The translations under genes were made by a program, and so were the position numbers. Positions 1 to 57,336 of a stretch of 57,336 nucleotides of DNA are shown piece by piece (the stretch's first letter is position 1; every line of letters begins with the position of its first letter). The notes beneath the pieces are model-generated. The model worked only from the letters and a program-made list of their open reading frames with translations. It had not been told where the DNA came from and did not search any database. Source of the stretch: a virus; the IMG/VR virus record IMGVR_UViG_3300028790_000006, positions 1 to 57,336 of that record, one strand, 5' to 3'.

Positions 1-6386: not shown

Positions 6387-8125
6387 CCGCGCCGATGCTG
6401 GCGCTGCGCCCGTACCAGGCCGAAGGCGTCGAGGCGGTGTTCGGGGCGTGGTCGCGCGGCATGCGCCGGCCCGCCCTGGTCTGGGCCACTGGGCTGGGCA
6501 AGACCGTCGGGTTCGCCGCCATCGGGCGGCGGTTCGTCGCGGAGAACCCGGGCCGGCGGGTGCTGGCCATCGCGCACACCACCGAGCTGGTCGACCAGAT
6601 GATGCGCAAGTTCCGCGACGCCGCGCCGGACCTGCGGGTGGGCCGCGTCCAGGGCAACGCCAACGAGACCCTGGCCCAGATCGTCTGCGCGTCGGTGCAG
6701 ACCCTGCGCGGGGAGAACCGCCGGCGCATGATCCGCGACGTTGGGTTAGTAATTGTTGACGAATGTCACCATAGCGTTGCATCTACCTATATGTCCATAT
6801 TGACGCACTACGGGGCGTTGGGGCCGATCCGCCCGGACAGCGCGGTGGCCCTGGGGCTCACCGCCACCATGATGCGCGGCGACGAGCTGGCCCTGGGCGA
6901 GGTCTGGCAGAACGTCGTGCACACCCGCACCATCGCCGAGGGCATCGCCGACGGGTACCTGGTGCGGCCGCGGGGCCTGCACGTCCAGGTCGACGACTTG
7001 GACCTGACCCGCGTGCGGACGTCCGGCGGGGACTACCGCGAAGGCGACCTGGGGCAGGCCATCGAGGACTCGCTGGCGCCTGAGGCCATCGCGAAGGCGG
7101 TCGCCGAGCACGCGCACGATCGCAAGATCCTGCTGTTCGCCCCGACGGTCTCCAGCGCTGAGGTGATCGGCGACGCCCTGAGAGCGTCTGGGCGGACCGT
7201 GGGGCTCATCCACGGGGGATTGGGCGCCGGGCCGCGAAAGGCCGTCCTGGACGCGTACAGGGCTGGGGAAACGCAGATTCTGACGAACTGCATGGTGCTC
7301 ACGGAAGGCTTCGACCATCCGGCCGCGGACTGCGCGGTGATCGCGCGGCCCACCCGGTCGCGTGGGCTCTACATCCAGATCGCCGGCCGGGTGCTGCGCC
7401 CGTGGCCCGGTAAGACCGACGCGCTGCTGCTCGACGTGGTGGGCGCGACCACCCAGCATTCCCTGATTTCGGGCATCACGCTCTTCGGGGACAAGCCGGA
7501 GCGGGCGGACGACGACGAGCGTGGCGATGACGACTTGCGGGACGAGTCGGACATTGGCCTGGAAGATCCAGAAGAATTGGCCCCTGGCCAGCAGGACGCG
7601 CGCCAGGCGCTCGGGCTGCGCGACGGGGCGCTGGTCACCACGGAGGTTGACCTCTTCGCCGGGTCGTCGATGGCGTGGCTGCGGACCCGCGCCGGCGTGT
7701 TCTTCATCGAGGCCGGCGAGCGGTACATCATGATCGTGCCCGGAGCGCCGAAGCGGGCGGCCGACTGGCTGACGCATTTTGGTTTGTCGCAAAACAGTCG
7801 CGGTGAGCGCGCGTTCTGCGGCTACGACGTGGTGGCGGTGTCGAAAAAGGGCCCGCTGGTCCGCCAGGAGATCGTGGCCGGCGTCGAGGATCTGGCGTAC
7901 GCCATGGCCTGGGCTGAGGGTGCGGTCACGCCGGTCGAGAAGATGACGGCGACCCGGGAGCGTTCGTGGCGGGCCAAGCCGCCCAGCGCCGCCCTGTCCG
8001 CCCTGGCCGAACGGCTGCGCGTCTTCGTGCCGCCCGGGGCGCGCTCGGGCGAGGTCTCCAACATGGTGTCCCTGGTGCTGGCCAGCAAGCGCATTGACCC
8101 GCTGCTCGGCGCGTGGACACGCTGA
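6383..8125 (+). CDS. DEAD/DEAH-like superfamily 2 helicase (DECH box)
   Basis: This 580-residue SF2 helicase is of the type often called SSL2- or type III restriction-like. Walker A is WATGLGKT (residues about 34-41), motif II is VDECHH (about 125-130), motif III is GLTAT, and motif VI is QIAGRVLR (about 331-338), preceded by TEGFDHPAADCAVIARPT. The C-terminal 200 residues are acidic then mixed and match nothing I recognise. It probably unwinds DNA during replication alongside the prim-pol protein. The GTG start overlaps the FHA stop. A run near codon 120 uses unusually AT-rich codons (TTAGTAATTGTTGAC), unlike the rest. Confidence 0.9.
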   Translation: MTAPMLALRPYQAEGVEAVFGAWSRGMRRPALVWATGLGKTVGFAAIGRRFVAENPGRRVLAIAHTTELVDQMMRKFRDAAPDLRVGRVQGNANETLAQIVCASVQTLRGENRRRMIRDVGLVIVDECHHSVASTYMSILTHYGALGPIRPDSAVALGLTATMMRGDELALGEVWQNVVHTRTIAEGIADGYLVRPRGLHVQVDDLDLTRVRTSGGDYREGDLGQAIEDSLAPEAIAKAVAEHAHDRKILLFAPTVSSAEVIGDALRASGRTVGLIHGGLGAGPRKAVLDAYRAGETQILTNCMVLTEGFDHPAADCAVIARPTRSRGLYIQIAGRVLRPWPGKTDALLLDVVGATTQHSLISGITLFGDKPERADDDERGDDDLRDESDIGLEDPEELAPGQQDARQALGLRDGALVTTEVDLFAGSSMAWLRTRAGVFFIEAGERYIMIVPGAPKRAADWLTHFGLSQNSRGERAFCGYDVVAVSKKGPLVRQEIVAGVEDLAYAMAWAEGAVTPVEKMTATRERSWRAKPPSAALSALAERLRVFVPPGARSGEVSNMVSLVLASKRIDPLLGAWTR

Positions 8126-8127
8126 GC

Positions 8128-8165
8128 ACTTGACGTTTCACTAGGTCTGGAAGTAGGTTTCCGTC
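8128..8165 (+). promoter_or_regulatory. Leaderless promoter with operator site 3
   Basis: Site 3 is ACTTGACGTTTCACTAGGT at 8128-8146, one base off the consensus core. TTGACG (8130-8135), 18 bases, TAGGTT (8154-8159), 6 bases, ATG 8166. It lies directly after the helicase stop and opens the operon of small genes leading to the resolvase. Confidence 0.75.
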
Positions 8166-8288
8166 ATGCCAAGCCACCCCGTGCAGCCGACCAAGCCGCC
8201 GCCCCCGATGCGTCCGCAGCCCAAGCCGCTGCCGCCGCAGCCCCGCCCCCAGCCGCATCCCGTCCAGCCCCGGCCCGGCAAGCGATGA
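8166..8288 (+). CDS. 40-residue proline-rich protein 1
   Basis: A 40-residue peptide with 18 prolines, five lysine or arginine residues and seven glutamines follows the operator promoter directly (leaderless ATG). It ends in RPGKR. Two other genes (31629..31751 and 54266..54388, both minus strand) encode proteins of exactly 40 residues with 17-18 prolines and similar Arg/Lys-Pro repeats. No domain is present, and a folded structure is unlikely beyond a polyproline helix. Function is unknown; the composition resembles proline-rich peptides that bind SH3-like domains or ribosomes, which is inference only. The stop overlaps the next start (ATGA). Confidence 0.65.
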   Translation: MPSHPVQPTKPPPPMRPQPKPLPPQPRPQPHPVQPRPGKR

Positions 8289-8419
8289 GCGCCCGGACGC
8301 GGCGGGCGCCGCGCTGGTACGACGTCAGCGAGACGACCGGCTACGTGGTCGCGGTGGCCGGCGTGGCGCTGATCGTGGTGTCGGCGGCGGCGTTGTGGGG
8401 GACGGTGCTCAATGGCTGA
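8285..8419 (+). CDS. Small single-pass membrane protein
   Basis: A 44-residue protein is ATGA-coupled to the proline-rich gene. After a basic N-terminus (about 10 residues with RTRRAPR) comes one hydrophobic segment, residues about 20-40 (YVVAVAGVALIVVSAAALW), consistent with a type II single membrane span. Its stop overlaps the start of the next gene. It resembles the many orphan small membrane proteins of actinophages; no function can be given. Confidence 0.55.
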   Translation: MSARTRRAPRWYDVSETTGYVVAVAGVALIVVSAAALWGTVLNG

Positions 8420-8726
8420 GGGTTTGGCCCAGTGCCATCTGCGGTCGGGCGGCGTGGTCGATCACGCTGACCCGTGCACGTGCGGCGGTCGAGTGGTGCC
8501 GCCCGGTGTGTCATCGACGGCGCGGCCCGCTCCTCGCCAGGGGGAAGCGGGCACGGCGTCGTGGCGGGCCGAGCACTGCCGCCTGGGCGACGCTGCGCTG
8601 TTCGAAGCGCAGATGATCGTCGATCGCGAGGTTGGCGATACCCTGGCGCTGTCGGCCGCAGCCCAGGCGTGGGCGGCCATCGCCGCAGCGCACTACGCGG
8701 CGGCGAACGTGCGGTACCGGGCGTGA
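8412..8726 (+). CDS. Hypothetical protein with an N-terminal Cys/His cluster
   Basis: This 104-residue protein overlaps the preceding stop by 8 bases and the RusA start by 4, so it is translationally coupled on both sides. Residues about 8-30 contain CH, DH and CTC, a possible zinc site. The C-terminal half is helical (DTLALSAAAQAWAAIAAAHYA), resembling the small helical proteins beside phage resolvases. I do not recognise a family. Confidence 0.5.
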   Translation: MAEGLAQCHLRSGGVVDHADPCTCGGRVVPPGVSSTARPAPRQGEAGTASWRAEHCRLGDAALFEAQMIVDREVGDTLALSAAAQAWAAIAAAHYAAANVRYRA

Positions 8727-9127
8727 TCCAGGGCATCGAGGTGCTGAACTTCTGGGTGCCCGGCCCGCCGAAGACGAAGGGCTCGCTCGACGTCGTGAAC
8801 TCGGGGCGGGGCGGTGGCCGCCCGGTCCTGCAGGACTCGCCGGCGTCGAAGCGCTGGCGAAAGCTGGTGGCGTACCTGGCCGAGCAGGCGAAGCGCGATG
8901 CGACGCAGGGATTCCCGCTGGACTGCGCGGTGGCCGTCGACCTGGCGTTCGTGCTGTCCGGGGATCCGACCGCGCCGCGGTCGGGCGACCTGGACAAGCT
9001 CTATCGCAACGTGCTCGACGCGCTGACCGACGCCGGCGTCTACGAAGATGACGTGCAGGTGGTCCGGCTGTCCGGGTCGAAGGTGGGCGATGGCGACCCG
9101 GGCGTCCGGGTGCGAGTGGTGATCTAG
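8723..9127 (+). CDS. rusA: RusA-type Holliday junction resolvase
   Basis: A 134-residue protein of the RusA family, which cuts four-way DNA junctions as a dimer. The N-terminal VPGPPKTKGS and the acidic motif GDLDKLYRNVLDAL (about residues 89-102) followed by YEDDVQVV carry the conserved aspartates of the active site. The length is typical. It starts at a GTG overlapping the upstream stop. Placed just before the packaging genes, it probably resolves branched replication or recombination intermediates so DNA can be packaged. Confidence 0.9.
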   Translation: MIQGIEVLNFWVPGPPKTKGSLDVVNSGRGGGRPVLQDSPASKRWRKLVAYLAEQAKRDATQGFPLDCAVAVDLAFVLSGDPTAPRSGDLDKLYRNVLDALTDAGVYEDDVQVVRLSGSKVGDGDPGVRVRVVI

Positions 9128-9349
9128 GTGGAGCGGGAAGAGCGCGAGATCCGCGTCCGAGCGGTGGTCGAGACTCTGCGGCAGTTGTCAGAGTGGGACG
9201 ACGAGGCTCGATCGGCGCCGGAACTGGAGATGTTGGCCACGACGGTGGAGACCTACGCGCTACATGATGACGGCCACCTGTGCTGTCTCATGTGCCAAGA
9301 GGTCCATTGCGATGAGGGCTGCCCGCTCGACGGCGTCCGGTTGCCATGA
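9128..9349 (+). CDS. Small acidic protein with C-terminal cysteine cluster
   Basis: A 73-residue protein starts at a GTG directly after the resolvase stop. The N-terminal two thirds are helical and charged. The end contains CCLMCQEVHCDEGC, five cysteines within 14 residues, a likely zinc site. It overlaps the next gene by ATGA. No family is recognised. Confidence 0.5.
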   Translation: MEREEREIRVRAVVETLRQLSEWDDEARSAPELEMLATTVETYALHDDGHLCCLMCQEVHCDEGCPLDGVRLP

Positions 9350-9504
9350 CGGGCGACATGGCCCAGTGCCCGTACCGCATGGGCACCGGGGACCGGAAGT
9401 GCGATCAGGGCTGCTGGGACTATCCGCGCTGTCTGGACCTGGGGAAGCCGGGCCGGGTCGAGCGTGCCGTGGCCCTGGTCCGAGCACGACTTCGGCGCCG
9501 CTGA
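9346..9504 (+). CDS. Very small cysteine-containing protein
   Basis: A 52-residue protein is ATGA-coupled to its upstream neighbour, and its stop shares a base with the next ATG. Four cysteines (CPYRMG, CDQGCWDYPRC) suggest metal binding, and the end is basic. It is similar in style to the other small zinc-like proteins of this operon. Function is unknown. Confidence 0.5.
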   Translation: MTGDMAQCPYRMGTGDRKCDQGCWDYPRCLDLGKPGRVERAVALVRARLRRR

Positions 9505-10148
9505 TGGACGCGCAGGCGTGGCTGGCCGAGTTCGCGGCCCGGGCCGCGGCGGCTGAGGCGCGCTGGCGCGCTGAACGCGACGAGCTCTGGGCGCGGGTCG
9601 GCGGCGGGGCTGCGGTCGCGGTGGTGCGGGGCGGCGGGACGGTGGTGCTCGAGCCGGCTCGTGAGGTGACCGGGGACGTGCCCGCGGCGGCGTGCGGGCG
9701 ACTGCTGTCGGCCGCCCTGGCCGCGGGCTGGGATACGCGGGTCACGCGGGCGCTGGCCGCGGTGCCGAAGGTCGGGCTGCTGGAGTCGTACGCGGTCCGG
9801 GCCCGCCGCCACGATGAGCGGCTCTGGGCGTGCTGGTGGAACGGGTCATTCGAGGCCGCCCAGTATTTCCGGGCCGGCGGCCGCGTCGAGACGCTCGGCG
9901 CGCAGCGCATGGCCGAGACGGTGGCGGGGCCGCAGCCGGCGGACGGCATGAGCGTGGCGCAGATCAAGACCCTGGCCGCCGAGCGCGGCATCAAGATCCC
10001 CAGCAAGTACAACAAAGCGCAGGTCATCGACCATGTGAAGGCGCACGGCCTGGTGGCCGCACCGCCCCCGCCGGCCGTGCGTGGTGTCCTGGACGCGATC
10101 GAGGGCCTACACTTGGCGCGTCACTTGGTCAGTCCGATGGCGTCATGA
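9504..10148 (+). CDS. Protein with C-terminal Rho-N/SAP-like DNA-binding module
   Basis: A 214-residue protein. Residues about 150-185 (MSVAQIKTLAAERGIKIPSK then AQVIDHVKAHG) match the small helix-loop-helix Rho N-terminal/SAP module that binds nucleic acid. The N-terminal half is helical with WWNGSFEAAQYFRAGG near residue 115, unassigned. Its end runs into operator site 4. The MuF-like head protein carries two similar modules. Position just before the terminase genes could suggest a role in DNA handling at packaging, which is inference. Confidence 0.6.
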   Translation: MDAQAWLAEFAARAAAAEARWRAERDELWARVGGGAAVAVVRGGGTVVLEPAREVTGDVPAAACGRLLSAALAAGWDTRVTRALAAVPKVGLLESYAVRARRHDERLWACWWNGSFEAAQYFRAGGRVETLGAQRMAETVAGPQPADGMSVAQIKTLAAERGIKIPSKYNKAQVIDHVKAHGLVAAPPPPAVRGVLDAIEGLHLARHLVSPMAS

Positions 10149-10172
10149 CACATGGGGAGGTAATGCCCGGTT
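10111..10172 (+). promoter_or_regulatory. Operator site 4 and leader of the packaging operon
   Basis: Site 4 is ACTTGGCGCGTCACTTGGT at 10111-10129, with TTGGCG in place of TTGACG. The -10 is not clear. A 13-codon ORF (ATG 10145 to TGA 10186) contains GGGGAGG (10154-10160), which can serve ATG 10173 of the next gene. This site is therefore either a weaker promoter or an operator with a short translated leader. Confidence 0.55.
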
Positions 10173-10823
10173 ATGGCACGATCTGACACACTTCCCCGGC
10201 TCCGCGGCCCAGTGTTCTGCGGCGCGACCAGGCGCAACGGCTCGACCGACTGCCGCCGCCCATCGGGCTGGGGGACCGATCACCCCGGCTGGGGCCGGTG
10301 CAAGCTGCACGCTGGCTCGACCCAGGCGCACGGGGAGTCGGCCGCCCTCGCCCGGGCGCAGGCCACCGCGCAGCTGTTCGGCGTGCCGCGCGACGTCGAC
10401 CCGATTACCGGCATGCTCGAGACCTATCACCAGACCATGGGCCTGCTCGACGCCATCGAGGCCATGTGCCTGCAGCTGGTACCGGCCGAGGTGGTCTGGG
10501 GCGTGGTCAAGGAAAAGCGGGTCGGGGACGGCGAGCCCGGCGATGACGACGAGGGCCTGACGCCGGTGGAGCGCGAGTACGCGCCGGGCATCAACATCTG
10601 GGTGAAGCTGCTGGCCGAGTGGCACGATCGTGCGTTCAGCGAGGCCGAGCGCATCCTCAAGCTGGGTCTGGACTCGCGACGCGTCGAGCTGGCGCAGTCG
10701 CACGTGGCGGCCATCGTGGCCGTCCTGCTCAGTCCGGACCTGGCCCTGTCCGACGACCAGCGGCGGGCGGCGGCGCGCATCATGCGGACCATGGACCAGC
10801 GGGCCGCGATCGAGGCCACGTGA
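10173..10823 (+). CDS. Terminase small subunit-like protein
   Basis: This is a 216-residue protein. The N-terminus has the Cys/His pattern common in actinophage small terminases: CGATRRNGSTDCRRP, then GWGTDHPGWGRCKLHAGST (residues about 14-50). The remaining helical region fits DNA-binding and oligomerisation. It is the first gene of the packaging block and is followed, after two tiny genes, by the large subunit. The ribosome site GGGGAGG is 12 bases upstream, slightly long. The small subunit recognises phage DNA and hands it to the large subunit. Confidence 0.75.
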   Translation: MARSDTLPRLRGPVFCGATRRNGSTDCRRPSGWGTDHPGWGRCKLHAGSTQAHGESAALARAQATAQLFGVPRDVDPITGMLETYHQTMGLLDAIEAMCLQLVPAEVVWGVVKEKRVGDGEPGDDDEGLTPVEREYAPGINIWVKLLAEWHDRAFSEAERILKLGLDSRRVELAQSHVAAIVAVLLSPDLALSDDQRRAAARIMRTMDQRAAIEAT

Positions 10824-10954
10824 CCTGGGATGAGTTCCTGGCCACGCCGCCCCGCGATCTGCCGTGGTGGGGCCAGGTCGCGGTGGCGCTGGTCGTCCTG
10901 GGCGCGGTGGCTGCCTGGACTCAGCCCTGGCGGCGGCGGTTACCGAGGACATGA
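10820..10954 (+). CDS. Small single-pass membrane protein
   Basis: A 44-residue protein starts at a GTG overlapping the small-terminase stop. It has a Trp-rich juxtamembrane start (DLPWWGQ) and one hydrophobic span (VAVALVVLGAVAAW), then a basic tail (RRRLPRT), so the C-terminus is probably cytoplasmic. No function is apparent. Confidence 0.5.
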   Translation: MTWDEFLATPPRDLPWWGQVAVALVVLGAVAAWTQPWRRRLPRT

Positions 10955-11187
10955 GGCCACGTGTAAACGTCTGTGGGTGCCTGACACGCGAGTTTGAGCG
11001 GGTCCACGTTGGCCTGGGGTGCGCGTGTCGCCCACCTGCCGGCCGTGATCGCCAGGTCATCGGACTGCGGTGCGTGCACTGCCGCCGCGAGCCAGAGATT
11101 GGAAGCCGAAAGGCCTACGCGGAAGCCTGGTCGTCGTCGCCCTGGGGTGCGGACGACATCGAGTTCTGTCCCAGCAGCGGACCATGA
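10951..11187 (+). CDS. Small zinc-ribbon-like protein
   Basis: A 78-residue protein is ATGA-coupled on both sides. It contains CGC near residue 8, CAC near residue 27, CVHC near residue 44 and a cysteine near the end, a zinc-ribbon-like arrangement. It lies between the two terminase subunits, so a packaging accessory role is conceivable but not shown. Confidence 0.55.
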   Translation: MRPRVNVCGCLTREFERVHVGLGCACRPPAGRDRQVIGLRCVHCRREPEIGSRKAYAEAWSSSPWGADDIEFCPSSGP

Positions 11188-12701
11188 CCGGGGTTCTGAC
11201 CGCGGCGGCCGACCTGATCGACCCGGACGTCTCGGTCGAGCGGCCCGAACTGGCCACCCCGGCCACGCTGGCCGCCCACCTCGACCAGACCTACCAGCTG
11301 CGCGCGCACCTCGTGCTGATCGGCGAGGAGCTCGCCGAGTTGGAACGCGGCACCGCGTTCGACCGGCTCATCGTCAACACGCCGCCGCGGGTCGGCAAGA
11401 CGCGCCTGGCCGTCGAGTGGTTCGTCTTCTGGTGGCTGATCAAGCACCCGACGCACCGGGTGATCATCGCCTCGTATGACGACTCGCTCGCCCAGCGGGC
11501 CGGCAAGCACATCCGCCGGCTCATCGAGATGTACGGGGCCCGGTACGGGCTGGTGATGGAGCACGGGTCGGCCGCCGCGAAAGACTGGTCACTGACCACC
11601 GGCGGCGGTGTGCGGTCCGTCGGCATCGGGTCCGGCATCACCGGTCACGACGGCGACGTGCTGATCGTGGACGACCCGACCAAGTCCCGGGCCGAGGCTG
11701 AGAGCGCCCGTCGGCGTGACTCGGTGTACGACTGGTGGTCGTCGGAGTTCTCCACCCGCGTGGTGCCGGGCACCCGGATTTTGATGATCCAGACGCCCTG
11801 GCACCCGGACGACCTGCGTGTGCGCGTCGTGGCACAGGAAGGCCGGATCGAGAACGGCGGCCGCTGGCGCGAGGTCATCATGTCGGCCATCTGCGAAGAT
11901 CCGAAGACCGACCCGCTCGGTCGGGCGCCCGGCGAGCCGCTCCCGCACCCGCGCATCCCCGATGGCGAGACCGGCCGCCTGCTCAAGTGGTGGGAGCGGA
12001 TCCGCTCGGCCATCGCGGTGCGGGACTGGCGGGCGCTCTACCAGTGCGACCCGAAGGCGCCCGAAGGCCAGCTGATCACCGAGACGCTGCTGCGTGAGCG
12101 CCGCTGCCACGAGACCGGCACCTGCTCGACCCCGACCAGGACGGGGGTGGCCATCGACCCGAGCGGCGGCGGCCGGGACACGGCCGGCATCATCGGCGGG
12201 TACCTGGGCGAGGACGGCCGGTGCCACTTCACGCACGACGCGTCCGGGGTGATGCCGTCCGACGCGTGGGCCCGGGCGGCCTGTGTGATGGCCGCCGACA
12301 TCGGGGCCGAGTTCTTCGTGGCCGAGAAGAACTACGGCGGCGACATGATCAAGCTCATGTTGCGCACGTCGTGGGACGCGCTGCGGACGGCTCAGCCGGC
12401 GCGGTTCGGCTTCATGCCGCGGATCATCGAGGTCACCGCGAAGAAAGGGAAGGTGCTGCGCGCCGAGCCGATCGCGCAGCAGTGGACGGAGAACCGCATT
12501 GTCACCGCGGCCTACCTGCCCGACCTTGAGTCCGAATGGTCCACCTTCATGCCGGGTAGTACGGAGTCCCCGGGCCGCATCGACGCGTCGGTCTACCTGG
12601 CGTATGAGCTGCTGCCGCTGCCGTCGGCCGGTGTGCCGTCGAGCGCTGGCGTCTCGTCGTTCATCGACGCCACCCTGCTGGGCGGGACCTGGGGCCGGTG
12701 A
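11184..12701 (+). CDS. terL: Terminase large subunit
   Basis: A 505-residue packaging ATPase and nuclease. The ATPase half has Walker A NTPPRVGKTR (residues about 64-73) and Walker B VLIVDDP (about 158-164). The nuclease half shows the RNase H-like acidic residues in AIDPSGGG (about 323), FVAEKNYGG (about 377) and RIDASVYLAYELL (about 465). Length and order are typical. The ATG overlaps the upstream stop. It translocates DNA into the prohead through the portal and cuts unit lengths. Confidence 0.95.
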   Translation: MTGVLTAAADLIDPDVSVERPELATPATLAAHLDQTYQLRAHLVLIGEELAELERGTAFDRLIVNTPPRVGKTRLAVEWFVFWWLIKHPTHRVIIASYDDSLAQRAGKHIRRLIEMYGARYGLVMEHGSAAAKDWSLTTGGGVRSVGIGSGITGHDGDVLIVDDPTKSRAEAESARRRDSVYDWWSSEFSTRVVPGTRILMIQTPWHPDDLRVRVVAQEGRIENGGRWREVIMSAICEDPKTDPLGRAPGEPLPHPRIPDGETGRLLKWWERIRSAIAVRDWRALYQCDPKAPEGQLITETLLRERRCHETGTCSTPTRTGVAIDPSGGGRDTAGIIGGYLGEDGRCHFTHDASGVMPSDAWARAACVMAADIGAEFFVAEKNYGGDMIKLMLRTSWDALRTAQPARFGFMPRIIEVTAKKGKVLRAEPIAQQWTENRIVTAAYLPDLESEWSTFMPGSTESPGRIDASVYLAYELLPLPSAGVPSSAGVSSFIDATLLGGTWGR

Positions 12702-12718
12702 CGATCTAGGCTCAAGGC

Positions 12719-12895
12719 ATGTGGCCTTCCGTTCAGTCCATCGTCGCCGCCCGTGCCGCCGCGACGCCCCCCACTCCGCCAGCCCAGGGCGTGCCGGTCT
12801 GGCCGCAGGGCGTCGCGTCAAACATCGCGGCCACCACGCCGACCCCGTGGCCGACCGCGTCCAGCGTGACCGCCGCTCGCGCCGCGACACGCTGA
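12719..12895 (+). CDS. Small Ala/Pro/Thr-rich protein, leaderless
   Basis: A 58-residue protein of low complexity (about a third alanine, many prolines and threonines, three tryptophans) lies just after terL. TAGGCT (12707-12712) is 6 bases before the ATG, so the transcript is probably leaderless, though no -35 is evident. The upstream ACGATCTAGGCTCA nearly repeats at 31980-31993 before the tail chaperone gene. No function is recognised. Confidence 0.45.
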   Translation: MWPSVQSIVAARAAATPPTPPAQGVPVWPQGVASNIAATTPTPWPTASSVTAARAATR

Positions 12896-12899
12896 CTCC

Positions 12900-12938
12900 A
12901 CTTGACGCGTCACTAGGTCGGGCGCTACGGTCGTCGGC
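12900..12938 (+). promoter_or_regulatory. Leaderless promoter with operator site 5
   Basis: Site 5 is ACTTGACGCGTCACTAGGT at 12900-12918. TTGACG (12902-12907), 18 bases, TACGGT (12926-12931), 7 bases, ATG 12939. It is one of the best matches to the combined operator/promoter consensus and opens the group of small genes between terminase and portal. Confidence 0.8.
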
Positions 12939-13124
12939 ATGGGAGACGACGACCGTATGAAGGCTGCGCGCGAGCTGGCCGACCGTCGAGCGCGTGAGGC
13001 CGACGAGGCCACGCGCAAGAGCGACGAGGCCACGCAGCAGATCCTGGACGAGCAGCGCGTGGAGAACCAGAAACGCGCGCGCCTGGCCCAGGAAGAGGCC
13101 GACCGGACCAGGGGGAAGCGATGA
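12939..13124 (+). CDS. Small charged coiled-coil protein, leaderless
   Basis: A 61-residue protein is composed almost wholly of Asp, Glu, Arg, Lys, Ala and Gln in a continuous helix, with repeated DEAT/SDEATQQ segments. It should form a coiled coil. The start is set by the promoter 7 bases upstream. It overlaps the next gene by ATGA. The minus-strand cassette at 30749-31148 encodes three proteins of the same style. Confidence 0.6.
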   Translation: MGDDDRMKAARELADRRAREADEATRKSDEATQQILDEQRVENQKRARLAQEEADRTRGKR

Positions 13125-13384
13125 GCGACGAGCTGGCCGCCGTGGTGACGCCCACGGTTGAGATCGACGGCGAGACCTGGCGGGCCGGGGACGTCGGTAT
13201 CGACGCGTCCGGCCGCGAGGTCAAGCTGGTCCGGATCGGCAAATCGTCCTGGGCCTGGGTGGGCTTCGGCATCGACACCGATATCCCGCTGGACATGGTC
13301 ACGAGGCCGCTGGCCAAAGTGCACCTGGTCAAGCACGGCGAAGAGGCCGCGTTCTGCGCCACGTGGCACGCGGGCGGGTTCTAG
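13121..13384 (+). CDS. Hypothetical protein
   Basis: An 87-residue acidic, beta-rich protein is ATGA-coupled to the coiled-coil gene. Segments such as VEIDGETWRAGDVG and LVRIGKSSWAWVGFG suggest a small beta-barrel. No family is recognised. It shares its last base with the next GTG start. Confidence 0.5.
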   Translation: MSDELAAVVTPTVEIDGETWRAGDVGIDASGREVKLVRIGKSSWAWVGFGIDTDIPLDMVTRPLAKVHLVKHGEEAAFCATWHAGGF

Positions 13385-13749
13385 TGGCGACCGGTGCTGG
13401 CTGGCTGCCGGCCGAACTCACCCGCGCTCAGCCGTACTCGATGGGCCCGGTGCTGGGCTGTCCGACCCGCTGTCAGCGGCTCATGATCATGCCGGCGGCC
13501 GGGACGAGTCAGCGCCTGGACAACCCGGGCGTGTTCATCGCCGGGGCGTTCATCGCGCCGGCCGCGGTCCAGCGCGCTGCCCAGGCGACCGGTGAGCGTG
13601 CGCTGATCATGGAGTACCCGAAGGGCCTGCGCGAAGCGCTCGGCCTGGTGCCGCCAGAGGCCGAGCGGTCGCCGTCGCCGGCCGAGCGCGTGCTGACCGA
13701 GAACCAGCAGAGCTTCGTGGACGCGCTACTGGCGCTGGACGAGGACTGA
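13384..13749 (+). CDS. Hypothetical protein
   Basis: A 121-residue protein starts at a GTG that shares a base with the upstream TAG. It has two cysteines (GCPTRC) near residue 27 and a Pro/Glu-rich linker around residue 95. The end (NQQSFVDALLALDED) is helical. No family is recognised; coupling and codon use support a gene. Confidence 0.5.
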   Translation: MATGAGWLPAELTRAQPYSMGPVLGCPTRCQRLMIMPAAGTSQRLDNPGVFIAGAFIAPAAVQRAAQATGERALIMEYPKGLREALGLVPPEAERSPSPAERVLTENQQSFVDALLALDED

Positions 13750-13750
13750 C

Positions 13751-13876
13751 GTGGAGACCGGGACCGAGGGCCAGCCGCCGCTGAGTGGATGGCCGCTGGC
13801 CATCACGCTGTCCGTATTCGCGCTGGCGGTCGCCGCCTGCTGCGTCGGGGTGACCTGGATTGTGGGGACCACGTGA
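13751..13876 (+). CDS. Small single-pass membrane protein
   Basis: A 41-residue protein starts at GTG. It has a short polar N-terminus and one hydrophobic span from about residue 14 to the end (LAITLSVFALAVAACCVGVTWIV). Its stop overlaps the GTG of the next membrane-protein gene, so the two may act together. Function is unknown. Confidence 0.5.
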   Translation: METGTEGQPPLSGWPLAITLSVFALAVAACCVGVTWIVGTT

Positions 13877-14298
13877 GACTGCTCTTCGCTCTGGCACTGG
13901 TGGTCATCATCGCCAGGCTGACCAGGCTGGCGATCGTGGACGAGTGGCCGCCGGCCAAGGGTCTGCGGCACTGGTTCGTGCGCACCTTCGCCACCGTCGA
14001 CCGCCGCGGCAACGTGGTGCCGGACCCGGCGCGCTGGGGGCGGCTGGCCGGCCTGGCGCACGCGGTGGCCTACGTGTGGACCTGCCCGTGGTGCATGTCC
14101 ATCTGGGTCGGGTTCGCCGTCTGGGGCATCGCTGACTGGTCGTTCTGGGGCGCGAAGGCCGACATGAGCGTGTCGTGGCCCTGGGCCATTCTGGCCGCCG
14201 GGTCAATGCTGGCCGGCTGGGATGCCAACATGCAGGGCGAGCACGACAAGCGCTACGAGGTCATGGAGCGCAAACTGCTCGGACACGACGACTCGTAG
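13873..14298 (+). CDS. DUF1360-like membrane protein
   Basis: A 141-residue protein. It has an N-terminal hydrophobic segment with RLTRLAIVDEWPPA, a central CPWCMSIWVGF motif in a second hydrophobic stretch (about residues 75-90) and a third (PWAILAAGSMLAGW). This combination resembles the DUF1360 family of small membrane proteins found in bacteria and phages. The role is unknown. It is GTGA-coupled to the preceding small membrane protein. Confidence 0.6.
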   Translation: MRLLFALALVVIIARLTRLAIVDEWPPAKGLRHWFVRTFATVDRRGNVVPDPARWGRLAGLAHAVAYVWTCPWCMSIWVGFAVWGIADWSFWGAKADMSVSWPWAILAAGSMLAGWDANMQGEHDKRYEVMERKLLGHDDS

Positions 14299-14311
14299 AT
14301 AGGATCAAGCC

Positions 14312-14917
14312 ATGCCTAACGATGTGACCCTGGTGGCCGACGGCCCGCAGAATGACCGGCTCGTCGCGCTCGCCACGGCGGCCAAGCTCATGGAGTCCTG
14401 TTTCTGCGGCGTGGCCGGCTGCACCACGGAGGGCGCGGTCGCCGCCGCGCAGCGGGTCACCGCAGTGGCCGACGTTTTCGTGCGGTACATCCGGGGCACG
14501 GTTAGGATCAAGTTCGGCCCTGCGGTCATCACCGAGCAGGATTCAGCAGACATCGTTCGAACCGTAGGAGGCAACATGGCAACCATCGACACCAGCCAGG
14601 TCGCGACGTGGACCGTCGACACCGAGGACGACCGGGGCTTTGACGTTGACGTCGCCCTAGACGTCACCAACTCCGACGACGCGGTGGCGACCGTCGAGTT
14701 CATCCCGGCCGCCGACGGCGAGCTGGCGAAGATCGTGGCCACCGCGGTGGGCCTCGGCTCGACCCTGATCACCGTGACCGCGCCGGGCAGCGACCCGCTG
14801 GTCACCGGCTCGCTCTCCCTGGACGTGGTCGCCGGTGGCGTCGCGACCATCGAGTTCGGCGAGGCCGAGGTCACCGAGCAGGTCACCACCCCGCCGCCGG
14901 CCGAGCCGGTCCTGTAG
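14312..14917 (+). CDS. Ig-like (bacterial Ig2-type) structural protein, possible dual start
   Basis: A 201-residue protein. The C-terminal part (from about residue 89) is a bacterial Ig-like repeat, with alternating beta strands and the SDDAVATVEF...AVGLGSTLITVTAPGSD pattern seen in decoration and tail proteins. TAGGAT (14300-14305) lies 6 bases before ATG 14312, suggesting a leaderless transcript. Inside the gene a strong ribosome site (TAGGAGG, 14566-14572) precedes an in-frame ATG at 14576, so a shorter product holding only the Ig-like domain may also be made. The N-terminal 88 residues have a CFCGVAGC segment. Confidence 0.6.
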   Translation: MPNDVTLVADGPQNDRLVALATAAKLMESCFCGVAGCTTEGAVAAAQRVTAVADVFVRYIRGTVRIKFGPAVITEQDSADIVRTVGGNMATIDTSQVATWTVDTEDDRGFDVDVALDVTNSDDAVATVEFIPAADGELAKIVATAVGLGSTLITVTAPGSDPLVTGSLSLDVVAGGVATIEFGEAEVTEQVTTPPPAEPVL

Positions 14918-15101
14918 TTCCCCCTAGCGCGACCGGGCCAGCCGTCCCGGATCTGCGCCGGATCAGCGCCGCCGCGTCTCCCCCGCCTGGTCGTATTCCC
15001 CGTTCGGCCAGGCGGTCGCGGTGGCGCTGTTCTGTGCCTGGCGGTGATCTCCGTCTACGATGGCGTCAACTGTCCGGCCACGGCGAACCACGGGGGTGAG
15101 C

Positions 15102-16709
15102 ATGCCGCAGAGCCTGCGTATGCCGGCCCTGATCGCCGCACCGACCCCGGCCGCCGACGTGGTGGTCGCCGCCGCCCAGGCGTACACCCCGACCGAGTGG
15201 CGTAACGCCCAGGTCTTCGGCGGCAACAACCCCTGGGAAAACGAGGCCTGGGGGTTCTGGGACACCCTCGGCGAGTTCTATCAGGCGGTCGACTGGCAGT
15301 CCCGGGCCATGTCCCGGATCCGGCTCGGCGCGGCCGAGGTGGTGCCCGGCGGCGACGAGCCGGAGATGCTGACCGAGGGCGCCGCGGCCGACCTCATGCA
15401 GTCGTTCTGCGGCGGCGCGCCCGGCCACTCGGCCTTCCTGCGCGCCATCACCCCGCAGATGCTCGTGCCCGGACAGGGCTGGCTGATCGCCGAACGCAAC
15501 GACCCGTTCGCCCCCCTGGCCACCGCGGACTGGGGCGTCTACTCCATGGACTGCGTACAGGGCCTCGGCTCGACCTTCCAGGTGCGGGTGGGCCCCGGCG
15601 CGTGGCGCTACCTGGCGCCAGACAACCTGCCCATGCGCATCTACAACCCACACCCGCGCTGGCCCTGGCTGGCCACCTCGTCCGCCCAGGCCGCCCTGCC
15701 GATCATGCGCCGCATTCACCTGATCGACTCACGCATCGTCGCCATGATGGTCAGCCGGCTGGCGATGAACGGGCTCATGCTCATCCCCGAAGAGGGCACG
15801 CTCGGGGTGCCCGACACGTACAAAGACGCGCCGGACCCGTTCGTCGCCATGTTGATCGACATCGCGTCGCGCAACATCGCCAACCCAGGGCAGGCGTCCG
15901 CCGGCATCCCGATCCCCGTGCGGTTCGCCGGCGAGCTGATCGACAAGTGGAAGATCCTCAAGCCCGATGACCCGCTCGACGAGTGGCTGCTCAAAGAGCG
16001 CACCGACGAGCTGGGCCGACTCGGCGACACGCTGGGCATCGCGCGGGAGCGCGTCACCGGCGGCATGGGCCAGCAGAATCACTGGAACGCGTGGCAGGTC
16101 AGCGAGGAAGAGGTCAACCTCGCGTTCTCTCCGCTGGCCGAAGTGATCTGCGGGGCGCTGACCAAGGCGTACCTGGTGCCGATGCTGACCGCGTCCGGCC
16201 AGTCCCTGGTGGGCCCGAACGGCGGCAAGCTCATCGCCTGGTACGACACCAGCGAGCTGGCCGCGCGCCCGGACAACAGCGCCAACGTGCGCCAGGCCTA
16301 CGTCGACGGCGTGGCCAACGAAGAGGCCTACCTGCGCGAGATCGGCCTGGGCGAGGCCGACGCGCTGCGCGACCCGGACGAGATCGAGACCTGGGCCTAC
16401 AAGCGCTTCATCGTCGGCGGCACCGCCGAGCTCGCCCCGGCGGGCCTGGCCGGTCTGACCGGCGTCCAGACTCCGGCGGCTGGGGCCGCGGCACCGCCGG
16501 CTGCATCCGGCGCACCGGCGACGGGGCCTTCGGTCTCGGCGTCAGAACCCGCGGCCCCAGCGGCCGGCCCCCCAGCCACGCGCGGCACACCCCCGCCGGC
16601 GCCGGTGACCGGTCCGCCGGCCATGGCCGCGTCCGGCGTGCTGCGCAAGGTGCTGGTCGAAGCCGGCGCGCTGAACGGGCACAACGGACACAATCCCCAG
16701 TCGGGGTAG
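15102..16709 (+). CDS. Portal protein
   Basis: A 535-residue protein between terminase and MuF genes, the standard portal position. The pattern fits actinophage portals: an N-terminal arm, YQAVDWQSRAMSRIRLGAAEVV, a conserved helical core (LIDSRIVAMMVSRLAMNGLMLIP), a clip-like region (LGRLGDTLGIARERVTGG) and a Pro/Ala-rich tail after about residue 460. I take ATG 15102, preceded by GGGGGTG at 6 bases, over an ATG at 15060 that overlaps a TACGAT box. The portal forms the 12-fold DNA channel at one capsid vertex. Confidence 0.85.
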   Translation: MPQSLRMPALIAAPTPAADVVVAAAQAYTPTEWRNAQVFGGNNPWENEAWGFWDTLGEFYQAVDWQSRAMSRIRLGAAEVVPGGDEPEMLTEGAAADLMQSFCGGAPGHSAFLRAITPQMLVPGQGWLIAERNDPFAPLATADWGVYSMDCVQGLGSTFQVRVGPGAWRYLAPDNLPMRIYNPHPRWPWLATSSAQAALPIMRRIHLIDSRIVAMMVSRLAMNGLMLIPEEGTLGVPDTYKDAPDPFVAMLIDIASRNIANPGQASAGIPIPVRFAGELIDKWKILKPDDPLDEWLLKERTDELGRLGDTLGIARERVTGGMGQQNHWNAWQVSEEEVNLAFSPLAEVICGALTKAYLVPMLTASGQSLVGPNGGKLIAWYDTSELAARPDNSANVRQAYVDGVANEEAYLREIGLGEADALRDPDEIETWAYKRFIVGGTAELAPAGLAGLTGVQTPAAGAAAPPAASGAPATGPSVSASEPAAPAAGPPATRGTPPPAPVTGPPAMAASGVLRKVLVEAGALNGHNGHNPQSG

Positions 16710-16712
16710 GCC

Positions 16713-19700
16713 GTGGTGCAGCGCGTTCAAGGCCTGCGCGATGACCAGATCATGGCCTGGGAGGCGCGTCTCGAGGCCCAGATGGTCGAGTCGTTGCAGG
16801 CCGTCATGGATAAGATCGCCGCCCGGATTGCGAAGATTCAGACGGCGTCAGCGCGCGTGCTCGTCGCGGTGGCGACCACCGGCCCGGACGGGGACGACGA
16901 CCCGCCGCCCATGACCGCCGAGCTGGAGATCCCGGCCCCGGTCCCGCAGCCCGAGACCATCCCGGCGACCCCGGACCTGCCGCCCGGCCAGCCCTACATC
17001 TCACCCGACGACCTGGCCTCCATCCCGCCGCTCTGGCAGCAGGCGGTGGCCGACCAGCTGCTGCCGCTGGCGGCCGAGGTCTTCGTGGACTCGGCGCTCA
17101 AGGTCCGGGCCGAGATGATCGACGCGCTGCCGCTGCGCAGCATCCCGGCCCTGGGCAGTCTGGCCGCCGAGCAGTACCTGGCCCAGGCGAAGAACACATT
17201 CGAGCAGGTCGGGGATCACCTGTGGGCCACCGCCCGGGCGCAGCTGTCGCAGGGCTTCGAGGCCGGCGAGTCCATCCCGCAGCTGGCCGACCGCCTGCGC
17301 CAGAGCGCCGGCCTGTCCGCCCGGACCGGCGTGCTGGTCGCCCGCACCCAGGTCATTGAGGCTTCAAACTCCGGCTCGATCGCCATGGCCCGGGTCAGCG
17401 GCATCGAGATGCTCAAAGAGTGGATCGCCACCCCCGACCTGCGCACCCGCCCCACCCACCTGGCGGCGGATGGCCAGCGGGTCGCGCTCTCGGCCCCGTT
17501 CCTGGTCGGCGGCTTCACCTGCGACTTTCCGGCCGCCCCGAACCTGCCGCCCTCCGAGCGGTATTCGTGCCGCTGCACCCAGGGCTACGTCATCCCGGAC
17601 CGGGAAAAGGCGCCGCCGCGTGCGGATCCGCTGACTGAACTGCCTGGCACCAGCGCGCCGGCCACGATCGACGACCTGGCGGCTGAGCAGTCCGCCCGCC
17701 TCGGCGAGATCATCGACGACCAGCACCAGCAGCTCGAAGCCGTCATCGACGACGTGCACGAGCGCTTTCAGCGTCGATTCCTGGCCAAGCCGGCCGGCCC
17801 GGGGTTCGACCAGCCCGCGTACGGCGACCATCCGCCCGGCTATGTCCGGCCGTCGCTGCAGGCCGCGAAGACGCCGCGCCAGCTGCGCAAGGTCTGGCAG
17901 GACGAGGTTCAGGCCGTCACCGGATACCCGTTTTTCGTGGACGCGATGCCGCGCGGGATCTCCATGGCCACGGCGCGCGAGTACGCCGAGGGCACGCTGC
18001 AGATGTTCGCCCAGTTCCCGGCGGCCAAAATGGATCGGATTCACTGGTTCGACGAACCGACCGGCCCCTACGCCCGGGTCCGGACCGGCGGCCACGCCAT
18101 CGAGATCAACATGCGCTACGCGGCCGAGTCGGCGCGGTCGCGGTTCCTGGCCTCGCGCAGGAAGGACGTGGTCGCGTGGGAGACGCGGCCCACCGCGTGG
18201 AGCGTGCGCAACGACGTCCCCGCGCAGGGCGTCATCTATCACGAGTTCGCCCACATCATCGACGAGGAGAACCTGCGCCGGGCCATCCATCCTCAACTGG
18301 TCCCGCTGATGATCCGCCACGCCCAGCGCGAGGGCGTCACCGACATCGACGACCTGATCAAGCGTCGGGTCTCGACGTACGCGACCGAGAGCCATCACGA
18401 GCTCATCGCCGAGGCCACCACCGATGTCATGGTGAACGGGTCGGCCGCGTCTGCCATGTCGCGCGAGATTTTCGACCTGATGCGGGCCGAGTACCGCCGG
18501 CGCGGCTACGAGATCCGCGACGCCGCGCCCGACCTCGACGCAGACCTGGCGGCCGAGGCCGAAGCGGCCGGCAACGTATTCCCGAAGGCGCCGAGCCTGG
18601 CCAGCCGCACCGTCGCCGACCTGCGGGCGCTGGCCAGGGAGCGCGGCATCACCGTGCCGGCCGGCACGCGCAAAGCCGACCTGGTGCGCCTGCTCGACGA
18701 GTCCCCGCCCGGTCCAGCGGTCTCGGCGCCTGCGGTTCGCAGCGCTCGGTCGATCACCGACCTAGCTAATGAGACCCCGATCCGCGTCACGCCACTTGAG
18801 GGCGGCGTCACGGCGAAGGTCGAGCGACTCGACTTCGCAGGAGGTGATTCGGCCGTCCGCAAGGACTACATGGGGTTGCGCTCCGGTGGAGCGGAAGCGC
18901 TGCGTGACGCTGACCACCGCGTGTCGTCCGAGGTGCTGGCCGCTGATGTACTCCGTGCCGTTGGCGTGCGGGCACCAGCCGTGGTCCGGCTCAACGATCA
19001 CACACTGCTCATGGACTTTGTCGCTGGAGATCAGGGCGGGGCTGACGGCGTTCTCAAGGCGCCGGCGGCCATCGTGCGTAGCGCGGAGGGACGTCGACTG
19101 GGGCTGGCCGACGCGATCATGGGCCACCGGGACCGGGCCGGCGGCAACTGGATGCGCGCGCCGGACGGCGGCATCGTGGCCATCGACAATGGCGGAGCCT
19201 TCGGCGGCGTCGGCGCGGACCGGGCCGCAGCGGGCAACCCTTTCACGTCCTTCCTGATGGGTCCATATGAGGAGTCCCCCTGGAAGGCCAGGATTGAGCT
19301 TCCGTCCGATATCGACCTGGCGGAGATCCGGCGGAAGCTGCTGGCCCTGCGGCCGAGATTTGACGATGCCGGATTCCAGCGCCAGTTCAAAGACATGCTG
19401 GGTCGTCTCGATGAGGTCGGGCGCCGCGCCGTCCGCGTTCCACCCGCGCCGCGTCTCGCCCCCGACGTCGACCTGATCCCCGGCGCCCCCGGGCCGGCAT
19501 CCGCGCCGGTCGCCGGTCCGCGTCTGGCCACCATGAAGGTCGGTGAGCTGCGCGACCTGGCCCGGGCCCGCGGCATTCCCGACGCGGCCAAGCTGCGCAA
19601 GGCCGACCTGGTCAAGGCGCTCGAGGCCTCGGGCGCCGGACCCGACCTCGCCGACGTGGCCCGGACCAGGCAGGCCGTGATCGACGACCGGCGCGCCGTC

Positions 19701-21380
19701 GCCACCGCCCTGTCCGAGGCGTCCGAGCTGCTGGCCAACGGGGCCAGCGAGCGTGCCCTGGGCGCCCGGTCCGGCCAGATCCTGGGACGCGTCTCGGGCC
19801 AGGTCGCTGACGATCTGGCGCCGCTGGCCACGGCCATGCGCGGCGGGGATGCGGCGGCCATCCGGACCGCGCTGGACGACCTGGCCACGCGGCGCGGCCT
19901 GCGGCCCGTCGTGCCCGACGGCGATGCGGTGCCGTTCGACGCCAAGACCATGGAGCTGCTGCCGGGCACCTCGCGCCCGCCCGCCGGCACGCTGGTGCGC
20001 GTCGTGCGACTCGGCTATGAGGTCGACATCAACGGCGAGACGGTGCAGCTCGGGAAGGCCGTCGTCGACCCGCTCAGCGCCGACGAGATCGCCGCCGTGC
20101 AGCGCCGGGCCACGCGGGCCGCGGCGCGGGAGCGCAACCGCCTGATCGAGTCGCGCGCCGCCACCGCGCGCCTGCTGGCCTCGGTCGACGAACTCGTGGC
20201 GAAAGGTGCCAGCCGCTCGGCCATTCGGGAGCGCCTCGACCCGGCCCTGCGCCAGGCCGAGCAGGAGTTCGCCGGCGCGGACGACGCGGTGGCCAAGGCG
20301 CTGCTCGACGCGCTCGAGACCGGCGACACGGCCAAGCTTAAGAGCGCGATCACGCGGTCCGGGACCAGCGTGAAGATCAAGGCGGTCAGCAAGGCCGGGG
20401 CGAAGGCGAAGTTCGACCCCGACACCATGGAGGCCGTCGGCGGCGTCGACATTCCGGCCGGCGCGGCCGTCCAGGTGGTGCGGCGCGGTTCGACCTTGAC
20501 CCTGCCTGACGGCGAGGTCATCACGCTGTCGAAGCCGCAGGTGACGGTCGTTGGGAAGCCGACGGCGCAGGCCGCCCCGGCTGCTCGACTCGCCCCCGGC
20601 GAGTCACTGGCTGAGCGGACGCAGGCGGTCGCACGCCTGCAGTCCCAGACTCCGACCGCCGAACGCCAGCTTGGCGGCGGCCTCGTCGGGGAGGTCGACA
20701 TGCTGACCTATCCCGACGGCATCAGGGCGGTACGAAAGCGCCTCTTCGGTCGCCGGGCCGAGGCGACGGCCGCCCAGCGCCAGTTTGAGATCGACGCCGA
20801 AGTCTTCGGCCCGTCGGTGCTCGACGCCGTGAGCGTGCGCGCGCCGGGCGTCGTCCGCAGCGGTGACGGCGAGATTCTCATGGAGTTCCTGGACGGCGAC
20901 ACCTTCGCTAGCAAGTATCCCGACTTCGGTTACGGCAACCCAGAGCACTGGGACGTGGTGGTGACGGCCAAGTACGCCGATACCGCGGACGGTCGGATGA
21001 TCGGGTTGGCCGACTACCTCATGGGCAACACGGACAGAAACGCGGGGAACTGGATCATCCAGGCGGATGGCTCATATGCCGGTATTGATCACGGTTACGC
21101 GTTCCTTGGTCAGCGCGGCACCGATGTGCCGTCCGGGTTCTTCACCCGCTACCTGCACGATGGCCCGTCGAAGGCCGGCCCCGGTTATGTCCTGCGGTCC
21201 CAGGTCGACTTGAATCCTGCCGACCTCGCGGTGGTGCGCTCGCGCCTGGCCGCCCAGCGCGCCCAGTACGTCGAGGCCGGTCGCAAAACCTGGCACGACG
21301 CGATCATGCGGCGGCTGCGCGAGGTCGAAAAGCGAGCCGATCCCGCCGCGCCCGTTCGCATCGCAGGGCTGGCCAAGTGA
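16713..21380 (+). CDS. MuF-like head protein fused to HExxH peptidase, kinase-like, Rho-N/SAP and GrpE-like modules
   Basis: A 1,555-residue protein directly after the portal. Residues about 190-300 match the phage Mu gpF minor-head domain (GVLVARTQVIEASNSG, ending at CRCTQGYV). About residue 509 is HEFAH in a zinc-peptidase context with NExLIAEATTD-like sequence downstream. Two Rho-N/SAP modules lie near residues 628-660 and 940-970. Two kinase-like domains follow HipA/PI-kinase logic: HRDRAGGNW then AIDNGGAF (about 805-834), and NTDRNAGNW then GIDHGYAF (about 1430-1460), each with upstream VRK. Two GrpE-like beta modules (FDAKTME, FDPDTME) lie between them. MuF proteins can be injected with DNA. 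Enzyme activity is inferred from motifs only. Confidence 0.8.
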   Translation: MVQRVQGLRDDQIMAWEARLEAQMVESLQAVMDKIAARIAKIQTASARVLVAVATTGPDGDDDPPPMTAELEIPAPVPQPETIPATPDLPPGQPYISPDDLASIPPLWQQAVADQLLPLAAEVFVDSALKVRAEMIDALPLRSIPALGSLAAEQYLAQAKNTFEQVGDHLWATARAQLSQGFEAGESIPQLADRLRQSAGLSARTGVLVARTQVIEASNSGSIAMARVSGIEMLKEWIATPDLRTRPTHLAADGQRVALSAPFLVGGFTCDFPAAPNLPPSERYSCRCTQGYVIPDREKAPPRADPLTELPGTSAPATIDDLAAEQSARLGEIIDDQHQQLEAVIDDVHERFQRRFLAKPAGPGFDQPAYGDHPPGYVRPSLQAAKTPRQLRKVWQDEVQAVTGYPFFVDAMPRGISMATAREYAEGTLQMFAQFPAAKMDRIHWFDEPTGPYARVRTGGHAIEINMRYAAESARSRFLASRRKDVVAWETRPTAWSVRNDVPAQGVIYHEFAHIIDEENLRRAIHPQLVPLMIRHAQREGVTDIDDLIKRRVSTYATESHHELIAEATTDVMVNGSAASAMSREIFDLMRAEYRRRGYEIRDAAPDLDADLAAEAEAAGNVFPKAPSLASRTVADLRALARERGITVPAGTRKADLVRLLDESPPGPAVSAPAVRSARSITDLANETPIRVTPLEGGVTAKVERLDFAGGDSAVRKDYMGLRSGGAEALRDADHRVSSEVLAADVLRAVGVRAPAVVRLNDHTLLMDFVAGDQGGADGVLKAPAAIVRSAEGRRLGLADAIMGHRDRAGGNWMRAPDGGIVAIDNGGAFGGVGADRAAAGNPFTSFLMGPYEESPWKARIELPSDIDLAEIRRKLLALRPRFDDAGFQRQFKDMLGRLDEVGRRAVRVPPAPRLAPDVDLIPGAPGPASAPVAGPRLATMKVGELRDLARARGIPDAAKLRKADLVKALEASGAGPDLADVARTRQAVIDDRRAVATALSEASELLANGASERALGARSGQILGRVSGQVADDLAPLATAMRGGDAAAIRTALDDLATRRGLRPVVPDGDAVPFDAKTMELLPGTSRPPAGTLVRVVRLGYEVDINGETVQLGKAVVDPLSADEIAAVQRRATRAAARERNRLIESRAATARLLASVDELVAKGASRSAIRERLDPALRQAEQEFAGADDAVAKALLDALETGDTAKLKSAITRSGTSVKIKAVSKAGAKAKFDPDTMEAVGGVDIPAGAAVQVVRRGSTLTLPDGEVITLSKPQVTVVGKPTAQAAPAARLAPGESLAERTQAVARLQSQTPTAERQLGGGLVGEVDMLTYPDGIRAVRKRLFGRRAEATAAQRQFEIDAEVFGPSVLDAVSVRAPGVVRSGDGEILMEFLDGDTFASKYPDFGYGNPEHWDVVVTAKYADTADGRMIGLADYLMGNTDRNAGNWIIQADGSYAGIDHGYAFLGQRGTDVPSGFFTRYLHDGPSKAGPGYVLRSQVDLNPADLAVVRSRLAAQRAQYVEAGRKTWHDAIMRRLREVEKRADPAAPVRIAGLAK

Positions 21381-21607
21381 CGTACCATGCGGTCATGAAG
21401 CGGGACCTGGTCTCAGTGCGGCATCCGCGCACCGCGCTCGGCGCGGTGGTCAGCGACGCCCGGGGCAGGCGCTTTGAGGGCCAGGCGGCCAACGTGCTGC
21501 GCGGCCCGATCAACGAGTTCGGCGAGGCAGCGGTGATCGCCGATGTCATGGAGCACGGCTGGGCCAACGCGGCGGGGCTCTACTTCGCCGAGCCGGTGCC
21601 ATCGTGA
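21377..21607 (+). CDS. Small hypothetical protein after the MuF gene
   Basis: A 76-residue protein starts at a GTG overlapping the MuF stop; an ATG at 21396 is an alternative and has TACCAT 6 bases upstream. It contains AANVLRGPINEFGEAAVIADVMEHGWANA. No family is recognised. It overlaps the next gene by GTGA, so it belongs to the head operon. Confidence 0.55.
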   Translation: MTYHAVMKRDLVSVRHPRTALGAVVSDARGRRFEGQAANVLRGPINEFGEAAVIADVMEHGWANAAGLYFAEPVPS

Positions 21608-21858
21608 CCGGCCCGCTGCCACACATCGGCCTCGGTACTGGTTTCGCCCGGTCGCTGTATCCCGACGGCAACACCCTCGACGAGGCCGCGGCCAGCGCGA
21701 CCGCCGCGTTCCAGATGCTGGCCAACATGCTCATGGGCCCGCCCGGTCGCCCCAGCGCCCGCGTGCCCGACGTCGAGCCTGAGGTCATCGACGAGCGCGG
21801 CCCGATCCGCGTGCGGGCCGCGGTCGGCCGACCCGTCCTCGAGATCGAGCAGGCATGA
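21604..21858 (+). CDS. Small hypothetical protein
   Basis: An 84-residue protein is GTGA-coupled upstream and ATGA-coupled downstream. It has a helical middle (EAAASATAAFQMLANML) and an acidic, proline-containing tail. I recognise no domain. The tight coupling suggests it is needed in the same amounts as its head-operon neighbours. Confidence 0.5.
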   Translation: MTGPLPHIGLGTGFARSLYPDGNTLDEAAASATAAFQMLANMLMGPPGRPSARVPDVEPEVIDERGPIRVRAAVGRPVLEIEQA

Positions 21859-22823
21859 GCGCCCGCGCGCAGGCTCAGTGCGCCCCGTCGTGCGCCCGCT
21901 ACCGGTCACCGTTCAGCGAGGAGAACCTGACCGGGCTGACGCGCCCGTTCTGCGCCGCCTTCCCCGACGGCATCCCGGCGGCCATCTGGGACAACCAGGC
22001 TGACCACCGCGAGCCCTACGAGGGCGACCACGGTCTGCGGTGGGAGAGCCTCGACGGGCAGGCCTTCCCCACCTACGCGTTCGGCCCTGGCATACTCGAC
22101 CGCGTGACGGATCAAGCGGTGACGGCGGCGGCCGACGTGCTCGACGGCGCGATGATCGCGCTGGTTCCCAGCGCTCCAGATCTCGAGCGTCTCGCGATAT
22201 CCGGGGGCGAGACGCTCGACCAGCTCCACCTGACCGTGCTCTTTCTGGGCGACGCCGCCGCTATCGACGAGCCGACCCGCCAGGCCCTGCGCGACTGGGC
22301 GGCCGAGGTGGTCGGCCCGTGGGACAGCGTGGCTGGCGACGCGTTCGCCCCGGCCGTGTTCAACCCGGCCGGCGATGAGCCGTGCGTGGTCATGATCGTG
22401 GGCGGGGCTGAGGTGGCCGAGTTCCATGAGACCGCCCTCGCTGACGTGAGCGAGTTTTTCGCGCTGCCCGACCAGCACCAGCCCTACATCCCGCACGTCA
22501 CCCTGGCCTACGTGACGCCGGACGGGGCGCCCGGCGTCGGTGCGATCGACATTGACGAGCTCGGCCGCACTGGCCCCATCACCTTCGACCGCCTGCGTCT
22601 CGCCTTCGGGGGCGAGGTGTTCGACGTGCCGTTCGCTGAGCCCGGCGGCGCGTCGGATGAGCTGGCCACGGTTGCTGAGACGCAGGACGAGCCGTCGGAC
22701 GTCCGGCTTGAGCCAGCGCCGGCGACCGTGGCCAGCGCCAACCCGGACCGCGAACTCTTCGACGGGTGCCTGCGATGCTTCCGCCTCGCGCATCATGGAG
22801 AGTGCGCCCGGTCGGCGCTATGA
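21855..22823 (+). CDS. 2H phosphoesterase (2'-5' RNA ligase-like) domain protein
   Basis: A 322-residue protein. The first 75 residues have two cysteine pairs and an IPAAIWDNQADHREPYEGDHG segment common in actinophage head-region proteins. Residues about 95-260 form a 2H phosphoesterase, with LHLTVLFLG and PHVTLAYV giving the two HxT active-site motifs about 90 residues apart. Members hydrolyse 2'-5' or cyclic phosphodiester bonds of nucleotides or RNA. The C-terminus has a short CLRC...HHGEC cluster. Located beside the MuF effector-like gene, it could be packaged in the head or act on host nucleotides such as signalling cyclic oligonucleotides; this is inference. Confidence 0.8.
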   Translation: MSARAQAQCAPSCARYRSPFSEENLTGLTRPFCAAFPDGIPAAIWDNQADHREPYEGDHGLRWESLDGQAFPTYAFGPGILDRVTDQAVTAAADVLDGAMIALVPSAPDLERLAISGGETLDQLHLTVLFLGDAAAIDEPTRQALRDWAAEVVGPWDSVAGDAFAPAVFNPAGDEPCVVMIVGGAEVAEFHETALADVSEFFALPDQHQPYIPHVTLAYVTPDGAPGVGAIDIDELGRTGPITFDRLRLAFGGEVFDVPFAEPGGASDELATVAETQDEPSDVRLEPAPATVASANPDRELFDGCLRCFRLAHHGECARSAL

Positions 22824-22847
22824 TCACGGCACCGACCGGGGGTGACC

Positions 22848-24530
22848 ATGCAGCCAGACTTTCCGCCTGAGGATGACCCCCAGGTTCTACAGTCCGAGTT
22901 CGACGTGCCTGATGTCGACGGCCTCGCCGACGACGCGCTCAACGGTGACAGCGTCGAACTGTTTGACGTAACAACGATGCTGCCGGGCACGCCCTGCTAC
23001 GGGGTGGCCTGCGTCGAGGGCATCCCGGACGGCTCGACCCCGCAGCGCATGTGGGCGCCGGGCTCGCTGGTCTTCGCGCCGACCCCGTTCCCGCTCAAGT
23101 TCCAGCCGGCCGAAGATGACGGTCACAGCGGCTCGATGGTGTCCGGACGCGTCGACGCCATGTGGCGCGACGGCGCGCTGATCCGCTGGATCGGCGTCAT
23201 GGACTCGGCCGGCGTGGTCGGCCGCGAACATGAGCGGCTCATCGGCGGCAAGTTCATGACCGGCGTCTCGATCAAGGCCGACGACCTGGACGAAGCGGAC
23301 GTTGAGTACATCTACCCGGCCGGCCCGGACCCGTCCGACGAGGTCGAGGTGGACGGCGAGGTTGTCGAAGACGTCGAGGGTGAGGCCGATTTCCACTACC
23401 CCGGCCGGCACAACCAGGCCACTCACGGGCACGGCGCCAACGGCAAGGGCAAGGCCAGCAACCGCCAAAAGGCGGCGGCGGCCAAGCGCATCAAGGCCCG
23501 GGGTGACAAGTTCCTGAGCGGTGAGCGCTCGGTCGACGGCGCCGTAGTGGCCGACGGCGCCGAGATGATGGACATGCCGCGCCCCAGCATGATCATTTAC
23601 CACCACGGGCGGGTGCGAAGCCTGACCGGGGTGGCCGAGGCCGCGTTCATCGAGTGCACCGTTTCGCTGGGTGAGTCGCCGTTCAGTCCGCCGATGGTGC
23701 CCGAGGCATCCCCGCTGGCCGAGCTTGAGGCCCTGGCCATCGAGGCCGAGACGCCGGTGCCCGTGGCCGTTCCGCTGGTGGCGGCGGGCTACACCATCAC
23801 CATCCCGCAGCTGTGGCCCGAGTCGTGGTTCTCCGAGCCGAGCCCTGCCGAGATGGCCATGGTCGCCGGCGGCGCCATCCACATCACGCCCGAAGGCCGG
23901 GTCTGGGGCCTGCTGGCGCCGGACGGCGTCAACCACCGGGCCTACCGGGCCGGCCCGCGGGCACAGTACGCGCCGCGCGGCATCGACTACTCGGAGTGGC
24001 AAAACAAGGCCTGCATCGTGGCCGGCGCCGACGGCAACGCCTACAAAATCAACGCCGGCACGGTCACGTTCGGGTGCGGCCACGCCAGCCCGGTCGATCC
24101 GCGCCGGGCCAACCCAGCCTGGGCGGCCGAGCACTACGAGAACAGCTGCTCGGTGGCCATGCGCGCCCGGGTCGGCGAGAACCGGTTCGGCACCTGGTTC
24201 GCTGGCGGCCTCAACCACGGCCTGACCGCGTCGTCCCTTGAGGAGATCATGGGCTGCGCGCTGTCGGGTGACTGGCAGGGCGGCAAGCTCAAGGGCGCCC
24301 TGCTGGTGCCGGTGGAAGGCTTTCCGGTCGCGGTCACCGCGTCGGTGCGCGAAAAGATGGGCACGCTCGTCGCGTCGTCCGTCCCGATCCGCTTCGACGC
24401 CCCGCCGCCGCCGCCGAGTTACGACTGGGTCTTCGACCTGGTGGCCAGCGCCACCGGCCGCGGGCCGGCCGCCATCTTCGACGAGCTGGCGGCCGAGCGC
24501 TTCGACGAGCTCGCACGGGAACGGGGGTGA
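22848..24530 (+). CDS. Probable prohead protease/maturation protein with long C-terminal domain
   Basis: A 560-residue protein upstream of the capsid gene. Residues about 75-160 (GSMVSGRVDAMWRD, WIGVMDSAGVVG, GGKFMTGVSIKADD) resemble actinophage prohead proteases. A basic linker (KGKASNRQKAAAAKRIKARG) and a second domain of unknown type follow. I chose ATG 22848 with CGGGGG 5 bases upstream. TATGAT (22819-22824) upstream could be a -10 box. Classical protease residues could not be pinned down by eye, so the function rests on position and partial resemblance. Confidence 0.6.
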   Translation: MQPDFPPEDDPQVLQSEFDVPDVDGLADDALNGDSVELFDVTTMLPGTPCYGVACVEGIPDGSTPQRMWAPGSLVFAPTPFPLKFQPAEDDGHSGSMVSGRVDAMWRDGALIRWIGVMDSAGVVGREHERLIGGKFMTGVSIKADDLDEADVEYIYPAGPDPSDEVEVDGEVVEDVEGEADFHYPGRHNQATHGHGANGKGKASNRQKAAAAKRIKARGDKFLSGERSVDGAVVADGAEMMDMPRPSMIIYHHGRVRSLTGVAEAAFIECTVSLGESPFSPPMVPEASPLAELEALAIEAETPVPVAVPLVAAGYTITIPQLWPESWFSEPSPAEMAMVAGGAIHITPEGRVWGLLAPDGVNHRAYRAGPRAQYAPRGIDYSEWQNKACIVAGADGNAYKINAGTVTFGCGHASPVDPRRANPAWAAEHYENSCSVAMRARVGENRFGTWFAGGLNHGLTASSLEEIMGCALSGDWQGGKLKGALLVPVEGFPVAVTASVREKMGTLVASSVPIRFDAPPPPPSYDWVFDLVASATGRGPAAIFDELAAERFDELARERG

Positions 24531-24535
24531 TTCAG

Positions 24536-24631
24536 ATGGCATGTGGATGCGGCCAGGTACCCGTCGGTACTCCCCCTCCGCCCGCGCCGCCCACCACGGG
24601 TATCGAGGGCGAGACCGGCGCGGCACAGTAA
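24536..24631 (+). CDS. Very small Cys/Pro protein before the capsid gene
   Basis: A 31-residue protein starting MACGCG, followed by a Pro/Thr-rich tail. A GGGGG ribosome site lies 8 bases upstream, overlapping the previous stop. Such tiny proteins precede capsid genes in some actinophages; no function is known to me. Confidence 0.4.
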   Translation: MACGCGQVPVGTPPPPAPPTTGIEGETGAAQ

Positions 24632-24764
24632 GTAGTCAGCACACCTGATGGCGCATTTCGATCACGACCGTCTACCATGACCAGCAACGCGAACTCCGGG
24701 TGCAGCTGGAGAGACCGAACACGATCAGCGCAATGATCCTGTCGTTTCTCACACGGGGGCATCC

Positions 24765-26633
24765 ATGCCGAAGAACCCAGCCGCGGGCACCGGCAATGAC
24801 GGTGCCTCCTACAGCCTGCCCGAGCTGGACGGCCTGACCGCCGACCAGCTCGGCGAACACCTCGCCGACGTCAACGGGCGCCTTGACACCATCCTGGCCA
24901 AGCGCGACCCGGCCGACCTGCCGACTCTGGGCGAGCTGCGCACCGCGCGGCAGACCATCATGGCCCAGCAGGGCAAGGTCGCCGCCGCGCAGGCCGAGAT
25001 CGACGCCCAGTTCGACGAGATCGCCGCCGAGATGGCCGAGCCGGCCGCCGACGCTGACGCCGAGGTCGTCGAGGGCGAACTGATCGACGCCAACGGCACC
25101 GCGCAGGCCCCGGCCGCCGCGCCCGCCGCTGCCGCTCCGGCCACCCCGCAGCTCGTCACCGCTTCGGGCCGGCCCGCTGGCGGCGCCGTTACCGCGTCCC
25201 GCGAGACCGGCGGCCTGTCCGGCGGCGCGAACCGCCTCAACCCGAGCCTGTCCGGCGCCCGCGCCGCGGCCCCGGCCGTTGAGGCGCCGAGCCTCGACGA
25301 ACTGGTCATGACCGCATCGGCCCACTCGGGGGCGGCCAAGCTCAACATGGGCGACCGCATCGGCGGCATCCGCCAGCTCGGCGACCTCGTCGAGGACCGG
25401 GCACGCGGGATGGCCGACGCGCAGGGCTTCCGCCAGGCGGCCCCGGGCAACACGGCCTTCCAGCACCAGGCCCGCCGCCATGACGCCCCGTACGGCGGCA
25501 CCATGGTGGCCTCGATCCAGAACAAATTCGACACCGTGCTGCACGACAAGTCGAGCACCGAGGCCGTGCAGGCCTACGTCGACAAGCTGTCCGCCCAGCG
25601 CTCCGGCTCGGCCTTCGAGTCGCTGGTGGCGGCCGGCGGCTGGTGTGCCCCGAGCCAGATCCGGTACGACTTCTTCAACATCGCCGGCCAGTCCGGGATG
25701 ATCGACCTGCCGACGTTCGGCGTCGAGCGGGGCGGCATCCAGTACCCGATCTCGCCGAGCCTGGCCGACACGTTCAGCCCGGCCCTGCCCTGGTACACCG
25801 CGTTCAGCAACGCCACCGTGCCGTGGCTCTGGACCGAGGGCGACGACATCCTGGCCGTGACCGGCTCCCCGACGAAGCCGTGCATCCGGGTGCCATGTTC
25901 GACCATGGATAACCGTCGGCTGGAGTGCTACGGCATCTGCCTGACCGCCGGCAACCTGGCCGACAACGCGTGGCCGGAGTCGACCGCCAACTTCATCAAG
26001 CTCCTGATGTCGGCGCACTACCACGCCAGCAACGCGCGCTACATCTCGACGATCGCCGGGATGGCCGTCGCAAACGCCGGCTGCACCGCCACCGGTTCGG
26101 GTGCGGCGGCGCCGCTGCTGTCCACCGCCGAGCTCTCCGCGATCGACTACCGGGCCAAGTACGGCATGGCCCGCACCGATGTCATCGAGTGGGTTCTGCC
26201 CGAGTGGGCGCTGGGCCTGGTCCGAGCCGACCTGGCCAAGCGCACCGGCGTGGGCGACTTCATGAGAATCCCGGACTCCGAGATCGCGGCCTGGTTCGAC
26301 GTGCGCGGCATCCGCGCCCAGTTCGTCCAGGACTACCAGGTGCGCGCGGCCGGCCAGCCGGGTGCGAGCACGACGGGCGGCATCACCCAGTACCCGAGCA
26401 CGCTCAAGGGCCTGATGTACGCGGCCGGCACGGTGGCCCGCGGCAACGGCATGAACCTGGACCTGGGCGTGGTCCGCGACTCCACCCTGAACGCGCGGAA
26501 CGACTTCACCGCGCTCTGGATGGAGGAGTGCCACCTCATCGCCAAGTTCGGCCACGAGGTGCGCGAATACACCGTCAACGTCTGCCCCGACGGCACCACC
26601 GGCGCGGCCGACCTGACCAGCTGCTGCCCGTAA
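24765..26633 (+). CDS. Major capsid protein with N-terminal scaffold-like region
   Basis: A 622-residue protein. Residues 1-110 are helical and acidic (DQLGEHLADVNGRLDTILAK and AAQAEIDAQFDEIAAEMAEP), fitting the delta/scaffolding region of HK97-fold capsids. An Ala/Pro linker follows, and the rest (from about residue 170) fits an HK97-type shell, including the E-loop region with GAKLNMGDRI-like sequence and a C-terminal LDLGVVRDSTLNARNDFTALWMEECHLIAKFG typical of actinophage capsids. Start ATG 24765 has GGGGGC 4 bases upstream. The 130 bases before it contain TCTACCAT (24672-24679), a possible -10. Confidence 0.8.
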   Translation: MPKNPAAGTGNDGASYSLPELDGLTADQLGEHLADVNGRLDTILAKRDPADLPTLGELRTARQTIMAQQGKVAAAQAEIDAQFDEIAAEMAEPAADADAEVVEGELIDANGTAQAPAAAPAAAAPATPQLVTASGRPAGGAVTASRETGGLSGGANRLNPSLSGARAAAPAVEAPSLDELVMTASAHSGAAKLNMGDRIGGIRQLGDLVEDRARGMADAQGFRQAAPGNTAFQHQARRHDAPYGGTMVASIQNKFDTVLHDKSSTEAVQAYVDKLSAQRSGSAFESLVAAGGWCAPSQIRYDFFNIAGQSGMIDLPTFGVERGGIQYPISPSLADTFSPALPWYTAFSNATVPWLWTEGDDILAVTGSPTKPCIRVPCSTMDNRRLECYGICLTAGNLADNAWPESTANFIKLLMSAHYHASNARYISTIAGMAVANAGCTATGSGAAAPLLSTAELSAIDYRAKYGMARTDVIEWVLPEWALGLVRADLAKRTGVGDFMRIPDSEIAAWFDVRGIRAQFVQDYQVRAAGQPGASTTGGITQYPSTLKGLMYAAGTVARGNGMNLDLGVVRDSTLNARNDFTALWMEECHLIAKFGHEVREYTVNVCPDGTTGAADLTSCCP

Positions 26634-26704
26634 GGGCAGGGCGGCGCGAGTCCGCCGATAGAAAGTCGCAGTCACGTGAAGCGAACGAAAGGGGGTGGGA
26701 CGAC

Positions 26705-27640
26705 ATGGCCGGTCCACGCATGCTGATTCCGCCCCCCTCGTTTGACCCGCGCAACTTCGGGCTGCTGTCGGTGGTGCAGGCCCGCTACGACGAGCCGGAC
26801 GCGCACTGGCGCAACGGCGGCACGTGGCAGGACATCTGCGGGCTGGGCGGCTCAACGTTCGACCCGAACTGTCTGACCGCCACTTCCATTCCGGTGTCGG
26901 GCGCTCCGGCTCCGGCCAAGGTCGACAACATCGACTGGAACACGTACGGCGCGACCCCGTTCACGGTCGTGGCCGAGGTCGACTGCTCGCCGGTGGGCTA
27001 CAGCCAGGAAGAGCAGCGGGCCCGCGCCGTTGACGCCCTGACGCGCACCGAGGCCTACCAGGTTGAGTACGCGTTCTGGACCGGCACGGCCGGTGGGGTG
27101 ACCAACCGCGTCTATCCGCACCTGGCCGCGACCGAAGCCGTCTACGACGGCGGGCTCTACCCGATCGTCCAGATGCAGTGCGCGGCGCTGCAGGTCACCG
27201 GTACGACCATACTCGACATCATCGAAGGTCTCGGCCGCATCGAGGCCGCCCTGGCCGCCTGCTACCAGGGCAAGGGCGTCATTCACGTGCCCGTGCTGCT
27301 GGCGACGCAGATGTTCCAGTGGAACCTCGTCAAGGCCGACGGTGCGCAGCTGCGCACCCAGTCCGGCAACCTGGTGGCCATCGGCGGCGGCTATCCCGGC
27401 ACCGGACCGACCGGGGCGGCCATCTCCAACGCCCTGTGGATCTACGCCACCGGCCCGATCTTCGCCTACCGGTCAGCGGCCGAGACGTTCAAGTTCTCGG
27501 AGATGCTCGACCGCACCACCAACACGCTCAAGACCATCGTCGAGCGCACCTACCTGCTGGGCTACAGCTGCTGCTGTCTCCCCGCGGTCCCGATCAGTGT
27601 CGGCGGCGACGTCACCGGCCAGCCCCTCTCGGCGTTCTAG
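26705..27640 (+). CDS. Head protein following the capsid gene
   Basis: A 311-residue protein with a strong ribosome site (AAAGGGGGT) upstream. The sequence (ARYDEPDAHWRNGGTWQDICG, FTVVAEVDCSPVGYSQEEQRARA, then VIHVPVLLATQMFQWNLV and TLKTIVERTYLLGYSCCC) looks like a structural protein with an encapsulin- or capsid-like feel. I recognise it as the kind of conserved protein that sits between capsid and tail genes in some Streptomyces-type phages. Whether it is a second shell or a decoration protein is unclear. Confidence 0.6.
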   Translation: MAGPRMLIPPPSFDPRNFGLLSVVQARYDEPDAHWRNGGTWQDICGLGGSTFDPNCLTATSIPVSGAPAPAKVDNIDWNTYGATPFTVVAEVDCSPVGYSQEEQRARAVDALTRTEAYQVEYAFWTGTAGGVTNRVYPHLAATEAVYDGGLYPIVQMQCAALQVTGTTILDIIEGLGRIEAALAACYQGKGVIHVPVLLATQMFQWNLVKADGAQLRTQSGNLVAIGGGYPGTGPTGAAISNALWIYATGPIFAYRSAAETFKFSEMLDRTTNTLKTIVERTYLLGYSCCCLPAVPISVGGDVTGQPLSAF

Positions 27641-27649
27641 GAGTAGCCA

Positions 27650-28312
27650 GTGGCAACCGCCCTTGTCTGCGCCAGCCCCATCGAGGGACTGGTCATGCGG
27701 ATCACGAAGCTCAACGCCTGCGGCGTGGTCGTCACCGGCGCCACCGCAGCACAGTTGATCCTGGACGGCTTCACCGAGGTCACCCCATCGCCGCAGTACG
27801 ACACCGGCGACCGGGTCATCACGCGCAAGGCCAACGGCACGATCTGCCAGAACTACAAGCAGCCCGACCAGTACACCAACGACGAACTGACGATGAACTT
27901 CTGCGTCTGGAACCCGGCGTTGATCCCGCTCGCCATCGCGGGCCGGCTGCTCACCTCGACGCAGTCTCCGACCGGCACCGGCTTCGCCCGGGGTACCTGG
28001 TCGAATGCTGCGATCCTGGCCGCGCACTGGTCGCTGGAGATCTGGCAGGCCCCGCCGCAGTCGTGCGACGCGTCCGGCACGGTGCTCTACCCGTACCACG
28101 CATGGCCGCACATCGCGAACGGCAAGATCGGCGACTTCAACATCAACCTGGACGCCAACATTCTGCAGATCATGGGCGACACGATGGACGCGTCGCCGCT
28201 GTGGACGCTGGGCGACTCCTACCTGGGCACCGGCCAGGTCGTGCAGGGCGACCACCACCTGTACAACCTGTCCTCGACCGCACCGCCCACGGCGGCCTGC
28301 TACCTGTACTAA
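27650..28312 (+). CDS. Probable major tail protein
   Basis: A 220-residue protein starts at a GTG with AGGAG overlapping the previous stop. It begins LVMRITKLNACGVVVTGA, continues with VITRKANGTICQ and a beta-rich body, and ends in a short hydrophobic tail. This matches the tube-forming major tail proteins of actinobacterial siphoviruses. A strong hairpin right after the gene (28343-28379) is the kind of attenuator often found after highly expressed structural genes. Confidence 0.65.
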   Translation: MATALVCASPIEGLVMRITKLNACGVVVTGATAAQLILDGFTEVTPSPQYDTGDRVITRKANGTICQNYKQPDQYTNDELTMNFCVWNPALIPLAIAGRLLTSTQSPTGTGFARGTWSNAAILAAHWSLEIWQAPPQSCDASGTVLYPYHAWPHIANGKIGDFNINLDANILQIMGDTMDASPLWTLGDSYLGTGQVVQGDHHLYNLSSTAPPTAACYLY

Positions 28313-28342
28313 GATCGGCTCGCAAGGAACCGCGCAGGGACA

Positions 28343-28379
28343 ATCAGGGCAGGCTGGCCACGGGGCGGCCTGCCCTGAT
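28343..28379 (+). terminator. Strong hairpin after the major tail gene
   Basis: Perfect 12-base arms, ATCAGGGCAGGC (28343-28354) and GCCTGCCCTGAT (28368-28379), flank a 13-base loop. No U tract follows, so it may be a leaky attenuator or mRNA stabiliser lowering downstream expression rather than a full terminator. Confidence 0.6.
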
Positions 28380-28409
28380 CCGCACCAGGGGGAAGGCTGA
28401 GGTGCTGCG

Positions 28410-29240
28410 ATGACGAGCCCCACCCCGACCCGCGGGCCCTGCCTGGCGTGGGACCCGATCTGGTGCTGCGACCTGACCAGCGACGGCGCGGCCGCGCTGA
28501 CCGGGACGGCCGTCATGGCCGCGACGGAGATCCTGTACAACCGCAGCGCCCAGCAGTTCGGGCTCTGCGAGTTCACCGTGCGCCCATGTCGGGCCAACTG
28601 CAACGACTTCGCGGGCTGGGCCGGCGGCTGGGGCCTGGGCGGCGGCGGATTCTGGTCGGGAGGGTTCTCGTCCTGGCCGCAGCCCGCCCTGATCGGCGGC
28701 AACTGGTACAACCTGACCTGCGGCTCGTGCTCGGGCACCTGCTCGTGCACGCCCATCTCCGAGGCCTACCTGCCATCCCCGGTCGCCTCAATCACGCAGG
28801 TCAAGCTCAACGGCGAGGTGCTGGCCGCGTCCGGCTACCGCGTCGACGACTACCGCAAGCTGGTGCGGCTGGGCGGCTTCACCTGGCCCGAGTGCCAGGA
28901 TCTGACGCTGGCCGACACCGAGGACAACACGTGGTCCGTCACGCTGCAGGTCGGCCAGGAAGTGCCCACGATCGGACGAATGGCCGTCGGCGAGCTCGCC
29001 TGCATGATCATGTCTTCGTGCCTCGGTGAGGCCTGCGCCATCCCGTTCAACGCCACAAGCGTCACCCGCCAGGGTCTCACCATCGACTTCCCCACGATCT
29101 ATGACCTGCTCGACCGCAAGCTGCTCGGTCTGTGGGCCTGCGACCTCTTCGTCTCGACGTACAACCCGCGCGGCCTGACCACCCGGCCGCAGGTCTACGA
29201 CGTCGACGGCGAGATCAACCGCCGGACGACCTGGCCATGA
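28410..29240 (+). CDS. Head-tail connector-like protein
   Basis: A 276-residue protein with ribosome site GAGG 7 bases before ATG. The order WDPIWCCDLTSDGAAALTG, a Gly/Trp-rich loop (WAGGWGLGGGGFWSGG), YLPSPVASITQVKLNGEVL and ARQGLTIDFPTIYDLLDRK-like C-terminus fits the connector proteins next to actinophage tail genes. It is ATGA-coupled to the next gene. It likely joins the portal/neck to the tail tube. Confidence 0.6.
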   Translation: MTSPTPTRGPCLAWDPIWCCDLTSDGAAALTGTAVMAATEILYNRSAQQFGLCEFTVRPCRANCNDFAGWAGGWGLGGGGFWSGGFSSWPQPALIGGNWYNLTCGSCSGTCSCTPISEAYLPSPVASITQVKLNGEVLAASGYRVDDYRKLVRLGGFTWPECQDLTLADTEDNTWSVTLQVGQEVPTIGRMAVGELACMIMSSCLGEACAIPFNATSVTRQGLTIDFPTIYDLLDRKLLGLWACDLFVSTYNPRGLTTRPQVYDVDGEINRRTTWP

Positions 29241-30301
29241 GCACGATCTTCGCCGGCGCCATCCCGCCCAACGAAGGCAACTTCGGCGGCGTGACCGGCC
29301 TGGACTTCACGGTCAACCACACCGGCGACGTCGACGGCATCTGGTGGTACCAGCCCACCGGCTCGGCCGCCGCCGTCACGCCCGGGCTCTACGACACGCA
29401 GACCCAGGCCCTGCTCGCCACCGCGCCCGCCGCGGTCGGCCTGGCCGCCGGCGCCTGGTCGCTGATCCCGCTGACCACGCCGGTGGCGCTGACGCCGGGC
29501 ACCGTCTACACCGCAGCCTGCTACCAGAACAATCGCATCGCCTGGTACCCGAGCGCGGTCGACGACCTCTACATCTTCAACTCCCCATTCACCGTCATGA
29601 ACCAGGGCGGCCGGGTCCAGGCCGGCGGGGCGCTGGCCTTCCCCGGCAATTTCTTCCGGGACGCGTACGCGGTGGACGTCAATTTCACCGCCACCGAGCC
29701 CTGCGAGCCGTGCCCGCCCTGCCCGCCGACCAACGGGTTCTTCATCAACCTGACCGCGCCGGGCTTCATCAACGTGGTGACCGGGGTGGGCGCCTGCGTC
29801 ATCGAGGCCTTGGGCCAGACACCCGCTGGTGCCCCATGCCGCCAGTGCCTGCTGCTGCCCACCCAGACGATCCCGTGGGACAACTGCGGCCCGTGCGACA
29901 ACGCCAGCTGTAACGGGCAGATCGCGCTGGCCATCCGCGAGGTCTACGGCAGCGGCCAGTTCCCGCAGCCACTCAACGGGGCGTCGTGGCGCAAGTGCCA
30001 GCACCGCTACGAGATCGTCCGGGCAACGGTGTCAGTGACGCGCTGCGTGCCGACCATGGACAGCAAGGGCAGGCCACCGACCTGCGCCGCCGAGCTGGCC
30101 GCCGCGGTCACCCTCGAGAATGACCGTACCGCGGTCCGCCAGGCCATCGCCTGCTGCCTGAGCGCGGCCAACCTGGCCACCCCGTACTGGGTCTCCGAGT
30201 GGATGCTGGGCGGCAGCGTCACGGTGGGCGAGCTCGGCGGGTGCTCGGGCGTCGAAACAGAGTTCTTCGTCGGCGTGCAGTCCTGCCTCTGCCCGAACTG
30301 A
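29237..30301 (+). CDS. DUF4082-like structural protein with Cys-rich second domain
   Basis: A 354-residue protein. Residues about 10-150 (GVTGLDFTVNHTGDVDGIWW, TPGLYDTQTQALLAT, GTVYTAACYQNNRIAWYPS) match the DUF4082 beta-sandwich, a domain found in surface and virion proteins. The second half is Cys-rich (CEPCPPCPP, CRQCLLLP, CGPCDNASCNG) and may be the connector or tail-terminator module. The start overlaps the preceding stop. The fusion of a surface-type sandwich to a neck-region protein is unusual, and it may decorate the virion. Confidence 0.65.
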   Translation: MSTIFAGAIPPNEGNFGGVTGLDFTVNHTGDVDGIWWYQPTGSAAAVTPGLYDTQTQALLATAPAAVGLAAGAWSLIPLTTPVALTPGTVYTAACYQNNRIAWYPSAVDDLYIFNSPFTVMNQGGRVQAGGALAFPGNFFRDAYAVDVNFTATEPCEPCPPCPPTNGFFINLTAPGFINVVTGVGACVIEALGQTPAGAPCRQCLLLPTQTIPWDNCGPCDNASCNGQIALAIREVYGSGQFPQPLNGASWRKCQHRYEIVRATVSVTRCVPTMDSKGRPPTCAAELAAAVTLENDRTAVRQAIACCLSAANLATPYWVSEWMLGGSVTVGELGGCSGVETEFFVGVQSCLCPN

Positions 30302-30308
30302 GGCCGTT

Positions 30309-30743
30309 GTGGCCCAGGTCAACATCACGCACCGACTGAACATGACGGCCGTTCACGCCCTGCTGACCGGCCCGCGCGGCGGGGTGGCCCAGGACATGCT
30401 GCGCCGCGGTCTGCTGGTCGAGACGCAGGCCAAGCGCAACCTGGGCGGCATCGGCGGGCCCAAGCGCGTCGACACCGGGCGGCTGCGCGCATCGGTGAAT
30501 ACGCAGCTGGTGACGCGTGACGGCAAGCCGGTGGCCGTGGTCGGAACCAACGTCTACTACGCCCGGTGGGTGCACGACGGTACCGGCCTGTACGGGCCGG
30601 CCCACCGAGTGATCAAGCCCAAACGCGGCAAGTACCTGCGGTTCCGCCCGGGCGGCCGGGGGCGCTACGTCTACGCCAGGTCGGTCAAGGGCATGGTGGC
30701 CAACCCGTTTCTGCGCAACGCGCTCCCAGCCGCCCGCGGCTGA
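30309..30743 (+). CDS. HK97 gp10-like head-tail protein
   Basis: A 144-residue basic protein starts at GTG. GRLRASVNTQLVTRDGKPVAVVGTN, YYARWVHDGTG and the C-terminal ANPFLRNALPAA are the hallmarks of the HK97 gp10/minor tail completion family. It sits between the neck proteins and the tail chaperones, interrupted downstream by a minus-strand cassette. It likely completes the tail end or joins head and tail. Confidence 0.8.
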   Translation: MAQVNITHRLNMTAVHALLTGPRGGVAQDMLRRGLLVETQAKRNLGGIGGPKRVDTGRLRASVNTQLVTRDGKPVAVVGTNVYYARWVHDGTGLYGPAHRVIKPKRGKYLRFRPGGRGRYVYARSVKGMVANPFLRNALPAARG

Positions 30744-30748
30744 CCTAC

Positions 30749-30874
30749 TTACTCCCCGTCCCCCTTGTTGCGCTCGGCTTCCTGGCGCGCGGCCTCTTCG
30801 CGCTGGATCCGCTCACGGGCCTCGGTCTGCTCTCTGAGTCGCTTCAACATCTCTTCGGAACTCTCGTCAGCCAT
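30749..30874 (-). CDS. Small charged coiled-coil protein A
   Basis: A 41-residue, highly charged helix (EEMLKRLREQTEARERIQRE...) is the last of the minus-strand cassette. AAAGGA lies 8 bases before ATG 30874, and the upstream stop is 3 bases away. It resembles the plus-strand coiled-coil protein at 12939..13124. Function is unknown. Confidence 0.5.
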   Translation of the reverse strand: MADESSEEMLKRLREQTEARERIQREEAARQEAERNKGDGE

Positions 30875-30876
30875 GG

Positions 30877-31014
30877 TCATTTTCCTTTCTTCGTGTTGTT
30901 GTCTGCGGCGTCCTCGGCCGCCCGGCGTGCATCGCGTTCGCTCTGGCGCTGGGCCAGCGCGTCGCGCTCCCGCTGCAGTTCTGCGCGGCGGGCCTCTTCG
31001 TCGGCGCGGCTCAT
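30877..31014 (-). CDS. Small charged coiled-coil protein B
   Basis: A 45-residue protein (RRAELQRERDALAQRQSERD and similar) is a predicted continuous helix. It overlaps its upstream neighbour by ATGA. It is very similar in composition to its two neighbours in the cassette, so the three may have arisen by duplication. Confidence 0.5.
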   Translation of the reverse strand: MSRADEEARRAELQRERDALAQRQSERDARRAAEDAADNNTKKGK

Positions 31015-31148
31015 CGGCCGTTGTTGCGCCGGTCGAAGTCTTCCTGTCGCGCCCTCTCGGCGGCGCGCTGTTCGGCCACACGGTCGGCGGCGCGCTGCAC
31101 CTCGGGGTCGGGCTGCGGCCTGGGCTTGTCTGCCACGTCGATTCCCAT
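31011..31148 (-). CDS. Small charged coiled-coil protein C
   Basis: A 45-residue protein with a short Pro-containing N-terminus (DKPRPQPDPE) then a charged helix (RAADRVAEQRAAERARQED). The ATG at 31148 lacks a clear ribosome site; an in-frame GTG five codons later is an alternative. It lies downstream of a short AT-rich gap containing CTATAA. Confidence 0.45.
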   Translation of the reverse strand: MGIDVADKPRPQPDPEVQRAADRVAEQRAAERARQEDFDRRNNGR

Positions 31149-31213
31149 CTGAGCGTCGGTCTCGGTCGGGTGACCGAAAAGGTTTGTTTATAGCATGAAC
31201 GGTCGTTTAGGTG

Positions 31214-31435
31214 CTATGACGCCACGAGTCGCAGCGCCGGCCGCGTGGTCGGTGGGATGAGTGGCCACGTCGGCAGGGTCACCGGTCTGAACGTGTCGGT
31301 CTCGGGGTCGCCGGTCCAGGACGCCATGCAGCCCGGCACGCCGCACGCGTGGACCTGGAACGGTAGGTGCCCGCCCGGCAGGCCGCAGTGACAGTCGTAG
31401 GCGCGTGCGGCGCACTGGGCCACTTCGGCGGTCAT
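31214..31435 (-). CDS. Small Cys/His protein, possible zinc finger
   Basis: A 73-residue protein. Residues 8-40 contain CAARAYDCHCG, then a spacer and CGVPGC, a plausible zinc site of four cysteines and histidines. It is ATGA-coupled to the gene upstream on the minus strand. The C-terminus is proline-rich. No family is recognised. Confidence 0.5.
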   Translation of the reverse strand: MTAEVAQCAARAYDCHCGLPGGHLPFQVHACGVPGCMASWTGDPETDTFRPVTLPTWPLIPPTTRPALRLVAS

Positions 31436-31613
31436 CTGCCCCGGCCGCCCACGCTGTAGCCGTCGGTGTCCGGGTCGTCGTTGCTGCGCGACGTCTTGTC
31501 GTTGCCGGGGCTCTGTGCCGCGCCTTTGCTCGGTCGGCCGCTGATGCCGCGGCCCCGCTTGTTGTCGTCGGTGTTGCCAGCGGGGCCGCTCGTCGGCTTG
31601 TCTTTCGCCATGT
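31434..31613 (-). CDS. Small disordered hydrophilic protein
   Basis: A 59-residue protein rich in Gly, Asp, Asn, Ser, Lys and Arg (KDKPTSGPAGNTDDNKRGRG, then DDPDTDGYSVGGRGR) with no hydrophobic core, so it is probably disordered. GGAAG lies 4 bases before the ATG. It is the second gene of the minus-strand cassette that starts at operator site 6. Confidence 0.45.
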
Positions 31614-31628
31614 CTTCCTGCTCTCCGG

Positions 31629-31751
31629 TCAGCGGGGCTTGGTCGGTACGGGCCCCGGCACCTTGCCGGGGTTCGGTCCGGGCCAGGGGCGAGAACCAGG
31701 CTTCGGGTTGGGCTTCGGGTTCGGGGGCGGTGGCGGTCTGTCTTTCGGCAT
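31629..31751 (-). CDS. 40-residue proline-rich protein 2
   Basis: A 40-residue protein with 18 prolines, including five in a row near the start, then repeated NPKP and GP units. It is leaderless: TACCAT ends 7 bases before the ATG at 31751, with TTGACA of operator site 6 nineteen bases upstream. It has the same length and nearly the same proline count as the proteins at 8166..8288 and 54266..54388. It opens the minus-strand small-gene cassette. Function is unknown. Confidence 0.6.
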   Translation of the reverse strand: MPKDRPPPPPNPKPNPKPGSRPWPGPNPGKVPGPVPTKPR

Positions 31752-31808
31752 GTGGCCCATGGTAGCGGCGAGACCTAGTGACGTGTCAAGTGGTGTTATC
31801 GTGTGGGC
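31752..31808. promoter_or_regulatory. Divergent promoter region with operator site 6
   Basis: Site 6 is ACCTAGTGACGTGTCAAGT at 31773-31791. Minus strand: TTGACA within the site, 19 bases, TACCAT, 7 bases, ATG 31751. Plus strand: TATCGT (31797-31802), 6 bases, ATG 31809, with no convincing -35. As at site 1, one element sits between divergently read genes. Confidence 0.7.
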
Positions 31809-31988
31809 ATGGGACAAGCCGTCAATGCCTTCACGCGTGAATACGCCTTCGCGTACCGCTGGCTGATCCAGCACTGCCCGCCCTGGGGCTGGCTGGCTGG
31901 CGCTCTCCTGCTGCCCGGCACGCCTGCACGCGCCGCCGTCATGGCCCTGCCCACGGCGGCGCTATCTGTCGAGGTCACAACGATCTAG
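31809..31988 (+). CDS. Small hydrophobic protein, leaderless
   Basis: A 59-residue protein. Its middle (PPWGWLAGALLLPGTPARAAVMALP) is hydrophobic and could span a membrane once. The N-terminus has FTREYAFAYRWLIQ. The start is set by a TATCGT box 6 bases upstream. It precedes the tail chaperone genes. No function is recognised. Confidence 0.5.
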   Translation: MGQAVNAFTREYAFAYRWLIQHCPPWGWLAGALLLPGTPARAAVMALPTAALSVEVTTI

Positions 31989-31997
31989 ACTCACCGC

Positions 31998-32477
31998 ATG
32001 ACCCAACCCGATGCAGCGGTGCCCGACTTCACTATCCCCAGGCCGCCCCACCAGTTCACCATCGACAGCGACCTGTTTCTGGCGCCGGGCTTCCTGGCCC
32101 CGTTCACGCTCAAGAAGTTGGCCAGAGAGGTCGGCCTGCTCGGTGACCTCAACAACCTGAGCGGCGATGTCGAGGCCGTCGTCAAGGCCATCGACGCGGC
32201 CGGCGCGGTCATGGCCACCCTGATGCCCGGCCCGTCCGGCCAGCTTTTCCGCGCACGACTGTTCAGCGAGGGCGGGCCCGACGACCCGCTGCCGATCGAC
32301 CTCATGAAACAGGCCATCCCGGCGCTCTACTACCTGCTGGAGTGCTACGGCCTGCGCCCTACGGTGCCGTCCTCGCCCTCTTCGGATGGGTCGACGGACG
32401 GGCAGACGAGCACCCCGAGCGAGGCCACCTCTTCAACGGCTGGTGTATCGCCAGTGGCATTGACCAGCGAGGGTTAG
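31998..32477 (+). CDS. Tail assembly chaperone, upstream frame (gpG-like)
   Basis: A 159-residue protein just before the tape measure gene, the standard chaperone position. The first 118 residues are a folded helical protein (LKKLAREVGLLGDLNNLSGDVEAVVKAIDAAGAV). After LECYGLRP the frame turns into a Ser/Thr-rich tail, while the -1 frame continues as a sensible protein (32342..32722). This fits the conserved -1 programmed frameshift that makes a longer gpGT-like product. TAGACT (31986-31991) 6 bases before ATG suggests a leaderless start. Confidence 0.75.
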   Translation: MTQPDAAVPDFTIPRPPHQFTIDSDLFLAPGFLAPFTLKKLAREVGLLGDLNNLSGDVEAVVKAIDAAGAVMATLMPGPSGQLFRARLFSEGGPDDPLPIDLMKQAIPALYYLLECYGLRPTVPSSPSSDGSTDGQTSTPSEATSSTAGVSPVALTSEG

Positions 32478-32722
32478 CCTTCGCCGACTGGCTCGACCTG
32501 ATCCACCACTACCTGCTAATGCACGCCGAGACGGAGAAACATGTCGCGATCACCAGGCTCCTGACCGGAGAGCTCGGCACCTGGCGCCAACTCATGCCAG
32601 CGGCCGTACCGCTCAAACCGTCCCCACTGCCCCGTCCGCCGCCCTGGTCGCGGCTGCGGCGGTCCGACATCGAACGCATGGAGCGCGCCCGCGCCGCGAG
32701 TGCCGCAGCAGCACCACAGTAG
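32342..32722 (+). CDS. Tail assembly chaperone, -1 frame extension (gpT-like)
   Basis: This frame has no good ribosome site and is probably read only by -1 frameshifting from 31998..32477. Sequence after the likely slip (AVLALFGWVDGRADEHP, LFNGWCIASGIDQRGLAFADWLDLIHHYLL) looks folded, and it ends in a Pro/Arg-rich then Ala-rich tail. I find no classic XXXYYYZ slippery heptamer; the change of protein character places the slip near 32345-32385. The start given is the first GTG and marks the frame, not a true start. Confidence 0.65.
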   Translation: MLRPAPYGAVLALFGWVDGRADEHPERGHLFNGWCIASGIDQRGLAFADWLDLIHHYLLMHAETEKHVAITRLLTGELGTWRQLMPAAVPLKPSPLPRPPPWSRLRRSDIERMERARAASAAAAPQ

Positions 32723-32740
32723 TCAGCCACGGGGGTGGCC

Positions 32741-34789
32741 ATGGGTCAGCCGATCGATACCGCCGAAGTCGAGATCGTCCCCGACTTCGGCGACTTCGCG
32801 CGCCAACTCAAGGCCGGTATCGACCAGGCGCTGCGGGGCGTACAGACCGCGGTCACCCAGGCCTTCGCCCGGGTCGAGGACGCCGCGGGCCGAGCCGGTA
32901 CCGACGTCGGACAGGAATTCCAGCGCGGCGGGGAGCGGGCTGAGGCCGCGTTCGGCGAGGTGTCGCGGACCGCCCGCAAGGAGTTCGCCGAGGTCGAGGC
33001 CGCCGCCGCGGCCACCAGCTCGGGCATGTCCGGCAAGTTCGGCGGCGCGCTGGGCATCATTAAGACCGGCCTGCTCGGCATCGGCATCGCGGCCGGCGCG
33101 GGGCTGGCCGCCGTTACCGCTTTCGGGCTCAAGTCCGCGGCCGACCTAGAGCAGACCACGGTCGGCATGACCGCGCTGACCGGCTCGACCGAGACCGCGC
33201 TGGCGTTCCTGGGCGAGCTGCAGACCTTCGCGGCGTCCACGCCGTTCGAGTTCGCTGGCGTGGCCGACGCGTCGCGGCGCATCCTGGCCTTTGGGCAGAG
33301 CGTCGGCATCGCGCGCAACGAGGTCATCCCGACGCTGACCACTATCGGCGACCTGGTCAGCGTGCTCGGTGGCACGCAGGAGTCCGTCGACTCGGTGGTC
33401 CGGGCGCTGTCTCAGATGGCCAGCAAGGGAAAGCTCTCCCAAGAGGAGATCATGCAGCTGGCCGAAGCCCTGCCGGGCTTCAACGCCAATGCTGCGATTG
33501 CGGCCCAACTCGGCCTGTCCGTCGGCGACACCCTGGAACTGATCAGCGCCGGCGGGGTCGACGCGACCACCGGCATCAACGCCCTGCTGTCCGGGATGGC
33601 GCAGTTCCCCGGCGCGGCCGGGGCCATGGCCGCCCAGGCACAGACCCTGTCCGGTGTGTTCTCGACCTTCAAAGACACGGCCTCGATCGCGCTGACCAAC
33701 GCTTTCCAGCCGGTCATCCCCGAGATCAAGAGCGCTCTGGCCGACCTCACCCCCATCCTGGGGTCGGCCATCGGCCAGCTGGCGCCGAGCCTCGGCGGCG
33801 CGCTGTCGGCGATTCTGCCCATCGTCGGCAAGCTCATCACGGCCATAGTCCCGATCTTGACGCCGCTACTCGACGCCCTGGGCCCGGTGCTCGACGCCAT
33901 CGGCCCGGCCCTGATCCCGCTGGGCGAGGCCCTGGGCCAGCTCATCGTGGCGCTGGCCCCGGTCCTGCCGGTCCTGGCCCAATTCATCGCCGTCTTGGCG
34001 CTGCTGGCCATCCCGATTATCAAGCTGCTCGCCGCGGTGCTCATCCCGCTGACGCCGGTCCTGAATTACATGGCCCTTGCCATCGGCGAGGTGGCAAGGG
34101 CCCTCGGCATGATCAACTGGACCGAGGTCGGCGAGGCCATCTCCGGCGCGTTCGCGAAGGCCTGGCACGCGGTCTCGGACTTCGTCGTTGGGGTGGCCAA
34201 AGCGATCTTCGGGTTCGGCGAGATGCTCGGCACGAAGCTGCGCGAGTTCATCGCCAACATCGCCCTCTTCGTGGCCAACCTGGTGCTATGGGTCCAGTCC
34301 ATCCCCGATCGCATCCTTGAGGCTCTGGGCAACTTCGGTAACCTGCTGTACTCCAAAGGCCGTGACCTGATCGTCGGTCTATGGAACGGCATCAAAGACA
34401 TGGGCTCATGGCTCTGGGGCAAGATCACCGGCTTTGTCGGGTCGTACGTCACCGGCCCCATCAAGGCCGCCCTGGGCATCGCGTCGCCGTCCACGGTCAT
34501 GCGGGACGAGGTCGGCAAGATGCTGCCCGCTGGCATCGAAGAGGGCGTCCGAGCCGGCATCCCGTCGCTGGCCGGCCTCATTGGCGGCATCGTGCCCAGC
34601 GGGGCCGGCGGGGCGGGTGGCGGTGGAGCGGGCGCCATGGCGTTCGGGGGCATTACGATCAACCTAGTCTTCAACGGCGGCGTGCCATCCGAGGGCGAGG
34701 CCCGCTCGCTGGGGTCGGCCGCGGGGGACGCACTCATGGCCCGGATCACCGCTCAGCGCAACATCATGCTCGCCGGGCGCACCGCGTGA
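32741..34789 (+). CDS. Tape measure protein
   Basis: A 682-residue protein. The N-terminal 110 residues are helical (FARQLKAGIDQALRGVQTAV). A conserved region with GSTETALAFLGELQTFAASTPFEFAGVADASRRILAFG (in part) identifies actinophage tape measures. A long hydrophobic stretch (about residues 345-460) follows, then ITGFVGSYVTGPIKAALGIASPS. ATG 32741 has GGGGG 5 bases upstream. At this length the tail should be short for a siphovirus, on the order of 100 nm if the usual length rule holds. Confidence 0.88.
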   Translation: MGQPIDTAEVEIVPDFGDFARQLKAGIDQALRGVQTAVTQAFARVEDAAGRAGTDVGQEFQRGGERAEAAFGEVSRTARKEFAEVEAAAAATSSGMSGKFGGALGIIKTGLLGIGIAAGAGLAAVTAFGLKSAADLEQTTVGMTALTGSTETALAFLGELQTFAASTPFEFAGVADASRRILAFGQSVGIARNEVIPTLTTIGDLVSVLGGTQESVDSVVRALSQMASKGKLSQEEIMQLAEALPGFNANAAIAAQLGLSVGDTLELISAGGVDATTGINALLSGMAQFPGAAGAMAAQAQTLSGVFSTFKDTASIALTNAFQPVIPEIKSALADLTPILGSAIGQLAPSLGGALSAILPIVGKLITAIVPILTPLLDALGPVLDAIGPALIPLGEALGQLIVALAPVLPVLAQFIAVLALLAIPIIKLLAAVLIPLTPVLNYMALAIGEVARALGMINWTEVGEAISGAFAKAWHAVSDFVVGVAKAIFGFGEMLGTKLREFIANIALFVANLVLWVQSIPDRILEALGNFGNLLYSKGRDLIVGLWNGIKDMGSWLWGKITGFVGSYVTGPIKAALGIASPSTVMRDEVGKMLPAGIEEGVRAGIPSLAGLIGGIVPSGAGGAGGGGAGAMAFGGITINLVFNGGVPSEGEARSLGSAAGDALMARITAQRNIMLAGRTA

Positions 34790-34822
34790 GCGCCGACCGG
34801 ACGATGACGGAAGGAGTTACTC

Positions 34823-37800
34823 ATGGGTAACTACAACCCGCACTCCCCGGTCATCCTGGGCGAGCAGTGGGTGCCGATCCGCGACGAGTCGCTGGTTTTC
34901 TCGCCGGTCGTAAACTCGGTCGAACGCGGGACGGCCTATCTGCAGACGGCCACCCGCCAGATCCGCGACGCACGGTTCTACGTCCACCAGGGCCCCAGCG
35001 ACTTCGTGTCCTTCCAGGTCGCTCAGGTCAACCTGTATCCGTTCGGCGCCGAGGCCGACACCGGCCCCATTCAGCGGGTGCTCATCCCCTGCAAATCGGT
35101 CACGGTGACCGGCAACAACATCTCACTGCAGAACTCGTCCAGCTACGCCGACGCGCTCTACCAGCCAGGTGACGACAAGTACGCCACCTTCAACTACAAC
35201 AGCGGCTCATCGCAGCTCATGAGTCTGTTCTTCGACGTGAGCGCATTCCCCGTGCTGGCCAACAAGCGCATTCTGAACGTGTCCCTGGCCTACGCGGGCA
35301 GCGTCCAGGACACCGGATCTGACGCCCTGGCCATCGACTACATCAACCCACCGGGCACGAGCCTCACGGTGCTGTCCCAGCTCAACGACTTGGGCTCCGG
35401 CCAGCAGTTCACCGCCCTGTCCATCACCAGCAACACCGGCACTCTGGGCGATCTGTCTACCGTGGTCGGCCGCACCGGATCGTCCAGGGCGGACATGGAG
35501 GTCGCCTACGTCGACCTGGGCGACATCAACAACTGCTGGAACACGGCCAGCCTGGGCGGCACCGAGAAACTGCCCTGGCGCTACGCCGACCTGCTGCGCT
35601 TCGAACCCGGTTTCGGCGCCGGCCGCCAGCAGTTGCAGCTCTCGGTGGCCATCCCGCTCACCACCAACGGCTTCCCCGCGGGCACGGGCAATGACGTGCG
35701 GCTGACGCTGGAGTATGCGGCGCTGCGGGTCCTGTACTGCGAAGAGCGCCGGGTCGCCTACGGCGGCCAGCAGTTCGGCTACTCCTACGGCATGAACCGC
35801 GTGGTCATGCGCGACCTGAACCAGGCCGCCGACCCGATCATCGCCGCCGGCGCCTATACCCCGACCCTGTCGTTCGTCTCCATCGGTCAGGTCGGCTTCG
35901 GCGGCAACCTCACCTCGGACTTCCCGGACCTGCACGCGACGCGCCAGCTCTACGAGATCCCGCCGCACCCCGGCGTCGAGGTCGACATTCCGTTCCCACC
36001 GGCCGAGCGCCTGGGTGAGACCTTCGGCCGCGTCGCGTCGGCCATCCTGCCCCAGCTCACCCTGCACGCGTCGGGCGGGCCGCTGACCGAGCCGCACGTC
36101 TACGGGCGCCAGGCCGCGGCCCAGGTCTGGGGGTCGATCACCGCCACCCAGGAGATCTACGACGACATCTCCGGTTCGGCCGCGTCATACCCCCAGGTGC
36201 GTTACTACGCGCGCCGCTTCGGCGATACCACCGTTCCGCTGACGCTGACCGGCACGGGCGTCTTCACCGGCTCGACCGCATCCATCTCGGTCTCGAGCTT
36301 CGACCAGCTGCCCGAGATCCTGGACGGCTGGCGCGAGGTCACACTTCGGTTCACCGTGGCGCCGAGCATGGGCGCCGCCACCGGCACGCCCGGCTGGACC
36401 TGGTCGGCCCTGGGCGAAAAGGCCGGCAACCGGTGGGAGGTGCTCGGGGCGTCCGCGCCGGCCATCTCCGGCGTCCCCGGGTCGTTCTTCACGCAGGTGC
36501 CATCCCCGAACCAGCTCGGTGTCAGCACGTACCAGCCGCCGGCCGGCTCGACGGTAGAGCTCACGTGGATGCCGCAGGGCGTGGCCTCGACCTGGGTTAC
36601 CGGTTCGACCATCGATGCCGCCACCGACGCCGCCCTGATGTTCAGCCAGGACCCGGCCACCGTGACCGGCGTGAGCCTGGCGCAGCTCACCCAGTCCGTG
36701 TCTGGCATCGGGGCGCTCTGCGGCGGCCTGCCCTGCTGCATCCCCAGCGGGATCGGCTACCACCAGGTCTCATGGGCGCTGCCCGTCAATACCATCAACC
36801 TGTCCGACGACTTCGCGCGGACCGTCGTGGCGGGGATGGGGTCGGCCACCGTCGGCGGCGCGTACGCCACGACCGGCGCCGCGTCGCAGTACGCGGTCAA
36901 CGGTGTCGAGGCCGTAATCACGCCCGGAGTCTCGAATACGGCGGCCACCGCGACCCTGGCCGGAGCCAGGAATTTCGAGGCCACCGCGGTGGTCGGCCTG
37001 TCCGGCGTTACGCCGACCACGTCCGGCCGTGCCGCGCTGATCGGGCGCTACGTCTCGGACTCCGACCACTTCCAGGTGCTAGTGCAGTCCGACTCCACGG
37101 GCGTGACCATCTTCCAGATTCTGAATGCCTCGGTCGGGTCGATGATCTCGGAGAACGTGACGCTGCCATTCACCATCGCGGGCGGCGCGCTGGTGAATCT
37201 CAAGATGCTGGTGGCCGACGTGCCCGGCGGGACGCAGGTCAAAGGCAAGGCATGGCCGCTCGGAGACGAAGAGCCAGCCATGTGGCTGGGGGAAGGCTTC
37301 ACCGCGACGCCGCCGGCCGGTACCGGCATCGGCATCCTGGCCCAGACCGTCCCCGCGGCCGGCACGACCGTGCGGTTCCAGAGCCTGAGCGTCGGCCCGC
37401 CCGCGTACTGGTTCGGCGCCTACGAGCTGCAGCGTTACGACAGCGTGGCCGCCGACTTCCAGACCATCATGCTGGCCACGAACCCCGGCCTGACCTCATA
37501 CAACGACTTTGAGGCCAGGGTGGGCACGACCGCGGTCTACCGGATCCGGGCGCTGAACGCCTACAACTTCGCCGGCGCCTGGTCCCTGTACGTGTCCGGC
37601 GCGCCGCCGGCCCCGGGCGTCACCGGCGGCTGCAACGGGGACACCTCCGGCGCGCTGATCTTCACCAGCAACGCGGACCAGACCGGCGCGCACAACGCGG
37701 CCTACGTCATGCAGTGGGACAACACGCCAAACGAGACGTTCGACCTGCCAGAGGGCGACATGGTCACCTTCCAGCCCATGTACGGGCGGGACGGTCGCGT

Positions 37801-38077
37801 GGCCTTCCACGGCACCGAACGTGGGCTGGAAGAGTTCAGTCGCAACGTCCTGCTGCAGGCCGGTGCCATCGCACTGCCCAGCCTGGCCGACGCCACCACC
37901 ATCCGGGACCTGGCCTGGGCCCAACTCCCCTACGTCTGCGTCCGGGACGGCCGAGGCAACCGCTGGTTCGCCAACGTGCGCGTTCCCACCACCAGCGCCC
38001 GCAACGACGCCCAGAACTACATGGCCCGCCTGGACATCACCGAGACCACCCGCACCCCGTATCCGGTCGACCCGTGA
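34823..38077 (+). CDS. Large minor tail/distal tail protein
   Basis: A 1,084-residue protein with a strong ribosome site (AAGGAG, 6 bases before ATG). It is beta-rich throughout, with several segments typical of carbohydrate-binding or fibronectin-like sandwiches (TLEYAALRVLYCEERRVAYGG; VNLKMLVADVPGGTQVKGKAW; YRIRALNAYNFAGAWSLYVSG). The end overlaps the next tail gene by GTGA. By position after the tape measure it is the distal tail or a tail-tip receptor protein. The region near residues 640-860 resembles laminin-G/LamG-like sandwiches, a hint of glycan binding (inference). Confidence 0.75.
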   Translation: MGNYNPHSPVILGEQWVPIRDESLVFSPVVNSVERGTAYLQTATRQIRDARFYVHQGPSDFVSFQVAQVNLYPFGAEADTGPIQRVLIPCKSVTVTGNNISLQNSSSYADALYQPGDDKYATFNYNSGSSQLMSLFFDVSAFPVLANKRILNVSLAYAGSVQDTGSDALAIDYINPPGTSLTVLSQLNDLGSGQQFTALSITSNTGTLGDLSTVVGRTGSSRADMEVAYVDLGDINNCWNTASLGGTEKLPWRYADLLRFEPGFGAGRQQLQLSVAIPLTTNGFPAGTGNDVRLTLEYAALRVLYCEERRVAYGGQQFGYSYGMNRVVMRDLNQAADPIIAAGAYTPTLSFVSIGQVGFGGNLTSDFPDLHATRQLYEIPPHPGVEVDIPFPPAERLGETFGRVASAILPQLTLHASGGPLTEPHVYGRQAAAQVWGSITATQEIYDDISGSAASYPQVRYYARRFGDTTVPLTLTGTGVFTGSTASISVSSFDQLPEILDGWREVTLRFTVAPSMGAATGTPGWTWSALGEKAGNRWEVLGASAPAISGVPGSFFTQVPSPNQLGVSTYQPPAGSTVELTWMPQGVASTWVTGSTIDAATDAALMFSQDPATVTGVSLAQLTQSVSGIGALCGGLPCCIPSGIGYHQVSWALPVNTINLSDDFARTVVAGMGSATVGGAYATTGAASQYAVNGVEAVITPGVSNTAATATLAGARNFEATAVVGLSGVTPTTSGRAALIGRYVSDSDHFQVLVQSDSTGVTIFQILNASVGSMISENVTLPFTIAGGALVNLKMLVADVPGGTQVKGKAWPLGDEEPAMWLGEGFTATPPAGTGIGILAQTVPAAGTTVRFQSLSVGPPAYWFGAYELQRYDSVAADFQTIMLATNPGLTSYNDFEARVGTTAVYRIRALNAYNFAGAWSLYVSGAPPAPGVTGGCNGDTSGALIFTSNADQTGAHNAAYVMQWDNTPNETFDLPEGDMVTFQPMYGRDGRVAFHGTERGLEEFSRNVLLQAGAIALPSLADATTIRDLAWAQLPYVCVRDGRGNRWFANVRVPTTSARNDAQNYMARLDITETTRTPYPVDP

Positions 38078-39207
38078 CCGCGCCGCCGGGGATCGGGTCG
38101 GCGTGGCCAGGCGGCCGGCTGCTCGTCACCGACCAGCGCGCCCCCGAACTCGACCTCTCGGCTGCCGTCGGCCAGATGCAAGCCACCTACCGCTTCGAGC
38201 TCATCAACGGTGTGACCGGTGAGCACCTGGACGACATCACGCCCATTCGCGGGGCCAGCCTGACTCACGACACCTCGATGACCACCAAGCGCACCCTCAA
38301 CATGTCGCTCGGGAAGAGCGACACCGCCGCGGTGAACGCCCTGGTCGACCGGGTCCTGCTCTTCATGACCATCCCCGGGGCGCCCAACCCGGACCGGGCG
38401 GATGGGGACTGGCCACTCGGGCGCTACATGTGGTCGGACAACCCGCGTCGCCTGTCCACCGGCGGGCGCCTGGCGCAGCCCGTGCTTACCGACGAGATGC
38501 TGCTGGTCGACCAGGAGATCCAGGCCGGCATCTCCGGCATTGGTGTGCCGGTTTCCAGCGTGCTGACCGCGGTCCTGTCCGGCCTGCCCATCGTGTTCGA
38601 CGTCGAGCAGTCGTCGTTTGAGTCGGCGAACTCGTGGGCTCGGGGCGCCGGCCGCGGGCAGGTGCTCGAGACCCTGTCCCAGGTCGGTGACTACTGGTCG
38701 CCGTGGTTCGACAACCACGGCGTGCTGCGCTTCCGGCGCACGTTCGATCCTGCCGCCCGAGTGCCCGACCTCGACTTCGACCGCGGTTACCGGGTCCTGC
38801 GCCAGGACATCGTCGAGACCGACGAGTTGCTGACCGCCCCGAACCGCTTCGTCGTGATCAGCAACGCGGCCAAATCTGGCGCGTCGCCGGTGGTCGGGGT
38901 GGCCGACGTGGCCGTCAACGCGCCCAACTCCATCCCCAACATTGGCTTCATCAGGTCGAAAACCCTGGACTTGCAGCTGTCCGACGCAGGGCAGGCCGCC
39001 GCGGTGGCGCAGGGCCTGGTGCAGCGGCAGGCCATCTTTGAGCAGGTCGTGCTGTCTACGCCGGCCGACCCGCGCCACGACGGGTACAGCGTGATCCGTT
39101 GGCAGGGTGAGAACTGGCTCGAGCTGGGCTGGACCATGCCGCTGGTCATGGGCGAGGCCATGGTGCACACGCTGCGCCGGTCCTACGGTCCAGGGAGCGT
39201 GGCCTGA
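38074..39207 (+). CDS. Minor tail protein
   Basis: A 377-residue protein starts at a GTG overlapping the previous stop. The opening (AYRFELINGVTGEHL-like sequence, DITPIRGASLTHDTSMTTKRTLNMSLG) and the middle (LGRYMWSDNPRRLSTGG, YRVLRQDIVETDELLTAPNRFVVIS) match the baseplate/tail-hub type proteins found after the distal tail gene in Streptomyces-type phages. Its stop shares a base with the next ATG. Confidence 0.7.
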   Translation: MTAPPGIGSAWPGGRLLVTDQRAPELDLSAAVGQMQATYRFELINGVTGEHLDDITPIRGASLTHDTSMTTKRTLNMSLGKSDTAAVNALVDRVLLFMTIPGAPNPDRADGDWPLGRYMWSDNPRRLSTGGRLAQPVLTDEMLLVDQEIQAGISGIGVPVSSVLTAVLSGLPIVFDVEQSSFESANSWARGAGRGQVLETLSQVGDYWSPWFDNHGVLRFRRTFDPAARVPDLDFDRGYRVLRQDIVETDELLTAPNRFVVISNAAKSGASPVVGVADVAVNAPNSIPNIGFIRSKTLDLQLSDAGQAAAVAQGLVQRQAIFEQVVLSTPADPRHDGYSVIRWQGENWLELGWTMPLVMGEAMVHTLRRSYGPGSVA

Positions 39208-39914
39208 TGGGGCAGCCAGGGGGCGGCGAAGAGGTCGCGCGCATCAAGGCCCTCCAAGACAATGCCGAGCGCCTCGGCCTGACCTGGGGGATCCGCCCAG
39301 CCGAGATCACCAGCACCGACCCGGTGCAGGCGCTGGTCGACGCCGACACTGAGCCCATCGGCGTGATCCCGATGATCGGCAGCCTGTACGTCGGTCAGCG
39401 GGTCTACATCATGCGCGTACCGCCCTCGGCCAACTACGTGGTCGGCCTGGTCGTGGGCGACGACACGCCGCCACCGATCGGCACCACGGTCGGATGGACC
39501 GCGGCATCAGGAGACAGCGCAGCCATTGGTGGTGAAACCTCGATACTCGGGACCGGACTGGTCAACTTCCTGAACGGCTGCGCTTACGAGATCGACTACG
39601 AAGCGGATGTCGGGGGCAGCGTCGGGGGCAACTTCGCCAACTTTCAGATCAGACGCACCAGCGTCGCCGGCACGGTGGTGCGGGCCAACTCCGGCCATCC
39701 CATGTCTTCGGTGGCCGGCTTCGGCTCCACATGCAAGGGCTCGGCCATCGTCAAAAATACCAGTGGCGCAAGTATCGCCTTTGTCGCCGTGCTGACCCTG
39801 TCCTCGCCGCTCGCGGGTACCGTGGCGATTGCCGGCGCGTCCAATCGGCTCGCTTTCCTGCGCGTTCGATACATTGGTGAGGCCGCAGACTTCCTGAACG
39901 CGACGGCGCTCTGA
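39207..39914 (+). CDS. Minor tail protein, C-terminal beta domain
   Basis: A 235-residue protein coupled to the previous tail gene. The N-terminal half (DTEPIGVIPMIGSLYVGQRVYIMRVPPSANYVVG) is a small barrel seen in tail-tip proteins. The C-terminal half is a Gly/Ser-rich beta domain. It is the last gene of the tail operon; its stop codon is followed at once by operator site 7. Confidence 0.65.
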   Translation: MGQPGGGEEVARIKALQDNAERLGLTWGIRPAEITSTDPVQALVDADTEPIGVIPMIGSLYVGQRVYIMRVPPSANYVVGLVVGDDTPPPIGTTVGWTAASGDSAAIGGETSILGTGLVNFLNGCAYEIDYEADVGGSVGGNFANFQIRRTSVAGTVVRANSGHPMSSVAGFGSTCKGSAIVKNTSGASIAFVAVLTLSSPLAGTVAIAGASNRLAFLRVRYIGEAADFLNATAL

Positions 39915-39953
39915 CCTAGTGACACGTCAAGTGCTCGCTGGTACGGTCAGCGC
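39914..39953 (+). promoter_or_regulatory. Leaderless promoter with operator site 7
   Basis: Site 7 is ACCTAGTGACACGTCAAGT at 39914-39932, the reverse orientation. GTGACA (39919-39924), 17 bases, TACGGT (39942-39947), 6 bases, ATG 39954. It begins the glycan cassette. Confidence 0.72.
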
Positions 39954-40676
39954 ATGAACCGCTTTGCCGTCATCCTGACTCACGACCGGCCGGAGCACCT
40001 GCGCGAGACGTGGTGCGCAATCGGTCCGCAGGTCGACATGGTCATCATCATCGACAACGCCAGCTCACCGCCGGTCGACTTCCGCGACTACCACTCCGGC
40101 GCGTCTGAGCAGGGCTGCGACTGGGTCACCGCGGTGGTCCGGGACGAGCAGCAACCGCCCAACATCTCGAGGCTCTGGAACCTGGGCATCGAGATGTCGC
40201 TGACCGCGTTCGGCAACGGCGGGTGGCCCGGCCCGGGGAGGCCCAACCTCTCTACCGGGCCGCTGGTCGCCGTGCTCTGCGACGACGCGCCGCCGCCTCC
40301 CGGCTGGTTCGACGCGGTGGCCACGGCCATGCGCGAGACCGGCGCGGTGGTCGGCTGCTCGGCTCCGACGCCGTTCGGGTTCGGTGGGCCGCCCCGGGTC
40401 AAGACCGCGCCCGACTCGCTGGTGTCCGAGCGCATGCCGGGGTGGGCCTGGATCCTGGACCCAGTCAGCCCGGTCCGGCCCGACGTCCGATTCGAGTACT
40501 GGTGGGGGGACACCGACCTTGACCTGCAGGCCCGGGCGGCCGGCGGAATGGTGCAGATCGGCGACCACCCCGTTCCCAATCGCGTGCCGGACGGCTGGAC
40601 CGGACGCATGGCCGGCCAGGTCGCTGTCGACTCGCAGCGGTTCGTCGACAAGTACAACGGTTGGCGGCCGTGGTGA
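39954..40676 (+). CDS. Family 2-like glycosyltransferase
   Basis: A 240-residue GT-A fold protein. FAVILTHDRPEHLRETW at the start, IIIDNASSPPVDF near residue 35, the CDDAPPPPGW metal/nucleotide-sugar site near residue 107 and YWWGDTDLDLQARAAGG near residue 185 fit glycosyltransferase family 2. It transfers a sugar from a nucleotide donor. Leaderless start. It opens a cassette with three more transferase-like genes and an epimerase, so it probably helps glycosylate virion proteins or the host surface. Confidence 0.82.
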   Translation: MNRFAVILTHDRPEHLRETWCAIGPQVDMVIIIDNASSPPVDFRDYHSGASEQGCDWVTAVVRDEQQPPNISRLWNLGIEMSLTAFGNGGWPGPGRPNLSTGPLVAVLCDDAPPPPGWFDAVATAMRETGAVVGCSAPTPFGFGGPPRVKTAPDSLVSERMPGWAWILDPVSPVRPDVRFEYWWGDTDLDLQARAAGGMVQIGDHPVPNRVPDGWTGRMAGQVAVDSQRFVDKYNGWRPW

Positions 40677-41032
40677 GCGGGGTTCGGTCGTGCGCGTTCT
40701 GTGCCATCGTGCGCGGCGACGCGCCGGCGCTGGTCGTAGCGCAGTGGCCTGACGCCATCGCGATCGAGCCTCACCACCCCGTAGTGGCCGGCCACCGGCT
40801 CGTGATCCCCGTGGCTCACGTCCGCGACGCTGCCGAGGATCCGATCGTCACCGGCGCGGTCATGGCGCGGGCCGCAGCGATGGGAGACGGAATGAGCCTG
40901 AGCGCGTTCAATCTGATCACGTCGAAAGGTGCAGCGGCCACGCAGACCGTTTTCCATCTCCACGTGCACGTGGTGCCGCGCCGCGAAGGTGACGGGCTGG
41001 CGCTGCCCTGGGCCGAGCGGGTCATGTCATGA
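40673..41032 (+). CDS. HIT-family nucleotide hydrolase/transferase
   Basis: A 119-residue protein of the histidine triad family. The active-site HLHVHVVPR (about residues 96-104) is intact, and the N-terminal CAFCAIVRGDAPA includes the paired cysteines of the Fhit/Hint type. GTG start overlaps the transferase stop. Members split nucleotide-phosphate bonds, for example AMP or nucleotide-sugar derivatives, so a role in recycling or making sugar nucleotides for the neighbouring transferases is reasonable but inferred. Confidence 0.85.
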   Translation: MSGVRSCAFCAIVRGDAPALVVAQWPDAIAIEPHHPVVAGHRLVIPVAHVRDAAEDPIVTGAVMARAAAMGDGMSLSAFNLITSKGAAATQTVFHLHVHVVPRREGDGLALPWAERVMS

Positions 41033-41340
41033 CCCGCCGGGCGGTACTCACCGAGGCTGCGGTGCTGGCCATCCGGGCCAGCCGAGAGACGACCAAGGCG
41101 CTTGCGGCTCGATACGAGGTGACCCAGGAGACGCTGCAGTTAGCCCGCGATTCGCTGACCTGGCGGCACCTCCCACCGGCCGCGCACGCGGTATGCGACG
41201 GGTCTCGGCGGCTGCGCTCGGACGGGCCGGTGCTGTGTGGAACGTGCCGCGAGAACCTGAGCGCCCCGCATGTGATGGGGGCGCATCTGCCAGGCTGCGC
41301 TGAGGTGCGGCGCATGGTGACGTGTCACGTGGTCATCTGA
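41029..41340 (+). CDS. Small helix-turn-helix and zinc-like protein
   Basis: A 103-residue protein, ATGA-coupled. Residues 8-45 (LTEAAVLAIRASRETTKALAARYEVTQETLQLARDSLTWRHL, in part) match the short helix-turn-helix seen in HNH-linked and phage DNA-binding proteins. The second half has four cysteines (CDGS, CGTC, GCAE). The last codons run through operator site 8. It may bind DNA, and its target is unknown. Confidence 0.6.
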   Translation: MTRRAVLTEAAVLAIRASRETTKALAARYEVTQETLQLARDSLTWRHLPPAAHAVCDGSRRLRSDGPVLCGTCRENLSAPHVMGAHLPGCAEVRRMVTCHVVI

Positions 41341-41354
41341 TACCGTCACCGACC
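41315..41354 (+). promoter_or_regulatory. Leaderless promoter with diverged operator site 8
   Basis: Site 8 is TGGTGACGTGTCACGTGGT at 41315-41333, keeping the TGACGTGTCA core. GTGACG (41317-41322), 18 bases, TACCGT (41341-41346), 8 bases, ATG 41355. Confidence 0.65.
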
Positions 41355-42053
41355 ATGGGGCCTCTTGTCGCACCGCCGCAGCTCACCCGCCACCAGTTCC
41401 TGGCCCGACTGCACGAGATCGTCAAGCCGCAGACCTACCTCGAGGTCGGCGTGCAGACCGGCGGGTCGCTGGCCCTGGCCGAGGCAGCGGGGGTGGCCAT
41501 CGGCATTGACCCCCACCTTGACCACTTCGCCCAGCAGTTCCGCCGACCAAATCAGCGTCTCTTCGAGCAGACCGCCGACGATTACTTCGGCTGCATGTCG
41601 TGCGAGCGGCCGACCATCGACCTGGCGTTCATCGACGGATCGCACCTCTTCGAGGACGCGCTGCGGGACTTCATCTACGTCCAGCGCCACTCCGGTCCGG
41701 ACACCATCGTGGTGTTCGACGACGTGCTGCCCTATAGCCAGGACATCGCGTGGCGCGTTCAGCCGCCGGGCGACTGGACCGGCGACGTTTTCAAGATCCC
41801 GGCCGTCCTGGCCGAGTACCAGCCCGATCTCGACCTGCGCCTGGTCGACGTGGCTCCGACCGGTGCGCTGGTCGTGACCGGCCTGAACGTCAACGACGTG
41901 ACCCTTGGGAAGAAATACGACCGGATCGCCGCCGACTGGCACGCGCGCCACTACGTGCCCGACGAGATCCTGGCCCGCACCAACGCGGCCCAGCCCGACA
42001 AGGTGCTGGCCGACATCGCGGCCGAACTGGCCCAGACCCGTAAGGGGAAGTAG
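41355..42053 (+). CDS. Class I SAM-dependent methyltransferase (Methyltransf_24-like)
   Basis: A 232-residue protein. TYLEVGVQTGGSLALAEAAG (motif I) and GIDPHLDHF near residue 50 bind AdoMet, LAFIDGSHLFEDALRDF is the motif typical of the small-molecule/sugar Methyltransf_24 group, and VVFDDVLPYSQD follows. Leaderless ATG 41355 chosen from the promoter; an in-frame GTG at 41322 lies inside the operator. In this cassette it may methylate a sugar. Confidence 0.8.
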   Translation: MGPLVAPPQLTRHQFLARLHEIVKPQTYLEVGVQTGGSLALAEAAGVAIGIDPHLDHFAQQFRRPNQRLFEQTADDYFGCMSCERPTIDLAFIDGSHLFEDALRDFIYVQRHSGPDTIVVFDDVLPYSQDIAWRVQPPGDWTGDVFKIPAVLAEYQPDLDLRLVDVAPTGALVVTGLNVNDVTLGKKYDRIAADWHARHYVPDEILARTNAAQPDKVLADIAAELAQTRKGK

Positions 42054-42056
42054 CAC

Positions 42057-42647
42057 ATGGCCACGGCGGTCGAGGTGACCTGCCAGTGCGGCAGCGCTTT
42101 CGCCACAACCGTCGAGCGGATCGCGGAAGGGCGTGGCCGGTACTGCGGTCGCCCCTGCATGTATCGGTTCAGGGTGCGCCCGACTGGACTCACGTACCAG
42201 AAGCACCGGGAGAACCCCACGAGCTTCAAACGTGGCCATGTGCCATGGAGCGCGGGAATGAAGGGCCTGCGACTGTCGCTGGCCACGGAATTCAAGCCTG
42301 GACAGCGACCGTCGCCCGAGACTGAGTTCCAGCCGGGCGCGCGCCCCTGGAACGCGGGCACCGTTGGAGTGATGCCAACCGGCGGCGATCACCACGCCTT
42401 CAAGGGCGACGATGTCGGATACGGCGCGCTCCACCTCTGGGTGCTCTACCACCGGGGCGCACCCGGGCGGTGCGAACATTGCGGCGTGCCCGAGCGAACC
42501 TGCGACGGAAAGCGGCGAATCGAGTGGGCCAATCGCAGTCGCCAGTACCAGCGCGACCTAGACGACTGGATCGCGCTGTGCTCGTCGTGTCACCATGAGT
42601 ACGACAAAAACGACTTAGGGGCCATAGCCCGGAAATGGGGAAAATAG
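42057..42647 (+). CDS. HNH homing endonuclease-like protein with NUMOD3-like repeats
   Basis: A 196-residue protein. The N-terminal zinc module has CQCG and CGRPC. Two short repeats (GHVPWSAGMKGL and GARPWNAGTVG) resemble NUMOD3 DNA-binding motifs of homing endonucleases. The C-terminal nuclease has CEHCG, then CSSCHHEYDKND with HNH-type metal ligands. It sits free-standing between two sugar-pathway genes and is probably a mobile intruder. Its codon use is slightly less GC-biased than its neighbours. Confidence 0.78.
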   Translation: MATAVEVTCQCGSAFATTVERIAEGRGRYCGRPCMYRFRVRPTGLTYQKHRENPTSFKRGHVPWSAGMKGLRLSLATEFKPGQRPSPETEFQPGARPWNAGTVGVMPTGGDHHAFKGDDVGYGALHLWVLYHRGAPGRCEHCGVPERTCDGKRRIEWANRSRQYQRDLDDWIALCSSCHHEYDKNDLGAIARKWGK

Positions 42648-42648
42648 A

Positions 42649-43536
42649 ATGAAAGTTCTCATCACCGGCGGCGCCGGCTTCATCGGGTCCCACGTCCGCG
42701 ACTGGGCGGAGCGGGCCGGCCACGAGGTCGCGTTCTTCGACAAGCGCGAGGGCAACGACATCCTCGGCCCGCTCGACGCGATGGACGCGTTCGCGCCCGA
42801 CGCCGTGATTCACCTGGCCGGCGTGCTCGGCACGATGGAGCTGTTCGAGACCATCCCCGACGCGATCGAGAAGAACGTGCTCGGGTCGTACCGGGTCGCG
42901 GAGTGGTGCTCGCGCAACAACGCGAACTACGTCGGCATCCTGGTGCCCGACGTGTTCCCCTCGATCTACTGCGCCACGAAGGTGGCCGCCCACCGCATCA
43001 CCTCGGCCATGACCGCGGCCGGCCGGCTGCGCAGCTCGCACGTGATCGCCTACAACGCCCACGGGCCAGGCCAGGCGTACGGGCCCGGCCACCCGCGCAA
43101 GTTCGGCCCGACGTTCTCGATCGCGGCCTGGAACGGCGAGCCCATCCCGATCTGGGGCGACGGGTCGGCCCTGGTGGACCCGGTGCCGGTCAGCGTCGTG
43201 GCGCGCATGCTGGTCGACGCGGTGAATTTCGGCAACGACGAGGTCTTCGACGGCGGCCTGGGCATCGAGGTCACCGTGCGGGAGATCGCCGAAGAGGTCT
43301 TGAAGATCACCGGTTCGTCCGCTGGCATCGCCTACGAGCCCATGCGCATCGGCGAGACGCCGACCAACGTGGCGGCCACCGGCCTGGGCTGGGACCTGCT
43401 CGACTGGCACCCGCGCGACATGGTCCGGGCGCAGCACGACGGGAACCTGTGGACCGAGGCGCTGCGCGAGACCGTCGAGTCGTACCGCGGCGTGCCGTTC
43501 GTCGGCGAGTACCAGTCCGGCTTCCCACGCCGGTGA
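42649..43536 (+). CDS. NAD-dependent sugar epimerase/dehydratase (extended SDR)
   Basis: A 295-residue protein. The Rossmann motif GGAGFIG is at residues 7-13, DKREGND and HLAGVLG follow, and YCATK (about residues 107-111) supplies the catalytic Tyr and Lys. GWDLLDWHPRDM near the C-terminus is typical of the family. It should modify a nucleotide-sugar for the adjacent glycosyltransferases. The start follows the HNH stop closely. Confidence 0.88.
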   Translation: MKVLITGGAGFIGSHVRDWAERAGHEVAFFDKREGNDILGPLDAMDAFAPDAVIHLAGVLGTMELFETIPDAIEKNVLGSYRVAEWCSRNNANYVGILVPDVFPSIYCATKVAAHRITSAMTAAGRLRSSHVIAYNAHGPGQAYGPGHPRKFGPTFSIAAWNGEPIPIWGDGSALVDPVPVSVVARMLVDAVNFGNDEVFDGGLGIEVTVREIAEEVLKITGSSAGIAYEPMRIGETPTNVAATGLGWDLLDWHPRDMVRAQHDGNLWTEALRETVESYRGVPFVGEYQSGFPRR

Positions 43537-43757
43537 ACACGCCCATCGACATCGACCAGGAGATCCCTCGGCGCGGTCGCAACGGCGGCTGGGGGGTGCT
43601 CCTGGTACTGGTGGGTGCACTGGCGCTCGGCTCTGGCGCCACCCTGGGTTGGGCGTGGTCGGCCGACCGCTTCGTCTTCTGGCTCGTCCTGGCTGCGACC
43701 ATCGTTGTGGCCTGCATCCTCGCTGGCATCATCGCGCCATGGCGGCGTGAACTGTGA
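43533..43757 (+). CDS. Two-span small membrane protein
   Basis: A 74-residue protein starts at a GTG overlapping the epimerase stop. Two hydrophobic spans, about residues 20-40 (GVLLVLVGALALGSGATLG) and 46-68 (FVFWLVLAATIVVACILAGII), form a hairpin. Its stop overlaps the next GTG. In a glycan cassette it might anchor the enzymes at the membrane; this is inference. Confidence 0.6.
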   Translation: MNTPIDIDQEIPRRGRNGGWGVLLVLVGALALGSGATLGWAWSADRFVFWLVLAATIVVACILAGIIAPWRREL

Positions 43758-44479
43758 AGATCGCACTGGTCAGTGCGATCTACGGCACGTACGAGGCCAC
43801 CGTCAAGCCGCTGCCGCTCGACCTGGGCATTCCGGCCATCATGTTCACCGACCAGGAGTCCATCGCCCAGCAGTGCGACGCAGCCGGCTGGCGGGCCGTG
43901 TTCGACGACTCGGTCTATCAGCGGTTCACGGCCGACCCCGCCAACGGGGACCTGGCCGTGACCGTGCCAATGCTGGCCCACAAGTTCTGGAAGACGCACC
44001 CATTCGAAGCGGTCGCCGAGGCCGGCCTGGACGACATCGACGCGTCCATCTGGATCGACGGCAACATGCGGCTGATCGGTTCCGGCGCGGAGTGGGTGGC
44101 CAAGAATGTCGCAGCCCTGGGCGATGATGAGTGGTCGCTTATGCGCCATCCGTGGCGGGACTGCGTGTACACCGAAGAGGCCTACACCTCGGCCGTCTGC
44201 TGGGGCCGGTACTCGGTCGAGGCGATGAAGCGCCAGATCGCAGCCATCGAGGCCAGCGGTCACCCGCGCGGTTGGGGCCTCTTCGCGACCGGCCACATGG
44301 TGCGGCGGCACACTTCAGCCGTGCTTGGCGTTTGCGATGCATGGTGGTGCGACAACGTGCGCTGGTCGCACCAGGACCAGCTGTCTCTGCCGCCGATCAT
44401 CCGCACCTACGCCGAGTCGCTGCGCTGGAACGCCAACCTGCCCTGGGCCACCTGGGCGCTGGACCCGCACGGCACCTGA
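43754..44479 (+). CDS. DUF616-like putative glycosyltransferase
   Basis: A 241-residue protein. KIALVSAIYGTYE at the start, HKFWKTHPF near residue 77, IDASIWIDGNMRL near residue 95 and the C-terminal DQLSLPPIIRTY match the DUF616 family of putative glycosyltransferases. The WIDGN aspartate resembles a GT-A metal site. It is GTGA-coupled. A 102-base gap with a short hairpin separates it from the next transferase. Confidence 0.68.
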   Translation: MKIALVSAIYGTYEATVKPLPLDLGIPAIMFTDQESIAQQCDAAGWRAVFDDSVYQRFTADPANGDLAVTVPMLAHKFWKTHPFEAVAEAGLDDIDASIWIDGNMRLIGSGAEWVAKNVAALGDDEWSLMRHPWRDCVYTEEAYTSAVCWGRYSVEAMKRQIAAIEASGHPRGWGLFATGHMVRRHTSAVLGVCDAWWCDNVRWSHQDQLSLPPIIRTYAESLRWNANLPWATWALDPHGT

Positions 44480-44581
44480 ACGTGGCGGTCGGAGCGCTGG
44501 GCTGGAGATCCGGCGAGGCCACTTAGAGGCACGACCACCGGCGGCGCCGACCACGCCGGTGCAAACCGAGAGAGGTACGCG

Positions 44582-45220
44582 ATGCAGCGCCCCACGATCT
44601 CCGTCATCACCCCCGTTCACCCTGCCCGACTGACCAACGGCCTCTTCGCCGAGTGCCTGCAGTCGGTCCACATCCAGACCCTGTTGCCTGACGCGCACTG
44701 CATCGCCATCGACCGGGACGGCGACGGGGCGGCCGCCACGCGCCAGCGGGCGCTCATGATGGCCCGCACCGACTGGGTGGCCTTCCTGGACTCCGACGAC
44801 GTGTTCCTGCCCCGGCACCTGCGCCAGCTGCTCACGCACGCCGAAGACACCGGGGCCGACTTCGTCTACTCCTGGTTCAAGATCATGCAGGACTTCGGCG
44901 GCGGTCGGCGCCAGGTGCTCGAGGTCGACCCGATCTTCCCGGTGACGCACTACCTGTCCCCGTGGGATCCAGACAACCCGATCGAGACCACCGTCACCAC
45001 CCTGGTCCGCACCGAGCTGGCGCAGCAGGTCGGCTTCCGCCCGCTGGAACGCGGCGAGGAGAACGGCGGCGAGGACTTCGCGTTCACGCTCGGCTGCCGC
45101 GACGCCGGCGCGAAGATCTCGCACCTGGTCCGTAAGACGTGGCTCTGGCGCCACCGCTCGATCAACGGGGTGGCCCAGAACACCAGTGGCCTGCCGACGA
45201 AGGGTGATGCTGTCGCATGA
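44582..45220 (+). CDS. Family 2 glycosyltransferase
   Basis: A 212-residue protein with ISVITPVHPARLTNG at the start, AIDRDGDGAAATRQRALMMA near residue 42 and the DxD motif in WVAFLDSDDVFLPRHL near residue 66. EENGGEDFAFTLGCRDAG and KTWLWRHRSINGV near the end are typical of the acceptor half of GT2. GAGAGG lies 6 bases before the ATG. It is ATGA-coupled to a broken gene downstream. Confidence 0.85.
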   Translation: MQRPTISVITPVHPARLTNGLFAECLQSVHIQTLLPDAHCIAIDRDGDGAAATRQRALMMARTDWVAFLDSDDVFLPRHLRQLLTHAEDTGADFVYSWFKIMQDFGGGRRQVLEVDPIFPVTHYLSPWDPDNPIETTVTTLVRTELAQQVGFRPLERGEENGGEDFAFTLGCRDAGAKISHLVRKTWLWRHRSINGVAQNTSGLPTKGDAVA

Positions 45221-45514
45221 GCGTTCAGGAGTGGGACATCCACGGGCCGGCCGACGTCAGCTACACCCCCGACGAGGTGGCCCAGATTGCCCGGGCCGAG
45301 CAGCCGCACCAGGTGAACGGCGCTCGGCGCGCCGAGCGCCGTTCACCTGGTGCGGCTGCTCGGCGTCGGCGTCATGCCGACCGTGCTTCCGAAGTGTCGG
45401 GCCGAGCCGGACCCTTCGATCGACGAGATGGTGCGCGTCGGGGGCACGCTCACCCGCGAGGGCATCGCCTTCAATCAGGCGACCGGCCGGGACGAGTCAG
45501 GCCGAGGACGCTGA
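45217..45514 (+). pseudogene. Hypothetical gene broken by a perfect palindrome
   Basis: The ATG overlaps the previous stop, and the first 27 codons (WDIHGPADVSYTPDEVAQIARAE) read sensibly. Codons 27-49 lie in a 70-bp perfect palindrome. After it, sensible sequence (HLVRLLGVGVMPTVLPK, then EPDPSIDEMVRVGGTLTREG, ending at TGA 45514) continues in the +1 frame. The original frame reads on as Arg/Ala-rich nonsense to 45576. Either a foldback event broke the gene or the palindrome is an assembly error. The product is unrecognised. Confidence 0.55.
45295..45364. repeat. 70-bp perfect palindrome
   Basis: Two 35-base arms meet without a loop at 45329/45330, centred on GGCGCGCC. No mismatch occurs in the arms; pairing fails at 45294/45365. 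The right arm fits the coding frame of the downstream protein fragment, so the left arm may be its inverted copy. Confidence 0.9.
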
Positions 45515-45520
45515 CATTCC

Positions 45521-45589
45521 ATGATCGTCTACGTCTACCCAGCCGACGCCTACGGGTGCGGGTGTACTCGCGGTAGTATTGCCGGATGA
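45521..45589 (+). pseudogene. Orphan 5' copy of the downstream glycosyltransferase gene
   Basis: A 22-codon ORF begins with IVYVYPADAYGCG, the same residues encoded again at 46101-46145. After the GCG codons it diverges (CTRGSIAG) and stops in the ATG of the HNH gene. This is most easily read as the original gene start, cut off when the HNH gene inserted. Confidence 0.6.
45574..45585 (+). promoter_or_regulatory. Leaderless -10 box for the HNH-AP2 gene
   Basis: TAGTAT (45574-45579) lies 6 bases before ATG 45586. No convincing -35 or operator repeat is present, so the intruding gene seems to carry its own simple leaderless promoter. Confidence 0.45.
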
Positions 45590-46104
45590 ACGTGGCTCGC
45601 ATTCCGGTCTACCGAGGCGGCGAGGTCGCAGCCGTGGCCATCGTTGACAAGGCGGATGAGGCGCTGGTGTCGGCATGGCGCTGGCGCTTGCTTGGGAATG
45701 GCTACGTCATGGCTCAGCGGGGTGAGCTCCACATGTACTTACATCGGTTGATCGCAGGCGCAGGACCAGAAACGAGCGTGGATCACTGGAATCAGGACAA
45801 GCTAGACAATCGCTCGGTCAATCTGAGGCTCTGCTCTCGCAGTCAGAACGGCGGTAATCGTCAGCCTGACCGCAGGCGAGAGGGCACCAGCTCGCGCCAC
45901 AAGGGGGTCTGCTGGGACAGGTCGCGCGATCGCTGGGCCGCGTACATCCACGTCAACGGAAAGACGCGCGGGCTCGGCCGCTTCGACAGCGAGGACAGCG
46001 CCGCCGCAGCCTACAACGCGGCTGCGCTTGAAGCGTGGGGCGAGTTCGCGCGTCTCAATGATCTGAACGGGGGACCATTGCGCTCTGCATCTGAGCAGCC
46101 ATGA
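45586..46104 (+). CDS. HNH endonuclease with AP2 DNA-binding domain
   Basis: A 172-residue homing endonuclease. The HNH core is YLHRLIAGAGPETSVDHWNQDKLDNRSVNLRLC (in part), residues about 52-85. The AP2-type domain is SSRHKGVCWDRSRDRWAAYI, then GRFDSEDSAAAAYNAAA, residues about 100-165. It sits at the 5' end of a glycosyltransferase gene between two copies of that gene's first codons, as expected for a mobile HNH-AP2 gene. Its stop overlaps the second copy (ATGA). Confidence 0.87.
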   Translation: MNVARIPVYRGGEVAAVAIVDKADEALVSAWRWRLLGNGYVMAQRGELHMYLHRLIAGAGPETSVDHWNQDKLDNRSVNLRLCSRSQNGGNRQPDRRREGTSSRHKGVCWDRSRDRWAAYIHVNGKTRGLGRFDSEDSAAAAYNAAALEAWGEFARLNDLNGGPLRSASEQP

Positions 46105-47196
46105 CCGTCGTCTACGTCTACCCAGCCGACGCGTATGGCTGCGGGTTTCTACCGACTCGGGTTCCCCGCCCGGGCTGCGCGGGCGGCGGGCGCTGACGTC
46201 CGGCTGGTGATGCCCGCCGACCGGACCGGCATCGGCGGAGAGGTGGACAGTCGGACCGGCAAACTGGTCAATCTTTCCTACCCGCCCGACGCCGACGTCA
46301 TCGTGCTGCAGCGCGTCGCCATGGGCACCCTGGCCCAGGCCATCCCGCAGATGCGCGCGCGGGGGGTGGCCGTGGTCATCGACATGGACGATGACCTGAC
46401 GAAGATCGACCCCAACAACCCGGCGTTCTGGGGCTTCCACGCCAAGACCGGATCGCCGCTGCACAACTCGCGCAACGCCATGCAGGCCTGCCTCGACGCC
46501 ACCCTGGTGACCGTGTCGTCGCCGGCCCTGCTGCGTACCTACGCCCCGCACGGGCGCGGCCTGGTGCTGGAGAACCGCGTGCCGGCCGCCTACCTCGACG
46601 TGAAGCGGCCGCCGGCCGCCGGCGTCGCCTCGGTGGGCTGGGGCGGGTCGATCCACTCCCATCCGACCGACCTGGCCGAGCTGGGCCCGGCGGTGCAGCG
46701 GCTGGTGCGCGACGGCATCGAGTACTGGGGGGCGGGGCCCGACTACCACCTGCGCCCGGGCGACGACGGCCTGCGGCGGGCGCTGGGCGTCGAAGACGCG
46801 CTGGCCGACCAGGTGGCCACTACTGGCGACCTGGCCTTCGAAGAGTGGCCGATCGGCGTGGCCACGCTCGGGGTGGGCCTCGCACCGCTGGCCGACACCG
46901 GCTTCAACGCGGCGAAGTCCTGGCTCAAGCCGCTGGAGTACATGGCCCTGGGCGTGCCGTGGATCGGCTCGCCGCGCGCCGAGTACCGCCGCCTGCAGCA
47001 GCTGACCAAGGTGGGCCTGCTGGCCAAGGGGCCCGGCGACTGGTACCGCCAGGCCAAGGCGTTGGCGCTGTCACCGCACGCGCGAGAAGAGCAGGCCGAG
47101 CGCGGACGGGCCGCGGTGCGCGATCACCAGCTCACGTACGAGGCCTCGATCTGGCACTGGATCCACGCGTGGGAGCAGGCGGCCGCCGCTCGTTGA
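46101..47196 (+). CDS. Glycosyltransferase (GT4-like), restarted after the HNH insertion, needs a +1 shift
   Basis: Start ATG 46101 gives TVVYVYPADAYGCG and then runs out of frame at GGGTTTC (about 46143-46149). One base skipped gives FYRLGFPARAARAAGADVRLV and the rest of a GT-B type transferase of about 365 residues, with VAVVIDMDDDLTKID near residue 95, SVGWGGSIHSH near 180 and NAAKSWLKPLEYMALGVPWIGS near the C-terminal donor site. Without a shift, translation could restart at ATG 46135. The TTT C run could be a +1 slip, a real mutation or a sequencing error. Confidence 0.7.
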
Positions 47197-47208
47197 CCGG
47201 CGCGCTCA

Positions 47209-47244
47209 TTGCTTGATACGTCAAGTGCTTGATACCGTGCGCTC
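47209..47244 (+). promoter_or_regulatory. Leaderless promoter with operator site 9
   Basis: Site 9 is GCTTGATACGTCAAGTGCT at 47211-47229, with the palindromic core TTGATACGTCAA. TTGCTT (47209-47214), 18 bases, TACCGT (47233-47238), 6 bases, ATG 47245. It opens the lysis cassette. Confidence 0.68.
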
Positions 47245-47985
47245 ATGCCGATCACCAGGGACGAGGTCGTGGCCCGGTCCTACGAGTGGGCACCTGACGC
47301 CACGGTCGACTACAGCCAGGCGGGCCCGCCTCACAAGGGCGCCCGCCCCGACTGCTCGGGCTACATCGCGTACTGTCTCGGCCTGCCCGGCTACGGGTTC
47401 AGTACCGTCAATCTGCCAACCGTGTGCCATCGGTTGGGGTCGGCCAGCGAGCTGCGACCCGGCGACCTGATCGGCAATCTGGGCCCTGGCACCGGCGGCA
47501 ACGCGGGCCACGTCCAGCTGTTCATCGAGTGGACGGCAACCGGGCTGTTCATCGCAGAGCAGGCCGGGGGCCGGAAAGGCCCATGGCACCACGCCATCAA
47601 GGCGATCAGCTCGGGCTACGCGCCATGGCGGTTCAACGACATTGTCGACGTCCTGCCACCACCACAATTCGAGGGGGACCCCATGCACAGAGTCCGTTCT
47701 GGCGCCGGCGACGGCTCGATCTACCTGGTTCCCGGCTACTCGGCCCCGGACGGACGGATGGCCGCGTTCGGGCTCGATGGACCCAACGACGTGGCCTATT
47801 CGGCCGTCCCGCTCGTGCAGCTGCCGGACGGCGTCAGCGTGCCGGCGTCGGGCAAGTACAACGTCGGCGCGCCGGTGGCGTGGCCGACCGGCGGTGGCTC
47901 GGGCGGCGGGACCGGGGCCAGCCCGGCCGAGGTCCGCACGATCGTCAGGTCCGAGCTGGACAAGACCAAACTGGGTACCAGCTGA
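47245..47985 (+). CDS. Endolysin, NlpC/P60-like peptidase
   Basis: A 246-residue lysis enzyme. DCSGY near residue 36 gives the catalytic cysteine, and GHVQLF near residue 88 the histidine; RPGDLIGNLGPGTGG lies between. This is the NlpC/P60 (or CHAP-like) cysteine peptidase that cuts peptidoglycan stem peptides. The C-terminal half (after about residue 150) has a possible wall-binding segment and a Gly-rich linker, ending in a short helix. Holin-like genes follow directly, as in lysis cassettes. Leaderless under operator control. Confidence 0.82.
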   Translation: MPITRDEVVARSYEWAPDATVDYSQAGPPHKGARPDCSGYIAYCLGLPGYGFSTVNLPTVCHRLGSASELRPGDLIGNLGPGTGGNAGHVQLFIEWTATGLFIAEQAGGRKGPWHHAIKAISSGYAPWRFNDIVDVLPPPQFEGDPMHRVRSGAGDGSIYLVPGYSAPDGRMAAFGLDGPNDVAYSAVPLVQLPDGVSVPASGKYNVGAPVAWPTGGGSGGGTGASPAEVRTIVRSELDKTKLGTS

Positions 47986-47988
47986 GTT

Positions 47989-48378
47989 ATGGAGATCACC
48001 GTTGACGCGTCCGTCCTGGCCGCGGGCCTGGGCGCGCTCGGCGGCGTCATCACCACGGCATCGCTGGCCTGGACAAAAGTGGTCAAGCCGTTGCGCACCA
48101 CCATGGAGCGGTTCCGACTCTTCGCCGAAGACTGGTCTGGCGAGCCTGGCCGCCCTGGCGTGGCCGAGCGCCCGGGCATGATGGTGCGCATGGCCGCGGT
48201 CGAGGCCGAGTTCAAGCCCAACCATGGCGGCTCGATGCGCGACTCGCTGAACCGCCTTGAGGCCAGCATGGCCAGCCACCTGGCCAGCCACGCCGTGGTG
48301 CTCGCCGCTCCGTCGCCGCCCTCGCTACTGTCCGATGGCACACATCACTCCGACAACAACTCTGGGGGCATGCCGTGA
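47989..48378 (+). CDS. Membrane protein of the lysis cassette (DUF2746-like)
   Basis: A 129-residue protein with one N-terminal hydrophobic segment (VLAAGLGALGGVITTASLAW) then a charged helical part (GMMVRMAAVEAEFKPNHGGSMRDSLNRLEASMA, in part). This layout resembles small actinophage lysis membrane proteins often labelled DUF2746 or holin-like. It starts 3 bases after the endolysin stop and is GTGA-coupled to the holin gene. Confidence 0.6.
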   Translation: MEITVDASVLAAGLGALGGVITTASLAWTKVVKPLRTTMERFRLFAEDWSGEPGRPGVAERPGMMVRMAAVEAEFKPNHGGSMRDSLNRLEASMASHLASHAVVLAAPSPPSLLSDGTHHSDNNSGGMP

Positions 48379-48611
48379 TCTGGTCGAAGGCGTTCTGGAA
48401 GGCCACCGCCGAGCGGGCGCTGAGCACCGGCGCCCAGGCGGCGCTGCTGGCCTGGGGCGGCGGCACGCTGCCGGCGGTCAGCCTGCCGTGGTGGACGGTG
48501 CCGGCCGCGTTCGGCGGCGGCGCGGTGCTGGGCGTGCTCAAGGGCCTGGCCGTCAACGCGGTGACCGGGGACGGGCCGGGCCTCACCGATGCCGAAGGTC
48601 TGACCGAGTGA
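48375..48611 (+). CDS. Holin, r1t-like
   Basis: A 78-residue protein. FWKATAERALSTGAQAALLAWGG at the start, a second hydrophobic segment (VPAAFGGGAVLGVLKGLAVNAV) and a polar acidic tail match the r1t-type holins beside actinophage endolysins. It should form membrane holes that release the endolysin. GTG start overlaps the previous stop. Confidence 0.8.
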   Translation: MIWSKAFWKATAERALSTGAQAALLAWGGGTLPAVSLPWWTVPAAFGGGAVLGVLKGLAVNAVTGDGPGLTDAEGLTE

Positions 48612-48785
48612 AGTGGATCCGGGGCGGACTGCGAGTCGAACGCCTGCGTCGAGGTGGCCGCCATCGGCACGGGCACGGTGGCGCTGCGCTCCAGCGAGTT
48701 GCCGCTGGACAAGCTGCGCGTCACCCGCGAGGAGTGGGTGGCCTTCGTGGCCGCGGTCAAGGCCGGCACGTTCGACGAGGTCTGA
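48608..48785 (+). pseudogene. DUF397-family gene with an apparent +1 frame break
   Basis: A GTG overlapping the holin stop begins VKWIR, the usual N-terminus of DUF397 proteins. The rest of the family pattern (DCESNACVEVA, then VALRSS, then TREEWVAFVAAVKAGTFDEV) follows in the +1 frame from about 48623 to TGA 48785. One extra G in the GGGG run at 48621-48624 would explain it. Read as it stands, the GTG frame gives Arg/Gly-rich nonsense. DUF397 proteins are small actinobacterial regulators paired with XRE-type proteins. Confidence 0.65.
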
Positions 48786-48795
48786 GTGCGACGCC

Positions 48796-48833
48796 ACTTG
48801 ACGCGTCAAGTGGCCGGCCGTACCGTCGGGCAG
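48796..48833 (+). promoter_or_regulatory. Leaderless promoter with operator site 10 (perfect palindrome)
   Basis: Site 10 is ACTTGACGCGTCAAGTGGC at 48796-48814; its first 16 bases are a perfect palindrome. TTGACG (48798-48803), 17 bases, TACCGT (48821-48826), 7 bases, ATG 48834. Confidence 0.78.
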
Positions 48834-49923
48834 ATGAATGCTCCAACGATGTACCGCTGGAAGTTCGCCGCGGCTCTGGTCGCGTTCGTTGTCCTGCTGG
48901 CGCTGGCCGGCGTGGCCGTGCTCTCGACCGGCGCCAACGCGTCCGCCGCGCAGCAGCTCGCAGCCCGCGGGCTGAACTGCACGCAGACCGACAAGGCCAA
49001 CGGCGGCTTCGTCCTCGACTGCGACCCCCCGGGAGGCACCCCATCATCACCGGCAAGCTCCTCCGCATCACCCAGCTCGACGCCGACGGCCAGCCCCTCG
49101 GCGAGTCCGTCTTCATCGACTGCCAGCCCGAGCTCGAGCGCTTCGACTTCGCCATCCTCGACGCCCGTACCGACGGCCTCGCCAACTGGGCCGCAGACGA
49201 ACTGTCAGGCGGCGCCGGGGCGCTGCGGGTACCCGGACGCGATGTCGACCGGGGCGAGCTCGGCGGCCGCGGGGACAGTACTGAGCGGTAACCGGACCTT
49301 CACGGTGGCCGGCCAGGTCGTCGCCAACACCACGATCAACGGCTGCGTTCCGAAATGTCGTGTTCAACGCGGGCGGCTGTTTCTGGGGCGTGCGCAACTT
49401 CGCGACCGGGCTGGCCGTAATCGACTCGACGCTGACCTGCGCGGGCACCAACGGCACCGGCTTCGGGTCGACCGACCTGTCCCTGCTGCGGGTGGAGATC
49501 ACGCGCTGCGAGAACGGTCTGAACGTGGCCGGCCGGGTGTCGGTGGTCGACTCCTGGATCCACGACATGAACGGCGGCCAGGGCGGCGCTCACACCGACG
49601 GCGCCCAGTTCAACGAGGGCGCCAGCGACATCGTGTTTCAGCACAACACGATCAACGTCGGTCCGGCCAACGGCGCGACCTCGGCCATCATCATGTGGGA
49701 TGAGGGCGGCTCGCAGAACGCGCGGGTGACGATCTCGGGCAACCTGCTCGCCGGCGGGACCTATGTGTTGTACTGCGGGCGCGAGGGGACGATCGACCGG
49801 GTCCGGGTGACCGGGAACCGGTTCGGCACCTTCGAGTACGGCTACGCCAACGCCTGCAACAACGGGGAGACCTGGTCGGGCAACGTGAGCGACCGGACCG
49901 GGTTGGCCCTGGCCGCCGCGTAG
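48834..49923 (+). pseudogene. Membrane-anchored or secreted parallel beta-helix protein with a +1 frame break
   Basis: From ATG 48834 the protein starts with a signal or anchor segment (FAAALVAFVVLLALAGVAVLS), then a Ser/Pro/Thr linker of about 60 residues, then GYPDAMSTGASSAAAGTVLSG and ANTTINGC. At about 49345 the sense frame shifts by +1 and continues as AFRNVVFNAGGCFWGVRNF and a right-handed beta-helix (DGAQFNEGASDIVFQHNTIN, then VTISGNLLAGGTYV) to TAG 49923. Intact, it would be about 362 residues. Pectate-lyase-like helices bind or cut polysaccharides, so a role at the host surface late in infection is possible. Confidence 0.62.
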
Positions 49924-49925
49924 GC

Positions 49926-49949
49926 TCGAGGTCTCTTGCCAAAGAGACC
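49926..49949 (+). terminator. Hairpin after the beta-helix gene
   Basis: Arms GAGGTCTCTT and AAGAGACCTC with a 4-base loop lie directly after the stop. No U tract follows, but a second hairpin lies 20 bases on. It probably ends or stabilises the lysis transcript. Confidence 0.6.
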
Positions 49950-49960
49950 TCGGTGAGGCA

Positions 49961-50008
49961 ACAAAAAAGCCCCGCAGGACGCCGGGTGACCGGGCCTGCG
50001 GGGCTCCT
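49961..50008 (-). terminator. Rho-independent terminator for the minus-strand operon
   Basis: On the minus strand the arms AGCCCCGCAGG and CCTGCGGGGCT flank a 16-base loop, and TTTTTT follows at once. This is a classical terminator located just after the DUF2637 gene. The hairpin may also act in the plus direction. Confidence 0.85.
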
Positions 50009-50023
50009 TCGTGGTTGGCTGAA

Positions 50024-50620
50024 CTACGCGGCTTCGACGTGCGCGGGGACCTCGACCGGCTTCCCGTTCAGCGCCGCCACCTTCGACTCCCGGGCCAGCA
50101 CCGCGGCGGCCTCCCTGAACCGCTGCCCGTCCATCTCGGCCTTGATGACCGCCGGAGTCACCGGCACCTGCTGGACCGGCGCAGGATCGGCCTGGGCCAT
50201 CACCAGCGGGCGCAGCTGCCGGACCTTGCGGGAGACCTCGACCAGCGACAGGGCGCAAACCGCCATCGCTCCATCAATGATGATGGGATACAGCCGTGCG
50301 TGGTCGGCCTCGAACCCAAGGTCGAGGATGAACGCGCGCTGCTGACCGTACGAGACCCAACCCGCGAGGCCGACCACGACGACCGTGGCAGCGACTCGAC
50401 CGATCGAGACCGACCAGTGGGTGCTGGGGATCCGGCTGACCAGCTCAAGGCAGATCAGCACGAACAGAGGGGGGGTGCCGCCAACGATCTGGGCACCGAG
50501 ATTCGCGGGGGCGTGCATCACGTTCAGGGTCATGGTGATACCCAGGCCAATCAGGGTGGCGACCGTGACGACGATCCACATGCGCGTGAAGTAGCGCAGC
50601 TCGAGCTTTTCCTTGGTCAT
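50024..50620 (-). CDS. DUF2637-like membrane protein
   Basis: A 198-residue protein with four hydrophobic segments in the first 130 residues (MWIVVTVATLIGLGITMTLN, PPLFVLICLELVSRI, RVAATVVVVGLAGWVSYG, LYPIIIDGAMAVCALSLVEV), a pattern of the actinobacterial DUF2637 family often carried by conjugative plasmids. The tail is helical and may be cytoplasmic. ATG 50620 has GGGAG 6 bases upstream inside a repeated start-linked element. Plasmid-type relatives make lateral exchange with actinomycete plasmids likely. Confidence 0.72.
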   Translation of the reverse strand: MTKEKLELRYFTRMWIVVTVATLIGLGITMTLNVMHAPANLGAQIVGGTPPLFVLICLELVSRIPSTHWSVSIGRVAATVVVVGLAGWVSYGQQRAFILDLGFEADHARLYPIIIDGAMAVCALSLVEVSRKVRQLRPLVMAQADPAPVQQVPVTPAVIKAEMDGQRFREAAAVLARESKVAALNGKPVEVPAHVEAA

Positions 50621-50640
50621 GGTGTCTCCCAACACTCGTG
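50621..50640 (-). repeat. Start-linked repeat, copy 1
   Basis: Read on the minus strand the element is CACGAGTGTTGGGAGACACC directly before ATG 50620. Copies 2 and 3 precede the next two minus-strand genes. The GGGAG serves as the ribosome site, but conservation extends beyond it. Confidence 0.6.
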
Positions 50641-50670
50641 ACCGACAACTGCGACCAGCGGCCGCATGGC

Positions 50671-50704
50671 GCCGGCCGGGCCCACGATGAGGTGCCCGGC
50701 CGGC
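50671..50704 (-). terminator. GC-rich hairpin between minus-strand genes
   Basis: Arms GCCGGCCGGG (50671-50680) and CCCGGCCGGC (50695-50704) lie just downstream of the 50709..50996 gene on the minus strand. No U tract follows; attenuation rather than full termination is likely. Confidence 0.5.
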
Positions 50705-50708
50705 CTGA

Positions 50709-50996
50709 TCAGATCATCCGTACTGCGTAGGTGCTCTCGCCGAAGCACGACTGGAGCTTGCACTCCCGGTCGCACCCCAGCCAGACGTCCCAGCCCTGGG
50801 CGGGGCTTTCCGAGATCCAGAGCAGCTTTCCCCACGCGTCGGGCTCGACCGCACTGCCGTGGCAGTGGGCAATCTCGATTTCGTTGAGGTACAGCCACAG
50901 CTGGTCGGTCGGGATCTGGCCCTGCCAGGTGCCGTTCTGCGGCACGCGGCGCGGCGAGCTGAACAGCAGCGGATAGGTCTTTTCGGTCTCACTCAT
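50709..50996 (-). CDS. Hypothetical protein
   Basis: A 95-residue protein (YPLLFSSPRRVPQNGTWQGQ, then LWLYLNEIEIAHCHGSAVEP, then WDVWLGCDRECKLQSCFGE) with five cysteines, mostly near the end. It has no recognised family. ATG 50996 is preceded by a GGGAG ribosome site within the start-linked repeat. The sequence looks folded. Confidence 0.6.
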   Translation of the reverse strand: MSETEKTYPLLFSSPRRVPQNGTWQGQIPTDQLWLYLNEIEIAHCHGSAVEPDAWGKLLWISESPAQGWDVWLGCDRECKLQSCFGESTYAVRMI

Positions 50997-51035
50997 TCGC
51001 GTCTCCCAACGCTCATGGCGGATAGTTCCGCGTGT
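50997..51035 (-). repeat. Start-linked repeat, copy 2
   Basis: On the minus strand the 20 bases before the start region read ATGAGCGTTGGGAGACGCGA, matching copy 1 at most positions. Further upstream, bases matching GGCGGATAGTTCCGCGTG resemble copy 3 (GGCGGCGTGTTCCGCGTG on the plus strand at 51439-51456). Confidence 0.6.
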
Positions 51036-51282
51036 CACGTCGGGGCTCGCTCCCGATTGCCGCTAGTCCGTAACCCGGGCCGTGGGCCCTGCACCATCCC
51101 CTACTCACTTGGCGGGATCGGTTTCCCTTAGGCAGTTGTCGTACGCCCCTGGCAACGCCCGTCGTTACGCCTCGGGTGGCGGGCAGTTTGCCCGGGGCCG
51201 GAGCCCCTTGGTCTGCCAACAACGTGGAGCGCCAGGGCTTGAACCTCGGTGCCGGGGCCGGGCCCCCTCTCGCTCCCTCCGA

Positions 51283-51420
51283 TCAGAGCTGCGTCATGAC
51301 ACCGTGCGCGTGCGCGTGGTGCTTTTCGGCTGGCGCCTTGTCGTGCTTCCAGCTCGCACCACCGTTGTTGGTGGTGATCCGCTGGTCGCACGTGGCGCAC
51401 TTGCTCTCGAATCGGTGCAT
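51283..51420 (-). CDS. Small CxxC and His-rich protein
   Basis: A 45-residue protein with CATC near residue 9 and HHAHAH near residue 36, so it may bind zinc or another metal. ATG 51420 lies 6 bases after GGGAGG, inside the start-linked repeat. It resembles small zinc-ribbon proteins of actinomycetes. Function is unknown. Confidence 0.5.
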   Translation of the reverse strand: MHRFESKCATCDQRITTNNGGASWKHDKAPAEKHHAHAHGVMTQL

Positions 51421-51843
51421 GGCTACCTCCCAGTAGCTATGGCGGCGTGTTCCGCGTGCCCGGTGGAGCGGGTTTGGGAGAACCACAGGTGCTCCACCGG
51501 GCTGGCCACGTTTCGCTGCTGCGTCGCGCCGGTGTCGCTGGCGTTCGCGCTGCTCGCCCGTGGCCGGGCGCTTCGACTGTTTGCGTCGGATTCAATGTCT
51601 CCCCGGGCTGGTTCTCTGGCTTGCCGACCGCGTGCCCGGGTTGATCTCCCTGGCCTTCGATCGGGGCGGAGCCCCGGTTCGTCTGTAGTTCTCCCTTGCT
51701 CTACCTCAAGTATAACGCGTGGCGCCACGCGTAGCAACCTGTCAAGGGGGTCCGGGGCCGAGTTCTTCTGTCAGGTTCCCGACACTCGTGGTTTCTCGCG
51801 TGGCTGCTGGCGCGGTGACGCGCGTAGCGCTACGGTGGCAGCC
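51421..51843. other. Intergenic region between the minus operon and the 51844 gene
   Basis: This 423-base region holds start-linked repeat copy 3 (51421-51460; minus strand TAGCTACTGGGAGGTAGCC before the ATG), a strong minus-strand promoter (51709-51737) and a leaderless -10 box (TACGGT 51831-51836) for the plus-strand gene. Reading frames in between look like shadow ORFs; I see no convincing gene. Confidence 0.55.
51709..51745 (-). promoter_or_regulatory. Sigma-70-like promoter with an 18-bp palindrome in its spacer
   Basis: On the minus strand TTGCTA (51737-51732), 17 bases, then TATACT (51714-51709) form the most canonical promoter of the window. The spacer is ACGCGTGGCGCCACGCGT (51715-51732), a perfect 18-bp palindrome, a likely operator. 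A TTGACA lies just upstream (51745-51740). It probably drives the minus-strand genes 51283-50024. Confidence 0.65.
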
Positions 51844-52122
51844 ATGACAACGACACTGACCGAACACGAAGAGGCGGCCGTCCAGGCCGCGCGCAACGCG
51901 CGGCTGCTGGGCGAAGAGCGGCGGGCCCTGCTCGCGCAGCTGGCCGAGGTCGAGGACGAGCTGGCCGGCCAGATGCAGGCCATGCGGACCGGTGGAGCGA
52001 CCTGGGTTGAGATCATGCTGGCCAGCGGCTATACCTCGCACGAAGGCGTCAAGAAGATCTGTGACCCGGTGCGCCGTGAGGCCCGCAACCGTGCCGAGCG
52101 CGCCCGGCGAGCTCGGGCATGA
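51844..52122 (+). CDS. Small coiled-coil/HTH-like protein, leaderless
   Basis: A 92-residue protein. Residues 5-45 form a charged helix (EEAAVQAARNARLLGEERRALL). Residues 48-75 (GATWVEIMLASGYTSHEGVKKI) resemble a short helix-turn-helix; the end is very basic. TACGGT lies 7 bases before ATG 51844, so the start is leaderless, but no 19-bp operator is present. It may be a DNA-binding regulator read divergently from the minus operon. Confidence 0.6.
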   Translation: MTTTLTEHEEAAVQAARNARLLGEERRALLAQLAEVEDELAGQMQAMRTGGATWVEIMLASGYTSHEGVKKICDPVRREARNRAERARRARA

Positions 52123-52349
52123 CAAGGCTGAGCGGAATGCAGATGCTCGCCCTCATCGAGATCCGCGAGACCGGACGTTCGAGCGCGGCGACGCGAACGC
52201 TGCGGTCGCTGCAGTGGGGGCACCGGCTCATCGAGCCGGTCTGCGATGGGGACGCCTGGGCGCTGACCGAGGCCGGCCGGGAGGAGTCCGTGCTCCGCGA
52301 CGGCACCGTGCTGGCCGCGGCGTCGGCGCGCTCCGCGCTGGACCGCTGA
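52119..52349 (+). CDS. Small winged-helix-like protein
   Basis: A 76-residue protein, ATGA-coupled to the previous gene. MQMLALIEIRETGRSSAATRTLRSLQWGHRL and ALTEAGREESV fit the short winged-helix proteins that end in TxAGR. The pair may form a regulatory unit. A terminator follows. Confidence 0.55.
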   Translation: MTRLSGMQMLALIEIRETGRSSAATRTLRSLQWGHRLIEPVCDGDAWALTEAGREESVLRDGTVLAAASARSALDR

Positions 52350-52367
52350 CGGGGTAACGGACTGCGG

Positions 52368-52404
52368 GCGCCGCCCAGCTTGTGACTGGGCGGCGCCTTT
52401 GTCG
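52368..52404 (+). terminator. Terminator after the small regulator pair
   Basis: Arms GGCGCCGCCCAG and CTGGGCGGCGCC with a 7-base loop are followed by TTTG. It is a strong hairpin with a short U run and ends the 51844-52349 transcript. Confidence 0.75.
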
Positions 52405-52471
52405 TGCCGGTCTGGATCGGGCGACACGGGACCCAGGTTAGGTGCTCGATGTGGCGGGGTAGGGGTTGGCC

Positions 52472-52636
52472 ATGAGCACACTGGACATGATCTTGTGGAT
52501 CTTCGCCACCCTCTGCTGGGGCGTGGCCGCGTTCGCCGGAGCGCCTGCCGCGACACCACGCCCGATCGTCGGCTGGTTCGGCTGGGGGTGGCTGGGCCTG
52601 GTGCTGGTCGGCCTGTCCGTCATCCTGCCTGGCTAA
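52472..52636 (+). CDS. Small two-span membrane protein
   Basis: A 54-residue protein with a hydrophobic segment at each end (MILWIFATLCWGVAAFAGA and GWLGLVLVGLSVIL). It overlaps the end of the convergent minus-strand gene by 17 bases. GGGG upstream may be its ribosome site. Function is unknown. Confidence 0.5.
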   Translation: MSTLDMILWIFATLCWGVAAFAGAPAATPRPIVGWFGWGWLGLVLVGLSVILPG

Positions 52637-53069
52637 GCCTCGGGCGCTGGCGGGTGACCTGGACGCCGGCCGTGCGCTTGGCCCACGCCATGAGGTCGAC
52701 GAACTGGCGGTGCTCCTGGACCCGGCGGGCCCGGTCGGTAGCCAGCTGCGCCACCGCGTCGGCCAGCCCCATCGTTACCAGGGACGGGCGGGGCTTGGTC
52801 GCGACGGCCGGCTGCACCGCGGTGAGCGCCACGATGGACCGGGCGCCCTGCGGCCGCCGGTGGCGACCGGGCATCGTGGCGGCCTCGCCGGTGAGCGGCG
52901 CAGGCACGAGCTGGTCGGCCCGCAGGTCCAGGAACATCTCGTGCGTGTCGAGCAGGTGCTTGCGGAACTCGAGCGCCTTAGCTCGCCCGCGCAGGGTTAC
53001 CAGGGTCATGCCGATGCCGCAGGCGAACACGGCCAGGTGCGTGATGATCAGGACTATCAGTCGCAACAT
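52620..53069 (-). CDS. Membrane-anchored hypothetical protein
   Basis: A protein of about 149 residues. I chose ATG 53069, 9 bases after GAGAGG; ATG 53078 would lie flush against that ribosome site. The N-terminus is one hydrophobic span (LRLIVLIITHLAVFACGIGMTLV), followed by a charged region (RGRAKALEFRKHLLDTHEM) and a Pro/Ala-rich middle, then a helical end. No family is recognised. Confidence 0.55.
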   Translation of the reverse strand: MLRLIVLIITHLAVFACGIGMTLVTLRGRAKALEFRKHLLDTHEMFLDLRADQLVPAPLTGEAATMPGRHRRPQGARSIVALTAVQPAVATKPRPSLVTMGLADAVAQLATDRARRVQEHRQFVDLMAWAKRTAGVQVTRQRPRLSQAG

Positions 53070-53124
53070 GTCGGTCATCCTCTCGCCGTGATGCCTTCCC
53101 CGTTGAGATCTGTCGCTGTGAGCG

Positions 53125-53214
53125 TGGCCACGGTGGGATTCGAACCCACGCGCACCGAACGCACCGCCTTCACGGTCCCAGGTGTCGGCGCTCTACCAGC
53201 TGAGCTACATGGCC
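53125..53214 (-). tRNA. tRNA-like gene with an aberrant anticodon region
   Basis: On the minus strand the acceptor stem pairs fully (GGCCATG with CGTGGCC, discriminator A), the D arm is normal (GCTC, AGCTGGTA, GAGC) and the T arm is perfect (GTGGG TTCGAAT CCCAC). A class II-like variable arm (GTGCG, TTCGG, TGCGC) is possible. The part that should hold the anticodon arm is about 25 bases and gives no regular 5-bp stem with a 7-base loop, so I cannot name the isotype; GGG or GGA lie in the candidate loop. It is either a degenerate tRNA or an unusual one. CCA is not encoded. Confidence 0.6.
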
Positions 53215-53263
53215 AGTGTCGCGCCGGCCCGCACGGGAGTACGGGCCGGCGCGGGTCAGAGGG

Positions 53264-54160
53264 CTAGAACGGCGGCAGGCCGACGGACACCCGCACCTGC
53301 GACTTCTGGTCCGGGTTGAGCTGGGCCCAGTTGTCGGGCGTCCAGCCGGACGCGACCAGCTGGGGCTCGAGGGCGGGCGCCTGCGGCATGACAGGGAGAG
53401 CGGCAGGGACCGGCGTGAAGCCGACGTTGACCAGAGCAGCCTGCGACTGCTGGGCCTGCCAGGCCGCGAACGCGTCGGCCGCCGGCGGGGCCGTGGGAAC
53501 TGGCGGCGCGGTCGGCATGGGCGGCATGACCGGCGCCGGAGCGGCCGGGGGCATGGGTGGGGTTGCGGTCGGGGTGTAGCCGTAGTTCACCTGAGGGGGC
53601 ATCGGGGCGCCGGGTGCCGCGGTGGCCTTGACCGGCTGCGGCACGCCCGGGATGGGTGCCGGCGCGTTGTAGGCGATCGCGCCGGCCGCCAGGGCGGTAT
53701 AGATCTGGATGGCCCGGTCCATGAGCGGCGTGCCGGCCACCGCCACCAGGTTGAACGGCTTGCGGCCGAAGTCGCTGCGCTCGATGCGGCCCAGGATGAG
53801 CTGGCCGACCAGCGGCTGGCCGCCGGGCGCCAGGGCGTTGACGATGGTCTGGTTGCTGACCCAGCAGCCGTCGAACTTGGCCGGGCCGGCCACCTGCAGG
53901 TAGTGCGGCTTCGGGTCCTGCTCCCACTCGGGGCTGCCGCCGAACGCGATGGGCGCGCCGCCCGGCGTCTCCAGCAGGATCAGGTCGGTGGTGACCCGAT
54001 CGCGCGGGTCGCTGCCGCCCACGCCTTTCTCGTTGCCGGGCGCTCCGGCCTTCGTGAACTCGCGCGGCGAGTAGGCCACCAGGCAGCCGACCAAGTCCCG
54101 CGGGCGCGGTGCCGGATCGGGGGCGCCTGGCGCGGCCGGGCTGCTGAACGGGTTGGTCAT
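53264..54160 (-). CDS. Putative single-stranded DNA-binding-like protein with Pro-rich tail
   Basis: A 298-residue protein. Residues about 20-165 are a compact beta-rich domain (LVGCLVAYSPREFTK, TDLILLETPGGAPIAFGG, FDGCWVSNQTIVNALAPGGQPLVGQLILGR, in part) of the kind found next to RecB/Cas4-like nucleases in actinophages and usually taken as an OB-type DNA-binding protein. Residues 170-260 are Pro/Ala-rich and disordered. It begins TNPFSSP, a motif also in the primase and nuclease. AAAGG is 8 bases before the ATG, and a promoter with operator site 11 lies upstream, giving a leader of about 40 bases. Confidence 0.55.
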   Translation of the reverse strand: MTNPFSSPAAPGAPDPAPRPRDLVGCLVAYSPREFTKAGAPGNEKGVGGSDPRDRVTTDLILLETPGGAPIAFGGSPEWEQDPKPHYLQVAGPAKFDGCWVSNQTIVNALAPGGQPLVGQLILGRIERSDFGRKPFNLVAVAGTPLMDRAIQIYTALAAGAIAYNAPAPIPGVPQPVKATAAPGAPMPPQVNYGYTPTATPPMPPAAPAPVMPPMPTAPPVPTAPPAADAFAAWQAQQSQAALVNVGFTPVPAALPVMPQAPALEPQLVASGWTPDNWAQLNPDQKSQVRVSVGLPPF

Positions 54161-54203
54161 GATGGAGCCTTTCGTCTGTGTGTTCGATGTCTGTGTGCGG
54201 TCG

Positions 54204-54235
54204 ACGCTACTGCGAGACCTAGTGACGTGTCAAGT
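54204..54235 (-). promoter_or_regulatory. Promoter with operator site 11, normal leader
   Basis: Site 11 is ACCTAGTGACGTGTCAAGT at 54217-54235 (plus strand). Minus strand: TTGACA (54233-54228), 18 bases, TAGCGT (54209-54204). Unlike the other sites, the start codon (54160) is 43 bases away with a ribosome site, so this operator also drives a led transcript. Confidence 0.78.
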
Positions 54236-54265
54236 GGTCAGGTGGTCGGCGCCGGCGGCACCGCA

Positions 54266-54388
54266 TCACTTACCTGGTTTCGGTTTCGGCGCGGCTGGAT
54301 GGCGCGGTGGGATCGGCGGCGGCTTGCGCTGCGGGAGCGGCTTGGGCGGCGGGCGCGGACGGCGCGGGTCGGGGCGGTGCTCGGCCAC
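54266..54388 (-). CDS. 40-residue proline-rich protein 3
   Basis: A 40-residue protein with 17 prolines and repeated RP/KP units, ending in KPKPGK. It starts at a GTG overlapping the preceding stop (minus strand) and ends 31 bases before operator site 11. Length and composition match the proteins at 8166..8288 and 31629..31751. It is the last gene of the nuclease operon. Function is unknown. Confidence 0.6.
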   Translation of the reverse strand: MAEHRPDPRRPRPPPKPLPQRKPPPIPPRHPAAPKPKPGK

Positions 54389-54513
54389 TAGCGGCGCTTG
54401 CGGGAGCGGACGAGCAGGAAGATCGCCCCGGTCAGCAGGAGCGCGAAGATCAGCGCCGCCGGTCCGGGCAGGCCACTCTGGGGCGCGTTGGGGTCCAGCG
54501 CGGCGGGGATCAC
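54388..54513 (-). CDS. Small C-tail-anchored membrane protein
   Basis: A 41-residue protein: a short polar N-terminus (VIPAALDPNAPQSG), LPGP, one hydrophobic span (AALIFALLLTGAIFLLV) and a very basic tail (RSRKRR). The layout resembles a sortase sorting signal without the rest of a surface protein, but LPGP is not a canonical LPxTG. GTG start overlaps the previous stop. Confidence 0.5.
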   Translation of the reverse strand: MIPAALDPNAPQSGLPGPAALIFALLLTGAIFLLVRSRKRR

Positions 54514-54725
54514 GTTGAGCTCACCGCCCTGAAGACTTCGGCGAAGCGCTTGGCGTCGTAGTCGCCGGCGCAGATGACCAGCCACGCGGCCAGCCGAATG
54601 GCCTGCTCGCTGGGGATGGGGCCGACCGGCGGCAGGACCATACCCACAGAATCGCCATTGGACCCGACGAAATGATCATTCTTGACGCTGATCTCGGACT
54701 CGGTCGATTCAGACGTTTCGGTCAC
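54510..54725 (-). CDS. Small hypothetical protein
   Basis: A 71-residue protein starts at GTG and overlaps the upstream gene by 17 bases. The N-terminus is Thr/Ser/Glu-rich (TETSESTESEISVKND). The rest (IPSEQAIRLAAWLVICAGDYDAKRFAEVFRAV) is a well-formed helical segment. No family is recognised. Confidence 0.5.
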   Translation of the reverse strand: MTETSESTESEISVKNDHFVGSNGDSVGMVLPPVGPIPSEQAIRLAAWLVICAGDYDAKRFAEVFRAVSST

Positions 54726-55047
54726 GACGACGCTCCCATTCGGATTCTTCGACCAGGACCAGGGTGGCCTCGGACGTGTCGGTGGTCTCCAGGCCTGCGA
54801 CCACCCAGATACCGTCCGGGCCGACCAGGCGGTACAGGCCGTGCGGCCCGATGGTGGCGACTGTGACAGCGCGTTGGCCTGCGCGGCCAACGTTGATGCC
54901 GTCCACGTAGGCGAAGATCAGGGCGGCCAGCATCGGCAGGCCAGCCAGGAGTGACAGCCACCAGGGCTGGACGGCGAACCCGATGGCGATGAAGCTGGCC
55001 GGCGCCAGCACGTTGGCCGCGAGAGTGACCGCGCGCACCCGAGTCAC
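54709..55047 (-). CDS. Two-span membrane protein
   Basis: A 112-residue protein, GTGA-coupled to the nuclease gene. Two hydrophobic spans (about residues 8-25 and 28-48: LAANVLAPASFIAIGFAV and WWLSLLAGLPMLAALIFAYV) are followed by a small beta-rich cytoplasmic domain (AVTVATIGPHGLYRLVGPDG). It is unrecognised, and its place behind a nuclease is common for small actinophage membrane genes. Confidence 0.55.
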   Translation of the reverse strand: MTRVRAVTLAANVLAPASFIAIGFAVQPWWLSLLAGLPMLAALIFAYVDGINVGRAGQRAVTVATIGPHGLYRLVGPDGIWVVAGLETTDTSEATLVLVEESEWERRRDRNV

Positions 55048-56930
55048 GACGCACCGCCGGTACGCGGCGCCTGGGTCGGGCAGTAGTCGACGCTGCTACA
55101 GCTGCCGCAGAACGTCGAGGGGCGCGGGGCGAAGACGGCGTTGCGCATCGCCCGGTCAGCAGTCCGGTAGCGATAGTCGATCTCGTCGCGGGCCGCGTCG
55201 GCGTCCAGCGCGATCGGGTCGGTGTAGATGCCTTTCCGGGCCAGCCAGTACCGGCCGACCACCGGCAGAGCGAAGTTGGGCGGCAGGTGCTTGCGCAGGA
55301 TGTCGCCGTACTCGACCAACTGGAAGTGCTCGCTCGGGGCGCTCTTGCCGGTCTTGAAGTCCACCACCTCGAGCGTGGCCGTGGGGTACTGCGGGCCGGT
55401 GGCCATCCACGCCGCGTCGATGAAGCCGGTGGTGGTGATGGCCGTCGAGCCGGCTGCCATGGTGAACGGGAACTCCAGCACCGGGATGCGCGGCGAGTCC
55501 GGGTTGGCCAGGTCCGCGGGGACCTGCAGCAGGACGTGCGCCGCCCGCCACTCGTTGTCGTGGAAGGCCAGGTAGCGCTCGAGCATGGCGTGACCCTCGA
55601 CGCGCCACCAGTCGTAGCCTTCAAGGCCGCGGTTGGCGACGTGCCACGTCGAGGTGAGCGCGTAGGCGGTGCCGGCCAGGGCGTCGGTCGTCTCGTCGAT
55701 CTGGGCGCTCAGGCAGGTCTCCCAGAATTCGCGCCAGTCGCCGAGTTCACCGGAAGGCGACGCGCCGCCCAGCGCCAGCGCGGCCAGCTCGATCTGCTCG
55801 ATGGCGTGGTGGAACGCGCTGCCGCCGACCAGCGACCAGGACGGGCGCCGCGGCCCGATCTCGCCGGTCTTGCTGGCGTCGGACAGCAGGGCGGACAGGC
55901 CGCAGCCCTCCAGCGACTCAACGTAGGAGTGCGACAGGTGCGGTCGGGGGATCGGGTAGGTGGCCGCGATCAGCGGGCCCAGCTCGGGATAGGTCAGACG
56001 TTTGACGTCGCGTCGCTGCGCGCCGGGGCTCGAGAAAGGGTTGGCCAGCAGGTCAGCGGGGGTGATGGGCTGCGGGCTGGTGAACGGGCTGGGCTGCACG
56101 GCCTCACCTTCGATCGTCGTCGGCTCAAGCGGAAAATCGAAGTGGATCGAGTGGATGTCCGGATGCTTCGGGCAACCGCGGGTCTTCGTGCACAGGATGA
56201 GTACCTCAGTCGAGGTGGCGCGGGGCTTCGGGTCGTAGACGTCGGTCTTACCGGTCAGGTAGTCCATGGTCGGGTCCCCGGTCGGTGCGGGCAGCGGCCC
56301 GTTGGTCGCCCGGTCCCAGGCGGGGCTGGCGGCGATCTCGGTCTGGCACAGGGTGCACAGTGACGCGCCCGACTTGAGCGTCGAGACGGCGCTGGCCGGG
56401 TGGCTGCAGCCTTCCTTCATGGCCTCGGTCGCCGCAGCTTCCTGGACCGCGGCGAAGTCGATGCCCGCCGGGTCGGGCGCGCTCAGGCTCAACGCCGCGC
56501 AGTTCGGATGGCCGCAGTCGCACTGTGGCTCATGGTCGAGCGGCTCAAGCTCCGCTTTCGCTGCGGCCAGGCTCTCGTATCCGGCGGCCTGAGCGCCGAT
56601 CTCTGCGTAGTCCGGGGCGAGGACCGGGCGGGAGGTGAGGCCGACCGCGAAGCCGGCCAGCCGGGCCGCCGCCTGGGTGTACTCCTTCGCGATGCCCACG
56701 TGCCCCTTGCGCTTGGCCTGCGTGACGTGGGCGGCCTCTTCGCGCCAGATCGCGACCAGCTCCATCATGGCGGCCTGAACGATGCCCGGAATCTCGCCGG
56801 GCAGGAACTCATGGCCTGGTTCGCCTGTGGCGTCGAATCCAGATTTGATGACGCGGCCGCGGGCCTGGGCGTTGCGGTCCTGAATTTCCTTCACGTCCTG
56901 GCTGGTGGACGTTGCCGTTGATGTGGTCAC
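55044..56930 (-). CDS. RecB/Cas4-like PD-(D/E)XK exonuclease
   Basis: A 628-residue protein. The C-terminal third is the nuclease: GFIDAAWM near residue 495, VVDFKTGKSA (about 519-528, the D and xK of PD-(D/E)XK), then LVEYGDIL, and a Cys cluster CGSCSSVDYC near the end that with an upstream Cys could hold an Fe-S cluster. The N-terminal part has a Cys/His patch (CDCGHPNC) and CxxC (CTLC). NPFSSP and SPFTSP motifs lie near residues 280-300. I chose GTG 56930: TAGCGT lies 8 bases upstream and TTGACG 18 further, as in the other leaderless genes. It likely processes DNA ends in recombination or replication. Confidence 0.85.
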   Translation of the reverse strand: MTTSTATSTSQDVKEIQDRNAQARGRVIKSGFDATGEPGHEFLPGEIPGIVQAAMMELVAIWREEAAHVTQAKRKGHVGIAKEYTQAAARLAGFAVGLTSRPVLAPDYAEIGAQAAGYESLAAAKAELEPLDHEPQCDCGHPNCAALSLSAPDPAGIDFAAVQEAAATEAMKEGCSHPASAVSTLKSGASLCTLCQTEIAASPAWDRATNGPLPAPTGDPTMDYLTGKTDVYDPKPRATSTEVLILCTKTRGCPKHPDIHSIHFDFPLEPTTIEGEAVQPSPFTSPQPITPADLLANPFSSPGAQRRDVKRLTYPELGPLIAATYPIPRPHLSHSYVESLEGCGLSALLSDASKTGEIGPRRPSWSLVGGSAFHHAIEQIELAALALGGASPSGELGDWREFWETCLSAQIDETTDALAGTAYALTSTWHVANRGLEGYDWWRVEGHAMLERYLAFHDNEWRAAHVLLQVPADLANPDSPRIPVLEFPFTMAAGSTAITTTGFIDAAWMATGPQYPTATLEVVDFKTGKSAPSEHFQLVEYGDILRKHLPPNFALPVVGRYWLARKGIYTDPIALDADAARDEIDYRYRTADRAMRNAVFAPRPSTFCGSCSSVDYCPTQAPRTGGAS

Positions 56931-56970
56931 GGGAGACGACGCTAGCGGCTGACCTAGTGACACGTCAAGT
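56931..56970 (-). promoter_or_regulatory. Leaderless promoter with operator site 12
   Basis: Site 12 is ACCTAGTGACACGTCAAGT at 56952-56970. Minus strand: TTGACG (56968-56963), 18 bases, TAGCGT (56944-56939), 8 bases, GTG 56930. The operator overlaps the stop of the gene upstream. Confidence 0.8.
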
Positions 56971-57277
56971 GGTGAGATTGGTTCGGGCGGGGACGACGTG
57001 GGTCGGCAGGGAGGCAGCGTCGGGGTGGGCGAGGTCGATGGGGGTGTAGTGGCGCCAGTCCCGTCGTATGGTCGATCCAGCCCCAGCAGGTGCGGCACTG
57101 GATCGACCATACGACGGGACTGGCGCCCATCTCTTCGCGTGTGAACGGGATGATCGGCGGGGACGGCGGGGTCGGGTTGTAGAAGTGGATCCGCTGGGTA
57201 ACCGCGTACTCCTGCCCCAACTCGGTCGGGGTGAGCGGTGGGCGCACGGGGCGCCGGGGCCTGGTGGCGGTGCTCAT
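56954..57277 (-). CDS. Small CxxC protein spanning a long hairpin
   Basis: A 107-residue protein. ATG 57277 (equal to 84 in the left repeat) overlaps the stop of the 81..410 gene. After a Pro-rich start comes AVTQRIHFYNPTPPSPPIIP, then SPVVWSIQCRTCWGWIDHTTGLAPL with a CxxC, encoded by the arms and loop of a 77-base inverted repeat. The end is Pro/Arg-rich and stops inside operator site 12. No family is recognised. Confidence 0.55.
   Translation of the reverse strand: MSTATRPRRPVRPPLTPTELGQEYAVTQRIHFYNPTPPSPPIIPFTREEMGASPVVWSIQCRTCWGWIDHTTGLAPLHPHRPRPPRRCLPADPRRPRPNQSHHLTCH
57051..57127. repeat. Inverted repeat with 30-base perfect arms
   Basis: The left arm (57051-57080) starts GGCGCCAGTCCCGTCG and the right arm (57098-57127) is its exact complement. 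The loop is 17 bases. It lies inside a coding frame on the minus strand. It could be a strong mRNA hairpin, a recombination site or a foldback artefact near the contig end. Confidence 0.88.
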
Positions 57278-57336
57278 CGCTGGCGGGGCTGAGCAGACTG
57301 CGGGGCGTCGGGGTGGCGGGCGATTGCACCGACCCC
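57194..57336. repeat. Right copy of the end-to-end direct repeat
   Basis: Repeats window positions 1-143 with three differences in the last 17 bases. Together with the genes reading across the junction, it shows the sequence is circular or circularly permuted. Confidence 0.9.

What the first reader, a model, noticed from the sequence alone, without database searches (positions are those of the whole stretch)
45521..46160. HNH-AP2 gene at the start of a glycosyltransferase gene with a synonymously recoded copy of the target codons
Codons for VYVYPADAYGCG occur at 45527-45562 and again at 46110-46145. The first 23 bases are identical; the following codons differ only at silent positions (GCC TAC GGG versus GCG TAT GGC). 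The HNH-AP2 gene lies between and its stop overlaps the second start. This suggests the element brought, or selected for, a replacement gene start that keeps the protein but alters the cleavage site.
Basis: partly seen in the sequence, partly recalled or inferred. Interest (0 to 1): 0.78.

Follow-up and report, generated by a model that had tools for sequence, protein, structure and literature searches.

The report
Self-spreading nuclease carrying rewritten gene start
A virus gene-cutting element has jumped into the start of a sugar-transferase gene and brought its own reworded copy of that start, with a tiny reading-frame-breaking insert that the ribosome apparently has to slip or hop over; the same trick recurs in several related viruses, so it looks like a natural version of engineered 'home-and-rescue' gene drives.

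Summary
In detail: an HNH-AP2 gene (45586-46104) sits between two copies of a glycosyltransferase (GT) start that differ only silently. A sister pair (L073 without, L075 with an HNH-AP2 gene; >99% identical on both sides) shows a 515-nt insert plus a GT start rewritten at 7 codons, all silent, plus one extra base creating an in-frame UAG. A second pair (L106/L271), another nuclease type at the same site (L087, L108) and two other target genes (L143, L145) show related layouts. Among 171 GT genes, 11 lineages carry frame-breaking inserts, all at codons 7-16; none was found in gene bodies. Most are UUU-Y +1 sites or 'codon-stop-N-same codon' hop sites. Best reading: a homing cassette carrying a cleavage-immune, translationally rescued start of its target gene. 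The sequence architecture is well supported; cleavage immunity and ribosome slippage are inferred, untested. Closest known: T4 mobA with the gene 60 bypass, fungal mitochondrial mORFs, engineered HomeR drives.

The parts
45521..45589 (+). Old GT start (copy 1), now a 22-codon mini-ORF MIVYVYPADAYGCGCTRGSIAG whose TGA overlaps the HNH start (ATGA)
   Evidence: sequence; ATGATCGTCTACG matches the native start context (GTGATCGTCTACG) of L002-L007
45525..45563 (+). Direct repeat, copy 1 (39 nt)
45586..46104 (+). HNH-AP2 homing endonuclease gene (172 aa)
   Evidence: Pfam HNH_3 and AP2, phrog_99 HNH endonuclease 2e-36
46101..46149 (+). Replacement GT start (copy 2), MTVVYVYPADAYGCGF; its ATG overlaps the HNH stop
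46108..46146 (+). Direct repeat, copy 2 (39 nt, 92%)
46146..46149 (+). Candidate +1 slip site UUU C (zero-frame next codon CUA); also in L002, L003, L004, L007
   Evidence: UUU_Y proneness from PMC5009743
46101..47196 (+). GT-B glycosyltransferase gene, read 46101-46148 then 46150-47196 (365 aa)
   Evidence: family alignment, phrog_7162 glycosyltransferase, model and Foldseek of the in-frame relative L005, purifying selection among frame-broken relatives
46135..46137 (+). Alternative internal ATG in the body frame; would lack strand beta-1 and most of the Gly loop; absent in L003/L007

Best explanation
This is a homing cassette made of a nuclease gene plus a replacement start for the gene it invades. 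The HNH-AP2 nuclease is proposed to cut or nick uninvaded GT genes at the conserved Gly-loop codons (about residues 10-17). Recombinational repair from an invaded phage then installs the nuclease gene, which is translated by coupling to the old start, together with a second GT start. That second start encodes the same peptide with different codons and, in most cases, carries a 1-7-nt insert at the presumed cut site, so the cassette does not recut itself. The insert breaks the reading frame. The GT is made because the peptidyl-tRNA slips +1 on UUU-Y (window: GGG UUU C|UAC) or hops 5-7 nt from a codon followed by a stop to an identical or synonymous codon (UAU UAGG UAU; GGU UGAG GGC; GCU UAAC GCC; GGA UA GGA). 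SHOWN by sequence: duplicated or rewritten starts, the before/after pair, localised inserts, conserved GT bodies. INFERRED: the cut site, immunity from the changes, homing, slipping and hopping.
For: (1) L073/L074 versus L075: 99.6%/99.4% identical flanks, 515-nt insert carrying HNH-AP2, GT start with 7 silent codon changes plus 1 nt (CAC TTC CGG -> CAC TTT T AGG), rest of the gene nearly identical (7/17 vs 1/325, p 1.5e-9). (2) L106/L271: about 90% identical flanks, similar-sized insert, start with 7 silent changes and one Y>F, in frame. (3) Old and rewritten starts flank the nuclease also in L038, L108 (different nuclease type), L143 (VRR-NUC gene) and L145 (SNF2 helicase gene), where the old start is fused in frame to HNH-AP2. 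(4) Frame-breaking inserts in 11 GT lineages, all at codons 7-16; no split-frame match in GT bodies; lengths 1,1,1,1,1,4,5,7,7,7,7, all insertions, 10 of 11 being 1 mod 3. (5) All five +1 sites are UUU-Y; a stop directly follows the slip or take-off codon in 7 lineages (post hoc). (6) Nuclease-bearing GTs are frame-broken 5 of 8, others 9 of 163 (p 8e-5). (7) Purifying selection on frame-broken GT bodies (L003-L004 dN 0.047, dS 0.28). (8) L003, L007, L038, L087, L092, L097 have no ATG/GTG/TTG in the body frame near the start.
Against: No cleavage, homing or translation data. Frame-broken starts without a detected nuclease gene (L002-4, L048, L088, L092/97, L159, L275, L285) must be explained as immune alleles or remnants after loss. 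L106 has the nuclease and no frame break; L055 and L188 have nucleases and in-frame GTs. The silent differences could simply be those of a diverged donor phage: two control pairs of intact GTs with about 93-95% protein identity and no nuclease show a similar start excess. L159 (CAC UAU UGAC CGC) and L108 fit no simple re-pairing rule. No stimulatory RNA structure stood out (z -1.3 to +1.0). The 15 cultured-phage HNH-AP2 genes examined show no convincing duplicated start.
Confidence: 0.6

Rival explanations
1. Donor divergence only: the cassette came from a related phage whose GT start had drifted silently; the rewriting was not selected for cleavage immunity, and the second start is just the donor's copy carried along by repair (co-conversion).
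For: Repair from a donor would import exactly this stretch; intact GT pairs L104/L281 and L200/L118 show comparable silent divergence of the start without a nuclease.
Against: Does not explain the recurrent frame-breaking inserts with stops at the same codons, nor their association with nucleases. L075's start keeps all 18 compared residues of L073 while 7 of 17 codons change.
Confidence: 0.2
2. Frame breaks are scars of imprecise repair after homing cuts, and the GT is dead or dispensable in those phages.
For: Inserts sit at the presumed cut site; several broken loci carry a nuclease next door.
Against: No deletions among 11 lineages; strong length bias; bodies intact and under purifying selection across three diverged frame-broken relatives; L092 and L097 also keep the break and the open body at 82% identity.
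Confidence: 0.12
3. The GT is translated from an internal start in the body frame (window ATG46135, MAAGFYRL...) and the upstream copy is a leader peptide; no ribosomal slippage is involved.
For: Body-frame starts exist in the window, L002, L004, L048, L075, L088, L275, L285.
Against: None near the start in L003, L007, L038, L087, L092, L097. The zero-frame peptide VYVYPADPYGCGF is conserved with mostly silent changes, and the strand it encodes is part of the predicted fold.
Confidence: 0.15
4. Programmed +1 shifting or hopping in this GT family is a regulatory device of its own, and nucleases merely favour this conserved site.
For: Most frame-broken GTs have no nuclease next to them now (9 of 14); UUU C is shared by the window and three uninterrupted relatives.
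Against: L075 acquired its frame break together with the nuclease; break and nuclease are associated (p 8e-5); close in-frame sisters exist (L073, L005).
Confidence: 0.2
5. Assembly or sequencing error in the metagenomic contigs.
For: All broken cases are metagenome assemblies; single-base inserts in short T runs.
Against: Same base in the window and three distinct phages (L002, L003, L004), 7-nt inserts with stops, none found in GT bodies across the whole set.
Confidence: 0.05

Closest known systems
T4 mobA / gene 39-60 with the 50-nt translational bypass
   Same: HNH homing endonuclease next to a split target gene; a frame-breaking insert that the ribosome bypasses, take-off codon followed by a stop, landing on the same codon; the insert has been proposed to protect from nuclease cleavage (PMC5009743, PMC3014915)
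   Different: T4 splits the gene into two proteins; here the target start is duplicated and rewritten so the gene stays whole. Inserts are 1-7 nt instead of 50, recur in many lineages, and come with at least two nuclease types. HNH-AP2 is not MobA.
Fungal mitochondrial mobile ORFs (mORFs) in atp6, atp9, cox2, nad3
   Same: A homing endonuclease element carries a replacement portion of the gene it enters; in Glomus atp6 the differences of one copy from its relative are all synonymous (PMC3630166)
   Different: mORFs carry the gene end (C-terminus), belong to the LAGLIDADG/GIY-YIG families and sit in mitochondria; here it is the gene start, in phages, with frame-breaking inserts.
Engineered home-and-rescue (HomeR) gene drives
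   Same: Homing nuclease element inserted into its target gene with a re-coded, cleavage-resistant rescue (PMC7968924)
   Different: Synthetic Cas9 drive in flies that rescues the gene end; here natural, in phages, at the gene start, with apparent translational recoding.
Aeh1 mobE in nrdA
   Same: Phage HNH homing endonuclease inside a coding sequence, gene function retained (PMC2988022)
   Different: That insertion yields two separate polypeptides; no replacement start.
prfB-like / UUU_Y +1 frameshifting and synthetic 'stop-hops'
   Same: UUU_Ynn is reported as especially prone to +1 shifting in bacteria; matched codons around a stop allow hopping in synthetic constructs (PMC5009743)
   Different: Not tied to phage GT genes in the papers held; that review describes known natural uses of bypassing as few.

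Membership tests
HNH homing endonuclease (HNH_3 + AP2) | HNH_3 nuclease domain and AP2 DNA-binding domain | tested here: met
   HNH_3 30.9 bits (cut-off 24.8); AP2 32.5 bits (cut-off 33.3, just under)
HNH homing endonuclease (HNH_3 + AP2) | Occupied and empty alleles of the same site in close relatives | tested here: met
   L075 versus L073/L074, L106 versus L271; for the window itself only 68-75% identical relatives are available
HNH homing endonuclease (HNH_3 + AP2) | Site-specific cleavage of the empty allele and biased inheritance | not testable with these tools
   needs purified protein and phage crosses
[quoted passage not shown]
   Not met in the window, which is a +1 UUU C site. Met in relatives L038 (UAU UAG G UAU) and L048 (GGA UAG GA, overlapping); L088 and L285 have synonymous codons
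T4 gene 60-type bypass | Take-off stem-loop and stimulatory nascent peptide | tested here: inconclusive
   no unusually stable RNA fold; nascent peptide not testable and only 7-16 residues long here
+1 programmed frameshifting (UUU_Y) | Shift-prone tetranucleotide conserved across divergent relatives with purifying selection downstream | tested here: met
   window, L002, L003, L004, L007; L092, L097
+1 programmed frameshifting (UUU_Y) | Trans-frame protein detected | not testable with these tools
   needs expression or proteomics
Fungal mORF | LAGLIDADG or GIY-YIG endonuclease replacing the gene's 3' end in mtDNA | tested here: not met
   HNH-AP2 in a phage, replaces the 5' end
Self-splicing intron or intein | Excision joining the two flanking coding parts | tested here: not met
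   copy 2 supplies a complete start behind the nuclease gene, and the nuclease has its own start and stop. Rfam intron models were not run

The most novel reading that the evidence does not exclude
Actinobacteriophages carry a class of natural 'home-and-rescue' drives, evolved with at least two different nuclease types, in which immunity of the rescue copy is obtained by silent rewriting plus a micro-insert, and the ribosome is made to slip +1 or hop 5-7 nt over a stop codon to keep the target protein. This would supply a natural set of short stop-hops and a general evolutionary route (homing pressure) to programmed recoding, of which T4 gene 60 would be one extreme case.
Probability: 0.45. 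Interest if true: 0.93.

Novelty: new variant of a known kind. Interest (0 to 1): 0.85.

Why it matters
If right, homing endonucleases and ribosomal recoding are causally linked: a selfish gene protects its own target copy by rewriting it and breaking its frame, and recoding is the price. That makes an old question testable, namely why T4 gene 60 has a bypass and whether short natural hops exist, using about ten natural replicates with empty-site relatives. It also gives a natural precedent for re-coded rescue gene drives, candidate cleavage-resistance alleles in the wild, and a warning that gene callers will miss the true start of such genes.

Tried and rejected
Exact degenerate DNA scan for the window's start peptide in viral contigs: nothing. 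Scan for the frame-shifted motif: only the four contigs already found. Cultured phages: GT relatives are at most about 32-36% identical and none of 15 cultured HNH-AP2 loci shows a convincing duplicated start, so the pattern could not be shown in an isolate. Stimulatory RNA structure near the shift sites: no signal. Frame 'events' beyond residue 20 were set aside as alignment artefacts of a variable-length region (paired or poorly scoring), because the same genes give no split-frame match. The idea that copy 2 is the altered one in the window: not decidable from the window. L108 insert as a simple hop: no matching codon pair found. Phase variation: T runs too short and inserts fixed across phages. 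Literature for HNH-AP2 insertions with replacement starts or frameshifted phage GTs: nothing in the held papers.

Full report
WHAT IS THERE. The window is a whole IMG/VR virus record of 57,336 bases (completeness not given). At 45521 a GT start reads ATG ATC GTC TAC GTC TAC CCA GCC GAC GCC TAC GGG TGC GGG, then leaves the GT sequence and stops at a TGA that overlaps the ATG of an HNH-AP2 gene (45586-46104). That gene's TGA overlaps a second start at 46101: ATG ACC GTC GTC TAC GTC TAC CCA GCC GAC GCG TAT GGC TGC GGG TTT C TAC CGA.... The HNH_3 and AP2 domains are recognised by Pfam, AP2 just below its cut-off.

THE FRAME BREAK ALSO OCCURS WITHOUT THE INSERTION. Uninterrupted relatives L002, L003, L004 and L007 (72-75% identical protein, no HNH gene detected) carry the same TGC GGG TTT C TAY; L005/L006 (68%) are plainly in frame with TGT GGG TTC TAT. 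L003 and L007 have no usable start codon in the body frame near the start. The bodies are under purifying selection (for example L003-L004 dN 0.047, dS 0.28). UUU_Y is the tetranucleotide reported as especially prone to +1 shifting in bacteria (PMC5009743). A +1 slip from UUU to UUC gives exactly the family peptide ...GCGF-YRL.... In a sample of longer window ORFs, TTT is 16 of 233 Phe codons and CTA 20 of 680 Leu codons.

BEFORE AND AFTER. The cleanest evidence is in other phages. L073/L074 and L075 are >99% identical on both sides, but L075 carries a 515-nt insert with an HNH-AP2 gene related to the window's (58% over 147 residues), and its GT start has 7 silent codon changes and one extra base (CAC TTC CGG ATG becomes CAC TTT T AGG ATG, with UAG in the zero frame), while the following ~1,050 nt differ at 3 positions. 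Of 17 same-residue codons in the start 7 are changed, of 325 in the body 1. L106 versus L271 is a second, more diverged pair (7 silent changes, one Y>F, in frame; p about 0.06 on its own). L038 has the same HNH-AP2 family between two rewritten starts, the first with an in-frame TGA, the second reading CAC TAT TAG G TAT CGG. L108 has a different nuclease type (phrog_3377, 58% to the one in L087) between ATG CGC GTA CGT GTC TAC CCG GCT and GTG AGG GTA CGT GTA TAT CCC GCC. L143 and L145 show HNH-AP2 genes in other target genes (VRR-NUC, SNF2 helicase) with the old start fused in frame to the nuclease and a rewritten start behind it: MSAPRPLPGMG and RPDVLGELS, the latter changed at 7 of 9 codons. 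The L143 repeat exceeds its shuffled control; the L145 one does not by score, and is judged by its position at both start codons.

HOW COMMON. From five scans I collected 171 distinct, well-matched GT genes. Eleven lineages carry a frame-breaking insert, all within codons 7-16; a search for split-frame matches found none in the bodies. Insert lengths are 1 (five lineages), 4, 5 and 7 (four); there are no deletions; ten of eleven are 1 mod 3. The five single-base cases are all UUU-Y: window group, L092/L097, L075, L275, L087. L075 and L275 share CAC UUU U AGG and may have one origin. The longer ones mostly read as hop sites: UAU UAGG UAU (L038), GGU UGAG GGC (L088), GCU UAAC GCC (L285), GGA UA GGA (L048, where, as in T4 gene 60, GGA is followed by UAG). 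In these the re-paired reading gives the family peptide with no extra residue. L159 (CAC UAU UGAC CGC) and L108 do not fit this rule. A stop directly follows the slip or take-off codon in 7 lineages. Probabilities attached to this are post hoc and only indicative. Nuclease genes lie directly upstream of 8 GT genes; 5 of these 8 are frame-broken against 9 of 163 others (p 8e-5).

WHAT THE TARGET IS. An AlphaFold model of the in-frame relative L005 (pLDDT 89.7) places the break in the loop between strand beta-1 and helix alpha-1, at or next to invariant residues. Foldseek finds GT-B enzymes of the PimA/BshA/MshA kind. From general knowledge of these enzymes this loop contacts the donor phosphates; homing endonucleases often choose codons for such critical residues (PMC2988022). 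Starting at ATG46135 would remove the strand.

MECHANISM. My best account is a homing cassette with a cleavage-immune rescue. Shown: the architecture, empty and occupied alleles, silent rewriting, and site-confined inserts. Inferred: that the nuclease cuts at the Gly-loop codons, that rewriting and insert prevent recutting, and that the ribosome slips or hops. Frame-broken starts without a nuclease would be immune alleles or leftovers after nuclease loss. Two caveats. The silent differences could come from an ordinarily diverged donor, since some intact GT pairs show comparable start divergence. The frame breaks could have a regulatory role of their own.

COMPARISON. T4 mobA with gene 60 is the nearest functional parallel, and fungal mORFs the nearest structural one. 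Both differ in important respects (gene end versus gene start, split versus whole protein, 50 versus 1-7 nt). HomeR drives are the engineered equivalent. I found no description of this arrangement in the held papers; most subscription literature is not in that library.

Noticed in passing
window 45295-45364: Perfect 70-bp palindrome (35-nt arms, no spacer) inside a small gene whose frame appears to change there; assembly artefact or real inversion.
   Followed up: no
L118/L227 and L281, first 20 GT codons: In-frame GT starts with unusual codon wording (TGT GGC TCA TTT AGG; TGT GGA TCT TTC CGA) and no nuclease detected; possible silent cleavage-resistant alleles.
   Followed up: partly
L040 / L146, flanks of the HNH-AP2 gene: HNH-AP2 flanked by a ~22-bp near repeat of the upstream gene's end (GGAAAGGTSAAAGCAGCATGAG), i.e. 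a duplicated gene end in place of a start.
   Followed up: no
L188 2469-2951 and L055 2406-2957: A third kind of HNH endonuclease (phrog_826 in L188, AT-rich) directly upstream of in-frame GT genes: the GT start looks like a hotspot for several homing nuclease families.
   Followed up: partly
L075 2440-2464, L106 about 2436-2471, L038 5961-5991: Just upstream of the HNH start codon a short sequence (GGCTGCGTTTCGGCTAATATGGCC in L075) resembles GT codons for GCG-FRLIWP, possibly a relic of the cut GT site, with a promoter-like TAATAT.
   Followed up: no
L305 1251-1286 and 1884-1919 (Salmonella phage seszw): AGLTCQKQYESL / AGLMCEAQYNSL on either side of an HNH-AP2 gene: possible duplicated gene end in a cultured phage.
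   Followed up: no
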